Assembly (NCBI RefSeq): GCF_025352645.1
Contig: NZ_JANXSO010000069.1
Span: 1 to 57,463 of the forward strand
Direction of reading: 5' to 3'
Source: Iodobacter sp.
GTDB lineage: Bacteria > Pseudomonadota > Gammaproteobacteria > Burkholderiales > Chitinibacteraceae
Length of the DNA stretch: 57,463 bases
The notes under the pieces are model-generated. The model made no database searches. It was given only the letters and a program-made list of their open reading frames with translations, and was not told where the DNA came from. Every line of letters starts with the position of its first letter. The stretch's first letter is position 1. The position numbers were made by a program, and so were the translations under genes. Below are positions 1 to 57,463 of this stretch, in pieces.

Positions 1-98
1 AATTCATATTTGATTGGGGGTGCATTAGCAGGGATTTCGATAATGACATTGAAATCGTTTGGTAAATCTTTGCCTGCGGCAATTTTGCTGATGTCCAT
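1..98 (-). CDS. ppa: Inorganic pyrophosphatase, N-terminal part (runs off the left edge)
   Basis: Translating the minus strand from the ATG at 98 gives a protein beginning [15 protein letters not shown] and continuing FNVIIEIPA, the conserved start of family I soluble inorganic pyrophosphatases, which hydrolyse PPi to phosphate in the cytoplasm. Only about 32 residues lie in the window, so the active-site aspartates cannot be checked. A GGAA eight bases before the ATG is an acceptable ribosome site. The gene is divergent from the acetyltransferase at 269, so 99-268 should hold both promoters. Confidence 0.88.
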
Positions 99-165
99 TG
101 GATGATTCCATAGTTTCAATTGAGAACGGCGGCAATTATAAGGCTTGCGGCGGCGGCATGCACCA

Positions 166-196
166 TTGCTTGTAGGTATTTTGCTCCATATATAAT
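166..196 (+). promoter_or_regulatory. Candidate promoter for the Pat-like gene
   Basis: A perfect TATAAT lies at 191-196 with TTGCTT at 166-171 (19-bp spacer, longer than ideal). It sits about 70 bases before the ATG at 269. This is a visual match only; no other strong -10 was seen on this strand between the two divergent genes. Confidence 0.35.
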
Positions 197-268
197 AAGC
201 ACTCCTTACACAGCAATGAACACTTGGGCGGTATACACTACGCAGCAATCCTTTATGATTTGTCAGCC

Positions 269-2944
269 ATGAAACCACACTATCTTTCTCCCTTGTTTGA
301 CCCCTGCTCGGTGGCGGTGATTGGTGCATCTGAAACGCCAGGTGCAGTGGGCCGCACGGTGTTTGCTAATTTGCTCGATGCAGGCTATTCGGGGAAGTTA
401 TTTCCCGTTAATTTGCATCATGATCAGGTGCAGGGTATCGCGGCATTTAAATCACTCGCCAAGGTGCCGATGGTGGTGGATTTGGTGATTATCGCGACCC
501 CAGCTAAAACCTTGATCGATTTAATTGAGGAGTGTGGCAAAAAAGGCGTTAAAGCTGTGGTGATTATGTCTTGCGATTTTGTGGGGACAAAGAGCCAGAC
601 TTTACTGAATAAAATTATGGAGAGGGCACGGCATTACGGCATTCGGATAATGGGGCCAACGGTATTTGGCCTCTGCCGCGTGAGCTCTAAATTTATGGCG
701 GGCAATTATCAGGGCAAGCTTAAAAATGGCAGCATGGCCTTGGTATCGCAATCCTCATCGATAACCTCGGCGATTTTAGATTGGGCCGAATCGCACGATG
801 TGGGTTTTTCTTCTGTGGTGTCTTTAGGCTCGGCGGCAGATGTGGATGTGGGCGAGGTGCTGGATTATCTGGTGGCAGACCCTAAAACTCAGAGCATTTT
901 GCTGTATATCGAAGATTTGCAAGAGGCGCGCACCTTTATGTCGGCAGTGCGGGCTGCGGCGCGCTCTAAGCCGGTGATGGCGCTAAAAGTCGGCCGTTAT
1001 AACGATGTCTCTGCCGCGCATGGCCGCACTCATTCCGAGCGCTTGATAGGCCGAGATGATGTGTTTGATGCCGCGCTCAAACGCGCCGGTGTGCTGCGCC
1101 TACGCTCGATTAATCAGCTGTTTACCGCTGCAAAAGTATTGAATGGCACGTTCAAAACCAAGGGCCGCCGCTTGGCCGTGGTCACCAATGGCATAGGCGC
1201 GGGGATGATGGCGGTGGATAGGGCGCGTGATTTACACGTGTTGTTACCCGAGCTGGCCCCTAGCACCGTGGCTTGGCTGGCTAAAAATCTGCCCGCGCAA
1301 GCCAGCCGCAATAATCCGGTGGATATCTTAGGGGACGCCTCGCCCGAGCGATTTAAATTGGTGGTTGAAGCCGTACTGGCCGACCCAAATATCGATGGCG
1401 TGTTGGTGGTGTTTACTCCGCAAGCAGGCACAGATCATCTGCGCACGGCGGAGGCGATGATTGCGCTGAAAAAAACCAGCGACAAACCGCTGCTGATGGC
1501 GTGGATAGGCGGTAAAAAAGTCGATGCCAGCCGCAAGCTGCTGGTTAAGGCAGGATGCGCCAGTTTTTCTGCGCCCGAGCACGCCGTAGAAGTGTTTTAT
1601 TCCTTGGCAGCGTGGCAGCACAATCAGCAGCTTTTATTGCAAACCCCTGCCCCGCTGGGCGAGTGGGAAGCGCCGGATATGGAAACGGCGCATATGGTGA
1701 TCGATAAAGTGTTGGCCGATGGCCGTAGTCTGCTGGATGAAATTGAATCAAAAGCGATTTTAAGGGCGTTTCATATCCCCGTCGCCATGACGGTGCGTGC
1801 CAATAGTGCCGACGATGCGGTGAATGCCGCCATGGGCATGGGCCTGCCGGTGGTGCTGAAAATAGATGCTATCGATGTGATGCACAAAACCGATATTGAT
1901 GGCGTAGTGCTCAATTTAAACAGCCTGATTGGCGTGGCCAGTGAAGCTAATAAAATGCTCAGCCGTGCCCACGATAAGCTGGGCGTTGAGCGTGTGCGCG
2001 GTCTGACGGTGCAACCTATGCACGGTAAAAAATACGCCCGTGAGCTGATGGTGGGGGTTGTCAACGATTCGGCCTTTGGCCCGGTGATTAGCTTTGGTGC
2101 GGGTGGGATTGCGGTAGAAGTATTTAACGATATTGCCGTATCACTGCCGCCCTTAAATGATTATCTGGCAGACCATTTGATCCGCCGCACGCGGATTAAA
2201 AAAATGCTCGCCCCTTTCAGAAACCAGCCTGCAGTGAATATCGAGGCAGTTAAAAATGTGTTGTTACGCGTTTCTGAAATGGTCTGCGAATTACCACAGA
2301 TTCAGCAGCTGGATATTAACCCGCTGATCAGCGATGAAAACGGCGTGATTGCGGTGGATGCCAGTATTATTGTGGCGGCGGTGAGCCCCAAAGCCCGCCG
2401 CTACGCGCATATGGCCATTCATCCCTATCCATCGCATCTGATGCAGCTCACTCAGCTCAAAACCGGCATGCCGATGATCTTGCGCCCGATTCGGCCAGAA
2501 GACGCCGAGTTGCTGATTCAGTTTGTCAGCCGCCTATCGGATGAGACGCGCTACAACCGCTATATGAGCGTGCTTAAATCCCTGCCGCAAAGCCTGCTGG
2601 CGCGCTTTACTCATCTTGATTACGCACGGGAAATGGCCATTGCCGCCACGGTGCAGGCAGGCCAGGGCGAGCAAATTATCGGCGTAGCCCGTTATACTGC
2701 CAACCCCGATAAAGACAGCTGCGAATTTGCCGTGGTGATCGACGATGCATGGCAAGGCAAAGGCCTTGGCAACCGCCTAATGGAAGCCCTCTTCACTGCG
2801 GCCCGTGATATGGGTTTATCCATCATTGAGGGCGAAGTGCTCACCAGCAATAAAACCATGCTGGCTTTTATGAAACACCTTGGCTTCACGATTCAAACTC
2901 ATCCAGAAGACAGTGGGCTGAAGTGGGTGGTGAAGGAGTTGTGA
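269..2944 (+). CDS. Pat-type protein lysine acetyltransferase (acyl-CoA synthetase-like + GNAT)
   Basis: The 891-aa protein has the three-part layout of the PatZ/Pat family. Residues about 5-130 form a CoA-binding domain starting [13 protein letters not shown], followed by a succinyl-CoA-ligase-like region. An ATP-grasp domain spans about 485-700 and includes [10 protein letters not shown]. From about 735 there is a C-terminal GNAT domain whose acetyl-CoA loop reads QGKGLG. Family members acetylate lysines of acetyl-CoA synthetase and other metabolic enzymes; the ADP-forming ligase half is usually a catalytically dead sensor domain. An upstream in-frame TTG at 224 would add 15 residues without family similarity, so the ATG at 269 is preferred. 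It converges on a phosphotransacetylase-containing operon, so acetyl-CoA metabolism may link the neighbours (inference). Confidence 0.88.
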
Positions 2945-2960
2945 GGCGTTTATGCTTTTG

Positions 2961-3433
2961 TAGGGAGGGTGAAACCCGCCGGATTTACACATAGCATTGG
3001 CAGGTTTCACGCCAAGTGCACTAAGCAAAGTCTAAAAGACCTTTTTAGTGCCTTCGGCACGTTGATTTTGGAGCGGTTGGCCACCGCGGGGGCCTTCCTT
3101 TCTTGAACGGCCAAGAAACGAAGCCAAAGAAGGCCGCCCCGACCAGCGCGAAACCCCTCTCTGCGGACAATCGAGCGGCAGCTGCGGAACTCGCTTCGCT
3201 CAAACAGGCATCAAAGAAACCCCGCCCGCTTGTTCCTCGCTTCGGCGCGCTTCAAGGGGACTTTAAAAAGCCCCGTGCAAAGAGCGTGGTCAATGCGTTT
3301 TTCTCTGTTTGCTAATGAAAAAACAATTTGGTTAGCGCACATGGGGTTTCACCCGCCCTACATATTCCAAAACCAAGCCCAGCACTCAAGAAATCCATCT
3401 ACACAGAGTTCATTGAGCAAGAGACATAATCAG
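2961..3433. repeat. Composite intergenic repeat region with inverted arms
   Basis: TAGGGAGGGTGAAACCCGCC at 2961-2980 is matched in inverse by GGGTTTCACCCGCCCTA ending at 3360. The same arms form a perfect hairpin at 37209-37268. Right of it, 3412-3433 (ATTGAGCAAGAGACATAATC then AG) matches the right terminal repeat of the MITE at 37166-37304, and the bases before it match that element's interior. Between the arms, 3100-3310 is a GC-richer segment with a short open frame (3103-3315) of low-complexity Lys/Ala/Pro composition. I do not regard that frame as a gene: no good start context and no recognisable domain. The stretch looks like nested, decayed repeats. Confidence 0.6.
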
Positions 3434-3484
3434 AGGTGGGGCTTTAGCTGCCATGAAGCGGCAAGCGCTGTTGACCTAACTAAA

Positions 3485-3626
3485 GGGAGCCTCGAAAAAC
3501 CCATCTGATCTCACAATACTGCGTTGCATATTAAAAAAAATCTTCTGACATATCAAACATATGCAGCGTCTATTTTTTAATACGCGGCTTGTCTTATTTA
3601 GGAATATAGGTTTTTTCGAGGCACCC
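3485..3626. mobile_element. MITE-like element with 18-bp inverted ends and TAAA target duplication
   Basis: The left end reads GGGAGCCTCGAAAAACC (3485-3501). The right end reads GGTTTTTTCGAGGCACCC (3609-3626), its inverse with one substitution and one extra A. Directly outside both ends is TAAA (3481-3484 and 3627-3630), consistent with a 4-bp target duplication. The 142-bp interior is itself partly self-complementary around TATTAAAAAA tracts and has no transposase, so it is non-autonomous. The right end overlaps the stop codon of the gene that follows. Confidence 0.75.
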
Positions 3627-5005
3627 TAAAGCTTAGCTTGCGCGATTAAGCAGGCAATGGCGCAGGAAGCTAATTTGGTCCTGTCGTTATCGGCACGGCT
3701 GGTGAGTACAATCGGCACGCGTGCACCAAGCACGATTCCTGCAGCATCAGCATTGCTCATAAAGGTGAGCTGCTTGGCAAGAATATTGCCCGCTTCTAAA
3801 TCAGGCACTAACAAGATATCGGCGTCGCCCGCCACGGGCGAGTTAATCTGCTTGATGCGGGCCGATTCATAGCTAATGGCATTATCCAGTGCTAATGGGC
3901 CATCCAGAATGCCGCCGGTGATTTGGCCTCGGTCAGCCATTTTGCATAGGCTGGCGGCTTCTAGGGTGGATAGAATTTTGGGATTGATGGTTTCAACCGC
4001 CGATAAAATCGCCACTTTGGGTTGAGCAATGCCAAGAATATGCGCCAAGTCGATGGCGTTTTGGCAGATATCGGCTTTATCTAGCAGCTCGGGATAGATA
4101 TTAATGGCCGCATCGGTGACCAGTAGCGGCTTGTGGTAGGTGGGCACATCCATAATAAATACATGGCTGATACGCCGCTCGGTGCGCAGGCTGCTTTTAA
4201 CCACGGCGCTCATCAGCTCGTCGGTATGTAAACTGCCCTTCATTAAAATGGCGGCTTCACCGCTGGTAACTAGTTCTACGGCACGGCTGGCTGCGGCGTG
4301 GCTATGTGGTGTGTCTTCTAGCCTAAATGCACTGATATCTAACTGATATTGCGCGGCCACGGCCTGAATTTTAGCGGCTGGGCCAACTAAAATTGGCTGC
4401 ATTAAATGATGTGAGGCCACTGCAATGGCGGCTTTAAGCGACGATTCATCGCATGGATGTGCAATGGCTACGCTAAAGCAGGGCAGATCATTGCAGCGCT
4501 CAAGCAGCGCTTCAAAAGCATGATGAGTTTGCACGCTGACGAGGCCTGCATCGGGGCGGGTTAAGGTGATTTTTTCGCTAGGGGCAATCACCTTGGCAAT
4601 GCCGGTCATAATGGTTTGGCCGTGCTGGTTACGGCATAGGCAATCAAAACTAATCAGATGGCTTTCTGGGTATTTTTCGCGCACGGTGACGCTGATTTCT
4701 AGCGTATCCCCCAAAATAGCTGCCGCATGAAATTGCAGATTTTGCCCAGAGTAAACCGTGCCAGGGCCAGGGAGTTGGCTGCCTAAAATGCCGGAAATCT
4801 GAGCACCCAGCCACATTCCCGGTGCGGTAGCTCCACTAAACCCTGCATGATTGGCAAAGGCGGCTTCTAAATGGGTGGGGTTAAAATCGCCAGCAACGGT
4901 GGCAAAAAGCTGGATATCACGCATGGATAGGGTGTGCTGAACCCCAGCGTAATCACCGATATCTATTTCATCAAAACAGCGATTTTGTAAGGTGATTGCG
5001 CTCAT
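3626..5005 (-). CDS. Bifunctional MaoC-type enoyl-CoA hydratase / phosphate acetyltransferase
   Basis: The 459-aa fusion has a MaoC/hydratase-2 domain at about 10-150, with the catalytic signature AGDFNPTH (Asp and His present). It is joined to a phosphate acetyl/butyryltransferase domain at about 165-459. MaoC hydratases add water to 2-enoyl-CoA to give (R)-3-hydroxyacyl-CoA; Pta domains exchange CoA for phosphate on an acyl group. The start codon overlaps the upstream DUF3141 stop as ATGA (5002-5005), so the two are translationally coupled. In other bacteria this fusion is commonly followed by an acetate/propionate kinase and an enoyl-ACP reductase; none is found here. The stop codon straddles the end of the adjacent MITE, so the C-terminus may have been altered. 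Confidence 0.9.
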   Translation of the reverse strand: MSAITLQNRCFDEIDIGDYAGVQHTLSMRDIQLFATVAGDFNPTHLEAAFANHAGFSGATAPGMWLGAQISGILGSQLPGPGTVYSGQNLQFHAAAILGDTLEISVTVREKYPESHLISFDCLCRNQHGQTIMTGIAKVIAPSEKITLTRPDAGLVSVQTHHAFEALLERCNDLPCFSVAIAHPCDESSLKAAIAVASHHLMQPILVGPAAKIQAVAAQYQLDISAFRLEDTPHSHAAASRAVELVTSGEAAILMKGSLHTDELMSAVVKSSLRTERRISHVFIMDVPTYHKPLLVTDAAINIYPELLDKADICQNAIDLAHILGIAQPKVAILSAVETINPKILSTLEAASLCKMADRGQITGGILDGPLALDNAISYESARIKQINSPVAGDADILLVPDLEAGNILAKQLTFMSNADAAGIVLGARVPIVLTSRADNDRTKLASCAIACLIAQAKL

Positions 5006-7173
5006 GCATCCCCCGTTTTAGGTGCTTTAGCGGCAGGCTTAGCACGGCTGGCTTTAATTCCTAATAGCTCTTTGGCTTTAATGGCCAGTGGCGAGCTAGG
5101 GTCTTCTAGCTCAGGCGTGAGCATGGTGACTTTAGTAACGATCTCTACCGCACGTTTACGCTCCGCCAGATTTTTTAATAGCTGAGGCAAACTTGCCATC
5201 GCCCGCTCAGCATCTAGGCTAATCAGTAGCGTTTGCGTATCAACGGCTTTGCGCCACTCAATAGGGTCTATTTCTGGCAGTTGGGTTTGATCGGCGATTA
5301 AGAATGAGCGGCGCTCTATGCCGCCGCTGTGATGCATCGCCAAGATAAACAGTCGTGCTAGGCCCTCAGTAAAACCACCTGCTTCAAACTCTGGTTCGGC
5401 CTCTGTTTTTAGAATATCTAAGCGCTGTTCGGCTTGTTTGCGCACGGCTTCTTCAAGCGGCGCTGCAGGAGGGAAAATCGCACCCAAACCCCAAGCGCCA
5501 TAAAGTGTTTTTACATAGCTACTGCTGGCAGCATTGCGTAAATCACGGTAGCTATTGAGTGAGGCCATGATCATTTCGGAGGCTTGCTGCTCTAAGCCAC
5601 GGAAAAAATTATCTTCACTGACCACTTGCCGTGCTTGGCGAACTTGCTCGGCTTGATTGGCAATCCCCGCCATTAAAGGGTTAAAGTCCGAATAGGCGTA
5701 GTTTTTTATGGCGCTTGGGCTGAGTTTGCGTGACCATGCGCCCATTTCAGGCGTAATCACCGCCTGTAAAACTGGGCGTAGGGTATTTTTATAAATCGTT
5801 TCGTTAATTTCAGAAACCTGCGCAACGGTGCTAAAAACCGCCTCATCGCTACGTGTGTCTGGGTCAACTAAACGAAGCTGCTCAATGGTGCGTGTCTCAA
5901 AGCTTACGGTGTAATCGCCTTGCTCTAGCTCGGCATAGGCTAAATCTGCAGTTTTGGCATCGATCACCATCTCATATAAGCCTGGCGGTAGGGATTCCAC
6001 CATTTCCATTACATTAACCAGCTCGGCATGCTGCTTGCGCGCCACTTTGCCCCCTACAAAAATCCCCAGATGACCGACGTCTTTATGCAACAAATAAACA
6101 ATGATCTGGCCTTCTTCCACGATGGCGCTTTCATGCCCATAGAGGTCGATAATCCAATTTAAAGCTTGCGCAGGCGGGGTGATATCGTCGCCCCAAGAAG
6201 CAAAGACAATAATCGGGGAGGTGATTTTATGTAAATCGATCTTATCGCCATCGGCGGTCTGGATCTGCCCGCTAGCGAGCTTATTGCCAATAAATAATTG
6301 ATTAACGATGGCTTCAATTTCTTCGCCCGTCATGCGGAAATGCCCACCCCACCAGCGCTCAAACTCTAAGTAACGCGGGGCTTCGGTATCGATATTGGAA
6401 TACAGATGATAAGGTTTGCCCCAGTGTGTATTGGCGGGGTTGAGATTTTCAAAGTTTTTAACTAAGTGAGCACCATCAAACACACCACCGCCTAAATCGG
6501 CACTGAGTGCTGCCGTCCATGAGCCGCCATTTACACCGCCAGCGTAGCGCATTGGGTTTTGTTCATCGGAGCCTGCCCAGTAAGAAAGCGGCGCACCATT
6601 AAGTACAATCGGCCCCATGATTTCTGGCCTTAAGGCGGCTAAACCCGCCACTGCCCAGCCCGCTTGGCAATTACCAATCACGCAAGGCTTGCTGGCCTTA
6701 GGGTGGCGTTTGGCTACTTCTTCAATAAACAGCGCTTCGGCTTGCATCACGTCTTGCAGGCGTTGGCCAGGAACGGGGTCAGGGTAAAACCCAACAAAAT
6801 AAACCGGATGCCCAGCACGTAAAGCCACGCCAACTTGTGAATCCGCCTTAAACCCACCAATACCCGCGCCGTGGCCAGCGCGTGGGTCGATAATCACATA
6901 AGGGCGTTTGCTACTGTCGGTGTTGATCCCCGCAGAAGGCAATACGCGCAGTAGCATATAGTTGCAAGGCACGCTTAGGCTGCGAGCATCAATTAAGAGC
7001 TCGTAATCAAAGGCCAGTAGCGGTGGTTTGCCTTGCTGGGCATGCTCGATTGCAATATTGCTGCGCTCACGCATCACATCAAGAAATAGCGTTGAGCGCT
7101 GAGTGGTGTCTATCCAGTATTCCCAAGCGTGATCTAAAAGGGCTAGGGGAGAGATTAAGCTGGTTTGGGTCAT
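5002..7173 (-). CDS. DUF3141 protein, PHA-synthase-like alpha/beta hydrolase
   Basis: The 723-aa protein belongs to the DUF3141 family, found beside MaoC-Pta fusions. Its N-terminal half resembles PHA synthases. GNCQAG at about residue 167-172 fits the PhaC lipase-like box [GS]-X-C-X-[GA]-G with nucleophile Cys169. SWGDDITPP at about 326-334 could give the aspartate, and KDVGHLGIF at about 364-372 the histidine. The Cys-to-Asp spacing of about 160 is close to that of PhaC. The C-terminal 300 residues are helical and end in an Ala/Lys/Pro tail. An in-frame ATG at 7239 would add 22 unrelated residues; the ATG at 7173 is preferred. Substrate and product are unknown; a role in acyl-CoA or hydroxyacyl handling is inferred from the partner gene. 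Confidence 0.85.
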   Translation of the reverse strand: MTQTSLISPLALLDHAWEYWIDTTQRSTLFLDVMRERSNIAIEHAQQGKPPLLAFDYELLIDARSLSVPCNYMLLRVLPSAGINTDSSKRPYVIIDPRAGHGAGIGGFKADSQVGVALRAGHPVYFVGFYPDPVPGQRLQDVMQAEALFIEEVAKRHPKASKPCVIGNCQAGWAVAGLAALRPEIMGPIVLNGAPLSYWAGSDEQNPMRYAGGVNGGSWTAALSADLGGGVFDGAHLVKNFENLNPANTHWGKPYHLYSNIDTEAPRYLEFERWWGGHFRMTGEEIEAIVNQLFIGNKLASGQIQTADGDKIDLHKITSPIIVFASWGDDITPPAQALNWIIDLYGHESAIVEEGQIIVYLLHKDVGHLGIFVGGKVARKQHAELVNVMEMVESLPPGLYEMVIDAKTADLAYAELEQGDYTVSFETRTIEQLRLVDPDTRSDEAVFSTVAQVSEINETIYKNTLRPVLQAVITPEMGAWSRKLSPSAIKNYAYSDFNPLMAGIANQAEQVRQARQVVSEDNFFRGLEQQASEMIMASLNSYRDLRNAASSSYVKTLYGAWGLGAIFPPAAPLEEAVRKQAEQRLDILKTEAEPEFEAGGFTEGLARLFILAMHHSGGIERRSFLIADQTQLPEIDPIEWRKAVDTQTLLISLDAERAMASLPQLLKNLAERKRAVEIVTKVTMLTPELEDPSSPLAIKAKELLGIKASRAKPAAKAPKTGDA

Positions 7174-7576
7174 TGCACCACTCGTTGTGTTTGGGTTTAT
7201 AAGCTGGTAATAAAGTAAGCAGAAAAAGTTTTCTAACATTGTGCTGGGGACAGCTTAGAAAATTTTTTCGTCGCTACTTATAAAATTTTTGTAAGTTTTT
7301 AACTGGATAAAATGCATATATTTGCAAAGATATAGTAATTAAGTATAAATGTGCTGACAAGCTAAACGGTTAATATGACACGGATATGTATGCAATTGAT
7401 TAAACCATCCAGCCCGCTTAGATAGCGTTATGCCAATGCTCTAATTTGGCCAGGTGTAAGAATGCCCGTGCAGAGGGTGAGTCATCAATGATATAAAGCG
7501 TTAATTAGCATTAAATATAATAATGTATTGGTTAATAGCTAAATTAAAAACGTTTTGCGGCTGAGTGGAGTAGTTT
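7174..7576. other. Divergent AT-rich promoter region, DUF3141 / pncB
   Basis: About 400 bases separate the two divergent genes and no credible frame was seen. A possible promoter facing pncB is TTGATT (7396-7401), 17 bases, TAGATA (7419-7424). A second TATAAT lies at 7516-7521 without a good -35. No long dyad stands out, so nothing shows how either gene is controlled. Confidence 0.4.
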
Positions 7577-8776
7577 ATGTCAGGTTTTATGCCCGTCATT
7601 GAATCATTATTAGATACTGACCTGTATAAATTCACCATGATGCAGGAAATACTGCACCATCAGCCTGAAACGCAGGCGGCTTATGCATTTAAGTGCCGCA
7701 ATACCCCTGAGCGGCCTTTGGCGGCATTGCAAACCGAGTTAGAAGCTCAGTTAGACCACCTCTGCTCTTTGCGCTTTAGCGAAACAGAGCTGGCCTATTT
7801 AGCTAAGTTAAGATTTATTAAATCTGATTTTGTTGATTTTTTACGTTTATTTCAATTACAGCGGCGTTTTATTAGTATTACAGCACAGGGTGAGGATTTA
7901 GATATCCGCGTTACTGGGCCAATGTTGTATTGTATGTTATTTGAAATTTATGTCTTATCGATTGTGAATGAGTTGTATTTTAGGCAAGTACCTCAAGCCC
8001 CAGCGCTTGCTATTGGCCGCGAGCGTCTGCAAGCTAAATTAAAAGAATTAAATGCCTTATCACAGCCAGCTATGCCCGCTAATCCCTTTGTATTTTTTGA
8101 TTTTGGCACACGGCGACGTTTTTCTAGGGTGTGGCATGCAGAAATGGTCGGTATATTAGTAAAGCAGGCCGCTCCTTATTTTCGAGGTACTAGTAATGTA
8201 TTGCTGGCTATGCAATATGGTGTGACGCCTATTGGCACGATGGCGCATGAATATATGCAAGCATTTCAGTGCTTTGGATCGCGGCTGCGTGATTTTCAAA
8301 CTAATGCACTAGAGCACTGGGTGCGCGAATACCGTGGCGACCTAGGTATTGCCCTAACCGATGTGGTGGGCACCGATGCATTCTTACGTGATTTTGATCT
8401 GTATTTCTGCAAACTTTTTGATGGATTGCGCCATGATTCGGGCGATCCTTATGAGTGGGGCGAGAAAATAATCGCCCATTATATTAAAATGAATATTGAT
8501 TATGGCACCAAACAATTGGTGTTTAGCGACGGCTTAACGCTAGAAAAATCGATTGCACTTTATCGTCATTTTGCGCCCAGAACCCGTACTGGCTTTGGCA
8601 TTGGCACCCATTTATCTAATGATTGCGGCCAAGTGCCACTGCAAATTGTAATGAAGTTAGTGTCTTGCAATGGGCAACCTGTGGCAAAAGTGAGTGATAC
8701 CGAGGGTAAAGGGATGTGTGAGGATGAAAATTTTTTGAATTATCTCTGTGATGTTTTTAAAATTACCCATCGCTAA
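7577..8776 (+). CDS. pncB: Nicotinate phosphoribosyltransferase
   Basis: This 399-aa enzyme couples nicotinate to PRPP to form nicotinate mononucleotide in NAD salvage. It carries the NAPRTase signatures: N-terminal [23 protein letters not shown] in the middle, [11 protein letters not shown] with the phosphorylated histidine at about residue 224, and [16 protein letters not shown]. Its length matches the E. coli-type enzyme of about 400 residues. A second Met at residue 5 is an alternative start; the upstream GGAGTAG is better spaced for the first ATG. Monocistronic by layout. Confidence 0.96.
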
Positions 8777-8882
8777 CCGTGCTTTTTAGCCTATTCAAAA
8801 GATCGCTTAGGCAATTAATACATCTCCTTTCTTATAAAACATAGTGCTAAGATAGTAGGCTTGAATATGCTAGACAGGTCAC

Positions 8883-8897
8883 TCTGCAGTTTGCAGA
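8883..8897. promoter_or_regulatory. Small dyad replacing the usual ribosome site of pssA
   Basis: TCTGCA-GTT-TGCAGA is a perfect six-base inverted repeat ending six bases before the pssA ATG (8904). No Shine-Dalgarno-like purine run is visible between it and the start, so the dyad could be a translational hairpin or a protein site. Short enough to be chance. Confidence 0.3.
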
Positions 8898-8903
8898 TCA
8901 TTT

Positions 8904-10247
8904 ATGCTTTTTGAAACTAATCGCTCATATTTGGCGTCTTTGCCGCGTTTTGCACAAGATCCAGCCCATTTCCAAACCTTACTAAACACCGGGGACTTTC
9001 GCGAAAAGGTACTCGATTTAATTGGTAAGGCACAAACGCGTATTTATATTACCGCGCTGTATTTGCAAGAGGACGAGGCAGGGGCGCAAATTTTAGCGGC
9101 GCTATACGCTGCCCGTGCTAGTAAACCCGATTTAGATATCCGTGTCTTTGTAGATTGGCATCGCGCTCAGCGCGGCTTAATTGGTGCTGGGGCGCAGGCG
9201 GGTAATGCGGCTTGGTATCAAAAAGAGCGCTTAAATCATGAGCTAAATGTGCCTATTTATGGCGTGCCTGCACAAACGCGCGAGCTATTTGGTGTGCTGC
9301 ATTTAAAAGGCTTTATTTTTGACGATACCGTGGTTTATAGCGGTGCCAGTTTAAATAATGTGTATTTACATGTTGGCGATCGCTATCGATATGATCGTTA
9401 CCATATTATTAAAAATGCGGCTTTAGCTGATAGTATGGTTAATTTCTTACAGAGCGAATTCTTAAATAGCAGCGCTGTTTATCGCTTAGATTTAGATACG
9501 ATTCCTAGCACTAAACAAATTAGCCCAGAGATTCGTCAATTTCGCCAGCGGCTTAAATCAGCCCATTACGCAACACACCATGCGCAAGACGAAGCGACAG
9601 GCTTGGGTATTACCCCTGTGGTGGGGGTTGGTAAGCGTAATCCATTAAATCGGCTGATTATTAAGTTATTAGGCTCGGCACAAACGCACGTACAAATCTG
9701 CACGCCTTACTTTAATTTACCTAGAATGGTGATTAAAGAAATTAATCGCCTGCTGCAAAGAGGTGTGAAGGTGGATATTATTGTTGGCGAGAAAAAAGCC
9801 AATGATTTTTATATTCCTGAAGACGAGCCATTTAAAACCATTGGTGCATTGCCTTATTTGTACGAAACGCACTTACGCCGTTTTGCTAAGCTGCATCAAT
9901 TAGATATTTATCGTGGCCAGCTTAATTTAATGCTCTGGAATGATCCTGGGCATAGTTATCATCTAAAGGGTATTTGGATTGATGATGATTATATTTTGCT
10001 AACGGGTAATAATCTAAACCCACGCGCGTTTAGCCTAGACTTGGAAAATGGATTGTTGATCCATGATCCAAAGCACGAGCTAAAAGCGCAGTTGCAAACA
10101 GAAAAAGATATGATTGCTAAAAACACCAAGCGTATTAATTATTACCGCGAGCTGGAAACCTTATTGGATTACCCTCCGCCGGTTAAAAAACTATTAACTA
10201 GATTGTCGCGTTTTAGAGCCGATCGATTAGTCTCTAGATTGCTTTGA
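8904..10247 (+). CDS. pssA: CDP-diacylglycerol-serine O-phosphatidyltransferase (PLD-type PssA)
   Basis: The 447-aa protein matches the length of E. coli PssA (451 aa), which makes phosphatidylserine, the precursor of phosphatidylethanolamine, at the inner membrane surface. Two phospholipase-D HKD-type motifs are present. The first is HLKGFIFDDTVVYSGASLNN at about 134-153; the second is HLKGIWIDDDYILLTGNNLN at about 353-372. The C-terminus is basic, fitting peripheral membrane binding. It converges on tyrS with a shared terminator at 10262-10292. Confidence 0.95.
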   Translation: MLFETNRSYLASLPRFAQDPAHFQTLLNTGDFREKVLDLIGKAQTRIYITALYLQEDEAGAQILAALYAARASKPDLDIRVFVDWHRAQRGLIGAGAQAGNAAWYQKERLNHELNVPIYGVPAQTRELFGVLHLKGFIFDDTVVYSGASLNNVYLHVGDRYRYDRYHIIKNAALADSMVNFLQSEFLNSSAVYRLDLDTIPSTKQISPEIRQFRQRLKSAHYATHHAQDEATGLGITPVVGVGKRNPLNRLIIKLLGSAQTHVQICTPYFNLPRMVIKEINRLLQRGVKVDIIVGEKKANDFYIPEDEPFKTIGALPYLYETHLRRFAKLHQLDIYRGQLNLMLWNDPGHSYHLKGIWIDDDYILLTGNNLNPRAFSLDLENGLLIHDPKHELKAQLQTEKDMIAKNTKRINYYRELETLLDYPPPVKKLLTRLSRFRADRLVSRLL

Positions 10248-10261
10248 TTTTGAGTAGTAAT

Positions 10262-10292
10262 AAAAAACCACGGCCTATAACCGTGGTTTTTT
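10262..10292. terminator. Bidirectional terminator between pssA and tyrS
   Basis: AAAAAACCACGG - CCTATAA - CCGTGGTTTTTT is a perfect 12-base inverted repeat with A/T tracts on both flanks. It lies 15 bases past the pssA stop and 16 past the tyrS stop, so it can end both convergent transcripts. Confidence 0.92.
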
Positions 10293-10307
10293 ATTGCCCA
10301 GATTATT

Positions 10308-11573
10308 TTATTTCCAAATCACCAAGCAATGATTTTTCTTACCACGGCGCAGCAGGGTGTAGCTGCCATAGCGGCGGTCGGCCTCACTTAGGCTATAAGC
10401 TACGTCGCTTATTTTTGCGCCATTGATAATCACCGCGCCGCTTTCAATAAAGCCGCGTGCTTGGCTTTTGGATGTTGCTAATTCGCCTGCAACCAGTGCA
10501 TCCAGTAAGCCTGGCTGATCTTTACTGATCTCAACGTGTGGCAGGCCATCAAGCGCCAGTTGTTCAAAATCGTCTTCAGTCAGCGAGTTTTGATCCTCTG
10601 AGAACAAGCTTTGGCTGATGCGTTGTGCCGCAATTACAGCATCTGCGCCGTGTACTAACGCGGTCACTTGCTCGGCTAAGATACGCTGGCCTTCTGGCTT
10701 GCCCGCAGCGGCAATATCCGCCGCTTCAATGGCATCGATCTCGCTATTCTTTAGGAAGGTAAAGTAGCGTAAGAATTTATACACATCCGCATCGGCAGTG
10801 GTCAGCCAGAATTGGTAAAACTTATAAGGCGAGGTTTTTTTTGCATCTAGCCAGATGGTGCCGCTTTCGGTTTTACCGAATTTAGTGCCGTCAGATTTGG
10901 TTACCAGTGGCATGGTCAAGCCAAAAACTTGCTGCTGATTCATGCGGCGGGTTAGGTCGGTACCGGCGGTGATATTACCCCACTGATCAGAGCCGCCAAT
11001 TTGCAGCTCGCAGCCGTATTGCTTATTTAGCTCTACAAAATCGTAGCCTTGCAGCAGGCTGTAGGTGAATTCGGTAAACGAGATACCAGAGTCGTCGCGG
11101 TTAATTCGCTGTTGCACCGCTTCTTTTTTGATCATGGCATTCACTGAGAAATGCTTGCCAATATCGCGCAGGAAAGTCAGCACATCCATCTTGCCGAACC
11201 AATCGTGGTTATTGGCCATAATGGCGGCATTGCTGCCTTCAAAGCTTAAGAAAGGCTCAACTTGCTTGCGAATTTTGCCTACCCAGCTATCGATAATATC
11301 GAGGGTATTGAGTTTGCGCTCGGTGGCTTTAAAGCTTGGATCACCAATCATGCCGGTGGCTCCACCCACCAAGGCAATTGGCTTGTGGCCTGCTTCTTGG
11401 AAGCGTTTGAGTACCAAAATAGGCACTAAGCTGCCGATATGTAAGCTATCTGCCGTCGGATCAAAGCCGCAATAGAGAGTAATGGATTTCTCAGCCAGCC
11501 GTTTTTCTAGCGCATCGCCATCGGTAAGCTGGGCAATCAGGCCACGCGCTTGTAAATCACTGATTAAATTCAT
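10308..11573 (-). CDS. tyrS: Tyrosyl-tRNA synthetase
   Basis: This class I aminoacyl-tRNA synthetase (421 aa from the ATG at 11573) charges tRNA-Tyr. The HIGH-type motif HIGS is at residues 45-48 within [14 protein letters not shown], and a KMSKS-like KFGKT is near residue 230. The tyrosine-recognition segment YSLLQGYDF lies between them, and a C-terminal S4 RNA-binding domain covers about 355-421. A longer frame extends to 11738 but its first 55 residues are translated repeat DNA and have no family similarity. GGAG sits 12 bases before the chosen ATG. Downstream of the purEK operon, separated by a hairpin repeat. Confidence 0.96.
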
Positions 11574-11615
11574 TTCACTCTTGCTCCGGTTTATTTGGAT
11601 CTGATATCGATTTTT

Positions 11616-11790
11616 AAACCCAAATCTTGAACCACGGAGTAAAGGAGAACACGGAGGAAATTTAAGGCAAACAATCAATGTATAAAGACTAAGCAAACTT
11701 AGCGACACATTGCTATTTTCTTGGTGAATGTCATTCAAATGGTTTTCTCCGTGGAACTCCGTGTTCTCCGTGTTTCAAGACTTGGGTTTT
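11616..11790. repeat. Inverted repeat element of the CCACGGAG family
   Basis: The left arm (11616-11660) reads AAACCCAAATCTTGAACCAC then GGAG and further GGAGAACACGGAG units. The right arm (11743-11790) is its imperfect inverse, ending TTTCAAGACTTGGGTTTT. The arms bracket about 80 unrelated AT-rich bases. A related copy occurs at 22885-23086 and a weaker one at 54065-54150. The element sits directly after purK and could fold into a long hairpin that separates purK from tyrS transcription. Confidence 0.8.
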
Positions 11791-11795
11791 AATAA

Positions 11796-12935
11796 TTACA
11801 GCGTTTCTTTTAGCGCCAAAGCCTGCTCTAAAGCGGCATCTACATTGCTGGCTAGCACATTGTAATGGCCCATTTTGCGGCCTGCACGGGCTTCTTTTTT
11901 ACCGTAGAGGTGCAGCTTGGTATTCGGTGCGGTGAGCATGATTTCCCACTGTGGCTCGCTGCCATCGCTATGCCAAACATCGCCCAGCAGATTTACCATG
12001 ACCACTGGTGTGTGCAAATCAGGCTTGCCTGGGTAAAGGCCACACATGGTGCGTACTTGTTGCTCAAATTGGCTGCTAAAAGTAGCGTCTAGCGTGTAAT
12101 GGCCACTATTGTGCGGGCGCGGTGCCATTTCGTTAATGACCAGAGAATCGTCTTCTAGCACAAAAAACTCGACGGCAATCACGCCGATATAATCGAGCTT
12201 TTCGGCAAGCGTGATCGCCATAGCACGGGCGCGCTCGGTGATTTCTGGGCTGATGCGGGCCGGAACAATCGAGATATCCAAAATACCATCGGTATGGATA
12301 TTTTCTGCAGGCGGAAAACAGGCGATTTCATTGGCGGCACTGCGAGCCACAATCACCGATACTTCGGCCTTAAGTGGTAGCATTTTTTCTAGCACACAAG
12401 GCTGATGTTTCAGCTCTGATAAGGCGTAGCGAGCTTCTTCTAGGTTTTTGATCCGCACTTGGCCCTTGCCGTCGTAGCCATTACGGGCCGTTTTTAAAAT
12501 GCCTGGCAGGTAGGGGCTAAGGTCTTGTTCTAGATCGCCGGAGTTTTTAATCACTAGAAACGGCGCAGTGGCAAGGCCCGCATCACGGATAAAGTTTTTC
12601 TCGCAAGTGCGGTCTTGGGCAATGGCGACCGAATCACCCGAAGGGCTTACTTTTACGCCCTGCGTGGCTAGCCAGCGCATGCTATCGGCGTTGACGTTTT
12701 CAAACTCGGTGGTAACCGCTGCGCATTGCTTGGCTAGCGCCGCCAGTGCTTCTGGATCGGTATAGGGCTTGCACAGATGAACATCAGCAATCTCGGCTGC
12801 TGGAGCGGCAGGATCGGGATCAAGCACGGTTACGCTATAGCCCATGGTTTTGGCTGCCATGGCAAACATGCGGCCTAGTTGGCCTCCACCCAAGATGCCT
12901 AACATGGCGGGTGGGAGAATCGGCTTAACGGCCAT
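11796..12935 (-). CDS. purK: N5-carboxyaminoimidazole ribonucleotide synthase
   Basis: This 379-aa ATP-grasp enzyme converts AIR, bicarbonate and ATP to N5-CAIR in purine synthesis, feeding PurE. Residues 12-22 read GILGGGQLGRM, the nucleotide-fold start typical of PurK. KTARNGYDGKGQ at about 150 is the ATP-binding loop, and EFFVLEDDSLVINEMAPRPH at about 250 carries the metal-binding and catalytic segment. It is the last gene of the purE operon, with 77 bases between it and the small membrane protein. Confidence 0.96.
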   Translation of the reverse strand: MAVKPILPPAMLGILGGGQLGRMFAMAAKTMGYSVTVLDPDPAAPAAEIADVHLCKPYTDPEALAALAKQCAAVTTEFENVNADSMRWLATQGVKVSPSGDSVAIAQDRTCEKNFIRDAGLATAPFLVIKNSGDLEQDLSPYLPGILKTARNGYDGKGQVRIKNLEEARYALSELKHQPCVLEKMLPLKAEVSVIVARSAANEIACFPPAENIHTDGILDISIVPARISPEITERARAMAITLAEKLDYIGVIAVEFFVLEDDSLVINEMAPRPHNSGHYTLDATFSSQFEQQVRTMCGLYPGKPDLHTPVVMVNLLGDVWHSDGSEPQWEIMLTAPNTKLHLYGKKEARAGRKMGHYNVLASNVDAALEQALALKETL

Positions 12936-12982
12936 TTTTAAATCCTTTCTTGTGCCAATTCCAGCAGAGATTGGCGGCTAAT

Positions 12983-13008
12983 TAGGGCACGGCATGCCGT
13001 GCCCCTAC
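12983..13008. repeat. Intergenic palindrome of the TAGGG...CCCTA family
   Basis: GGGCACGGCATGCCGTGCCC (12985-13004) is a perfect 20-base palindrome with TA before and CTA after. It fills most of the spacer before purK and shares its ends with palindromes at 28705, 37209, 48450 and 52711. It may form a hairpin in the purE operon mRNA. Confidence 0.65.
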
Positions 13009-13012
13009 AAAA

Positions 13013-13273
13013 TCAATCATTATCTTGACGTCGTTTTACGCCCTGCAATAGGGCAACGCCCCACAGGCCCCAGCCAAAGACCGCGCCTAAAATAAGGGCT
13101 ATTGGTAGGATTTGCATCATGGCAATGAGATATGGTTTTCTTTCAAAAAAGCTGATTGCCAAAGAAAAAAGCAGGCCAAAGGGCAGCCCCCAGCAGAAGG
13201 CTCCTCGGTAAAAAACGCTGAATAAAAAGCCTTTTTCTTCTAGCTCTGTCAGCAGCTCTTTGGCAGACTTCAT
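13013..13273 (-). CDS. Small two-helix membrane protein inside the pur operon
   Basis: This 86-aa protein has a short charged N-terminus ([15 protein letters not shown]). Two hydrophobic segments follow at about 18-43 and 50-75, and it ends in a basic/acidic tail. I do not recognise the family. It looks real because its ATG overlaps the purE stop as ATGA, implying translational coupling, and because it lies in line with purE and purK. Both helices and a Lys/Arg-rich tail suggest an inner-membrane protein. A function in purine metabolism is not implied by sequence. Confidence 0.7.
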
Positions 13274-13758
13274 TCGACTTCGGGTAGTTCCATCGCCAGC
13301 ACGGTTTCTTTTTGCTCGGTCCGGAATGCAATCAGCTTAGCCGCTAGCTCAGGCAAGGCATTGGCAAGTAGCGAGATAGCAAAAAGAGCGGCATTCGCAG
13401 CACCCGCTTCACCAATCGCAAAAGTGGCAACCGGAATGCCTTTAGGCATTTGTACGATGGAGAGCAAGGAGTCTTCACCGCGTAGATATTTAGAAGGAAC
13501 GGGCACGCCCAATACCGGAATGGTGGTTTTAGCCGCAATCATGCCTGGCAGATGGGCTGCACCGCCTGCGCCTGCAATAATGCATTGCAAGCCGCGGGTA
13601 GCGGCAGTTTCGGCGTATTCAAACAAGAGATCAGGGGTGCGATGCGCAGAAACAACGCGGCATTCAAATGCCACGCCAAAGGCTTTTAGTTGCTTAGCGG
13701 CATGCTGCATGACTTCCCAGTCACTATTGCTACCCATTACAACGCCGACTTGAATCAT
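13270..13758 (-). CDS. purE: N5-carboxyaminoimidazole ribonucleotide mutase
   Basis: The 162-aa protein is a class I PurE, which shifts the carboxyl group of N5-CAIR to C4 giving [13 protein letters not shown] at residues 9-17, the catalytic-histidine segment SAHRTPD at about 42-48 and [11 protein letters not shown] at about 63-73 are all present. GGGGGAAA a few bases before the ATG is a strong ribosome site. It is the first gene of the purE / membrane protein / purK unit. Confidence 0.96.
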
Positions 13759-13922
13759 GGGTTTCCCCCGAGTAAAGAATGAATGTTACCGAAAAAATAG
13801 CAATTAGGGAGAGTTTCGATTGCTTTCGAGTTTTCTTAGCGCAGTTTGCATGAAGTCAAAGCCGTTATTTTAAGTAAATGAGCTGTATTTTTACCAAGCA
13901 TTAGCAAATACTAATAAATAAA

Positions 13923-13951
13923 TTGACGTGTCATATGCACTAGGGCATTCT
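13923..13951 (+). promoter_or_regulatory. Candidate promoter for the purE-msbA intergenic RNA
   Basis: TTGACG (13923-13928), a 17-base spacer and CATTCT (13946-13951). The -35 is good and the -10 weak (three of six). The predicted start, about 13958, falls exactly on the first base of hairpin 1 of the candidate RNA. Confidence 0.35.
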
Positions 13952-13957
13952 GCGTTC

Positions 13958-14029
13958 CGCGGTGCATGTGCCGCGTAATTCGCAATTACATTTGATACGC
14001 TGAGAGGCTTGCCTCTCAGCGTTTTTTTT
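13958..14029 (+). ncRNA. Candidate small RNA of three stem-loops
   Basis: Three consecutive perfect hairpins occupy nearly all of this 72-base stretch. Hairpin 1 is CGCGG...CCGCG (13958-13975). Hairpin 2 is GTAATT-CGC-AATTAC (13975-13989). Hairpin 3 is CGCTGAGAGG-CTTG-CCTCTCAGCG (13998-14021), followed by eight Ts. The T run is on the plus strand, whereas purE and msbA are both on the minus strand, so the terminator has no annotated gene to serve. I infer an independent plus-strand RNA. No known RNA family was recognised. Confidence 0.5.
13998..14029 (+). terminator. Strong Rho-independent terminator on the plus strand
   Basis: A perfect ten-base stem with a CTTG loop is followed by eight Ts. 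On the minus strand, the direction of msbA, the hairpin is preceded by the A run and followed by TATCAAATG, so it would be a poor terminator for msbA. Confidence 0.85.
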
Positions 14030-14042
14030 ACCTACACGTCTG

Positions 14043-15797
14043 TTAACCGTTGGCAAATTGCGCGGCATGCATACGGCTATACATGCCATTTTTAGCCATC
14101 AGCGCGTGGTGATTGCCGCTCTCAACGATTTTGCCCTGCTGCATCACCACGATTCGGCTGGCGTTTTCGATGGTAGATAGGCGGTGGGCAATCACGAGGG
14201 TGGTACGGCCTTGCATTAGGTTTTCTAGCGCGTCTTGTACCTTGCGCTCGGATTCGGTATCTAGTGCGCTGGTGGCCTCATCCAAGATCAAAATCGGTGC
14301 GTCTTTATAAATAGCACGGGCAATCGCAAGGCGTTGGCGTTGGCCGCCAGATAAACGCATGCCGTTCTCACCTAATAGGGTATTGAGGCCATCTGGCATG
14401 GCATCGATAAATTCTAGTGCGTGGGCTGCCTGTGCCGCCTGACGAACCCGCTCCAAATCAATCTCATTACCGTAAGCAATATTCGCCGTTACCGTGTCAT
14501 TAAAAAGAATCACATCTTGCGAAACAAGGGCAATTTGCTGACGCAGATTAGCCAGCTGGTAATCCGCTAATGGCTGCTCATCGATCAAGATTTGCCCGCT
14601 GCTGACATCATAAAAGCGTGGCAGCAGATTGGCTAAGGTGGTTTTGCCGCTGCCGGAGCTACCGACTAGGGCAATGGTTTCGCCAGGTTTAATGTCTAAA
14701 TAAATGCCATCTAGTGCGGGCTTACCCTCGTCGCCATAGGTAAAGTGGATGTCTTGTAGCGTAATCGCACCCTGCACCCGTGGGCTTTGTAGCTGGCCCT
14801 GATTGGCTTCGATAGGCTCGTCTAAGATGGCAAATACCGATTCAGCTGCGGCTAAGCCTTTATGCAGGCTTTCGTTAATTTTGGTCAGATTTTTGATGGG
14901 TTGTTGCAACATCATCATTAGCACCATAAAGGCTACAAATGATCCCGCTGTCAGCTCGCCACTTTGTGCTCGCAAGCTGGCAAAATAAACAATCACGGCC
15001 AAAGTGACACCGATCAAAAACATGATCAGTCCAGAATTGGTGCTGGATGTGATGGCTTGCTTTACGCTCAACTGCCTCACATGATTATTGGTGTTGCCGA
15101 AACGATTTGTCTCATAAGAAAAACCACCAAAGATCTTAATGATGCGCTGGCCCGATAAGCTCTCATCTAAGATTTGCGTCATCTGCCCCATGGCGGCCTG
15201 CGTTTCACGCGAAAGCCTGCGTTGGCGCTTACCTACCACGCTAATGCTAATCGCTACGCCAGGCAGCAATATCAGGCAGAGTAAGGTGAGCTGCCAGTCG
15301 AGATACAGCATATATACAATAAGAAATACGAGTAAAAGCGAGTCTTTAACTAAGACGGTGAGCACTTTAGTGCCTGCTTCCATGATCTGGTTAACATCGT
15401 AAGTGACCCGTGATAGCAGTACACCTACCGAGTTTTGATCATAAAACTTAACAGGCAGCGTAAGCATGCGGCTGAACATTCTGCTGCGCAAATTGTGCAT
15501 AACCCGTGATGAAATCCAGACGCTGGTGTAGTCATTGCCAAAGTTTGAAACCAGCCGCAGCATGGCTAAACCTAGAATTTGCGCGGGTAATATCCACGCT
15601 TGGCTTCTGGCAAGGGCCTCTGCGGCTGCGTTTGATTTGAGATTTTTATCAACGAGGGGTTGTAGCAATCCACCCAAGGCCACATCCACCGCTGCAGCAA
15701 CAGCGAGGCAAATAATGGAAATGGCGACCATTTTCCAGTAAGGGCGAATTTCGCTCAGGATGCGCTTATAAAGAGCTCGATTATTCATCGCTGACAT
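14043..15797 (-). CDS. msbA: Lipid A export ABC transporter, fused permease/ATPase
   Basis: This 584-aa half-transporter flips lipid A-core across the inner membrane as a homodimer. Six transmembrane helices occupy about residues 20-310. The nucleotide-binding domain follows with Walker A GSSGSGKTT at about 378-386, signature LSGGQRQRLAIARA and Walker B ILILDEATSALD. An AAGG seven bases before the first ATG supports the start at 15797 rather than the Met four codons in. It stands alone; lpxK, often downstream, is not here. Confidence 0.93.
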   Translation of the reverse strand: MSAMNNRALYKRILSEIRPYWKMVAISIICLAVAAAVDVALGGLLQPLVDKNLKSNAAAEALARSQAWILPAQILGLAMLRLVSNFGNDYTSVWISSRVMHNLRSRMFSRMLTLPVKFYDQNSVGVLLSRVTYDVNQIMEAGTKVLTVLVKDSLLLVFLIVYMLYLDWQLTLLCLILLPGVAISISVVGKRQRRLSRETQAAMGQMTQILDESLSGQRIIKIFGGFSYETNRFGNTNNHVRQLSVKQAITSSTNSGLIMFLIGVTLAVIVYFASLRAQSGELTAGSFVAFMVLMMMLQQPIKNLTKINESLHKGLAAAESVFAILDEPIEANQGQLQSPRVQGAITLQDIHFTYGDEGKPALDGIYLDIKPGETIALVGSSGSGKTTLANLLPRFYDVSSGQILIDEQPLADYQLANLRQQIALVSQDVILFNDTVTANIAYGNEIDLERVRQAAQAAHALEFIDAMPDGLNTLLGENGMRLSGGQRQRLAIARAIYKDAPILILDEATSALDTESERKVQDALENLMQGRTTLVIAHRLSTIENASRIVVMQQGKIVESGNHHALMAKNGMYSRMHAAQFANG

Positions 15798-16001
15798 CGG
15801 CGTACCTTGGTTTGGGTTTTACAAGAAAGGGGCGGATTATACGCTTTAGTATGGAACAGCATAGCTACCGACGGTGCTTGCATTTCAGGCGCATTTTTTT
15901 GCATTTCAGCTACTTTGTTTGTCACCTTGTCGCAGCGTCATGTCAGTGAAGTTTGGATTTGGTTACATTGATCTTGCTTAAGTGTAAACGCTGATTAAGG
16001 C

Positions 16002-16718
16002 TTACAAATCCCCATATCTGCTTTGCAGCAGCGCAGCAATCACGGGGGCAACCGTTTCGGTGCGAAAAATTCTCGGGCCAAGGATCAGCGGGGTGTAGCC
16101 AGCGGCCATGGCCAGTGTTTCTTCCGCAGCAGAAAATCCACCCTCGGGGCCAATCAGCACGGCGGCACTGCTGGCTGTGACGGGTAATTCATTTTGCCGG
16201 ATGGCGCCAATAGGGGAGAGCAGCAGTTTTAGCGCCGCGTTTTGCGCTAAGGCCTGCTCAAACTTAATGATGGGCAAGATAGCAGGAACACGGGTGCGGC
16301 CACATTGCTCGGCGGCGGATACGGCAATGGCCTGCCAGTGGGCGAGGCGTTTTTCGGCACGCTCACCACTAAGGCGCTGTTGGCAATATTCAGAAATAAT
16401 CGGCTGGATGCAGCTTACACCCAGCTCACTGGCTTTTTGGATGGTGTAATCCATGCGATCGCTGGCGGAGATCGCTTGCAGCAGGGTGAGTTTAAGTGGG
16501 GATTCTCTATCTTGCTCGTCCCATGCCAGCACTTCTACCGCAACATGGCGTTTACCCATTTCGGTGATGCGGCCAGCGTATTCGCCACCTTGGCCATTAA
16601 ACAGGGTGATGGCGTCATCTGGTTGCAGGCGCAGTACCTGTACATGGCGCGCAACATTTTCAGGCAAGTTGAAGCCAAGGCCAGTGGCCAGTGGCATATC
16701 AAGGAAAAATCTAGGCAT
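16002..16718 (-). CDS. rsmE: 16S rRNA (uracil-1498-N3)-methyltransferase
   Basis: From the ATG at 16718 the protein has 238 residues, the usual RsmE length, and begins MPRFFLDMPL. A PUA-like N-terminal domain precedes a SPOUT methyltransferase domain with the SAM-binding knot segment IGPEGGFSAAEE and the C-terminal LGPRIFRTETVAP. It methylates U1498 of 16S rRNA. GAGGTGA just before this ATG decides the start; the frame upstream to 16772 lacks a site and family similarity. Divergent from the RND permease gene. Confidence 0.95.
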   Translation of the reverse strand: MPRFFLDMPLATGLGFNLPENVARHVQVLRLQPDDAITLFNGQGGEYAGRITEMGKRHVAVEVLAWDEQDRESPLKLTLLQAISASDRMDYTIQKASELGVSCIQPIISEYCQQRLSGERAEKRLAHWQAIAVSAAEQCGRTRVPAILPIIKFEQALAQNAALKLLLSPIGAIRQNELPVTASSAAVLIGPEGGFSAAEETLAMAAGYTPLILGPRIFRTETVAPVIAALLQSRYGDL

Positions 16719-17002
16719 ATTCACCTCGTACATTCGAGGGCTTGGTATACCCCAAGGCAGGTTTCGATTCAAGTACCGAACAGGGGATTTTACATTTGAT
16801 ATGCCTTAGCGCGGCGATGTCTGTTTTTAGCTGCGCTTTGAGCATGCCGTGTTTTCAGGCGCAGTGCATTGATCAAATACAAAATTAATACAAAGTTTAT
16901 AAGCCTCACGACATCAAAATAAAGCAGAATATGCCGATGGCGTGTCAAGCTGTGGCATTATCTTGGCGTGCTAATTTAACCTCTTTTGAAAGAAGCCCCT
17001 GC

Positions 17003-20000
17003 ATGTGGATAACCAAGGTTAGTATTAAACATCCGGTTTTTGCGACGATGGTCATGTTGGCACTGCTGGTGCTGGGCTTGGCCTCTTACGGCTTGCTGCC
17101 GGTAGAGCGTATGCCGCCCGTGGCTAGCCCGCAGGTGTTTATTCAGCTGAGCTACCCTGGCGCATCCCCAGAGGCGATTGAAAACGATTTAATCAAGCCG
17201 CTAGAAGAGCAAATCAATACCGTTAATGGCGTCAAGCATATCTGGGCTACGGCGCGTGAGGGCTCGGCTTTTATGCAGGTGGAGTTTCGTATGGATGCGA
17301 ACTCTGCCGGCGGTCTGCAAGAAATCCGCGATAAAGTAGCGCTGATTAAGCCCAATTTTCCTAAGGAAGCGAAAGACCCGCTGGTATTAAAGTCTGATAT
17401 CAGTGGTGAAAGCGAGCCAGTGATGCAGCTGGCCTTACGCTCCGGCACGCTTAGCCTGCGCGAGCTGAGCATGTTGTCTGAGCAGATGGTGGTAAAGCGC
17501 TTACGCACAGCGCCAGGCGTGGGTAGCATTAATAGTAATGGCTTGGTGAACCGGCAGATTCAGCTGCGCTTGCGTCGCGATGCACTTAATAGCTACGGTT
17601 TAGGCGTAGATCAGGTGATGAACGCCGTGCGCGAGGCCAATCAGGATGTGCCCGCAGGGCGTATTGTAAATGGCAATAACGAGCAGCTGGTGCGGCTTGA
17701 GGGCAAGATTAAAGACCCTAAGCAATTTGGCAAAATCATTATCGCCCGCCAAGCCAATACACCGATTTACCTTGAGCAGGTCGCCGATGTGGTTGATGGC
17801 GAGCAGGAAAATACCTCGATTTCTCGCCTTGATGGGCAGAGCGTGATCAGCTTGGATGTTTTCCCAATTCAAGGGGCGAATATTGTAGAGCTGGGTGAAG
17901 GGGTTAAATCTGCGGTTGAAAAGATGAAAGCCAGCCTGCCTGCTGGCGCAGAGCTAACCGTGGTTCAGGCCAATTCTGACGATATTAAGCGCGCTTTAAG
18001 CGACACAAAAGCCACCATCTTAGAAGGCGGGATACTGACCACGCTGATTGTGTTTATGTTTTTGCACTCATGGCGCAGCACGGTGATTACCGCCTTAACC
18101 CTGCCAATCTCGGTGGTGGCGACGTTTGTGGCCGTGCATGCCTTTGGCTTTTCTTTAAATATGCTGACGCTGATGGCCTTGAGCCTGTCGATTGGTTTAT
18201 TGATCGATGACGCGATTGTGGTGCGGGAAAACATTGTGCGCCATCTGGGCATGGGCAAAGACCATATCCGCGCGGCACATGAGGGCACAGATGAAATTTG
18301 CCTAGCGGTTATGGCCACCACCTTTGCTATTGTGGCGGTGTTTGTGCCTGTCGCGTTTATGCACGGCATTATCGGGCAGTTTTTCTTTCAGTTTGGTATT
18401 ACGGTAACCGTTGCCGTGCTGGTTTCCTTGTTTGTTAGCTTTACCTTAGACCCGATGTTGTCTTCGATCTGGCACGATCCAGAAGGTGATCGCTTTAAAA
18501 ATTGGCCGCGTTTGGGCCGGTTTATGGCGGCATTTGAGCGCCAGATCGAAAAACTGCACCATATTTATGGCCGCTTTCTAGCGTGGTCTTTAGTTAAAAG
18601 AAAAACCGTGCTGGCCGGTGCTACGTTGGCCTTTATTGCCAGCCTATTCTTGCTGCCATTTATTGGTACAGAGTTTGAGCCTAAAGTTGATAACGGCGTG
18701 CTTAGGTTGCAACTCAACACCCCGATTGGCTCCAGCCTGAATTACACCGACGCCAAAACGAAGCAGATTGAAACGGCTTTAAAGTCATTTAAAGAAGTGC
18801 GCTCCATTCAATCGGCCGTTGGGGTACAAAACAGCAAGAATATGGCAGAAATCACTCTGAAGCTGGTTGATCGCAAACAACGCCGCTCGCAGGACGATAT
18901 CGAAAAAGAAATCCGTAAGGTGGTTGGCCGTGTGGCTGGGGTGGAGCTATCGGTAGGCGGTTGGAAGCCGATTTTTATCACCGTATTTGGCCCTGATCCT
19001 AGCCAGCTCACGCAAATTACCAGCGATTTAATGAAAAAAATTGCCAAAATTCCTAGCGTGGTGGATTTAGAAAGCAGTGAAAAAGCCTTTACTCCAACGC
19101 TGGCGATTAAAATTGATAATGAGGCCGCTAGCGATTTAGGCCTAAATAACGCGCAAATTGGCAGTGCATTACGCGCGCTCATCTCCGGTGAAACAATTAG
19201 CCACTGGCTAGCCAGCGATGGGCAGAATTACGATGTGGTGGTGCAGCTGGCTGAAAGTGATCGCCGTACCGCTAGCGATCTTGGCGATCTTTACCTAACT
19301 AGCTCTAAAACCAATAGCGATGGCTCTCCACTCAGAGTGTCTTTGCGCCAGGTGGCAACGCTAGAAAACAGCAGTAGTTCACAGCAGCTCAAGCGCCTAG
19401 ATATGCAGCGCCGTGTTTCGCTCTATGCCAACGTGCAAGGCCGGCCAAGCGGCACGGTGAGCAATGAAGTGCAAGCGTTATTGGATAAAACCGAGCTGCC
19501 ACCGGGCTATCACTTTGGTACTGGTGGCCAGCAGGCCGAGATGCAGGAAGCCTTTGCGGCTTTCCTTGGTGCGATTGGCTTAGCGGTGATCTTTATTTAC
19601 TTTGTGTTGGCCTCACAATTTGGCAGCTTTCTACAGCCTTTGGCGATTATGGCCTCACTGCCGTTCTCGCTAACGGGGGCGTTACTGGCGCTGTTTTTAA
19701 CCGGCACCACGATCAATTTATTCTCCATGATCGGTTTTATGATGCTGCTGGGTCTTGCGGTTAAAAATGCGATTTTACTGGTTGATTTTGCCAATAGCGC
19801 CAAGCGGGCGGGGCAGTCGGCCAAAGATGCGCTGCTAGAAGCTGGCCAAGTGCGTTTACGCCCCATTTTAATGACTACCGCAGCGATGATTTTTGGCATG
19901 TTGCCGATGGCGATTGGCCTAGGCGAAGGCGGAGAAACACAGGCTGCAATGGGCCGTTCAATTATCGGCGGGGTGATTTCTTCTACCGTGTTGACGCTGA

Positions 20001-20092
20001 TTGTAGTCCCGATTTTGTACGCTTATTTAGATGGCTGGGCGGTAAAGCGCAAGGCGCGCAAGGCTTTGAAATTGGCTCTGGCAACGAATTAA
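17003..20092 (+). CDS. RND efflux permease (HAE1-type)
   Basis: The 1029-aa inner-membrane protein has the RND layout: helix 1 after MWITKVSIKHPVFATMVM, a large periplasmic loop, helices 2-6, a second loop, then helices 8-12. The proton-relay Asp pair is present in GLLIDDAIVVREN at about residue 400, and GxxxNAILLVDFA is seen near 930. It exports drugs or other hydrophobic compounds using the proton gradient. GAAAGAAG lies upstream of the ATG at 17003; a longer frame to 16931 adds 24 implausible residues. The adaptor follows 15 bases downstream, the reverse of the usual adaptor-permease order, and no outer-membrane factor or local repressor is seen. Confidence 0.93.
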   Translation: MWITKVSIKHPVFATMVMLALLVLGLASYGLLPVERMPPVASPQVFIQLSYPGASPEAIENDLIKPLEEQINTVNGVKHIWATAREGSAFMQVEFRMDANSAGGLQEIRDKVALIKPNFPKEAKDPLVLKSDISGESEPVMQLALRSGTLSLRELSMLSEQMVVKRLRTAPGVGSINSNGLVNRQIQLRLRRDALNSYGLGVDQVMNAVREANQDVPAGRIVNGNNEQLVRLEGKIKDPKQFGKIIIARQANTPIYLEQVADVVDGEQENTSISRLDGQSVISLDVFPIQGANIVELGEGVKSAVEKMKASLPAGAELTVVQANSDDIKRALSDTKATILEGGILTTLIVFMFLHSWRSTVITALTLPISVVATFVAVHAFGFSLNMLTLMALSLSIGLLIDDAIVVRENIVRHLGMGKDHIRAAHEGTDEICLAVMATTFAIVAVFVPVAFMHGIIGQFFFQFGITVTVAVLVSLFVSFTLDPMLSSIWHDPEGDRFKNWPRLGRFMAAFERQIEKLHHIYGRFLAWSLVKRKTVLAGATLAFIASLFLLPFIGTEFEPKVDNGVLRLQLNTPIGSSLNYTDAKTKQIETALKSFKEVRSIQSAVGVQNSKNMAEITLKLVDRKQRRSQDDIEKEIRKVVGRVAGVELSVGGWKPIFITVFGPDPSQLTQITSDLMKKIAKIPSVVDLESSEKAFTPTLAIKIDNEAASDLGLNNAQIGSALRALISGETISHWLASDGQNYDVVVQLAESDRRTASDLGDLYLTSSKTNSDGSPLRVSLRQVATLENSSSSQQLKRLDMQRRVSLYANVQGRPSGTVSNEVQALLDKTELPPGYHFGTGGQQAEMQEAFAAFLGAIGLAVIFIYFVLASQFGSFLQPLAIMASLPFSLTGALLALFLTGTTINLFSMIGFMMLLGLAVKNAILLVDFANSAKRAGQSAKDALLEAGQVRLRPILMTTAAMIFGMLPMAIGLGEGGETQAAMGRSIIGGVISSTVLTLIVVPILYAYLDGWAVKRKARKALKLALATN

Positions 20093-20107
20093 TCAGGAAT
20101 AAATGCG

Positions 20108-21226
20108 ATGACTATGTTTAAGAAAAAAACGATTGGCCTAGCGCTGCTGTTTATTGCATTGGCAGCGGGGGGTGTGGCTTTTACCCAAGGCAAGGGTAAG
20201 CCTGAAAAAAAAGAAGAAGCGCCGCGTAAATTAGAATTTGCCGCCGCCGATTTAGCCGTGGCTACGTTGCGCCCCTTGGATCAATCCATCTCGATTAGTG
20301 GTGCTTTGCAGGCGGTAAACCATGCGGCTTTGCGCTCTAAAGTATCGGCTCAGGTGGATAGCGTGCTGGTGCGTGAAGGCGAAGAAGTGAAAGCGGGCCA
20401 AGTGCTGGCGCGCTTTGATGCTAGCAATATTATTGCCCAGTTGAACGAGCGGCAAAGCAATCTAGATATGGCGAAGGCCGAGCTGGCGCTGGCAGAAAAA
20501 ACCCACGGCAAAAACCAAGCCTTACAAAAACAGGGCTTTATTTCTGGCAATGCCTTTGATAGTAGCTCTAGCAGCCTGACTGTTAGCCAAGCTAAGTTAA
20601 AAGCGATTCAAGCGCAGGTGGCGGTGGCTAAAAACGCCATGGATGATATGGTGCTGCGTGCGCCGATTGCTGGGCAGATCAGCAAGCGCTTTATTCAGCC
20701 TGGTGAAAAAGTCGATCAAAACTCCGAGTTATTTAATATCGTCGACGTATCCGCTATGGAGCTACAAGTGGCCGTGCCCGCCAATCAAATTGCCAATGTG
20801 GCCGCTGGCCAGCAGGCTGCGTTTCAGGTGGATGGCTTTGGTAGCAAGGCATTTAGCGGCACGGTACAACGCATCAATCCCGAAGTAGAAAAAAACTCCC
20901 GTGCTATTACCGTGTTTTTAGCGGTTAAAAACCCCGGTGGCACATTGCGTGGCGGCATGTTTGCCAAAGGCCAGCTGGCCCTTGGCGTATCGCAGCCAAA
21001 ACTCACCATCCCAAGCGGCGCAGTGCTTGGTGGCAGCACCGATCCTTACGTCTATTGGCTAGAGAACGGCAAAATTGCCCAAAGCAAAGTAAAACTAGGC
21101 AGCAGTGACGAGCGCAGCGGCCTTACCGAAATCACCTCCGGCATCGCCGCAGGCACTAAAGTGCTGGCAAGGAAAATGGACGGGATTAAGACTGGAATGG
21201 TGGCCACTGCGGCATCGGGGGGCTAA
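20108..21226 (+). CDS. RND efflux periplasmic adaptor (membrane fusion protein)
   Basis: The 372-aa protein has an N-terminal membrane segment (about 8-26) and a Lys/Glu-rich linker. A split biotinyl-lipoyl domain follows, with RSKVSAQVDSVLVREGEEVK at about 78-97 and APIAGQISKRF near 190. A coiled-coil hairpin of about 110-180 lies between the two halves. Beta-barrel and membrane-proximal domains end the protein. It joins the RND permease to an outer-membrane channel encoded elsewhere. The gene shares an operon with the permease and ends before a terminator at 21279-21319. Confidence 0.92.
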   Translation: MTMFKKKTIGLALLFIALAAGGVAFTQGKGKPEKKEEAPRKLEFAAADLAVATLRPLDQSISISGALQAVNHAALRSKVSAQVDSVLVREGEEVKAGQVLARFDASNIIAQLNERQSNLDMAKAELALAEKTHGKNQALQKQGFISGNAFDSSSSSLTVSQAKLKAIQAQVAVAKNAMDDMVLRAPIAGQISKRFIQPGEKVDQNSELFNIVDVSAMELQVAVPANQIANVAAGQQAAFQVDGFGSKAFSGTVQRINPEVEKNSRAITVFLAVKNPGGTLRGGMFAKGQLALGVSQPKLTIPSGAVLGGSTDPYVYWLENGKIAQSKVKLGSSDERSGLTEITSGIAAGTKVLARKMDGIKTGMVATAASGG

Positions 21227-21278
21227 GTTTTGCGGCGTGGGTAAGATAAAGTATTTTGCCCAGCGTACAGATAGCTGG

Positions 21279-21319
21279 AATGGCCCATTGCTTTTCAATA
21301 AAGCAATGGGCCATTTTTT
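21279..21319 (+). terminator. Terminator of the RND operon
   Basis: AATGGCCCATTGCTTT and its perfect inverse AAAGCAATGGGCCATT are separated by five bases and followed by a T run. It lies 53 bases past the adaptor stop. Confidence 0.93.
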
Positions 21320-21348
21320 ATGGAATTACGATGTGTGGATCTTAGGGA

Positions 21349-21362
21349 GGGCACTCGTGCCC
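21349..21362. repeat. Short palindrome at the end of creD
   Basis: GGGCACTCGTGCCC is preceded by TTAGGGA and followed by ACGCGG, recalling the TAGGG/CCCTA palindromes elsewhere in the window. It lies 19 bases beyond the creD stop and might cap its transcript. Confidence 0.4.
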
Positions 21363-21380
21363 ACGCGGCTATCCCCCTGT

Positions 21381-22784
21381 TTACTCGCTTACTGCTCGCA
21401 AATTAAGCGCTTGCCAGTCTGTTTTACGGGTTAGCACCATCACGCAGCTCAGCAGGCCAAATAGGGTTAGGCTGCCCATTAATAGCGCCATATCTTCTGA
21501 TTGCAAGATGCCGTACAAGAGGCCATAGAGGGCGGTGAGAATGATGGCGAAACCTGCGCCGCGCTGCCATGCTGCCAGTACAAAGCTTACGTAATAGCCG
21601 AGCAGTGCAGTGGATGCGGCGGCGGCAGCCCAATAGGCTTTGGCAAAGCCTAAATGCTCGGATAGCGATAGAGTCAGTAGAAAAAACAGTGCTAATGCCG
21701 CGCCAACTAGGGCGTATTGCACTGGGTGAATTTCGATTCGTTTTAGTACCGACATCAAAAACACCGCGCCAAAAATCACTAGTACAAATAACTCGGCATA
21801 TTTGATGGTGCGCTCGTTAAGGGCGTATCTATCAACGGGGTCAACCAAGCGTAAGCCCAGAGATGCACTTGGGCAATCGGATTTAACGCAGTTGCCACCG
21901 GTAGCCAACTGGCTGGTTTGCCAGCGCGCGCTAAAGCCTTGAGCAGTAACGCTGCGCTCGACTGGGGCAAAGTTGCCGCTAAAGCTGGGGTGGGGCCAGT
22001 TGCCTGCCAGCGCGACGTGGCTTTCTTTGCCGATTGGCTCGATCAGTAACTGCGTTGTGCCGCTGAGCTTTAGATTCAGTTTAAAATCCAGCGATTGCGC
22101 ACCGGCAGGCAAGCTGACCATGGCGTGTACTCCACCGCCTAAGCTATTGCTTGCTGCAGGAGCGGCGGCTACCGTGCGCTCTTCCCCCGAAGTGGCTTCG
22201 GCGACCACACTTGGCGTGCTGACTTCTTGCAAGGTGCCAGGTTCAAAATTTAATGAATCAGCCGCCAGCGTGCCGCCCATATTCTGTATGCCGCGCACAT
22301 CAGAAAGGCTAAGTACGATATAGGGCTTGCCCCAGCGGCTGCTGATTTTCTCGCGCGTGGAGCTGGGCTGTTGTTCGTAATGGCTAAGCACAGGCAGAGC
22401 AAAGCGCCCTGATAAGATTAGATCGCTGCGGTAAATAGGCGCTTCAAAAATTCCACGCTTAAGTTTCTCTACCGCTAATTGCCCATTGGCTGAAAATTGC
22501 TCGGGGCGCAGGATGATATTGCGGCGACTGCTGCTTTCTTCCCAAGCGCTGACTTTCCCCTGTGGGGTTTGTTGCTCGGTCAGTTTGCTGATGGTTTCAG
22601 TTAAAGGCAGCACCAGAAAAGGCCCTTTCACGGTTTGTTCCCCAGCACTGAATTGGGCGATCTCTTGGCGAACTTCTTGCGCACGCTGCTGCCGCTCAAA
22701 CACCATATGCCTGACCAAGTTTAGAATAAATAACATGCCTATCAGCAGCAGCACGCTGGTGAAAAACTTCCACTTAAGTTTCAT
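21381..22784 (-). CDS. creD: CreD-family inner-membrane protein
   Basis: The 467-aa protein starts MKLKWKFFTSVLLL at 22784, with AAGGGGAAGG just upstream. A first transmembrane helix (about 7-25) is followed by a large periplasmic domain to about 310. Five or six C-terminal helices then run from about 320 to 455. CreD is the classic output of the CreBC two-component system and affects envelope integrity and colicin or beta-lactam responses; its biochemical role is unknown. It is separated from creC by 321 bases of repeat and promoter DNA, so it probably has its own promoter with a CreB-like site at 22852-22867. Confidence 0.92.
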   Translation of the reverse strand: MKLKWKFFTSVLLLIGMLFILNLVRHMVFERQQRAQEVRQEIAQFSAGEQTVKGPFLVLPLTETISKLTEQQTPQGKVSAWEESSSRRNIILRPEQFSANGQLAVEKLKRGIFEAPIYRSDLILSGRFALPVLSHYEQQPSSTREKISSRWGKPYIVLSLSDVRGIQNMGGTLAADSLNFEPGTLQEVSTPSVVAEATSGEERTVAAAPAASNSLGGGVHAMVSLPAGAQSLDFKLNLKLSGTTQLLIEPIGKESHVALAGNWPHPSFSGNFAPVERSVTAQGFSARWQTSQLATGGNCVKSDCPSASLGLRLVDPVDRYALNERTIKYAELFVLVIFGAVFLMSVLKRIEIHPVQYALVGAALALFFLLTLSLSEHLGFAKAYWAAAAASTALLGYYVSFVLAAWQRGAGFAIILTALYGLLYGILQSEDMALLMGSLTLFGLLSCVMVLTRKTDWQALNLRAVSE

Positions 22785-22851
22785 GACCTTCCCCTTGTGT
22801 ATGCGATGGGTGCATTGTGCAAGGCGGGTGTGGAGGGAGAATGAGTGGAAT

Positions 22852-22867
22852 GTGGAGATTGTGTGGA
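22852..22867 (-). promoter_or_regulatory. Candidate CreB-binding tag upstream of creD
   Basis: Read on the creD strand this is TCCAC-ACAATC-TCCAC, the spacing of the described Cre/Blr tag TTCAC-N6-TTCAC with T to C at position two of both halves. Further TCCAC units lie at 22845-22849 and 22830-22834, so the creD leader has four. It is 68 bases before the creD start. The match is by eye. Confidence 0.45.
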
Positions 22868-22883
22868 GATGGGGCGTTGTGCA

Positions 22884-23086
22884 GAAAAACCCAAATCTTG
22901 AACCACAGAGGGCACAGAGAACATGGAGTTTCATAGAGAGAAACGAGGCTTGATCGGTTCAAGCAGGGGCGGTTGGGCTGATAAGGCGCTAGCCCTACCT
23001 ACTAACTAGGATGTTTAATCCAAACAGTATGATCACTATATTGCTCCGTGGAATTTCGTGCCCTTTGGGATCGAAGTGGTTCAACC
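22884..23086. repeat. Degenerate copy of the CCACGGAG inverted repeat
   Basis: The left arm contains AACCCAAATCTTGAACCAC, the same 19 bases as the element at 11616, followed by AGAGGGCACAGAG. The right arm (23041-23086) has GCTCCGTGG and GTGGTTCAA in inverse orientation. The element splits creC from creD. The interior includes GGCGCTAGCCCTACCTAC, close to the TAGGG/CCCTA family. Confidence 0.65.
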
Positions 23087-23105
23087 GTGAGTTTTTATTG
23101 ATGAT

Positions 23106-24539
23106 CTAATCCAATGGCAAACAAACTCTTGCCACCACGCCTCCCTCCGCATGATTCGCCAAGCTCACACTTCCACCATGCAATTCCAGCATGGTGCGGG
23201 TCAGTGCCAGCCCCAGACCGGTGCTTTTTTGGCCGGTGGCGGGGCGGGGTAGGGAGTAGAAGCGCTCGAATAGGCGGGTGAGGGCGTAATCGGGGATGGG
23301 TTCGCCTTGGTTGTGGATAGCAATTTGCAAGCTTTGCACTGCTATCGTTAGCTCAATATGGATCTGGCCCTGCTCAGGGGTGAAGTCTAGTGCGTTTTGC
23401 AGCAGGTTTCTGATGGCTTGGGTGAGTAAAAAGGCTTCGCCGTGGATGATGGTGCTGGGCCATGGTGCGTGCAGTATTTGCCGTGTACCGGCTTGTGGGC
23501 TAAGTGCATTGATCACTTCGTCTAGCAGCTTGGCGATATCTACTGGCTCGGTATCTTTAAGGCCGTGCCTTGCTTCCAGTGTGGCTAATTGCAGCAGGCG
23601 GTCAACAATTTGCTGCATGCGCGCGGTTTCCTGGCGGATATGGCCGGTAAAACGGCTGTGATCACTTGCTTTGAGCGTTAAACCTTCTTCAAATAGGATT
23701 TCAGCTGCGCCGCGTATGCCCGCCAGTGGCGATTTCAGCTCGTGGGTTAGCCCGTGCACATAGTTTTCCACATAGGCTTTGCCCTCTAGCCGTTCGCGCA
23801 TATTGCCCAGTGCGGCGGCCAGCGTGGTGAGCTCTCGGTTGGCGGTAAAGTGCGGCACGGCCACGGCTTGCCCCGCGCTCACTGCTCGTGCAAAGGTGGT
23901 GAGTTTGCTGATGCCGTGGCTTAGCCACCATGAAAATAGCCCACCAATAAATAGCCCGATGGCCAGTAGAATCAGGCCGGCTCGCCAGAGTTTATTTTCG
24001 CTGCGTTCAATAAATGGCTGCATGGCCCAGTTGGGGCGGGCCACGGTGAGTACGCCAACAATTTCTTTGCCCTTGGTAATGGGGGCGGCAACGTGCATCA
24101 CGGTGGTAGATTCATCGTAGCGATCCATCGGCGAGCTGCGCGCGCCATACTGGCCGCGCAGGGTGAGGTAAACATCGCGCCACTGGCTATAGTCTTGGCC
24201 GACAGCTTGGCCGGTTGAATCGAGTATCACCTTGCCCTTGGCATCGGTGATATACACGCGCAAAAAGGTTTTATCCCTCGCTACGCCCCATACTTTGGCT
24301 TGCGGGTTTCTTTCTGCAAATAGTTTGATGGCTCTGGCAAAACGGCCATCGTCTAGCCGTCCTGCCACAAAATCGGGCTGCACCAATTCAGCTAATAAAT
24401 TAGCCGTGTCTACCAGTACTTCTTCGCTGGATTGGCGCACTGCGGGTTTGATCTCATCGCCAACCAGTTTGAGTAAAAAAGCCGCCAGCAGGCCAACCAG
24501 TAAAAAATAGCCTAAAAATATCCGCAGCGAAAAACGCAT
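23106..24539 (-). CDS. creC: Sensor histidine kinase CreC
   Basis: The 477-aa kinase has a transmembrane helix at about 7-25, a periplasmic sensor region to about 183 and a second helix at about 186-206. A HAMP segment follows. The HisKA motif LTHELKSPLAGIRG has His267 as the phosphorylation site. The ATPase domain shows NLLQNALDFTPEQG (N box) and STGLGLALT (G box). It phosphorylates CreB. Its ATG shares one base with the creB stop (TAATG), so the two are co-translated. Length and architecture match E. coli CreC (474 aa). Confidence 0.93.
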   Translation of the reverse strand: MRFSLRIFLGYFLLVGLLAAFLLKLVGDEIKPAVRQSSEEVLVDTANLLAELVQPDFVAGRLDDGRFARAIKLFAERNPQAKVWGVARDKTFLRVYITDAKGKVILDSTGQAVGQDYSQWRDVYLTLRGQYGARSSPMDRYDESTTVMHVAAPITKGKEIVGVLTVARPNWAMQPFIERSENKLWRAGLILLAIGLFIGGLFSWWLSHGISKLTTFARAVSAGQAVAVPHFTANRELTTLAAALGNMRERLEGKAYVENYVHGLTHELKSPLAGIRGAAEILFEEGLTLKASDHSRFTGHIRQETARMQQIVDRLLQLATLEARHGLKDTEPVDIAKLLDEVINALSPQAGTRQILHAPWPSTIIHGEAFLLTQAIRNLLQNALDFTPEQGQIHIELTIAVQSLQIAIHNQGEPIPDYALTRLFERFYSLPRPATGQKSTGLGLALTRTMLELHGGSVSLANHAEGGVVARVCLPLD

Positions 24540-25231
24540 TAAATCTGCTCCAGCGCATAGCCAAAGCCACGGTGGGTGGCGATGGGGTCTAGGTCTGGCC
24601 GTACTAGGCGTAATTTGGCACGCAGGCTTTTGATATGGCTGTCTATGGTGCGCTCAAAGCTATCTTCGGCGGCTTCCCCAAGCGCATCCAGCAATTGGGC
24701 GCGGCTGAATACTTGGCCGGGGTGGGCTAGCAAGGTAATCAGTAGGCGATATTCCGAGGGGGTGAGAGTTAAATAATGGCCCGCGTATTGCATACGGCGA
24801 GCCTGCGCTTCGTGCTGAAATAGGCTGCTGCTGATGGCGGGGTGGCTATAGCTGGCATCAACTTTGGGGCTGCTGCGTTTTAAAATGGCTTTTACCCGGG
24901 CGGCAACTTCACGCGGGCTAAAGGGCTTGAGCACATAATCATCCGCGCCGAGTTCCAACCCTAAAATTCGGTCGAATTCCTCGCTTCTGGCGGTAAGCAG
25001 TAGTACCGGTAGATCGCTGTGGCGGCGCAGGCGTTTGAGTACTTCTAGCCCGCTATCGTCGGGCAGGCCGATATCTAGAATGAGCAAATCGGGCCGCTGC
25101 GCCTTGATGGCTGCTTCGCCATCCCTTGCCAGCAAATAGCTGCTGACAGCAAAACCCTCGCGTTCTAGCGCAAAGCGTAGCGTATCGGCGATGGCGGGTT
25201 CGTCTTCTATTAATACGATGGCGGCGCTCAT
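24539..25231 (-). CDS. creB: Response regulator CreB (OmpR/PhoB type)
   Basis: From the ATG at 25231 the protein has 230 residues. A receiver domain carries acidic EDE at 9-11, phospho-acceptor Asp53 in LILDIGLPDDSG, and the conserved Lys in YVLKPFSPRE at about 104. A winged-helix DNA-binding domain of about 130-230 contains TPSEYRLLITLLAHPGQVFS. The frame continues to 25321 without similarity, so the shorter start is used. creA, present upstream in enterobacteria, is absent; a patatin gene is divergent instead. Confidence 0.93.
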   Translation of the reverse strand: MSAAIVLIEDEPAIADTLRFALEREGFAVSSYLLARDGEAAIKAQRPDLLILDIGLPDDSGLEVLKRLRRHSDLPVLLLTARSEEFDRILGLELGADDYVLKPFSPREVAARVKAILKRSSPKVDASYSHPAISSSLFQHEAQARRMQYAGHYLTLTPSEYRLLITLLAHPGQVFSRAQLLDALGEAAEDSFERTIDSHIKSLRAKLRLVRPDLDPIATHRGFGYALEQI

Positions 25232-25304
25232 TGCTGGCCTTATCTGAAGTAATGCCTTTGATTGTAAGCGACTTTCTACCCTTTGTGCTTCGCCAATAGC
25301 TGCT

Positions 25305-25321
25305 ATGCTGCATTGCAGCAT
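25305..25321. promoter_or_regulatory. Dyad between creB and the patatin gene
   Basis: ATGCTGCA-T-TGCAGCAT is a perfect 17-base palindrome in the 154-base divergent spacer, about equally far from both starts. It could be an operator acting on either gene or an RNA hairpin in the creB leader. No regulator is identified. Confidence 0.4.
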
Positions 25322-25385
25322 CAGGTTTTAACAATGCTCCGTTAGGCTGCTTGTTTATTCTTGTGCATTCTTGTGAGGGCTGACC

Positions 25386-26369
25386 ATGACTAAGAATTTG
25401 CGAACGATTAATCTTGCTTTGCAAGGCGGTGGCGCGCATGGGGCATTTACTTGGGGTGTGTTGGATGCCTTGCTAGAAGATGGCCGCTTGCAGTTTGAAG
25501 GCGTCAGCGGCACGAGCGCAGGAGCAATGAATGCGATTGTGCTGGCACAGGGCTTGATGGATGGTGGGCCAGCAGGGGCTAGACTGGCGTTAGAGAAATT
25601 TTGGCTAGCGCTTGCTAGTAGCATGCCTGCTGATATGGGATCGGGCGACAGTACGTCGGTGAGTAAAATAATGCAGCATTGGACGCGTTATTTATCCCCC
25701 AGCCAAATGAATCCTTTTGATTTAAACCCGTTGCGTGATTTGGTCTGTCAGCAAATTGATTTTGAGGCATTGCAAAAGCATAGCCCAGTTAAATTATTTA
25801 TTGCCACGACTCATGCTAATTCAGGAAAATTAAGGATTTTTACTAATCCAGAAATGACGGCGGAGGTGGTTTTAGCTTCGGCGTGCTTGCCCACTCTATA
25901 TCGCAGTGTAACGATTGATAACGAGCCTTATTGGGATGGAGCATATTCGGCTAATCCGGCAATCTTTCCTTTATTTGATTACTGCGATGCTTGCGATATT
26001 TTGCTGGTGCTATTGCAGCCGCTTAATTTAAACCCTACACCGGATTCGGCCAGAGAAATTCAAAGCAGAATTTTAGATATTACGTTTCAATCTGGATTTT
26101 TACGAGAAATGCAGATGTTTACACGGCTTAAAGCGCGCCGGCCCTTATTTGTTTGGTCAAAATTAGATCGGCATATTGCGCGTACCCATTTTCATTTGAT
26201 TGAAGCAGAAATGGGGCAGTTTAATGCGGAGTCAAAATTAGCGGTTAATCTAAAGTTTTTTGCCACTTTAAAAGAAATGGGGCGTGAAGCGGGGAAAAAA
26301 TGGCTGGCGGGCCATTATGCTGATTTAGGCCGCTCATCTAGCGTGGATTTAGCAGAAGTATTTGCTTAA
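25386..26369 (+). CDS. Patatin-like phospholipase
   Basis: The 327-aa protein has all patatin hallmarks. The oxyanion loop is LQGGGAHGAF (residues 13-22), the nucleophile elbow is GTSAG (about 42-46) with Ser44, and the catalytic Asp is in DGAYSANP (about 183-190). Family members hydrolyse acyl groups from phospholipids or similar lipids through a Ser-Asp dyad. No signal peptide is seen, so it is probably cytoplasmic or membrane-associated. It is close in layout to patatins found beside PHA and lipid genes, but its neighbour here is creB, divergent. Substrate unknown. Confidence 0.9.
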   Translation: MTKNLRTINLALQGGGAHGAFTWGVLDALLEDGRLQFEGVSGTSAGAMNAIVLAQGLMDGGPAGARLALEKFWLALASSMPADMGSGDSTSVSKIMQHWTRYLSPSQMNPFDLNPLRDLVCQQIDFEALQKHSPVKLFIATTHANSGKLRIFTNPEMTAEVVLASACLPTLYRSVTIDNEPYWDGAYSANPAIFPLFDYCDACDILLVLLQPLNLNPTPDSAREIQSRILDITFQSGFLREMQMFTRLKARRPLFVWSKLDRHIARTHFHLIEAEMGQFNAESKLAVNLKFFATLKEMGREAGKKWLAGHYADLGRSSSVDLAEVFA

Positions 26370-26570
26370 GTTGTGGCGGCTTGCGCAGTGCAGTTTGCCA
26401 TGCAATAAAGTGTAATAGATTGAGATTTAAGTCGATTTTTGTCAGTTTTTTTGGTTTTCTAACCATCATCTGCCGCATTTTGCCGTTTATGTGTTTATTT
26501 TTTAAAGTGATCTCGTTAAAAAACGCTTTGATCCTGCATAATGAAGGCTACTTAAACAAACAAAAGGATA

Positions 26571-26588
26571 GGAGCTTCTTGAAGCTCC
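26571..26588 (+). promoter_or_regulatory. Hairpin holding the Shine-Dalgarno bases of the CorC/HlyC-type gene
   Basis: GGAGCTT-CTTG-AAGCTCC lies four bases before the ATG at 26593. The only good SD candidates are AAGGAT just upstream and the GGAG inside the 5' arm. When folded, the stem either hides GGAG or brings AAGGA close to the start codon. The sequence shows the dyad; control by it is inference. Confidence 0.4.
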
Positions 26589-26592
26589 TGAT

Positions 26593-27897
26593 ATGGGCAG
26601 TAGTATTTTATTGATTGTAGTTGCGTTGCTGTTGGTTCTTCTCAATGGTTTTTTTGTGGCGGCAGAGTTTGGCTTAGTTAAATTACGCTCAACTCGGGTG
26701 CATGCCATCGCTAAAACAATGGGCTGGCGCGGGCAGATTTTAGTCAAGGTGCATAGTAATCTTGATGCTTATCTTTCTGCTTGTCAGCTTGGTATTACCC
26801 TCGCATCCCTTGGACTTGGTTGGATTGGCGAGCCTGCATTTGTCAGCCTATTGCAGCCCTTATTGGCTTCGGTGGGGATTGTGAATGAGGCCTTGATTCA
26901 CTCCATCTCGTTTGCCTTCGCATTTTTTATTATTTCTTATTTGCATATCGTGGTGGGCGAGCTTGCTCCCAAATCCATGGCGATTCGTATGCCAGATAAG
27001 GTCAGTATTTGGACTGCCATCCCGCTGTATTGTTTTTATTGGCTGATGTATCCGGCAATCTGGATGCTGAACCACAGTGCCAACTGGGTGCTGCGTAAGC
27101 TGGGTCTAGATATTGCGGATGATCACGATAGCCATTATTCCGCTGAAGAGCTGAAGCTCATTTTACGTACCTCGCAATCTGATGAGCAGTATAGCGAAGA
27201 TGATTGGCGTGTCTTGGCGCAGGCATTGGATTTCCGTGATTTAGAAGTCGCAGATTTAATGCATCCTTTTAATGAGGCGGTGGCTTTGCAGGCGAGTGCA
27301 GATATTGAAACGCATTTAGATTTATTGGTAAAACACCGCTACAGCCGCTATCCCCTGTTGAATGAGGCGGGGCAGGTACAATCGGTATTGCACTTAAAAG
27401 ATGTGTTTTTTGCGATGCGTAAAGGCGAGTTGCCTACTCATTTAGATAAATTAGCCCGCCCTGTGCTTACCGTATCTCCGCGTATGTCGGTATCTGAGCT
27501 GTTTAAACGCTTTCAGCACGGCACGCCGCATTTTGCTGTGGTGGCCTATAAGGACGGCCAGCCGCTGGGCTTTATTACGCTGGATAATTTGCTGGGTGCT
27601 TTGGTGGGTGAGATTGGCGATGAATTCCGCCAGCCACAAAATGAATGGTCCAAGCTCGACGATGGCTCTTTAATTGGTAAGGGTAGCTTGAATATCTTTA
27701 CCCTAGAGCGTGCATTGGGGATTGATATTGAGGAAACCGAGGCGGATTCAGTGGGCGGCTTGATTATGCAGCAGCTCGGTGATTTACCCACGGAAGGCCA
27801 GCGTATTCGTTTTGAGCACTTTGATGCCGTGGTTAAAAAGATGAATGGACCAAGAATTGTGCTGCTGCGAATTTACCCGCATGAGTTGGTGAGTTAA
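26593..27897 (+). CDS. CorC/HlyC-family (CNNM-type) membrane protein with CBS pair
   Basis: The 434-aa protein starts with three to four hydrophobic helices in a DUF21 domain (about 1-190), including NGFFVAAEFGLVKLRSTR and ELAPKSMAI. Two CBS domains follow at about 205-330, then a CorC/HlyC transporter-associated domain at about 345-430 containing DSVGGLIMQQLG. Such proteins are linked to magnesium or other cation transport at the inner membrane; the hemolysin label is historical. A hairpin precedes the start codon. Confidence 0.92.
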   Translation: MGSSILLIVVALLLVLLNGFFVAAEFGLVKLRSTRVHAIAKTMGWRGQILVKVHSNLDAYLSACQLGITLASLGLGWIGEPAFVSLLQPLLASVGIVNEALIHSISFAFAFFIISYLHIVVGELAPKSMAIRMPDKVSIWTAIPLYCFYWLMYPAIWMLNHSANWVLRKLGLDIADDHDSHYSAEELKLILRTSQSDEQYSEDDWRVLAQALDFRDLEVADLMHPFNEAVALQASADIETHLDLLVKHRYSRYPLLNEAGQVQSVLHLKDVFFAMRKGELPTHLDKLARPVLTVSPRMSVSELFKRFQHGTPHFAVVAYKDGQPLGFITLDNLLGALVGEIGDEFRQPQNEWSKLDDGSLIGKGSLNIFTLERALGIDIEETEADSVGGLIMQQLGDLPTEGQRIRFEHFDAVVKKMNGPRIVLLRIYPHELVS

Positions 27898-27951
27898 TCG
27901 CTAAGAAATACGATGGTTACCTTGTTTTAGCTCATCAATAGGCACCCATAA

Positions 27952-28665
27952 ATGAAGCTTCTTTGCATTACCGGTGGATCGCAAGGCTTAGGCGAGGCTT
28001 TGGTGGATGTGTATCAAGGCTTGGGCTGGCATGTTTGTGAGTTTTCGCGCAGCGGCAGCAGCAACTGGCATATTCGTCTGGATTTAGCTGCGGCCGATGC
28101 GGCCAGTGTGGCCGATCAAGCATTTAGCCAGCTTGCCAGCCAGCCTTGGGAAGAAGTGCTACTGGTTAATAACGCCGGTATGCTTAGCCCGCTCGCACCT
28201 GTTTCAGCCATCAGCGATGAGGCGATTGCCCTTAATTTGAATGTTAATTTCAACTCGGCAATCCGCATTATTGCGGCGTTTATCCGCCATTTTGGCGATA
28301 TGCCTGTGCCTAAAACGCTGGTGCAAATTTCATCCGGTGCAGCACTGCGTGGCTATGGCAGTTGGTCTTTATATTGCGCTAGCAAGGCGGGCTTAGAGCA
28401 CTTTATTCGGTCGCTGGCCGCCGAGCAAAGCCTTGCGGCCTATCCGGTCACCTGCATTAATTTTGATCCAGGCGTGATGGATACTGAGATGCAGGCCGAA
28501 ATTCGCTCACGCAGCACCGCCGAATTCCCCGATGTGGGGCGGTTTATTGCCCGCAAACAACAAGGCCTGTTGCGCCAGCCTCAGCAGGTGGCCGCCGCGC
28601 TAGTGAAGCGCTTGGCCTCATCGCCTCAAGGTGGTGAGCGTTATAGCGTTGAGGACGAGTTGTAG
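27952..28665 (+). CDS. Short-chain dehydrogenase/reductase (sepiapterin/benzil-reductase-like)
   Basis: The 237-aa protein is a classical SDR. The cofactor loop is TGGSQGLG (7-14), NNAG stabilises the core at about 73-76, catalytic Ser sits in QISSGA, and the Tyr/Lys pair is in YCASK at about 142-146. An Arg after FS at the end of beta 2 (EFSRSG) suggests NADPH use. The family reduces carbonyls of small molecules; the substrate cannot be told. The ribosome site is weak. Downstream lies a palindromic repeat that may act as terminator. Confidence 0.88.
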   Translation: MKLLCITGGSQGLGEALVDVYQGLGWHVCEFSRSGSSNWHIRLDLAAADAASVADQAFSQLASQPWEEVLLVNNAGMLSPLAPVSAISDEAIALNLNVNFNSAIRIIAAFIRHFGDMPVPKTLVQISSGAALRGYGSWSLYCASKAGLEHFIRSLAAEQSLAAYPVTCINFDPGVMDTEMQAEIRSRSTAEFPDVGRFIARKQQGLLRQPQQVAAALVKRLASSPQGGERYSVEDEL

Positions 28666-28704
28666 GGGCTAGGCTTAGTTTTATCTTAAGGAATTGATGT
28701 TGCA

Positions 28705-28757
28705 CAGCCCACGTTGATAAAGGCTGATACATCCCGCGTGGGCTGCGCCCACCCTAC
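28705..28757. repeat. Palindromic intergenic element (CCCACCCTAC family)
   Basis: CAGCCCACG (28705-28713) pairs perfectly with CGTGGGCTG (28737-28745), and the unit ends CGCCCACCCTAC at 28757. The terminal CCCACCCTAC is shared with 48523-48532 and 52731-52740. It lies between two convergent genes, where a hairpin could stop transcription from either side. Confidence 0.65.
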
Positions 28758-28782
28758 AAGAGCTTGGCTTGGGGCTGACAAA

Positions 28783-29745
28783 TTAAAACAACACCTCATC
28801 TAGCCGCTGGCTAAAGTCTTTTGGTGGGATGATATCGCTGCGCACAATTTTGACCGGTACGATGGTTCTATCCAGCCACTGTCCGCGTTCGGCTAATACA
28901 TGGCTGAGGGCGATTTCGGCGGCATCGGCGTCGCTACTGACCACTACGCCCATTTTATTGAGATTTAAGCGCTGAGTTTCGAGCCGGATATGGCTATTGG
29001 CATCGGTGAGCGAGGTTTCTAGCAGCGCCAACATAGCTTCTGGCTCTAAGGCACTGCGGCAGGCGTTGAATTCTGTGGAGAGCTGATCAAGTTGCTGGGT
29101 CAGCGCGGCATAGCGTGCTTCGCTTGGTTTGCAATAGCGCCAGCTGATTCTTACTTGCTCTAGCTCGGCGGCTAGTTGGCGTTTAAATTGTTCTCTTGCT
29201 TCAATATGCCAAGCGGCGTGGCTGGCGACTAGCTTCAGTAAGCGTTGTTTCAACATTCCATGCAGCGCATCAATGCTGCCTGCTACTTGGCTAATCTGCT
29301 GGCCACGGCATACCAGTACTTGTTGCGCCACATCTTGCCTTACGCTATCGCCAAATACCTCCATGCCATAGCGTTGTTGCAGCTGGCTTTGCATTACCAG
29401 TACGGCATAGGCGTGATCGGCCAGCGGGTTTTGGGCAAACCAAGTTTGGGCTTCTGCCGAATGGCTAATGGTTTCTTGCACACTTTCGCTGGTGCCAAAT
29501 GCAGCGTGGGCATGGGGCTCGGTGTTCCAACTATTGCTAGATAACTCAATCGGCACAGGCAGCTGCGCCACGATGCGGCCACTCCAAGAAACTGCAATGG
29601 CACAGGCATTTTGTAATCGTACTTGATAGCGGCTGGCAAGCTTAATCCGTGGGTTTGCAATCTCTGCTAGTGCATCAAGTAAGCTTGGGTCGCAGCTCAG
29701 TACCGTAGGTTTAAATAGCGCTGTTAGTGAGTTCCAGAGTTTCAT
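28783..29745 (-). CDS. Unrecognised 320-aa protein
   Basis: I do not recognise this protein. It starts MKLWNSLTALFKP at 29745 behind a good GGAAAG site; a longer frame to 29802 adds 19 residues without support. There is no signal peptide or clear membrane helix. The middle (about 130-230) is strongly helical with many Gln, Leu and Arg/Glu, possibly coiled coil. The C-terminus has a compact alpha/beta stretch with VVVSSDADAAEIALSHVLAE and RTIVPVKIV. It lies 96 bases downstream of a DMT transporter gene on the same strand and may be co-transcribed with it. Cytoplasmic location is likely. Confidence 0.75.
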   Translation of the reverse strand: MKLWNSLTALFKPTVLSCDPSLLDALAEIANPRIKLASRYQVRLQNACAIAVSWSGRIVAQLPVPIELSSNSWNTEPHAHAAFGTSESVQETISHSAEAQTWFAQNPLADHAYAVLVMQSQLQQRYGMEVFGDSVRQDVAQQVLVCRGQQISQVAGSIDALHGMLKQRLLKLVASHAAWHIEAREQFKRQLAAELEQVRISWRYCKPSEARYAALTQQLDQLSTEFNACRSALEPEAMLALLETSLTDANSHIRLETQRLNLNKMGVVVSSDADAAEIALSHVLAERGQWLDRTIVPVKIVRSDIIPPKDFSQRLDEVLF

Positions 29746-29841
29746 ACGCTTTCCATATATAGCCGTGCTGCCAGTGTTTGCTTCATTGATTAACTTGGCC
29801 AATAGAGGCTGAGACTAAGCCTACTTAGATTGATTCAGCTT

Positions 29842-30732
29842 TTATGACTTTTTTCCTACAATCCACACCCCCAGCATCACAATAGCCGCGCCCAGCCATT
29901 GAATCGAGCTGAGGCGTTCGTCCAAAATACCGATGCTTAATAAAATAGACAGCATGGGGCCAAGGCTGCCGATGATGGCAGTGCGGCTGGCACCAATCCG
30001 GCTCATCGCGGCTGCAGTGGCATAGATCGGTAGCACCGTAGCAAACACGGCCATGGCCGCGGCAAGGCCATACACCGGCAGGGGCTGAATCAGCGCTTGC
30101 ACGGGGTGAGTGATTAAAAAGTGGCAAATAATGGCGATGCTAGAAACGGTGAGCCCCAGCTCGGTAAAGCGCATCGCGCCTACACGGGCAATCACCTTGG
30201 GGCTCAGGCTCATATACAGGGCGTAGCAGGTGGTGCTGGCAAGGATAAAGCCAATCCCGACCCAATCGGCATTGGCGTCTTTTAAGCCGGGGTACACCAC
30301 TAAGGCGATGCCTAAGTAAGTAATTGGCAAGGCTTGCTTAATGTGCCGTGTGAGCACCGCACCGCCAAGCATCACTGAAAACAACACGGTAAGGGTGGGA
30401 TACAGGCTAAGTATCAGCCGCTCTAAGCTGGCACTTACCGTCATTAAGCCAATAAAATCCAGCACGCTTGATAAATAATAGCCCAGCAGGCCCAAGCCAA
30501 TCAGTGCCAGATAATCCCGCCTAGCCAATGTCCCCTTGCTGCGCCACAGGCTGAAACTAGCCAAAATCAGTAGCACAAATAACATGCGTAAACAGACCAT
30601 GGTAATGGCGTCCACACCGTGCCGATAAGCCAGCTTGGCAAATATGGCTTTGCAAGAGAAGCCTGTAGCGGCAAAAACGGCCAAAATCACACCAAAACGA
30701 AAGGTGCTGTTGCTGGGGGATGTTGTATACAT
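29842..30732 (-). CDS. EamA/DMT-superfamily transporter
   Basis: This 296-aa inner-membrane protein has about ten hydrophobic segments in two repeated halves (about 15-140 and 155-290), each an EamA domain. The first half shows KLAYRHGVDAITMVCLRMLF, typical of DMT permeases. The second half ends in LSSIQWLGAAIVMLGVWIVG, the usual terminal helix, then KKS. Members export amino acids or other metabolites; the substrate is not evident. GGAAGCAAG lies before the ATG. Confidence 0.9.
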   Translation of the reverse strand: MYTTSPSNSTFRFGVILAVFAATGFSCKAIFAKLAYRHGVDAITMVCLRMLFVLLILASFSLWRSKGTLARRDYLALIGLGLLGYYLSSVLDFIGLMTVSASLERLILSLYPTLTVLFSVMLGGAVLTRHIKQALPITYLGIALVVYPGLKDANADWVGIGFILASTTCYALYMSLSPKVIARVGAMRFTELGLTVSSIAIICHFLITHPVQALIQPLPVYGLAAAMAVFATVLPIYATAAAMSRIGASRTAIIGSLGPMLSILLSIGILDERLSSIQWLGAAIVMLGVWIVGKKS

Positions 30733-30765
30733 CTTGCTTCCATTTAGGGAAAGGGAAACGATGGT

Positions 30766-31593
30766 TTAGGGGGCCTTAGCCCGATCATCTGCCAAAATCT
30801 CTGCTAGCCCTGCTTGTATTAGGTGGTAGGCAATGCTGGAGTTGCTAGGTAGCTCGGGTAGGTTTTCTGGACTAAACCATTGGGCATCTTCGATTTCATC
30901 TGGCTGGGGGGTGATCTCGCCCGAGCTGTAATCGGCAATAAAAGCCAGCATTAAAGAGTGGGGAAAGGGATGGCTTTGGCTGCCAAACCAGCGTAGCTCA
31001 CCCACTTTTACCCCTACCTCTTCATAAATTTCGCGGTGAATACACTCTTCTAGGGATTCACCAGCCTCTACAAAGCCCGCTAAAGCGCTATAAACGCCTG
31101 GCCTAAAGTGTGGTGAACGGGCTAGTAGTAGCTCTCTGCCCTTTTTAATCAGCACCATCATGGCGGGTGAAATTCGCGGATAGCTACGGTGTAGGCAGGC
31201 TGGGCATTCGCGTGCGGTTTCTGTTGGCATGCGGGTGGTGGCGGTGCCGCAGCGGCCGCAAAAACGGTGCTGCCGATCAAAGGTCAGTAGTTGCTGGGCG
31301 CGGGCTGCAATCCAATAGCTGCTGTTGTCGAGCAAGCCCCATGCACTGCGTAGGCCAATGGCCTGTAGCTGATCGGAGTATGGGGTTTCTTGGGGCCAAG
31401 CCAATAAGACACAGGCTCTGCCTGAGTACTCGCCAATTTGCACACTGATTTCAGCGCTGGCAGGTAGCGTTTCGGCGAGGGGCAGTTGGCCATCGGCGCA
31501 GACTAAAAGTTGATCGCCAATAAACGCCAAGCACAGCGCGTCCATGTTTGCCGCCGTATGAATATATTGCGGAATAAAATTGACAGGCCACAT
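30766..31593 (-). CDS. nudC: NAD+ diphosphatase / NAD-RNA decapping Nudix hydrolase
   Basis: The 275-aa protein matches NudC. A zinc ribbon near residues 110-130 has CGRCG and CPAC. The Nudix box follows with GFVEAGESLEE, then REIYEEVGV. The NudC-specific SQ-x-PFPxS motif appears as SQSHPFPHS. It cleaves NADH to NMNH and AMP and removes NAD caps from RNA. AAAGG is seven bases before the ATG at 31593 but only one before an ATG at 31599, so 31593 is chosen. This ATG overlaps the upstream TauE/SafE stop (TGATG), giving translational coupling. Confidence 0.94.
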   Translation of the reverse strand: MWPVNFIPQYIHTAANMDALCLAFIGDQLLVCADGQLPLAETLPASAEISVQIGEYSGRACVLLAWPQETPYSDQLQAIGLRSAWGLLDNSSYWIAARAQQLLTFDRQHRFCGRCGTATTRMPTETARECPACLHRSYPRISPAMMVLIKKGRELLLARSPHFRPGVYSALAGFVEAGESLEECIHREIYEEVGVKVGELRWFGSQSHPFPHSLMLAFIADYSSGEITPQPDEIEDAQWFSPENLPELPSNSSIAYHLIQAGLAEILADDRAKAP

Positions 31594-32357
31594 CACCATA
31601 CCTTTATTGTTTTAATGAGTAGAGAAATTCCCGTCAGGATGGTGACGCTTTCAAAGCAGCGTTTAATCATCTGATTGCCTTGTTTTAAGCCCCAGTGCGC
31701 CCCTAAATACCCACCTAGGGCGGAGGCGATTAGCAAAATAGGAACCCAAGGCCAGTAGAGCCCCGCTTGCATTGCCAGTGAAATAGCGCCTGCGCCATTC
31801 CAAAATAAACCCACCAACACCATGGTGTAAGCCACGGCGCGTTTGTAATCTATCCCAAACCAATGCACCAGCCACAGCGTAACAAATAGCCCCGTACCCG
31901 AGGTAAATGAGCCATTGAGTATGCCGATTAAAAATAAGCCCGCCGCACCTTGCCAAAGCGCTAAGCCGCTGCGGTGACGGCTTTGCGCTTCTTGCCCAAG
32001 TGAGGGGGAGAGTAGCGAGTAAATACCCAAGCCACTAGTAAGCAGAGCGAGGATAAGTAATGTCCAGCGTTCAGGAATCTGTAATACCAACATGGTGCCA
32101 ATAAATACGCCAGGTAAGCCACTTGCCAGAATAATCAGCGAAAAGCGCCAGTTGAGCGTGCCCGCTTTGAGATGCTTGACCGTAGCGCCTAAGCCTAGCG
32201 CTACGCTGGCCACTTTATGCGTAGCCAGCGCCACTGGGAAAGCCAAGCCTAGAAATAGCAAAATAGGTAGCTGCAATAGGCCCGCACCGCCACCCGCAAG
32301 TGCGGAAAGGATGTTGGCAATGAGCGATACAACAAATAATGCGATTAATTCAGTCAT
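31593..32357 (-). CDS. TauE/SafE-family anion exporter
   Basis: The 254-aa protein has eight or so transmembrane helices in two halves. It carries the family segments ANILSALAGGGAGLLQLP (about 15-32) and, in the second half, GILNGSFTSGTGLF. Members move sulfite, sulfoacetate or related anions across the inner membrane. An in-frame GTG at 32369 is a possible alternative start; neither has a clear ribosome site, and the ATG at 32357 gives the usual N-terminus. Its stop overlaps the nudC start. Confidence 0.9.
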   Translation of the reverse strand: MTELIALFVVSLIANILSALAGGGAGLLQLPILLFLGLAFPVALATHKVASVALGLGATVKHLKAGTLNWRFSLIILASGLPGVFIGTMLVLQIPERWTLLILALLTSGLGIYSLLSPSLGQEAQSRHRSGLALWQGAAGLFLIGILNGSFTSGTGLFVTLWLVHWFGIDYKRAVAYTMVLVGLFWNGAGAISLAMQAGLYWPWVPILLIASALGGYLGAHWGLKQGNQMIKRCFESVTILTGISLLIKTIKVW

Positions 32358-32892
32358 GGATTTGGGCACAGGTGATGCTGTGGAATGAGGTGATCTACTT
32401 GTTGGCCTGAGGCTAAGCTCGCTAGCGAGCGTATGTCGATTTAAATCCGCATAAAAAGTAGTTTTTTTTTAATCTGAGGCTACTTTAAGAAAGCGCTGCT
32501 AGCAGTGTGTCGCTTAAATACATCAGTACACGCTAAGTCATCCGCTGATCAGCAGCTAAGCCACCGTAGTTTCTGTGGCTATTTGTCAGGATACGCAAGT
32601 TATCCTGCTAGGTCATTCCTTATGAAAACTAACTAATTTGCGCTGAATCTTGGATGTGTAGGGGCAGATGTAGGTGGATATACTGCAATTACATGACTAT
32701 TTGCCTGCATTACTAATTTTTTACATAACCTTACCGTTAGTCGGTCAATAGGCAACGTTAGCTCTTACCTAGGGATAGTCCTAAGCTGTTTTGGCTTGTC
32801 AAACACACGTTTGATTCGTAGCATCAAGATGGTTTACTACATAGAGCATCGGGCTTTGGCTTGTGCTAATCAAAACAAGACGGGAGATTTAC
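32358..32892. other. Long intergenic region with several short dyads
   Basis: No credible gene was seen in these 535 bases. Short inverted repeats are crowded in the first half: GCTCGCTAGCGAGC near 32415, GCTGATCAGC near 32550, GCCAC...GTGGC near 32570, and AGGATA-CGCAAGT-TATCCT near 32597. Nearer the lipase gene is TAGG-N6-CCTA around 32770. The region separates divergent genes and should hold both promoters; it could also encode an RNA. Confidence 0.4.
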
Positions 32893-34077
32893 ATGAATTC
32901 TTCGCTGCCACGGGCAAGCCGCCCCTTTGCTGTTTTGCTACTGACCTCCTTGCTCGCTGCGTGTGGCGGTGGTGGAGATGCCAATACTCCAGCGGATACT
33001 CGCAATATTAAAGAAGTGGTTTCTTTTGGCGATAGCCTGAGCGATATCGGCACGTATAACCCGACTACAGCAGATGCTGATTTAAGCAATGATATTCCGG
33101 TTGGTTTACGCTTTACCACTAAGCCTGCTACTGCCCCTACTGGCGCGGTGTGGACTGAGTTTTTTGCCGCAGAATATGGTTTAAATTTAACCCCAAATCG
33201 CTTAGTCAACTTCAGCGGGTTAAATCCAGTCACTGGTGCGCCAGTGGGTACACCAAGTTTAATGGGCAAGATTTATGAGCTAGGTGGTAGTGCCTACGCA
33301 GAAGGTGGCTCAAGAATTGATACAGAGCTAACTGTAAATGCCAAGGGCCAAGCGATTAGCAATGGGCTTGTAACGGTGGCTCCTGGCGTAACTTACCAAT
33401 CGGCAACGGCGCTATCGATCAAGGGCCAAATTGCCAAGTATAAAGCGGCACGTACTAGCTTTAATGCCAGCCAATTGGTATTGATTCAAGGCGGCCCAAA
33501 TGATTTCTTTGCTTTCTTAGCAGGGGTGGCTGCAGGCAAAATCAGCCCTACAACAGCGCCAACCGAGATTGGCAAAAATGTGACCTCAATGGTCACACAA
33601 GTGAAAACCTTGGTTGCTATGGGTGCTAGCAAAGTGGTCTATGCCAATATGCCAGATCTAGGCGTTACCCCTCAGTTTGCACCAACGCCTTTAAAAGGCT
33701 TAGCAACAACGCTTTCTGTTGAATATAACAAAGCGGTTGCTGCAGCATTAGCCACCGAAATCGCCGCGAAACAAGTCGTGATTGTAGATACCGCAGGCCT
33801 TGTGGCTAAAGCGATTGTTAGCCCAGTAAGCTTTGGTTTGGTTAACACCAGCAATATGGCGTGTAATAACGACACCACGCCATCAATCACTGCCTTGCCA
33901 CCCACCACAGATCCAACTAAAGTTTCTGCCCTGACTTGCACAGGAAAAAATCTGGTAGCGCTTGATGCCGATGTGACTTATCTATTTGCAGATGGCGTAC
34001 ACCCATCGATTACAGGACATGCTGTTCTAGGTAAAGCAGCAGCAGGCACTGCGATGGCAGCAGGCTTTGTGAAGTAA
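32893..34077 (+). CDS. SGNH/GDSL hydrolase, outer-membrane-type lipoprotein
   Basis: The 394-aa protein begins with a lipoprotein signal whose lipobox LLAAC (then GGGG) ends near residue 26. The four SGNH blocks are present: FGDSLSD with the nucleophile Ser near residue 47, an early Gly, GGPNDFF near 200, and DGVHPS near 367 with the Asp-His pair. Such enzymes are secreted or surface esterases/lipases. The Gly-rich segment after the lipid cysteine is a typical surface-lipoprotein tether. GGGAG supports the ATG at 32893 over an upstream in-frame codon. Confidence 0.9.
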   Translation: MNSSLPRASRPFAVLLLTSLLAACGGGGDANTPADTRNIKEVVSFGDSLSDIGTYNPTTADADLSNDIPVGLRFTTKPATAPTGAVWTEFFAAEYGLNLTPNRLVNFSGLNPVTGAPVGTPSLMGKIYELGGSAYAEGGSRIDTELTVNAKGQAISNGLVTVAPGVTYQSATALSIKGQIAKYKAARTSFNASQLVLIQGGPNDFFAFLAGVAAGKISPTTAPTEIGKNVTSMVTQVKTLVAMGASKVVYANMPDLGVTPQFAPTPLKGLATTLSVEYNKAVAAALATEIAAKQVVIVDTAGLVAKAIVSPVSFGLVNTSNMACNNDTTPSITALPPTTDPTKVSALTCTGKNLVALDADVTYLFADGVHPSITGHAVLGKAAAGTAMAAGFVK

Positions 34078-34088
34078 GCTTTACCCAT

Positions 34089-34129
34089 AAAAAAACCGCG
34101 CTTGGCCTTGGGCTTAAGTGCGGTTTTTT
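34089..34129 (+). terminator. Terminator of the SGNH lipoprotein gene
   Basis: AAAAAACCGC and GCGGTTTTTT flank an internal GCTT/AAGT pairing segment, forming a 14-base stem with a T run. It starts 12 bases past the stop. Confidence 0.88.
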
Positions 34130-34187
34130 ATTGCCTAGAATTTGATAATAAGTACTTTGCAATCAGTTTTCCAAAAAGTAGTCAGCC

Positions 34188-34254
34188 GTCATTCCCGCGT
34201 AGGCGGGAACCCAGCCGAGCTGCTGGATCCCCGACAAAGGCGCTCGGGGATGAC
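34188..34254. repeat. dRS3-like intergenic repeat (GTCATTCCCGC family)
   Basis: The core ATTCCC-GCGTAGGC-GGGAAC differs by one base from the dRS3 consensus ATTCCC-N8-GGGAAT known from Neisseria. The unit continues through CTGGATCCCCGA to CTCGGGGATGAC, so its outer ends GTCAT/ATGAC are inverted. Similar units are common intergenic repeats in many proteobacteria. Confidence 0.7.
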
Positions 34255-34338
34255 GCTTTTTTAGCTGGACTAAGATACAAGAAAACGGATGCTTCACTAC
34301 TTATCGCCTAGGCGCTGTGTATCCGGTAAAATTCGCTC

Positions 34339-35058
34339 ATGAGCAAATTAACATTAGATCGCATCCTGCAATCGCAGGGCTTTGGTACGCGCAAGGGTTG
34401 TCGCGAGATGATTACCGACGGTGAAGTGGCCGTAAATGGTGAGATTGTCAGCAACTTTAAGCTCGCTTTTGAAACTACAGGGCTAGAGCTCACCATTTTT
34501 GGTGAAAGCTGGCCCTATCGTGAGCACGTCTATATTGCGCTGAATAAACCGGCCAATTATGAATGCTCACGTAAACCTAGCCATCATCCAGGGGTATTAA
34601 AGCTATTACCTGAGCAGTTTAATTGGCGCGAAGTGCAGCCCGTCGGCCGTTTAGATCACGATACCACCGGCCTGTTGCTGATGTCGGACGATGGCTCGTT
34701 TATCCACGCACAATCCTCCCCTAAGCGCCATGTGCCCAAGGTGTATGTCGCCATCACTGCCGAGCCGGTGAGCGATGAATTGGTCGCGCTGTTAATCGCC
34801 GGTGTGCAGCTTAACGATGAGCCAGCGCCTTTGGCTGCCGTGCATTGCAAAAAGCTAGGTGAGAATGAACTAGAAATCGTGCTGGAGCAGGGCAAATATC
34901 ACCAAGTAAAACGCATGCTGGCCGCAGCAGGCAATCATTGCGCTGGTTTACGTCGCTCAGAAATTGGCGGCTTAAAACTGGCTGAGATGAGTTTACCTGA
35001 GGGTGAATGGTGCTATTTATCTGAGGCACAAATGGCGCTGTTGGTGTCAGCACAGTAA
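34339..35058 (+). CDS. rsuA: 16S rRNA pseudouridine-516 synthase
   Basis: The 239-aa protein has an N-terminal S4 domain (about 1-60) followed by the RsuA/RluB catalytic domain. The catalytic Asp lies in VGRLDHDTTGLLL at about 101-113, and YHQVKRMLAAAGN near 190 is the conserved C-terminal motif. It isomerises U516 of 16S rRNA. No Shine-Dalgarno is visible before the ATG, but homologues start at this position (MSKLTLDRIL). Confidence 0.92.
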   Translation: MSKLTLDRILQSQGFGTRKGCREMITDGEVAVNGEIVSNFKLAFETTGLELTIFGESWPYREHVYIALNKPANYECSRKPSHHPGVLKLLPEQFNWREVQPVGRLDHDTTGLLLMSDDGSFIHAQSSPKRHVPKVYVAITAEPVSDELVALLIAGVQLNDEPAPLAAVHCKKLGENELEIVLEQGKYHQVKRMLAAAGNHCAGLRRSEIGGLKLAEMSLPEGEWCYLSEAQMALLVSAQ

Positions 35059-35170
35059 AACACATGGGGAAAGCATGAAATGTAATGGCGTAGTCATCTA
35101 TTTGTTATAAACTTGCCATTAAATTTCATTATTCTTACTAATTTTTTGCTGCCTGCCTAAGGGTATCCCC

Positions 35171-36847
35171 ATGAATTTATGTAATGGCTTGCTTATGGCC
35201 AGCATCGCGCTGGCACTTACTGCGTGTAATGACTCTGATTTGGCGACTCCCGAAGCCGTAGCTGCTCCTGTTGAGGTTAAGCTGATTGCCATTAACGATT
35301 TTCACGGCAATATCGAAGCAGGAGCGATCACCCTAACCGTTCCCGATGCCAGTGACCCAAGTAAAACCACCAAGGTGCCGGTAGGTGGTGCTGAATATCT
35401 GGCGACCTGGGTTAAAAACCTTAAAGCTAAAAATCCAAATAATGTCGTGGTTTCAGCTGGCGATTTGATTGGTGCTAGCCCGATGATTTCTGCGCTTTAT
35501 CATGACGAGCCAACGATTGAATCCATGAATGCTTTGGGTTTGGATTTTAATGCGGTAGGTAATCACGAGTTTGATGATGGCCGTGAAGAATTACTGCGTA
35601 TGCAAAATGGCGGCTGCCACGCAGATAAAGTAGGTTGTGCCGATGGTAAGTTTGACGGTGCAAAATTTAAGTTTTTGGCTGCTAATGTGCAAGACAGCAA
35701 AACCGGTAAAACGCTATTTCCTGCTTATCAAATCAAAGAATTTCAAGGCGTAAAAATCGGCTTTATCGGCATGACTTTAAAAGGCACGCCGGGTATTGTT
35801 ACGCCGTCTGGTGTGGTGGGTTTAGATTTTAAAGACGAAGTAGAAACCGCCAATAAGCTGGTGCCTGAGCTGCAAAAGCTGGGGGTTGAAACTATTGTGG
35901 TCTTGCTGCACGAAGGTGGGGTGACTGTTGATAAAAAATACAATGAATGCAATGGCATTTCTGGCCCCATCGTCGATATCGTAAACAAGCTAGATAAAGC
36001 CATTGATGTGGTGGTTTCTGGCCATACTCATCAGCCCTACAACTGCAAAATCAACGATAAGCTGGTGACCAGCGCCTATCAATATGGTGGCATGGTGACG
36101 GACATTGATCTGACCATTGATCCTAAAACCCGCAATGTGATTAAGATGAGCGCCAATAATCTGGCGGTGACGCGTGATGTGCCAAAAGATGCGGCCCAAA
36201 CCTCGTTGATCGAAAAATTCCTGAAATTGGTTACGCCACTGAAAGATCGAGTGGCAGGAACCATTGCAGGCCCGCTGACTAAAATAGCCACGGCAGCGGG
36301 CGAAATGCCGCTAGGCCGAGTGATTGCCGATGCTCAGCTTGATGCCACAGCAGATAAGAGCAATGGCGCTTCGCAAATTTCCTTTATGAACCCGGGTGGT
36401 GTGCGTGCCGAGCTGGCTCCAGATGCCGCTGCTAAGGTGACTTACGGCCAGCTGTTTACCGTACAACCCTTTGGTAATACCCTCGTGACGATGACGCTGA
36501 CTGGCGAGCAAATCGATAAGGTGCTCGAGCAGCAGTGGAATGCTGGGGCGGCCAAAATCATGCAAGTGTCGGCAGGCTTTAGCTATGTATGGGATAAGAG
36601 CAAGCCAGATGGCAGCAAGGTAGATATTGCCAGCATTAAGCTCAATGGCGTGGCTATCGATCCAAAAGCCAACTACCGCGTGACGGTGAATAATTTTATG
36701 GCAACGGGTGGCGATGGTTATCTGGAGTTTGTAAACGGTAAGAGCGTGCTTGGTGGCCCGCAAGATGTGGATGCCTTGGAAAACTACCTGAAGAAAAACC
36801 CAATGCTTGCTGTGCCAAAAGCAGAGCGTATTAGTGTTTTGAACTAA
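35171..36847 (+). CDS. 5'-nucleotidase / UDP-sugar hydrolase-type metallophosphatase, lipoprotein
   Basis: The 558-aa protein begins with a signal ending in lipobox LTAC (residue 19), so it is probably lipid-anchored, unlike soluble periplasmic UshA. The metallophosphatase motifs are all present: NDFHGN near 42, GDLIGASP near 97, GNHEFDDG near 131 and GHTHQPY near 284. The C-terminal 5'-nucleotidase domain follows at about 360-530, with NPGGVRAEL and ATGGDGYLEF. It would release phosphate from extracellular nucleotides or sugar nucleotides. AAGGGT precedes the ATG, and a terminator follows. Confidence 0.93.
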   Translation: MNLCNGLLMASIALALTACNDSDLATPEAVAAPVEVKLIAINDFHGNIEAGAITLTVPDASDPSKTTKVPVGGAEYLATWVKNLKAKNPNNVVVSAGDLIGASPMISALYHDEPTIESMNALGLDFNAVGNHEFDDGREELLRMQNGGCHADKVGCADGKFDGAKFKFLAANVQDSKTGKTLFPAYQIKEFQGVKIGFIGMTLKGTPGIVTPSGVVGLDFKDEVETANKLVPELQKLGVETIVVLLHEGGVTVDKKYNECNGISGPIVDIVNKLDKAIDVVVSGHTHQPYNCKINDKLVTSAYQYGGMVTDIDLTIDPKTRNVIKMSANNLAVTRDVPKDAAQTSLIEKFLKLVTPLKDRVAGTIAGPLTKIATAAGEMPLGRVIADAQLDATADKSNGASQISFMNPGGVRAELAPDAAAKVTYGQLFTVQPFGNTLVTMTLTGEQIDKVLEQQWNAGAAKIMQVSAGFSYVWDKSKPDGSKVDIASIKLNGVAIDPKANYRVTVNNFMATGGDGYLEFVNGKSVLGGPQDVDALENYLKKNPMLAVPKAERISVLN

Positions 36848-36905
36848 GCCATATCATCCGCTTGGCTGACGCGATAAAGCGTTACCCTTGATAGGATTGA
36901 GTCAT

Positions 36906-36947
36906 AGCCCCCTTTGCTACTTAAGTGAGCAAAGGGGGCTTTTTTTC
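36906..36947 (+). terminator. Terminator of the 5'-nucleotidase gene
   Basis: AGCCCCCTTTGCT and its perfect inverse AGCAAAGGGGGCT enclose nine bases and are followed by six Ts. Confidence 0.95.
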
Positions 36948-37165
36948 ATCTGATTAGCCCCATGTTTTTATGCTGAAATTTTTTTTCCTACTGAGTTTGC
37001 TTCTGCTAGGGAAAAAGAGCCAGCTGCCGTTGATGATTTGGCATTGGTGCATGTTTATATAAGCGTATCGGTCAGCCAGAGCAGATCATCCCAGTGCCAG
37101 ACTGATGTATTCTTAGTGGAAATGCAGTGATCAATGTCAGTATATTTAGCTATGCTTAAACCTAC

Positions 37166-37304
37166 CTGATTATGTCTCTTGCTTAATGAACTCTTTGTCG
37201 ATGGATTTGTAGGGCGGGTGAAACCCGCGAGCAATGCTGAATAAATACGCGGGTTTCACCCGCCCTACGATATTTATAATGAGATTGAGCAAGAGGCTAA
37301 TCAG
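37166..37304. mobile_element. MITE with 21-base inverted ends and flanking 10-base repeat
   Basis: The left end CTGATTATGTCTCTTGCT... (37166-37187) is the imperfect inverse of the right end ATTGAGCAAGAGGCTAATCA... (37284-37304). TTAAACCTAC abuts the left end (37156-37165) and TTAAACCTCT the right (37305-37314); the first eight bases agree, as an aged target duplication would. Inside is a perfect 21-base-arm hairpin (37209-37229 with 37248-37268) beginning GTAGGGCGGGTGAAACCC. Its parts recur at 2961-3433. There is no transposase. It ends 27 bases before the FecR-domain gene and could carry or cut its promoter. Confidence 0.8.
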
Positions 37305-37331
37305 TTAAACCTCTATCTAGGGAGCGAGCCA

Positions 37332-37955
37332 ATGAAGCATCAATGTCTACAGCGCAGGCAGTTTTTATTGTTGGTGGGCAGCTTACTTGCCACGGTGGCC
37401 GCGCCAACATGGGCGGCTGGCGCATCGGGTGAAGTTAAGCAGCTCCTTGGGCAGGCGTGGCGGAATGATCAGCCTTTAAAACTGGGCGACCCGATTAGCT
37501 TAGGAGACCATTTACGCACGGGGGCAGATTCAAAGCTGGTGGTCAGGCTGGATAATGATGTCTATTTGCTACGTGCCAATGGCTCTTTGCAATTAGAGAA
37601 AAAAGGCTTAGTACTGGGGAGCTTGCGTTTACTGAGCGGCGCTTTACTTGCGGTATTTGCTAAAGGTAATAAGCAGATTATTACGCCAACGGTAACGGCA
37701 GGGATACGCGGCACGGGGCTGTATGCCGAGGCCAGCGAGCAAAGCACCTACTTTTGCCTCTGCTATGGAGAAGTCGATTTAAGCCCAATGCACCAAGAAG
37801 CTCGGCGCTTTCGGGTAAAAGCCAGCCACCATAAAGCGCATACGCTGGATGCGAAAGGCGGCATAGAAAAATCGCCACTTCGTAATCATAGCGATGACGA
37901 ATTGGCGATTTTAGAAGCATTAGCCGGGCGTAAGCCTCATGCACTGGCCGGCTGA
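37332..37955 (+). CDS. Exported FecR-domain protein with Tat-like signal
   Basis: The 207-aa protein starts with a twin-arginine-like signal (QRRQFLLLVGSLLATVAAP) ending near AGA at 29-31. One FecR domain spans about 40-150: GDPISLGDHLRTGADSKLVV, then ITPTVTAGIRGTGLYAE. The C-terminal 50 residues are charged and unrelated to known domains. FecR domains in sigma-factor systems sense periplasmic signals, but there is no FecI-type sigma factor or TonB receptor next to it, so this is probably a stand-alone periplasmic FecR protein of unknown role. AGGGAG precedes the ATG. Converges with the sugar-binding protein gene with nine bases between stops. Confidence 0.8.
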   Translation: MKHQCLQRRQFLLLVGSLLATVAAPTWAAGASGEVKQLLGQAWRNDQPLKLGDPISLGDHLRTGADSKLVVRLDNDVYLLRANGSLQLEKKGLVLGSLRLLSGALLAVFAKGNKQIITPTVTAGIRGTGLYAEASEQSTYFCLCYGEVDLSPMHQEARRFRVKASHHKAHTLDAKGGIEKSPLRNHSDDELAILEALAGRKPHALAG

Positions 37956-37964
37956 TTTAAGCGC

Positions 37965-39239
37965 CTACTTTTGTTTAGCTAAGCGCTCATTCCAGTTTTT
38001 AACCACGGCATCTAGTGCGGCTTTGGCAGATTTACGCCCTGTGATCGCCGATTGGATTTCAGTTTGCAGGGTGCGCTGCATGGTGGTTTCATCTGGCAGA
38101 ATACCTGGTTCTAAAGTCAGTGTTTTAGCGTTGCCAATAGATTGGGCGGCCACGGCGCGGGCTTTTTCTACCGGATCACTGCTCTTCGCTCCAGACATAA
38201 AGTACTGGTCTGCTGCCGCTTTTTTAGTCGATGGGAACGTAGTGCCGGTTTCTTTGGAGAAAGCCAATTGAGCGGCATCGCTGGTAATAAACTTGCCCAG
38301 TTTGGCCGCATCGCTTGGTGATTTTGCGCCCTTAGGAATCACGTAATCCATCATCCAACCACCAAAGGCCATTTTGCCTCCAGAAACCGGAAATGGGGCG
38401 ATTTCGGTTTTACCATAAACGGCTTTGCTATCTTGCTCAGTGCGTTTTAACGCCTGCGGTGCGGTGGTCATCATGGCAATGCGCTGCGTGTTATACGCGG
38501 CAATTTCTTGCTCGAATTCAATTTTAAATACATCTTTAGGTATTGCGCCTGCTTTATATAAATCTACAAATTTTTGCAAGAATGCAATGTGCTGAGGGGA
38601 ATTAAATACTGCTTTGCCATTTTCAATCACTGGCAAGCCCGCGTAATAAAACCAATTGATAAAACTGCCACCACTTTCTGCCGATAATTTAGGTGTAAAT
38701 GCGGGTAATTTTGTTTTTGCAGTAATAGTTTTGGCTTGGCTAATTAATTCATCAAAATTTTTAGCTGGGGTTTTTATACCCGCTTTATCAAATATTTCTT
38801 TATTGTAGGCAATCACAGCCACAGAGTTATACCAAGGAAAGGCATAGATTTTTCCTTTATAAGTAACATCGTTAAGTGCATTGTCTTGATAAAGATTTTT
38901 ATCCGCCCCCAAGTATTCATTCAGCGGAAAAATATTGCCTTGGCGGGCAAAATCATGCACCCACGGTACATTAAAATTGACTAGGGCCGGTGGGTTACCC
39001 GCTGCAATAGCAGCAATCAGCTTAGGCTGAATTTGATCCCAATTCATATCGACCCAAATGGCATCTAGGTTTGGATTTTGCTGATTAAATTGAGTAGCAA
39101 GGCCTTTAAAGTAATCATTAAATTTAGGTGCCATATTCATGGTCCAAAATTCTAGTTTTACTTTTTCAGCTGCAAAAACGGGTGAGGCGCTTAAAATACT
39201 GGTTACAACCATTGCGCTAGTAATAATTTTTTTCTTCAT
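37965..39239 (-). CDS. Extracellular solute-binding protein, sugar ABC type (orphan)
   Basis: The 424-aa protein has a Sec signal peptide ending near VFA-AEK (residue 24). It belongs to family 1 solute-binding proteins, with LEFWTMNMAPKFNDYFKGLA at the start of the mature part and KIYAFPWYNSVAVIAYNKEI near 125-145, both typical of MalE/UgpB-like carbohydrate binders. No ABC permease or ATPase lies nearby, so it must use components encoded elsewhere. GGAG nine bases before the ATG is the ribosome site. It is divergent from a PfkB-family kinase gene, which supports a carbohydrate or nucleoside substrate (inference). Confidence 0.9.
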   Translation of the reverse strand: MKKKIITSAMVVTSILSASPVFAAEKVKLEFWTMNMAPKFNDYFKGLATQFNQQNPNLDAIWVDMNWDQIQPKLIAAIAAGNPPALVNFNVPWVHDFARQGNIFPLNEYLGADKNLYQDNALNDVTYKGKIYAFPWYNSVAVIAYNKEIFDKAGIKTPAKNFDELISQAKTITAKTKLPAFTPKLSAESGGSFINWFYYAGLPVIENGKAVFNSPQHIAFLQKFVDLYKAGAIPKDVFKIEFEQEIAAYNTQRIAMMTTAPQALKRTEQDSKAVYGKTEIAPFPVSGGKMAFGGWMMDYVIPKGAKSPSDAAKLGKFITSDAAQLAFSKETGTTFPSTKKAAADQYFMSGAKSSDPVEKARAVAAQSIGNAKTLTLEPGILPDETTMQRTLQTEIQSAITGRKSAKAALDAVVKNWNERLAKQK

Positions 39240-39384
39240 CTAGATATGCTCCATTTTTTTTGGCGGTGCGGCTTGGCAACATAAGTATTGTGTTATCTAT
39301 GTGATTTTAAATATTGTGTAAAAGTGTGAAGTGTTGTTGTAAAAATGTGACTTACATTTCTAATAAACTAGGTATAGATGGCTG

Positions 39385-39400
39385 TCATATTGGCATATGA
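39385..39400. promoter_or_regulatory. Operator-like dyad between the SBP and kinase genes
   Basis: TCATAT-TGGC-ATATGA is a perfect inverted repeat in the AT-rich divergent spacer (39240-39580), 146 bases from one start and 181 from the other. The rest of the spacer shows no gene and no clear promoter boxes. Confidence 0.35.
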
Positions 39401-39580
39401 TGATTGACCGATATTTGTGTATATCTTTTTTTATTAAGCAATGATAAAACGATGGAGTAAGGCTTTTATATTGTGGGTATGTTGCTGGGTAATATGATTT
39501 TGCCTCATTGCTGATTTACTTATTTAAACTTAGTTTGCAACCTATACTTACTCAATTAACCCTTGCGAGGTATGAACACA

Positions 39581-40519
39581 ATGTCTGTTTTGATCTGTGG
39601 TTCTATGGCTTATGACACGATTATGGTTTTTCCAGATCGGTTTAAAAATCATATCTTGCCAGAAAAAATTCATATGCTTTCGGTGTCGTTTATGGTGCCG
39701 GAAATGCGTCGGGAATTTGGTGGTTGTGCGGGTAATATCGCTTATAACCTTAAAATGCTGGGTGGGGACCCGCAAATTATGGCAACCGCAGGCTGCGATT
39801 TTGCTCCCTATGCCAATCGCCTAGATAGATTGGGTATTCGTCGTGATAGCATTTTAGAAGTTGCAGACACGTTTACTGGGCAATGCTTTTTAACCACTGA
39901 TTTAGACGACAACCAGATCAATGCTTTTCACCCCGGTGCCATGAGTTTTTCGCATCTAAACCGTGTGGCGGATATCCAAGTAGCGATTGAACTGGCGATT
40001 ATTTCCCCTGATGGCAAGCAAGGCATGCAAGAGCATTGTGAGCAGCTTGCTAGCGCTAATATCCCCTTTATCTTTGACCCCGGCCAAGGCCTGCCAATGT
40101 TTAATGCGGCGGAGCTATTGCGGATGATTACTTTGGCTAGCTATGTGACGGTGAATGACTACGAGCTAGAAATGGTGCTGAACACCACTGGCCAGAGCAT
40201 GGATGAGCTTAAAAACACCGCAAAAGTGCTGATTGTTACGCTAGGTGAAGATGGCTCTAAAATTTATGAAGGCGGAATTTGCCATGATATTCCCGTGGTT
40301 GTGGCCAATGAGGTGCTAGACCCAACCGGCTGTGGTGATGCTTATCGTGCTGGGCTGTTATTTGGCATCAGCCAAGGGTGGGACTGGCCAAGGACTGGGC
40401 GCTTGGCCTCATTATTAGGCACACTTAAAATTGGCTATAAGGGCGGGCAAAACCATGTTTTTAGCCGTGAGGAGATTGCGGCACGGTTTGAGCAGGCTTT
40501 TGGTTTGTCCTTGGTGTAG
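39581..40519 (+). CDS. PfkB-family carbohydrate/nucleoside kinase
   Basis: The 312-aa ribokinase-fold enzyme has the two PfkB signatures. FGGCAGNIAYNLKMLGGDP lies near residue 47-65 and the ATP/anion-hole motif DPTGCGDAYRAGLLFG near 250-265, with the catalytic Asp in GCGD. VNDYELEMV near 190 is the usual mid segment. It phosphorylates a sugar or nucleoside; adenosine-kinase-like annotation is common for close relatives but the substrate cannot be read from sequence. GAGG ten bases before the ATG at 39581 favours this start over ATG 39572 and a TTG at 39563. Confidence 0.88.
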   Translation: MSVLICGSMAYDTIMVFPDRFKNHILPEKIHMLSVSFMVPEMRREFGGCAGNIAYNLKMLGGDPQIMATAGCDFAPYANRLDRLGIRRDSILEVADTFTGQCFLTTDLDDNQINAFHPGAMSFSHLNRVADIQVAIELAIISPDGKQGMQEHCEQLASANIPFIFDPGQGLPMFNAAELLRMITLASYVTVNDYELEMVLNTTGQSMDELKNTAKVLIVTLGEDGSKIYEGGICHDIPVVVANEVLDPTGCGDAYRAGLLFGISQGWDWPRTGRLASLLGTLKIGYKGGQNHVFSREEIAARFEQAFGLSLV

Positions 40520-40906
40520 GGGCGCTGTGCGGCTTGCTTAATAAGGGGTATTACGCAGCAAGATCAAAAAGTACGCAGTCCACTAAAAGCACGAACAGTT
40601 GGCCGCATTGCCCTTTATTTTTTATTTATTTAAATAATTACATTTAAAATCAAATACTTATTAGGTAAAAAATCTACGCGTTATAATGAAAAGCAGAGGA
40701 AGATCTCCCATTTTTGATCCATTTTCTTCATGTATTTAGTGTTTTTCGTGGATTGAATAGTCTTTGTACGTAACATCAGTTAAATAATATTAGTAATTTC
40801 TACTGCATTAAATCTGTCACGCAACTGACTTGTTGTTTTCATGCTTTGTCTATATGGTTTGTGCTCACGTCGGGAATCCTGACTAACCATAAAAGCAGGG
40901 GTTGCA
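40520..40906. other. AT-rich leader of the nuclease gene
   Basis: No gene was seen in these 387 bases. CTGTCAC-GCAA-CTGACTT (40814-40831) resembles a Pho box, two seven-base repeats spaced by four (first half good, second 4/7). TATATG at 40851-40856 is a possible -10 although farther away than usual. The segment before it is mostly A/T runs. Confidence 0.35.
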
Positions 40907-43582
40907 ATGAATAAGAAGGCGGTAGAAGGCTGCAAGCTAAAAACGTTGATGGCACTGTGTTTAATGGCTTGGGGAATAAATGCTCCCGCACATGCGGCAG
41001 CAAAAGTGGTGATTAGCCAGGTTTACGGCGGCGGCGGTAATAGCGGGGCGATATTTAAAAGTGATTTTATTGAGTTATTTAATGCGGGTGACCAGCCTGC
41101 AGATCTTACTGGCTGGAGCGTGCAATACGCTTCGGCAACGGGCAGCAGCTGGCAAAAAACAGCGATCAATGGGGTCTTGCTTGCTGGGCAGTATTACTTA
41201 GTTCAGCAGTCTACCGGCACAGGTGGCAGTGTAAATCTACCCTCTCCAGAAGCGATAGGCACCCTGCTGTTAAGCGCAAGCAGTGGCAAAGTGGCTCTTG
41301 TTAAAAATAATTTGCTTTTGGCTTGCGGTGCGCAGTGCAGCGGCAACGCTAATGTTTTGGATTACGTAGGTTTTGGTTCTGCAAACAATGCAGAAACTAA
41401 CCCAATTGCGCTATTAAGTAATAGTACGGCTGCCCTACGCAAAAACGCAGGCTGCACAGATAGCAACGACAATAGCGCTGACTTTATAGTGACCACTCCT
41501 GCACCGCGTAATGGTGCAACCCTGCTGCATACTTGCGGTGGTGTATCTCCAACACCCACTCCAACACCAAGCAGCCAACGCATCCATGATATTCAAGGCC
41601 ATGCGCATCGCTCGCCTTTAGAAAATACCATGGTGAGCAATGTGCCAGGGGTTGTAACCCTATTGGCAAGCAATGGCTTTTATCTGCAAGACCCGCTGCC
41701 AGATAACGATCCTTTAACGTCTGAAGGGATTTTTGTGTTTGTTGGCAGTGCGCCAACGGTGGTGGTGGGCGATTCGGTATTGGTTTCTGGCACAGTCAGC
41801 GAGTTCCGCCCAGGCGGCACGGGTGGTACCAATAATTTAACCACCACGCAAATCAAATTAGCCAGTGGCGGCGCTAGCAAATTGTCTAGCGGCAATGCAC
41901 TGCCTGCGCCCGTTATCTTGGCTAGCAATGTGCCAAATCAGCGGCTATGGCAAGGTAATGTGGCTGATATTGAGCAAGCCACTACGCTTGATTTAGCCAA
42001 TGGCCTCGATTTTTATGAAAGCCTAGAAGGCATGCGCGTGCAAATTAATGGCGCGGTAGTGGTTGGCCCGAGCAATAAATTTGGCGAAGTGTTTGTCGTT
42101 GCAGATCACGGCAGAGCCGCAGGCCCGCGCTCACCACGTGGTGGGGTAGTGGTGACTGAAGCCGATTTTAACCCAGAGCGCATTAAATTAGCCGCAGGTG
42201 CAATCAAGGCACCTGCTGTTAATGTGGGGGATTGGTTCCCGCAAGCGGTGGGCGTGGTGGATTATAGCTTTGCTAACTATAACTTACAGCTTAGCGAATT
42301 AGCCGCTCCTGTGAGTAGCAATCTGCAGCCAGAAACCACGGTTAAACAGACTAGCGATGAACTAGCGATTGCCTCGTTTAACGTAGAAAACCTCGATGCC
42401 AATGAAGGCGGGGCTAAGTTTGCTCGCCTAGCGGTGCAAATCGTACAAAACCTGCAATCGCCCGACATTCTTGGCTTGATGGAAATCCAAGACAATAACG
42501 GCGCGACGAGCGATGGCTCGGTTGACCCAGCTCAAACCTTGGCCAAGCTCATCACGGCGATTAAAACGGCAGGCGGTCCAGCTTATCAATATCGCCAAAT
42601 CAACCCCGTAGATGGCCAAGACGGTGGCGAGCCAGGCGGCAATATCCGCCAAGTTTTCTTGTTTAATCCAGCAAGAGTGAGCTTTATTGATCGTGCGGGT
42701 GGCTCTGCCACTCAGGGCATCGACGTGGTGGCTTGCCCAGAACAAGCCTGCCTGACTGCTAGCCCTGGCCGTATTGCTCCAACAGACCCAGCTTTTAATG
42801 CCAGCCGTAAACCGCTTACCGGCGAGTTTTCTTTTAATGGCAACAAGCTGTTTGTGATTGCTAACCACTTTAATTCTAAAGGGGGAGATCAGCCTTTGAG
42901 TGGCCGCTTCCAACCGGCTAATCGCAGCTCAGAAGTGCAGCGCAATAAACAAGCACAAATCGTGGCTGATTTTGTTAGCCGGATTAACGCCTTGGATCGC
43001 AATGCCAATGTGGTGGTGCTGGGGGATATCAATGATTACCAGTTCTCTACCTCAGTACAGCGCTTAAAGGCGGTGGGCTTAGTGGATCTAGTTGAAACGC
43101 TGCCAGAAAACGAGCGCTATACCTACGTTTATGAAGGCAATAGCCAAGTGCTGGATCATATTTTGGTGTCGCCAGCCTTAGCCAGCCGTGCTCAATACGA
43201 TGTGGTGCATGTGAATTCTGAGTTTGCAGATCAAGCATCGGATCACGAGCCAGAAGTAGCAAAGCTAACCCTGCCACAAGCATGGTTTGATATCACTGCG
43301 CGCTTTAGTCAGCAAAAATCAGGCTTGGTTTATAACGCGGGCAGCAAAACATTTAATGGCAGCCTTAGCTTGGCCGCGCAAAGCGTTGTAAGTGGCCCAG
43401 TCCGTGTGCAAATCAAAGATTTACCTGCAGGGGTAACGCTGGCAAATGGCGCTGAAGATGGCGTACTGCTTGCCAATATTACTGCCGGTACGGCGCTGGT
43501 TTTACCGCTTAAATTTAACAATCCGGCACGTGTTGCGATTCGTTTCACTGCACAAATTCTGGCTAATAAGGACTTTAAATAA
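40907..43582 (+). CDS. ExeM/NucH-family secreted endonuclease
   Basis: The 891-aa protein starts with a signal peptide ending near AHA-AAK (31). A lamin-tail domain spans about 32-165 (VVISQVYGGGGNSGA). A short Pro/Thr linker (about 213-222) follows, then an OB-fold-like region of about 225-475. An endonuclease/exonuclease/phosphatase domain from about 485 carries IASFNVENLDA, GLMEIQDNNG, NHFNSKGGD, GDINDYQ, DHILVS and SDHEPE. The final 100 residues are beta-rich. Relatives are extracellular DNases that release phosphate and nucleotides or trim biofilm DNA. No GlyGly-CTERM anchor is seen. CAGGGG precedes the ATG, and the stop overlaps the next start. Confidence 0.92.
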   Translation: MNKKAVEGCKLKTLMALCLMAWGINAPAHAAAKVVISQVYGGGGNSGAIFKSDFIELFNAGDQPADLTGWSVQYASATGSSWQKTAINGVLLAGQYYLVQQSTGTGGSVNLPSPEAIGTLLLSASSGKVALVKNNLLLACGAQCSGNANVLDYVGFGSANNAETNPIALLSNSTAALRKNAGCTDSNDNSADFIVTTPAPRNGATLLHTCGGVSPTPTPTPSSQRIHDIQGHAHRSPLENTMVSNVPGVVTLLASNGFYLQDPLPDNDPLTSEGIFVFVGSAPTVVVGDSVLVSGTVSEFRPGGTGGTNNLTTTQIKLASGGASKLSSGNALPAPVILASNVPNQRLWQGNVADIEQATTLDLANGLDFYESLEGMRVQINGAVVVGPSNKFGEVFVVADHGRAAGPRSPRGGVVVTEADFNPERIKLAAGAIKAPAVNVGDWFPQAVGVVDYSFANYNLQLSELAAPVSSNLQPETTVKQTSDELAIASFNVENLDANEGGAKFARLAVQIVQNLQSPDILGLMEIQDNNGATSDGSVDPAQTLAKLITAIKTAGGPAYQYRQINPVDGQDGGEPGGNIRQVFLFNPARVSFIDRAGGSATQGIDVVACPEQACLTASPGRIAPTDPAFNASRKPLTGEFSFNGNKLFVIANHFNSKGGDQPLSGRFQPANRSSEVQRNKQAQIVADFVSRINALDRNANVVVLGDINDYQFSTSVQRLKAVGLVDLVETLPENERYTYVYEGNSQVLDHILVSPALASRAQYDVVHVNSEFADQASDHEPEVAKLTLPQAWFDITARFSQQKSGLVYNAGSKTFNGSLSLAAQSVVSGPVRVQIKDLPAGVTLANGAEDGVLLANITAGTALVLPLKFNNPARVAIRFTAQILANKDFK

Positions 43583-44199
43583 TGAAACATACCCTTAAAC
43601 TAGCATTGGCTGGCCTTGCCTTGGTTTGCAGCAACATGGCTTCGGCGGCGATGTATCAAGTGGATGTGGATACTCGCGCTTTGGAAGGGCAGGGCGGTTT
43701 TGTAGCCTTGGGTTTAAATGGCCTAAGTGATTCACCTTTGGTTCGTGCGCTCGTTAGCCAGTTCCGTGGCAGCAGCTTTGGGCTGGTCGATAACAGCAAC
43801 ACGTTTAACGTGCTTGGGCAGCTTAGCTCTACTTTAAAGCTGGATAATTTGCAGTCTAATCAATTTACTCAGGGCGTTATCTTTGGCAAAAAACTACAGT
43901 TCAATGTTGAATTTGCAGAAAGCAATTCGGTAATTGGTTCAGGCACTAGCTTTGCTTTTTCTTTGCTAGATAAAAACTACAGCTCTTTGTTAAGTGCGGA
44001 TCCATCGGGTGTTGCAGTAATGGCAGAATTTACCCCGGGCAGCGCAACGTCATTTAACAGCTTGCTTCGTGCCGATGGTAAGGCCGTGGCAACGATTACC
44101 CCCGTACCAGAGCCAGAAACCTACGCCTTGATTGGTTTGGGTCTATTAGGTTTGGCCATGCAACGGCGTAAGCGCAGCTCTTACATCAGTAAGATTTAA
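43582..44199 (+). CDS. PEP-CTERM sorted exported protein (NF038129-like)
   Basis: The 205-aa protein has a Sec signal (1-22, ASA-AMY), a beta-rich middle, and a C-terminal PEP-CTERM tripartite tail. VPEPETYA is at about 175-182, followed by a hydrophobic helix and a basic end QRRKR. The tail directs processing by an exosortase, none of which lies in the window. The middle resembles the NF038129 group of PEP-CTERM proteins (from memory). The ATG shares one base with the nuclease stop (TAATG), so the two are translationally coupled, implying a joint role outside the cell. Confidence 0.88.
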   Translation: MKHTLKLALAGLALVCSNMASAAMYQVDVDTRALEGQGGFVALGLNGLSDSPLVRALVSQFRGSSFGLVDNSNTFNVLGQLSSTLKLDNLQSNQFTQGVIFGKKLQFNVEFAESNSVIGSGTSFAFSLLDKNYSSLLSADPSGVAVMAEFTPGSATSFNSLLRADGKAVATITPVPEPETYALIGLGLLGLAMQRRKRSSYISKI

Positions 44200-44232
44200 T
44201 ACGGCAAAGAGCTGGTTTCACTGCTTGTGGTT

Positions 44233-44259
44233 AAAAACGACCCTGCGGGGTCGTTTTTT
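44233..44259 (+). terminator. Terminator of the nuclease / PEP-CTERM operon
   Basis: AAAAACGACC-CTGC-GGGGTCGTTTTTT forms a strong hairpin with T run 34 bases past the stop. Confidence 0.93.
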
Positions 44260-44732
44260 ATGTTTTGAAGTTGTTGTAAAAATAGAATAATTAATTTTAG
44301 TATTTAATTTGATTGTTTGTAAGTTTGCTTACAGCAATGTAACGGCGCGTAGCTATTTCTCATCATTGTGGTTTTTATTGCCGAGAGCTTTCTTACAGAG
44401 CTTCTGACGAATCGCTACATAAATGCGCTGATCGATGAAATTATATTTTTTTATGCTAAATAATTAATTACTCTGAGCTTATGCTTGCTTAGAAATTTAA
44501 TTGTGATTTTTTGAATCCTGCTTGCTTCTTTCTATTTGATTTATATCGGTTTTTTTGGAGTGCAGGTCATGTAGTGAAAAGGCCTAATACCAATTCCACA
44601 AAAAATCATAGCTAAAGACGTTGGGGATATCTCTAGTAGGAGTACTCCTTAACGTGAGGTTTACTGCAAGGCAGCACTTTTAGACTCGGAAAGAGTTTTC
44701 TCTATTAACGTAGTAAGGTGGGAGAATCACAA
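44260..44732. other. Long leader region of the dpp operon
   Basis: No gene was seen in these 473 bases. The last 150 carry small pairings: AGGAGTACTCCT (44638-44649), CTGCAAGGCAG, and ACTC-GGAAA-GAGT near 44690. This suggests a structured 5' untranslated region, a place where dipeptide importers are often controlled by small RNAs. The promoter is not obvious. Confidence 0.4.
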
Positions 44733-46331
44733 ATGCGATTGAAACAGCTCGGATATATTCTCGCTACGGCGTGTGCTTTGAATGCGGGGGCTGCAATGGC
44801 CGCCGGCAAAACTTTGATTTTTTGTTCTGAAGGTAGCCCAGCCGGTTTTGATCCGGTGCGTTATACCTCTGGCACGGATTTTGATGCCTCTGCTGAGCCT
44901 GTTTTCAATCGCTTGGTGCAATTTAAACAAGGTTCTACCCAAATTGAGCCAGGTTTAGCAGAAAAGTGGGAAGTATCGGCTGATGGGCTGACTTACACTT
45001 TTAATCTGAGAAAAGGCGTGAAATTCCACACCACGCCTTTCTTTAAGCCGACTCGTGACTTTAACGCCGATGATGTGGCGTTTACTTTTCAGCGCATGAC
45101 GGATAAAAATCTACCGTTTAACAAGGCCGCACCTTCAGATTTCCCATATGTATCTGATATGAGCCTTGATACCAATATTGTGGGTATCGAAAAAGTAGAC
45201 GCTTATACCATCCGTTTAAAACTGAAAGCAGTGGATGCGGCCTTCTTGCAAAATATCGCGATGTCTTTTGCCTCTGTTTACTCGGCTGAATACGCAGATA
45301 GCCTGCTGAAGAGCGGCAAAACGGCGCAGCTAAATACCATGCCTATCGGTACTGGCCCATTTATTTTCAAAAGCTATCAAAAAGACAGCAATATTCGCTT
45401 TGATGCCAATCCAGAATACTGGAAAAAAGGCGAAGTAAAACTGGATAAGTTGATTTTTGCGATTACCCCAGATGCTTCTGTGCGTTACCAAAAGCTGCAA
45501 AAGGGTGAATGCCATGTCATGGTTTATCCAAAGCCAGCTGATCTGAAAGCCATGCAAGAAAACAAAAGTTTATCCGTGCCTTCACAAGCCGGTTTCAATC
45601 TTGGCTATTTGGCTTACAACGTTCAGCACAAACCACTGGATAAATTAGAAGTTCGCCAAGCGCTGGATATGGCTATTAATAAGAAAGCCATTATCGAAGC
45701 GGTTTACCAAGGTGCGGGCCAGTCTGCCACTAACCCAATGCCACCTACTCAGTGGTCTTACAATAAAAAGCTAAAAGATGCGGCTTATGATCCGGTTAAA
45801 GCGAAGGCGCTGCTGAAAAAAGCGGGCATTGCAGAAGGCACTGAGATCACGTTATGGGCCATGCCAGTACAGCGCCCTTACAACCCAAATGCCAAACTGA
45901 TGGCTGAAATGATCCAAGCGGATTGGGCTAAAGTGGGCGTGAAAGGCAAGATCACCACTTACGAGTGGGGCGAGTACCTGAAGCGCGGCAAGGCGGGTGA
46001 GCACGATGCAATCTTGGTAGGTTGGACTGGTGACAATGGCGATCCTGATAACTGGCTAGGTGTGAACTTGGCTTGCGCTTCGGTAGAAGGCAATAACTAC
46101 GCTAAGTGGTGCAATAAAGAGTTTGACGAGATGGTCGTAAAAGCGCGCACTATTACTAATCAAGCTGAACGCACCAAGCTGTACGAAAAAGCGCAGGAAG
46201 TCTTTAAGCGTGAGCTGCCTTGGACAACCGTTGCACACTCCACCGTTTACGTGCCACTGCGTAAAGAAGTGCAAGGGTTCAAAATCAGCCCATTTGGTCT
46301 GACTTCTTTCTCTGGCGTGAGTCTGAAATAA
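44733..46331 (+). CDS. dppA: Dipeptide ABC transporter substrate-binding protein
   Basis: The 532-aa family 5 solute-binding protein starts MRLKQLGYILATA with a signal peptide ending near AMA-AGK (23). The mature part shows LIFCSEGSPAGFDPVRYTSGTDFDASAEPVF and GLTYTFNLRKGVKFH, typical of DppA. It binds dipeptides, and in some species heme, in the periplasm. GGTGGGAG upstream supports the ATG at 44733; an in-frame GTG at 44718 is less likely. A hairpin terminator after it lets dppA be made in excess over the membrane components. Confidence 0.93.
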   Translation: MRLKQLGYILATACALNAGAAMAAGKTLIFCSEGSPAGFDPVRYTSGTDFDASAEPVFNRLVQFKQGSTQIEPGLAEKWEVSADGLTYTFNLRKGVKFHTTPFFKPTRDFNADDVAFTFQRMTDKNLPFNKAAPSDFPYVSDMSLDTNIVGIEKVDAYTIRLKLKAVDAAFLQNIAMSFASVYSAEYADSLLKSGKTAQLNTMPIGTGPFIFKSYQKDSNIRFDANPEYWKKGEVKLDKLIFAITPDASVRYQKLQKGECHVMVYPKPADLKAMQENKSLSVPSQAGFNLGYLAYNVQHKPLDKLEVRQALDMAINKKAIIEAVYQGAGQSATNPMPPTQWSYNKKLKDAAYDPVKAKALLKKAGIAEGTEITLWAMPVQRPYNPNAKLMAEMIQADWAKVGVKGKITTYEWGEYLKRGKAGEHDAILVGWTGDNGDPDNWLGVNLACASVEGNNYAKWCNKEFDEMVVKARTITNQAERTKLYEKAQEVFKRELPWTTVAHSTVYVPLRKEVQGFKISPFGLTSFSGVSLK

Positions 46332-46350
46332 CTATTTGATCTTCCATAGA

Positions 46351-46380
46351 ACGGCCGCTGCGATTCGGGCGGCCGTTTTT
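46351..46380 (+). terminator. Attenuating terminator between dppA and dppB
   Basis: ACGGCCGC and GCGGCCGT enclose ten bases and are followed by five Ts. It lies 20 bases beyond the dppA stop and 136 before dppB, as expected for partial termination after an abundant binding protein. Confidence 0.88.
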
Positions 46381-46515
46381 GCGTAGTGCTTTTGTGTATG
46401 TTGATGTCATTGGCCTTTGCAGTTGCTGTTTTTGTGCTGAAGGTGTGTTTACGTAGCTAAAGTTTTTTATGTTTTTCGCAGCTAAAACTGCCGTGCGCCG
46501 TATGGAGAAATATCC

Positions 46516-47526
46516 ATGTTTAGTTTTATTTTTCGCCGCTTAAGCGTCACGATCCCCACTTTTTTGGGCATCACCGTTTTAGCGTTTGCGCTGATTCACA
46601 TGATTCCGGGCGATCCGGTTTTGGTGATGGTGGGTGAGCGTCGTTTAGACCCAGAATTTTATCGCCAAGCCCTGATTCGGCTTGGTTTAGATCAGCCTTT
46701 ATATGTGCAGTACTGGCAATATCTGCTGAAAGTATTGCATGGTGATCTAGGTTTTTCTTTGGTGACGCATGAGCCTGTGATTAGGGATTTTTGGGCGCTG
46801 TTTCCTGCCACATTTGAGCTTTCAATGTGTGCCATGTTGTTTGCTACGGTAACGGGGCTTGCCGCAGGGATTGTGGCAGCAACGCGTCGCGGCACCGCGA
46901 TCGACCATGCCGTAATGGGTACGGCCTTAACAGGCTATTCAATGCCGATTTTCTGGTGGGGCTTGCTGCTGATTATGCTGTTCTCGGTGCAGCTAGGCTG
47001 GACACCGGTTTCGGGCCGTTTAGATTTGGAATTTGATATCCCGCGCGTGACTGGCTTGATGCTGATTGACACGCTGATTTCAGGTGAAGAAGGTGCGTTT
47101 AAATCTGCTGTGATGCATCTGATCTTGCCAACCATCGTATTGGGTACCATCCCAATGGCGGTGATTGCACGCATGACGCGCTCGTCCATGCTAGAAGTGC
47201 TACGCGAAGAATATATCCGTACAGCCCGGGCCAAGGGTCTTTCCAAAACGCGGATCGTACTGGTGCACGCATTAAGAAATGCGCTGATGCCCGTGGTCAC
47301 GGTGATTGGTTTACAAGTTGGCACCATGCTGGCTGGTGCCGTACTGACTGAGAGTATTTTCTCTTGGCCGGGTATTGGTAAATGGCTGATAGATTCGATT
47401 TCGCGTCGTGATTATCCGGTGGTGCAGGGCGGTATTTTATTGATCGCTACGCTGATTATTATTGTTAACCTAGTGGTTGATGTGCTGTACGGCATTATCA
47501 ATCCACGTATTCGCCATGCGAGGTAA
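46516..47526 (+). CDS. dppB: Dipeptide ABC transporter permease DppB
   Basis: The 336-aa permease has an N-terminal helix (about 9-29) and five further helices. The family opening IPTFLGITVLAFALIHMIPG and the cytoplasmic EAA loop EEYIRTARAKGLSKTRIVLV near 235-254, which contacts the ATPases, are both present. It pairs with DppC as the channel. GGAGA before the ATG and two bases between its stop and the dppC start show operon structure. Confidence 0.94.
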   Translation: MFSFIFRRLSVTIPTFLGITVLAFALIHMIPGDPVLVMVGERRLDPEFYRQALIRLGLDQPLYVQYWQYLLKVLHGDLGFSLVTHEPVIRDFWALFPATFELSMCAMLFATVTGLAAGIVAATRRGTAIDHAVMGTALTGYSMPIFWWGLLLIMLFSVQLGWTPVSGRLDLEFDIPRVTGLMLIDTLISGEEGAFKSAVMHLILPTIVLGTIPMAVIARMTRSSMLEVLREEYIRTARAKGLSKTRIVLVHALRNALMPVVTVIGLQVGTMLAGAVLTESIFSWPGIGKWLIDSISRRDYPVVQGGILLIATLIIIVNLVVDVLYGIINPRIRHAR

Positions 47527-47528
47527 GT

Positions 47529-48440
47529 ATGTCGAACATTAAGTCTTTGGCCGCAGCTGAGCCCCTTTATAGCTATCCATCACCACTCAAAGAATTTTGG
47601 CAAAGCTTTAGCGCCAATCGTGGTGCTTTGGTTTCATTTATCTTTTTTATGCTGTTGGTTGTGGCCGCTTTACTTGCTCCTTGGCTCGCGCCACACGCGC
47701 CTAGCGAGCAGTATCGTGAGTTCTTTTTAACGCCTCCTGCATGGCAAACCGGTGGCTCTTGGCAGTTTTTTTTAGGAACCGATGAAGTAGGCCGAGATAT
47801 TCTTAGCCGCCTGCTGCACGGTGCAAGGCTGAGCTTATTAATTGGCTTGATCTCGGTAACGATGTCGCTATTGCCGGGGATTGTGTTGGGGATGATTGCC
47901 GCTTTTTACCCTAACTTTATTGGCACCTCCATCATGCGCGCGATGGATGTAATGATGGCACTGCCTTCATTACTCTTAGCCGTGGCAATTGTGGCCGTGC
48001 TAGGGCCGGGGCTGCTGAATACGATTTTGGCGATTTCCGTGGTGAGCTTGCCATCTTATGTAAGGCTGGCGCGGGCTTCTGCCATGGGCGAGTTATCAAA
48101 AGATTATGTGATCGCATCTCGCCTATCGGGTGCGAGCAAGTTGCGCCTGATGTTTAACACCGTGCTGCCCAACTGTATGGCACCGCTGATTGTGCAAGCA
48201 ACGCTGGGCTTTTCTGCCGCTATTCTGGATGCCGCTGCCTTGGGCTTCTTGGGCCTTGGCGCACAACCGCCTTTGCCTGAGTGGGGCACGATGCTGGCCT
48301 CTGCCCGTGATTATATCGAGCGCGCTTGGTGGGTAGTGACTATGCCAGGGGTAACGATCTTAATCACCGTGCTGGCGCTTAATCTAATGGGCGATGGCCT
48401 GCGCGACGCGCTAGACCCAAAACTGAAAAAGCTGGCTTAA
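47529..48440 (+). CDS. dppC: Dipeptide ABC transporter permease DppC
   Basis: This 303-aa second permease has an N-terminal cytoplasmic stretch, helix 1 at about 35-55 and the FLGTDEVGRDILSRLLHGAR signature near 82-101. The EAA loop SKDYVIASRLSGASKLRLMF is near 190-209. GAGG of the dppB end serves as its ribosome site. A 128-base spacer with a large palindrome separates it from dppD. Confidence 0.94.
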   Translation: MSNIKSLAAAEPLYSYPSPLKEFWQSFSANRGALVSFIFFMLLVVAALLAPWLAPHAPSEQYREFFLTPPAWQTGGSWQFFLGTDEVGRDILSRLLHGARLSLLIGLISVTMSLLPGIVLGMIAAFYPNFIGTSIMRAMDVMMALPSLLLAVAIVAVLGPGLLNTILAISVVSLPSYVRLARASAMGELSKDYVIASRLSGASKLRLMFNTVLPNCMAPLIVQATLGFSAAILDAAALGFLGLGAQPPLPEWGTMLASARDYIERAWWVVTMPGVTILITVLALNLMGDGLRDALDPKLKKLA

Positions 48441-48449
48441 GGCTGCATT

Positions 48450-48532
48450 GTAGGGTGGGCAGGATTTTCTACCCACGCGGCGCAAGGTGCGCCATACCGC
48501 GTGGGCAAGATAAAACGCCTTGCCCACCCTAC
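48450..48532. repeat. Large palindromic element inside the dpp operon
   Basis: Outer arms GTAGGGTGGGCA (48450-48461) and TGCCCACCCTAC (48521-48532) are perfect inverses. The middle arms CCCACGCGG (48472-48480) and CCGCGTGGG (48497-48505) pair, and the core GGCGC-AAGGT-GCGCC (48479-48493) closes the hairpin. There is no T run, so it is not a standard terminator; it may act on mRNA stability between dppC and dppD. It shares ends with 28705-28757, 37209-37268 and 52711-52740. Confidence 0.8.
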
Positions 48533-48567
48533 TCAAGACAGACCTTTTTAAAGGCTTGGAGAAAATA

Positions 48568-49548
48568 ATGAGTTTATTAGATATAAAAAACCTCTCCGTT
48601 GCGTTTGGCTCGGTTGATAAGCCTTTTCGGGCGGTAGAAAGCGTTGATTTCTCGATTAATCGTGGCGAGATCGTCGGGATTGTGGGCGAGTCAGGCTCGG
48701 GTAAAAGCGTCACCATGCTGGCCTTGATGGGCTTGATCGATGCACCGGGCCGAGTAACGGCGGATGAATTGTCTTTTGAAGGCAAAGACCTGCTGAATAT
48801 GAAGGCCAACGATAAGCGCAAAATCATCGGCAAAGATATCGCCATGATTTTTCAGGACGCTTTATCTAGCCTCAACCCTGCCTATACCGTTGGCTATCAG
48901 TTGATGGAAACCTTGCGTCAGCATGAAGGCTTGAAGGGTGCTACGGCGCGCAAGCGTGCGCTGGAGCTGTTAGAAATGGTAGAGATCCCAGACGCTAAAT
49001 CTCGGCTTGATGCTTATCCGCATCAATTATCCGGCGGGATGAGCCAGCGGGTGATGATCGCTATGGCGATTGCCTGTAAGCCGCGCTTACTGATCGCCGA
49101 TGAGCCAACCACGGCGCTAGATGTAACCGTGCAAGCACAGATTATGGAGCTGCTGGTTAATCTGCAAAAGCAGCACGACATGGCACTGATCCTTATCACT
49201 CACGATTTGGCAGTGATTGCCGAAGTAGCGCAGCGCGTGGTGGTGATGTATGCAGGCCAAGTGGCAGAAACCAGCCCCGTGCCGGCGATCTTTGATTACC
49301 CCCGCCACCCATACACACAAGCTTTGCTCAGCTCCATTCCAGAGCACAGCAAGGGCGCACATCGTTTGGCGACGTTGCCAGGCGTAGTGCCGGGGCAATA
49401 CGATAGGCCAGTGGGATGTTTGCTTTCGCCACGCTGCCCCTATGTACAAGAATCCTGTAAAACCAAACGTCCAGATATCACGATAGCGGGCGCAGGCACC
49501 GTGCGCTGCATTACACCACTGGACGAAGCGGGGAGACCACAAGCATGA
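48568..49548 (+). CDS. dppD: Dipeptide ABC transporter ATPase DppD
   Basis: The 326-aa ATPase has Walker A GESGSGKS near 38-45, signature [16 protein letters not shown], Walker [13 protein letters not shown], and a C-terminal oligopeptide-transporter segment with four Cys ([15 protein letters not shown], then C in VRC). GGAG precedes the ATG at 48568. The frame upstream to 48520 reads through palindrome DNA and is not part of the gene. The stop overlaps dppF as ATGA. Confidence 0.94.
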
Positions 49549-50528
49549 GCGACGCAATCCAACCTATCCTAGTCGCCAGTGAATTATCGCGTCACTACCA
49601 TGTATCGCGCGGCTTTATGAAGCCTGCTGCCACGGTGAAAGCACTCAATAGCGTGAGCTTTAGTCTGCAGCCTAAAAAAACACTGGCGGTGGTGGGTGAA
49701 TCGGGCTGTGGTAAATCTACCCTAGCGCGTCAGCTTACTTTGATTGAAGAGCTGACCTCTGGGCAGTTGCAAATTGCTGGCGTGGATACCGTGGCGGCTT
49801 CGGCCGCTGATTTAAAAATCCTGCGCCCTAAAGTGCAGATGGTGTTTCAAAACCCATATGCTTCTTTAAACCCGCGTAAGCAAATTGGCACCATGCTGGC
49901 CGAGCCACTGCTGCTGAATACCTCGCTGAGCGCCGCTGAGCGTGAAGAAAAAGTTCGCGCCATGATGACCCGCGTGGGCCTGCGCCCAGAGCATTATCAC
50001 CGCTATCCGCATATGTTTTCTGGCGGCCAGCGTCAGCGTATTGCCGTGGCCCGCGCCATGATGCTTACCCCTAGCGTGGTGGTGGCCGATGAGCCAACTT
50101 CGGCGCTGGATGTATCGATTCAGGCGCAGATTTTAAATCTGTTTATGGATCTACAAGACGAGCTGGGTATTGCTTACGTGTTTATTAGCCACAACCTATC
50201 GGTGGTTGAACACGTGGCTGACGATGTGCTAGTAATGTACTTTGGTGTAGGCGTAGAGCATGGCCCTAAGGATGTGCTGTTTGATCGGCCACTACATCCC
50301 TACACCCGAGCGCTGATGTCGGCAACGCCAGCGATCCGCGCTGAAGACCGCGGCTCTAAAGTGAAATTACTGGGTGAGCTGCCTTCACCGCTCAACCCGC
50401 CAACAGGCTGCGCTTTCAACACCCGTTGCCCCTTTGCTACCGACCATTGCCGTACAGAAGTACCCAAACTACGCCCAATCGAAGGCCGCTTAGTGGCTTG
50501 CCACCGCGTGGAAGAAATTACAGTTTGA
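49545..50528 (+). CDS. dppF: Dipeptide ABC transporter ATPase DppF
   Basis: This 327-aa partner ATPase has Walker [10 protein letters not shown] near 57-65, signature [15 protein letters not shown], Walker [12 protein letters not shown] and the C-terminal segment [15 protein letters not shown]. It completes dppABCDF. A strong hairpin terminator follows at 50562-50606. Confidence 0.94.
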
Positions 50529-50561
50529 TGGAATGCGGGTGGGCAACGCCCGCGACCCATA

Positions 50562-50606
50562 ACAATACGCCGCCATACCCATATTGGGATGGCGGCGTAT
50601 TGTTTT
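50562..50606 (+). terminator. Terminator of the dpp operon
   Basis: ACAATACGCCGCCAT and ATGGCGGCGTATTGT pair over 15 bases, extended by CCC/GGG across a small bulge, and are followed by TTT. It begins 34 bases past the dppF stop. Confidence 0.88.
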
Positions 50607-50691
50607 GCGGTGAGTCTAAAGGGGTTAGCTTGATTTACTTTTCTTTTGATTTCATCAGCTTTGGCTTGTGGTGGAGCGCTCAATTATCTAC

Positions 50692-50730
50692 AATTATCAA
50701 AAAATCATAATTTATGAAATATTGATAATT
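50692..50730. promoter_or_regulatory. 39-base dyad upstream of the ATPase-GNAT module
   Basis: AATTATCA (50692-50699) and TCATAA (50705-50710) are mirrored around T50711 by TTATGA (50712-50717) and TGATAATT (50723-50730), with equal five-base spacers. CAATTATC at 50691 is repeated ten bases earlier (50681-50688). The dyad ends directly at AAAGG, the ribosome site of the ATPase gene. It is an operator-like site or a leader hairpin. Confidence 0.6.
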
Positions 50731-50743
50731 AAAGGTAATAGCG

Positions 50744-51874
50744 ATGAAGATCTACAGCTATAGACGCCCAAAAGTGGCAGAGATGTATTGTGATGCGCTC
50801 CAAGGGGATAGCTTGGTAGACAAAAGATCCGGCTTATTTCTAACAGCAAAGCGTCGGGTTGGAAAAACTACTTTTTTACGAGAAGATTTACTGCCAGAGG
50901 CAAAACAGCGAGGTTGGCTGGCTGTTTACATTGATTTATGGTCTGACCGATCTCGGGACCCTGCAGAGCTGATCGCCGATGTTGTGAAAGAGACAATCTA
51001 TCAGGAGTCAGGAGCCGTGGCCAAGGCTGCTAAATCAACCGGCCTCAGTAAATTTAGTGTTGCTGGGTTTTCTTTTGATTTTCAGGCCATTGGCTTGCCT
51101 GAAGGGATGACACTATTTCAAGGATTGCAGCTATTACAGCAGCTCACTAAAAAACCAATTCTTTTAATTGTTGATGAAGCTCAGCACGCCTTAATTAGTA
51201 AAGAAGGTGAAGCCAGCATGTTTGCCTTAAAAGCAGCTCGAGATGGAATGAACAACAGTAATGATGCGCCCAAGCTCATGCTGGTTTTTACCGGATCAAA
51301 TCGCGATAAATTGGCTCATTTGGTGATGAGCAGCAAAATGCCATTTTTTGGTTCAAGTGTGATGGATTTTCCGATGTTGAATCGTGAGTTCACCGATGGC
51401 TATACCGCGCATATTAATAAAAGTTTGGCCTCGGACAATCAGCTAGATCCAAATGCCGTTTGGGATACCTTTCAATTAGTGGGCTATCGACCTGAATTTT
51501 TACGCAGCATTATCAGTGATGTTGCTTTGGAGATGCAGTCTGCTCCTGACTTGAATCAAAAAATTCAAGCGGGCGGCACTTTATTGCAAAGTCGAATTTG
51601 GGCTGAAATTGAAAATGAATACACATCTCTTTCGGCATTACAGCAGGCGATTATTCGGGTGATGTCGGTTCAACATGGCCAATTTAGCCCATTCAGTGCC
51701 AGCTCAATGGCTGAATATGGTGCGGTCGCTCAAGGGCTATCAACGGGATCTATTCAAACTGCTTTGGATGCCTTACGAGAGCGTGGCATTGTATGGAAGG
51801 AGTCGCGCGGTGCCTATGAATTGGAAGATGAATCATGGAATACATGGCTTAAGATGAAGAATATTGTTGATTAA
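50744..51874 (+). CDS. AAA-type ATPase with C-terminal winged helix, function unknown
   Basis: The 376-aa protein is a P-loop ATPase of the archaeal-type/ORC-like AAA group. Walker A is AKRRVGKTT (35-43) and Walker B is ILLIVDEAQH (139-148). A sensor-1 strand, LMLVFTGSNRDK, follows near 180. Residues about 300-370 look like a winged helix (SALQQAIIRVM, then TALDALRERGIVW and RGAYELED). Such proteins occur in defence, plasmid or mobile contexts as well as in unexplained chromosomal pairs. No signal peptide or membrane helix. AAAGG eight bases before the ATG is a good site. It is followed 17 bases later by a GNAT gene. Role unknown. Confidence 0.8.
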   Translation: MKIYSYRRPKVAEMYCDALQGDSLVDKRSGLFLTAKRRVGKTTFLREDLLPEAKQRGWLAVYIDLWSDRSRDPAELIADVVKETIYQESGAVAKAAKSTGLSKFSVAGFSFDFQAIGLPEGMTLFQGLQLLQQLTKKPILLIVDEAQHALISKEGEASMFALKAARDGMNNSNDAPKLMLVFTGSNRDKLAHLVMSSKMPFFGSSVMDFPMLNREFTDGYTAHINKSLASDNQLDPNAVWDTFQLVGYRPEFLRSIISDVALEMQSAPDLNQKIQAGGTLLQSRIWAEIENEYTSLSALQQAIIRVMSVQHGQFSPFSASSMAEYGAVAQGLSTGSIQTALDALRERGIVWKESRGAYELEDESWNTWLKMKNIVD

Positions 51875-51891
51875 TTTACTGAATTTTTCTA

Positions 51892-52671
51892 ATGCCAATA
51901 GATCGCCAATCCCCAAACGCTGATTTAAAAAATCATAGTTTTGCATTTTGGCAGTCGGCCTTAGGGCTAACAAATGCAGAAATGCTTTGCTCTCAACATG
52001 TAATTAGCCATCTCGGGCATTATTTATCTAAATCAGATGAGCAGTCGATTTTTCATTTTACTCACTTAGCAAATGGCAAACAGGTGCTTGCGCTGCCAGA
52101 GAAAATACGGCCATTGCTTGCTTCAATCGATTTAAATGAAAATCGCACACTGATTGATGCCGCAATCCTAGCTGCGGGGTTTGTAGAGCAATATCGTGAT
52201 ATTGACTATCACCTTGAGCAGATTAATTCGTTGAAGCGCATAAATAATAGTATTCAACACCTAAATTCTAACTCGCCGCTATTTAAAGGGTTGCTACCTG
52301 ATTTTTTACGCCAGCAAACGGCAGAAGACCGCGATATTTTAGATTTGGAAGAGGACGACGAGGCCATTGCTCTTGTGGCGGATGGCGCGATACAGGCCAT
52401 TGCCCGTTATGTGCCATTAAAATTGTCCCCCTTAATCGCGGACATTACGGTTTTGGTGAGCCCACTTGCAAGACAAGGGCAACTAGCGACGATGGTGGTA
52501 TCCCGTCTTTGCGAGCTAATTCTTAGCCGTGGCTTGATTCCCAGATATCGAGTGGCTCATCATCATTCTGCAAGTATTAAAGTTGCAGAAAAGTTGGGTT
52601 TTACACCCCAATTTACTATTACGGCTTGGCGGATTAAGGCTGGGGATTCACCTTCCAACATAAATGCTTAA
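51892..52671 (+). CDS. GNAT-fold acetyltransferase with extra N-terminal domain
   Basis: In this 259-aa protein, the last 80 residues (about 175-250) look like the end of a GNAT domain. ADITVLVSPLARQGQLATMVVSRL gives strand 4 and a helix with a modified pyrophosphate loop (RQGQLA in place of Q/RxxGxG/A). HHHSASIKVAEKLGF is the conserved C-terminal helix. The first 165 residues are acidic, helical and not recognised. It is paired with the ATPase gene with no evident ribosome site, suggesting coupled translation. Substrate unknown; a target on a macromolecule or the partner ATPase is only a guess. Confidence 0.7.
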   Translation: MPIDRQSPNADLKNHSFAFWQSALGLTNAEMLCSQHVISHLGHYLSKSDEQSIFHFTHLANGKQVLALPEKIRPLLASIDLNENRTLIDAAILAAGFVEQYRDIDYHLEQINSLKRINNSIQHLNSNSPLFKGLLPDFLRQQTAEDRDILDLEEDDEAIALVADGAIQAIARYVPLKLSPLIADITVLVSPLARQGQLATMVVSRLCELILSRGLIPRYRVAHHHSASIKVAEKLGFTPQFTITAWRIKAGDSPSNINA

Positions 52672-52710
52672 GTATGAGGCCCGAGGCTCGTTTTCTTCTA
52701 TGTACTCATG

Positions 52711-52740
52711 CGCGTGGGCACAAAGGCGTGCCCACCCTAC
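52711..52740. repeat. Short palindrome of the CCCACCCTAC family
   Basis: GTGGGCAC (52714-52721) pairs with GTGCCCAC (52728-52735), followed by CCTAC. It is equivalent to the right half of the element at 48450-48532. It lies between the GNAT and helicase genes. A second small hairpin, CTGTCC...GGACAG, is at 52749-52769. Confidence 0.6.
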
Positions 52741-52819
52741 ATTGCATCCTGTCCTATCCACAGGGACAGCTCCCGCCATCTCGCTTATACTTCGGCCCTT
52801 ATATTATCTAAGGCCCATC

Positions 52820-54052
52820 ATGTCCTTTGCCACTCTGGGGCTATCACCCGCCGTTTTACTTGCTGCTAGCAAAAAATCCTATATCACTCCAACGCCTGTG
52901 CAGGCGGCGGTGATTCCTGCTGTGCTATGGGGCGAGGATGTTTTGGCGCAGGCGGCCACGGGCTCGGGTAAAACGGCTGCTTACGTTTTGCCGCTGCTGC
53001 ATCTTATGACGACGGGCAGTAGCAAGGTGCTGATTTTGGTGCCAACGCGTGAGCTGGCGGTGCAGGTGGGGGACGAGATCAAAGGCTTGCTGGCGGCTTT
53101 AGGTAAAATGACTCGGCCTATCAAGCTGGCAACGGTATTTGGCGGTGTGGCGATTAATCCGCAAATGATGCAGCTGCGTGGAGGGGCCGATGTGCTGGTG
53201 GCAACGCCTGGGCGCTTACTGGATTTAATCGATAAGAACTCGGTTCGGCTCGAGTTCTTTAATACTCTGGTGCTGGATGAGGCAGATCGCTTACTGGATA
53301 TGGGCTTTGCTGCCGAAATTAACCGCATCTTGGCGCTGTTACCTGCCAAGCGTCAGAGTCTGTTTTTCTCGGCGACTTTTCCTGACGAAGTAACCGCGCT
53401 GGCCGAGGGGATTTTGCATCAGCCTAGCCACGTGACGATTGAAAACACCGAGATCAACCAGCCGGATATCTTGCAGCGCGCGATCAGCGTCGATGCCCAT
53501 GCTCGCACAGCGCTACTGGCTCAGCTGATTCAAGACAATGGTGGGCAACGGGTGCTGGTGTTTGTGGCTAGCAAGCAGGGAGCTGAGCAGCTTGCTAATC
53601 AGCTTTACGCCAAGGGCATTAATGCCGCGCCTTTTCATGGCGAATTTAGCCAAGGGCGGCGTAATCAAGTGTTGGCCGAGTTTAAGTCGGGCAGCTTGCA
53701 AGTGGTGGTGGCGACCGATCTGGCTGGCCGGGGTATCGATATTGATGGTCTGCCGTTTGTGGTGAATTACGATCTGCCAAGATCCCCCATTGATTACACT
53801 CACCGCATTGGCCGCACTGGTCGCAATGGTGCAAGTGGCTGCGCGATTAGCTTTGTTACTGCGGCCACCGAAGCGCATTTCCGCCTGATTGAAAGCCGCA
53901 CGCATATCCGTCTTACCAGAGAAGTGATCGCAAGCTTTGAGCCCCAGCAAACTAGCGCGCTTGCTGTGCCGAATCCCGGTGGAGTTAAGGGGGTGAGGAT
54001 GAGCAAAAAAGATAAACTGCGCGCGGCAGCGGCTAGGGCAGAGAAAGAATAA
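52820..54052 (+). CDS. DEAD-box RNA helicase (RhlE-like)
   Basis: The 410-aa protein has the full motif set: Q motif TPTPVQAAVIP, motif I AATGSGKT, Ia PTRELAVQV, II LDEADRLLDMGF, III SATF, then domain 2 with VATDLAGRGIDI and VI HRIGRTGRNG. It ends in a short Lys/Arg-rich tail (KGVRMSKKDKLRAAAARAEK) that likely binds RNA. Helicases of this group remodel rRNA or mRNA. AAGG before the ATG at 52820 decides the start; the frame upstream to 52664 translates repeat DNA. It is not obviously linked to the ATPase-GNAT pair. Confidence 0.93.
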   Translation: MSFATLGLSPAVLLAASKKSYITPTPVQAAVIPAVLWGEDVLAQAATGSGKTAAYVLPLLHLMTTGSSKVLILVPTRELAVQVGDEIKGLLAALGKMTRPIKLATVFGGVAINPQMMQLRGGADVLVATPGRLLDLIDKNSVRLEFFNTLVLDEADRLLDMGFAAEINRILALLPAKRQSLFFSATFPDEVTALAEGILHQPSHVTIENTEINQPDILQRAISVDAHARTALLAQLIQDNGGQRVLVFVASKQGAEQLANQLYAKGINAAPFHGEFSQGRRNQVLAEFKSGSLQVVVATDLAGRGIDIDGLPFVVNYDLPRSPIDYTHRIGRTGRNGASGCAISFVTAATEAHFRLIESRTHIRLTREVIASFEPQQTSALAVPNPGGVKGVRMSKKDKLRAAAARAEKE

Positions 54053-54064
54053 AGATGTAAGAAC

Positions 54065-54150
54065 TTAAAAAATCTTAAGGCGCAGAGAACACAGAGAAAA
54101 CCGATTGAATGGCTTCTTTGTGTTCTGCCTTTTTCTCTGTGCCTACAGAC
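54065..54150. repeat. Weak copy of the inverted repeat with CACAGAG units
   Basis: CGCAGAGAACACAGAGAAAA (54081-54100) pairs with the TTTTTCTCTGTGCC segment near 54130, with TTGTGTTCTGCC between. It resembles the arms at 11616 and 22884 (GGAGAACACGGAG). It sits between two convergent genes. Confidence 0.5.
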
Positions 54151-54167
54151 GTTTTTTTAGCGCATCA

Positions 54168-56183
54168 TCACCAAATATTCACCCGTTTATCTTCGCTTCT
54201 TAATGCCGCTTTATCGCAAGAAAATGCGGTTGCAAATTCTGGCATATTGGCGGTGGGGGCAAGTACACGGTATTTATCTGGTGAATGCGGATCGGTCAGT
54301 ATTTGCATACGCAAGGCTTCATTGCGAACATTGTTTCTAAAGCTTTGTGCATTAGCAATAAAGAAGCGTTGCTCCTGCGTTAATCCATCTATTTTTTCCG
54401 GCTGTGGTTTGCTCGCCAGCGATTTCTGTAATGCGATAAAGGCAATTTTTAAACCGCCTAAATCGGCGATATTTTCGCCAGCGGTGAGTTTGCCATTGAT
54501 ATGTAATTCATCGATGGGATTAAATTCATCGAATTGCTTAGCAATCTTACTCACTTTAATTGCAAAGTTCTTTTTATCATCGTTAGTCCACCAGCTTTTT
54601 AAATTACCATCGCCATCAAATTGGCTGCCTTCATCATCAAATGCATGGGTTAATTCATGGCCGATGGTGGCACCGGTATTACCATAATTGCTAGCGGTAT
54701 CTGCGCCTATATGAAACAGCGGCGCTTGCAAAATGCCCGCAGGGAACACAATCTCATTCATGCTTGGGTTGTAATAAGCATTGACGGTAGAAGGCGTCAT
54801 TCCCCATTCATTTCTATCAATTTCTTTGCCTAGTTTGGCAAGCTGGCGTTTGAATTCAAATTCATGGCCGTGTTTAATATTGCTCACATAAGATTCTTTA
54901 CTGATTTGCAAAGTGCTGTAATCTCGCCAAGTATCTGGATAAGCAATTTTAACGGCGATTTTATCCAGTTTTTTTAAAGCTTGCTGCTTGGTGGCATAAC
55001 TCATCCAGTCCAGCGTTTTAATTTGCTCAGCCATAGCATATTTAATATTGCTGACCATATCTAAAGCTTCGGCTTTGGCTGCTGGGCTGAAGTATTCAGC
55101 GACATAAAGCTCACCTAATGCCTCACCCAAATTTTGATCTACACTTTTTAATACCCGCTTCCAGCGCGGCCTTAATTCTTTTGCCCCAGATAAGGTTTTA
55201 CTATAAAAATTAAAATCTGCATTTACAAAAGCTGAGGAAAGATATTTAGCTCGGTTATGGACTAGATGCCAGCGCAAATAAACTTTCCAGTCATCTAGAG
55301 ATACGGTGTTAATAATATGGTTAATATGTTTAAAGAATTTAGGCTGGGCAATATTTATATCATGCGGCACAGCAATGCTTAATTCTTCAAAGTAATCGGG
55401 CCATGCCAGGTTGGGGCTGAGTTTTTGCAAGTCTTTTGCGCTGAGCAGATGATAAGTCGCCTCAGGATCGCGCTGCTCTACCTTCGTCATTGAAGCATGG
55501 GCAAGGCCAGTTTCTAAACGAAGAATACGAATAGCATTTTTTTCAGCCTGCTGAGGCTTATCCCCCAGTAGGACAAATACCTGAACCAAGTGGGCTTTAT
55601 ATTGCTGGCGGATGGTTTTATTTTTACTATCCGTTTTTAAATAATAATCTCGGTCTGGCAGGCCCAAACCGCCCTGCGATAAATCGACAATATAGCGCAG
55701 AGAATTCTTTGCATCTTGATTGATATTAAAATCAAATAAGGGATTAATGCCCTCGCTATGCAATTGGGCGATGGTGCGAATTAAATCTTGCCTTGTTTTG
55801 ATTGCCGCAATTTGGCTTAGCCGCTCAGCCAGAGGCTGAGCACCAGCCGCCTCTATTGCCGTCTCGTCCATTCCGCTTAAATAAAATGCACCTACTTTAT
55901 CCGCCACAGGATTGGGGCTGGTGGATTGTGCAGCCTTCTCAATAATCTTTTTAAGCGCATCAAGATTTTTTTCAGCCACCTCGTCATACGCTCCATAGCT
56001 TGCTCGGTCTGCCGGAATGGGATGTTCGGCCAGCCATTTACCATTGGCAAACTGATAAAAATTGCTGCATGGATCCGCCGCTCTATCCATTGTTGCGGCT
56101 TCTAATACCAAACTATTAGCGTGGCTTAAAGCCGATCCAGCAATAAATAAAGCCGTAATGGCGGTGCGAATTGGATTGGGCAT
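54168..56183 (-). CDS. M13-family zinc metallopeptidase (neprilysin/PepO-like)
   Basis: The 671-aa protein has a Sec signal (1-22, SHA-NS), so it is periplasmic or secreted. The N-terminal M13 domain starts DPCSNFYQFANGKW, near residue 37. The catalytic domain carries NAYYNPSMNEIVFPAGIL, zinc motif HELTH near 505-509 with the third ligand in ENIADLGG near 569. The C-terminus VNIW resembles the CxxW end of the family. It cleaves small peptides. No strong ribosome site is seen. It is divergent from the MarR-GNAT gene, sharing a 160-base promoter region with a large operator. Confidence 0.93.
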   Translation of the reverse strand: MPNPIRTAITALFIAGSALSHANSLVLEAATMDRAADPCSNFYQFANGKWLAEHPIPADRASYGAYDEVAEKNLDALKKIIEKAAQSTSPNPVADKVGAFYLSGMDETAIEAAGAQPLAERLSQIAAIKTRQDLIRTIAQLHSEGINPLFDFNINQDAKNSLRYIVDLSQGGLGLPDRDYYLKTDSKNKTIRQQYKAHLVQVFVLLGDKPQQAEKNAIRILRLETGLAHASMTKVEQRDPEATYHLLSAKDLQKLSPNLAWPDYFEELSIAVPHDINIAQPKFFKHINHIINTVSLDDWKVYLRWHLVHNRAKYLSSAFVNADFNFYSKTLSGAKELRPRWKRVLKSVDQNLGEALGELYVAEYFSPAAKAEALDMVSNIKYAMAEQIKTLDWMSYATKQQALKKLDKIAVKIAYPDTWRDYSTLQISKESYVSNIKHGHEFEFKRQLAKLGKEIDRNEWGMTPSTVNAYYNPSMNEIVFPAGILQAPLFHIGADTASNYGNTGATIGHELTHAFDDEGSQFDGDGNLKSWWTNDDKKNFAIKVSKIAKQFDEFNPIDELHINGKLTAGENIADLGGLKIAFIALQKSLASKPQPEKIDGLTQEQRFFIANAQSFRNNVRNEALRMQILTDPHSPDKYRVLAPTANMPEFATAFSCDKAALRSEDKRVNIW

Positions 56184-56304
56184 GGCGAGTCTTTGAGTGG
56201 ATGGTTTGGCTTTGAATCTACGCAGTTATGCTTTTAAAATATATTGGGGTAAGCGAGATGTAAAAAAATGCAACATTAAGTAATGCTTGCCAAGTGATTG
56301 AGTC

Positions 56305-56337
56305 CTCAATATAGTTGTAAAAAACAACTATATTGAG
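56305..56337. promoter_or_regulatory. 33-base operator adjoining the MarR-GNAT start
   Basis: CTCAATATAGTTGT (56305-56318) and ACAACTATATTGAG (56324-56337) are perfect 14-base inverses around AAAAA. The inner GTTGT-N5-ACAAC matches typical MarR-family operators. It ends six bases before the ATG and covers where a ribosome site would be. Autoregulation is the simplest reading, with possible control of the divergent peptidase. Confidence 0.75.
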
Positions 56338-56343
56338 CTTGCT

Positions 56344-57255
56344 ATGAATTCAAGGACGCTAAGAGCTGTATCGCGGGATATCGTGCGTGAACTGGGTGTG
56401 TTTGCTAAGAAATGCGGCAAGGTGGAGCTTAGCCCTGTTGAGGCGCATATTTTGATTGAGCTGGAAAGCGCTAGCCTCACAAGTTTGCAATTGGTCGAGC
56501 GCTTGCGCATTGATAAATCCAATGCCAGCCGAGTTTTACAAAAAATGCTAGAGCAGGGTTTGATTGAGTGGCAGGCGCATCTCAGTGATAAAAGAAGTAA
56601 GCAGGCCGTGCTAACCCTGATGGGTAAAGAGCTATTACAGGCGGTGCATGGGCAATATGATGGCGAAATTAATCAGGTTCTACAGCAGCTAAGCCATGCC
56701 GAGCAGCAGGCTTTGGAGGCGGGTTTAGTTTTGTATCGGCAAGCTTTAGTCAAAGCCCGTACCCAGCAAGGCTATCAAATCCGCCGAATGTTAGAGGCGG
56801 ATAATCAAGGTGTAGCGGCGGTGATTCGCCAAGTATCGGCAGAGCACGGCTTGAGCGCGGCTCAGGGTTATGGCGTGGCAGACCCGCATTTGGATCAACT
56901 TTATCCATGCTATCAGCAGGCAGGCGCTGCTTATTGGGTAATTCAAAAGGATGCTGGTGAGCTACTTGGTGGTGCAGGTATTGCTCCGCTAGCGGGCGCT
57001 GTGGGATCAGTATGCGAGTTACAAAAGATGTATTTATTAAGCAGTAGCCGAGGTTTAGGTTTTGGCCAACGTTTGCTTAATATTGCCTGTGATTTTGCAA
57101 AGCAGGCGGGGTATCAGCAGTGCTATCTGGAAACCACGGCCAGCTTACCGGCAGCGCTCAACCTGTATAAAAAAATGGGCTTTAGGCAAATTGCTGAGGC
57201 TATGGGCGACACCGGCCATCACTCTTGCGAGATTTTTATGCTGAAGGATCTGTAA
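56344..57255 (+). CDS. MarR-type regulator fused to GNAT acetyltransferase
   Basis: In this 303-aa fusion, residues about 1-145 are a MarR winged helix, with SPVEAHILIELES, recognition region RLRIDKSNASRVLQKM, and wing HLSDKRSKQAVLTLMGKEL. Residues about 150-303 are a GNAT domain with SSSRGLGFGQRLL as acetyl-CoA loop and YKKMGFRQ near the end. Such fusions are known; the acetyltransferase substrate is usually a small ligand or unknown. A perfect 33-base dyad stands before the start. No Shine-Dalgarno is visible. Confidence 0.92.
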   Translation: MNSRTLRAVSRDIVRELGVFAKKCGKVELSPVEAHILIELESASLTSLQLVERLRIDKSNASRVLQKMLEQGLIEWQAHLSDKRSKQAVLTLMGKELLQAVHGQYDGEINQVLQQLSHAEQQALEAGLVLYRQALVKARTQQGYQIRRMLEADNQGVAAVIRQVSAEHGLSAAQGYGVADPHLDQLYPCYQQAGAAYWVIQKDAGELLGGAGIAPLAGAVGSVCELQKMYLLSSSRGLGFGQRLLNIACDFAKQAGYQQCYLETTASLPAALNLYKKMGFRQIAEAMGDTGHHSCEIFMLKDL

Positions 57256-57297
57256 AAAATAAACCCCGCCTTTTAAAAAAGACGGGGTTTATTTTTA
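57254..57297. terminator. Bidirectional terminator between MarR-GNAT and gnd
   Basis: AAATAAACCCCGCCTTTT and AAGACGGGGTTTATTTTT pair with a single G-T mismatch around a short A-rich loop, with A/T tracts on each side. It serves both convergent genes. Confidence 0.92.
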
Positions 57298-57312
57298 GTG
57301 CCTTAAAGCCGT

Positions 57313-57463
57313 TTACTTCTTAGCTACATGGTGGCCGCCAAAGGCATTGCGCATCATTGATAGCAATTTAGCGACGTAATCGCCTTTACCTTGGGTGGTG
57401 TAGCGCTGGAATAGCGACGCTGCAATCACCGGCGCAGGAACGCCTAGCTCTACGGCTTCTAGT
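57313..57463 (-). CDS. gnd: 6-phosphogluconate dehydrogenase, C-terminal part (runs off the right edge)
   Basis: The minus-strand translation of the final 151 bases gives EAVELGVPAPVIAASLFQRY, then MMRNAFGGHHVAKK and a TAA stop. This is the conserved C-terminus of decarboxylating 6-phosphogluconate dehydrogenases of the shorter (YqeC/GndA-like) type. It oxidises 6-phosphogluconate to ribulose 5-phosphate. Fifty residues are visible, so cofactor preference cannot be judged. Confidence 0.85.
   Translation of the reverse strand, partial: LEAVELGVPAPVIAASLFQRYTTQGKGDYVAKLLSMMRNAFGGHHVAKK

What the first reader, a model, noticed from the sequence alone, without database searches (positions are those of the whole stretch)
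50681..52671. Two-gene AAA ATPase - GNAT module with a 39-base symmetric control site
An ORC-like ATPase with a winged helix is paired with a GNAT enzyme that has a new 165-residue N-terminal domain and an altered acetyl-CoA loop. A near-perfect dyad abuts the ribosome site, and a direct half-site repeat lies ten bases upstream. The module sits between a terminated operon and an unrelated helicase, flanked by palindromic repeats, like a mobile or accessory insertion. An energy-driven switch plus a modifying enzyme could be a stress, regulatory or defence device. This is the best candidate here for an undescribed system.
Basis: partly seen in the sequence, partly recalled or inferred. Interest (0 to 1): 0.72.

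Follow-up and report, generated by a model that had tools for sequence, protein, structure and literature searches.

The report
Self-regulated solitary ATPase beside unrelated gene
The two genes are not a conserved pair, but the ATPase belongs to a scattered family whose members often carry their own private, evenly spaced set of DNA repeats just before the gene, which looks like a built-in self-control switch.

Summary
In detail: an intact 376-residue AAA+ ATPase gene (50744-51874), a 259-residue GNAT-like gene 17 bases downstream, and a 39-base dyad (16 of 19 pairs) before the ATPase. The "two-gene module" does not hold. Both intact genes occur together in 1 of 43 genomes of the family. One sister genome keeps the ATPase (99%) but only the first bases of the GNAT before an IS3-like insertion; another keeps the GNAT (86%) but only the dyad and about five ATPase codons. 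The downstream palindrome is a 59-copy genome repeat.

The dyad is the surprise. Homologous ATPases, many under 30% identical, carry repeats in the same place with different half-sites, in helical phase (direct repeats 10, 19 or 29 bp apart): 29 of 46 non-redundant homologues (shuffles 3.9; other promoters of the same loci 16 of 111; AT-rich ones 12 of 50), replicated in a hold-out (13 of 17; shuffles 1.9). In the family's genomes this dyad pattern occurs only at this locus. The ATPase resembles SSO1545 (2fna) and has no recurrent neighbour. Best reading: an accessory ATPase that binds a private phased operator and controls its own transcription; trigger and output unknown.

The parts
50558..50607 (.). 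Hairpin (25-nt arms, 88% complementary) after the ABC-transporter operon
   Evidence: not listed by the terminator scan
50681..50700 (+). Two direct half-sites CAATTATC, 10 bp apart, upstream part of the phased array
   Evidence: kept in sister genomes
50692..50730 (.). 39-base dyad: inner TCATAATTTATGA, outer AATTATCAA / TTGATAATT; core of the probable operator
   Evidence: 16 of 19 pairs; conserved in G320, G322, G325, and in G326 with one extra base
50744..51874 (+). AAA+ ATPase with C-terminal winged-helix-like region, SSO1545-like
   Evidence: dN/dS 0.025-0.027
51892..52671 (+). GNAT-like gene, separate accessory gene, probably co-transcribed (inferred from the 17-base gap)
   Evidence: dN/dS 0.18
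52714..52735 (.). Copy of a genome-wide palindromic repeat, not a module boundary
   Evidence: 59 copies in the own genome, up to 2 mismatches

Best explanation
The ATPase is a solitary accessory AAA+/STAND-like regulator that controls its own gene. Shown: the gene is intact and under strong purifying selection; members of the family with different half-sites often carry, directly before their own start codon, copies of a half-site in helical phase (one recurrent layout: an inverted pair, then direct copies about 19 and 29 bp on); in the genomes of this family the window's dyad pattern occurs only at this locus. Inferred: the C-terminal winged helix binds the half-sites; ATP-dependent oligomers load side by side on one face of the DNA; occupancy blocks the promoter and so represses the gene; a signal that changes the nucleotide state (ligand, partner, or DNA damage or invasion) releases it and gives a burst of the ATPase. 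The output is unknown. The GNAT is a separate accessory gene, not needed by the ATPase.
For: Phased direct repeats at 10, 19 or 29 bp in 29 of 46 homologues (shuffle mean 3.9, max 10 of 300), 16 of 111 other promoters of the same loci and 12 of 50 AT-rich ones; hold-out 13 of 17 (shuffle mean 1.9, max 7); off-phase spacings 3 of 46. Half-sites differ between members, and between the two homologues of the window's genome. Window dyad pattern in 4 of 43 family genomes, one locus each. Profile match to 2fna, E 2.2e-9, over ATPase and winged-helix region. Published SSO1545-like ATPase IniR binds and induces a promoter (PMC5760070, passages).
Against: Half-site similarity does not track winged-helix similarity in 39 members (rho 0.06, p 0.15). 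17 of 46 and 4 of 17 lack such a repeat. AT-rich control promoters reach 24%. The sigma-70 scan found no promoter-like site in the dyad region, so overlap with the promoter is assumed. The dyad survives in two genomes that lost the ATPase. Start codons were assigned by rule, some doubtful. No binding data.
Confidence: 0.6

Rival explanations
1. The repeats are a promoter or DNA-curvature feature, or sites for some other host protein, and not the operator of the ATPase.
For: The arrays are AT-rich and many half-sites resemble -10 words; AT-rich control promoters also score, 12 of 50; the dyad survives loss of the ATPase in two genomes; no covariation with the winged helix.
Against: Half-sites differ between members and between two homologues in one genome; some are not A-tracts (GATTACGT, ACAGCAAT); 29 of 46 against 12 of 50 AT-rich controls, p 1.7e-4; one locus per genome.
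Confidence: 0.25
2. The array is iteron-like and the ATPase an Orc1/Cdc6-like initiator or plasmid-maintenance factor.
For: Repeats beside an AAA+ winged-helix gene; homologues in 130 of 72,556 plasmid records; one of 21 members hits the orc1/cdc6 model, E 0.003.
Against: Many homologues are on chromosomal-looking contigs; one plasmid carries an annotated replication initiation gene and ParB of its own near the homologue.
Confidence: 0.07
3. One reading: ATPase and GNAT form one two-gene stress or defence device under one dyad.
For: 17-base spacing; traces of the pair in G322 and G326 show the adjacency is older than the window's genome.
Against: Both intact in 1 of 43; GNAT in 1 of 300 of the order against 29 for the ATPase; each kept without the other; no recurrent GNAT neighbour.
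Confidence: 0.05

Closest known systems
SSO1545 (PDB 2fna), archaeal AAA+ ATPase
   Same: Full-length profile match, P-loop to winged-helix region, E 2.2e-9; 11 of 21 members also match Pfam ATPase_2
   Different: The window protein alone has no PDB sequence match; an operator for SSO1545 was not examined
IniR (mycobacterial promoter-binding ATPase, PMC5760070)
   Same: SSO1545-like ATPase domain plus C-terminal DNA-binding domain; binds and induces a promoter (passages)
   Different: 818 aa with a MalT-like sensor domain; acts on iniBAC, whereas the array here precedes the ATPase's own gene
PF12746 GNAT_acetyltran (for the downstream gene)
   Same: C-terminal match in register with the model, similar total length
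   Different: Altered A-loop; N-terminal part not recognised
PADLOC mad8 / PDC models
   Same: 7 of 21 ATPase members match mad8, best E 1.7e-4
   Different: Weak; the window protein itself has no match at 0.01 (PDC-S27 at E 0.016); no recurrent neighbour genes

Membership tests
SSO1545-like / ATPase_2-type AAA+ ATPases | P-loop ATPase core | tested here: met
   AAA_22 in 21 of 21, AAA_14 in 20 of 21, ATPase_2 in 11 of 21 members; the window protein meets AAA_22 but has no listed ATPase_2 match
SSO1545-like / ATPase_2-type AAA+ ATPases | C-terminal winged helix | tested here: inconclusive
   Profile alignment to 2fna runs into the C-terminal region; model secondary structure fits but pLDDT is 38.2
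Autoregulated DNA-binding regulators | Operator beside own gene | tested here: met
   Phased repeats 29 of 46 and 13 of 17, as sequence evidence only
Autoregulated DNA-binding regulators | The protein binds that site and changes expression | not testable with these tools
   Needs binding and reporter assays
Two-gene AAA-GNAT system | Conserved co-occurrence | tested here: not met
   1 of 43 in the family; 1 of 300 in the order for the GNAT
Known anti-phage system | Match to a defence model or defence neighbourhood | tested here: inconclusive
   Weak matches only for the family; scattered neighbour matches
PF12746 GNAT | Profile above cut-off | tested here: met
   27.8 bits against 26
PF12746 GNAT | Acetyltransferase fold and activity | tested here: inconclusive
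   Fold model pLDDT 33.9 from 2 sequences; activity not testable here

The most novel reading that the evidence does not exclude
A family of solitary, horizontally scattered AAA+ ATPases in which each copy carries its own private operator: a helically phased array read by its own winged helix, probably as an ATP-controlled oligomer laid along one face of the DNA. Fast divergence of the half-sites keeps copies in one cell from cross-talking, as expected of an immune or selfish switch that must stay silent until triggered.
Probability: 0.3. Interest if true: 0.75.

Novelty: new variant of a known kind. Interest (0 to 1): 0.5.

Why it matters
If right, it turns a scattered set of 'hypothetical' or 'ATP-binding' proteins into a testable class: each gene shows its own DNA target beside it, so binding, ATP dependence and the trigger can be assayed directly, and members can be sought by the array as well as by weak protein similarity. 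It also removes a false lead, since the AAA-GNAT pair need not be chased as a system.

Tried and rejected
Obligate AAA-GNAT module: rejected. Insertion bounded by palindromes: rejected, the downstream palindrome is a genome-wide repeat.

Defence island: not supported, not excluded. PADLOC matched 43 models among 78 neighbour proteins, of which 25 were shown: PDC-S01 (2 proteins, down to E 3e-170), a type II methyltransferase, an RT-associated helicase, ShosT and others once each; RtcR- and UvrD-like matches are probably housekeeping. Two sister genomes hold, by eye, an XRE gene and type III restriction-modification genes in the same interval.

Phage origin: no ATPase match in 50,697 phage records or in three viral-contig scans; no GNAT match in viral contigs or plasmids.

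Structure models of both proteins were too poor, so no fold search was run. Half-site against winged-helix covariation: no signal. Copy-number test of repeated 8-mers: combined p 2.5e-10, 14 of 46 below 0.05 singly. Shuffle tests treat homologues as independent, which they are not fully (cut at 75% identity). Control promoters come from ORFs picked by rule, not annotation; the first control run (17 of 114, AT-rich 14 of 56) included regions overlapping the arrays and was replaced, where the AT-rich cut was also 0.46 GC instead of 0.48. One search's homologue extraction missed most loci and was replaced.

Error of mine: the DEAD-helicase query was translated out of frame, so its identities mean nothing. 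The DNA just before the helicase matched by nucleotide in 7 of 8 sister loci; in G320 the fetched stretch gave no match.

Literature: (held PMC library only; search listings) showed no paper whose title or abstract start describes such arrays before SSO1545-like ATPases; of PMC5760070 I read passages. The SSO1545 structure paper is not held.

Full report
WHAT IS THERE. The window holds an ATPase ORF at 50744-51874 (376 aa) and a GNAT-like ORF at 51892-52671 (259 aa), same strand, 17 bases apart. The ATPase just passes Pfam AAA_22; the GNAT just passes PF12746 and Acetyltransf_1 over its C-terminal part. NCBIfam names neither above a cut-off. The dyad 50692-50730 pairs at 16 of 19 positions; a random 215-bp spacer of the same AT-rich make-up reaches that in 0.4% of 3000 trials, while three other places in the window score 16 or 17. 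Two CAATTATC half-sites 10 bp apart lie at its upstream edge. No sigma-70-like promoter was found there by a simple scan.

THE PAIR IS NOT A MODULE. In 300 genomes of the order the ATPase has homologues in 29 and the GNAT in 1, the window's own. In the 43 genomes held of the family, ATPase homologues of any kind are in 16, the close orthologue (96% or more) in 3 (G000, G320, G322), the GNAT in 2 (G000, G326), and both intact together in 1. G326's contig has the same length as the Lake Pavin MAG record JAPLQI010000001.1 found and is taken as the same genome. In a phylum sample the GNAT matches 2 of 398, the second weak and partial.

The interval between the ABC-transporter operon and the helicase differs among the nine genomes of the genus: ATPase plus GNAT (window); ATPase plus an IS3-like insertion (G322); ATPase, then an XRE gene and type III restriction-modification-like genes (G320; the helicase is not in the stretch fetched); the dyad with the first codons of the ATPase, then the same kind of genes (G325); a kinase-like gene, the dyad with the first ATPase codons, then the GNAT (G326); and in four others (G321, G323, G324, G327) neither gene nor the dyad pattern at this place. 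Names of these other neighbours are by eye. G322 keeps only the first bases of the GNAT frame before the IS-like insertion. So the two genes stood side by side in an ancestor of some lineages, and each has been lost while the other stayed. Kept copies are under selection: dN/dS 0.025-0.027 for the ATPase, 0.18 for the GNAT; part of that time may predate the losses.

THE ATPASE FAMILY. A profile of 21 members finds one solved structure, 2fna (SSO1545), E 2.2e-9, aligned through the ATPase core into the winged-helix region. Members are scattered: 29 of 300 genomes (order), 12 of 398 (phylum), 21 of 369 (class, with member L009 as query), 130 of 72,556 plasmid records, 0 of 50,697 phage records. 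They have no recurrent partner: of 78 neighbour proteins scanned (of 123 listed) no Pfam family is matched by more than 3 (phage integrase), and no acetyltransferase family by 2 or more; the call showed 25 of 114 families, ordered by number. On pQBR103 an N-acetyltransferase is annotated about 4.5 kb downstream of the homologue. Defence models match the family only weakly (mad8 in 7 of 21, best E 1.7e-4).

THE ARRAYS. Lining up the bases before the start codon of homologues showed repeated words in many, different from member to member but in a similar layout. I took 69 loci plus the window; seven loci were dropped (four for short or edge-cut frames, three for no usable match), leaving 63 rows, 46 after a 75% identity cut. 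Counting 8-base words that match at 7 or more of 8: direct repeats 10 bp apart in 19 of 46 (shuffle mean 1.2, maximum 4 of 60), 19 bp apart in 14 of 46 (1.1, 4), 29 bp apart in 8 of 46 (1.2, 6). Any of the three: 29 of 46, shuffle mean 3.9, maximum 10 of 300. Other promoters of the same loci: 16 of 111; AT-rich ones 12 of 50; off-phase spacings 13, 16 or 23: 3 of 46 homologues, 6 of 111 controls. The spacings were chosen on this set, so I tested them unchanged on a hold-out: 25 loci, 20 usable (three short or edge-cut, two no match), 17 after the same cut; 13 of 17, shuffle mean 1.9, maximum 7 of 300. A model search scored 39 of 66 members at 6 or more; the most frequent layout, 8 of 39, is a short inverted pair with direct copies at +19 and +29. 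The window's array is a variant: TCATAATTTATGA, a further half-site GATAAT 18 bp on from CATAAT, and two upstream copies 10 bp apart. Its pattern (up to 3 mismatches) occurs in 4 of 43 family genomes, one locus each, this one; G326 carries it with one extra base. The two ATPase homologues of the window's genome have different arrays.

HOW IT MOST LIKELY WORKS. Member-specific, helix-phased half-sites directly before each member's start codon are best explained as the operator of the member itself (inferred). The winged helix would bind half-sites, the ATPase would couple neighbouring protomers, and occupancy would block expression by default, lifted when the ATPase changes state (inferred). 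IniR, with an SSO1545-like ATPase domain and a DNA-binding domain, is a published case of such an ATPase acting at a promoter (PMC5760070; passages). What the released ATPase does is not known; defence, stress and plasmid maintenance remain open.

WHAT SPEAKS AGAINST. Half-site similarity does not track winged-helix similarity in 39 members (rho 0.06, p 0.15). 17 of 46 homologues and 4 of 17 in the hold-out lack a repeat at the tested spacings. The dyad block persists in two genomes without the ATPase. AT-rich promoters give a background of about a quarter. Start codons were assigned by rule. Neither structure model was usable.

VERDICT.

Noticed in passing
window 50529-52819; L056-L058, L061-L065: Variable spot between the ABC-transporter operon and the DEAD helicase in nine sister genomes; two carry what look by eye like type III restriction-modification genes.
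   Followed up: partly
window 52714-52735: Palindromic repeat GTGGGCAC-N6-GTGCCCAC, 59 copies in the own genome with up to 2 mismatches.
   Followed up: partly
window 56344-57255: Looks by eye like a MarR-type regulator fused to a GNAT domain; not part of the finding.
   Followed up: no
L097 1956-3023: On plasmid pLIB119 an ATPase homologue sits between umuD and a Y-family polymerase gene.
   Followed up: no
L058 and L063 (G326, G325): The dyad and the first ATPase codons stay nearly unchanged although the rest of the ATPase gene is gone; unexplained if the site serves only that gene.
   Followed up: partly
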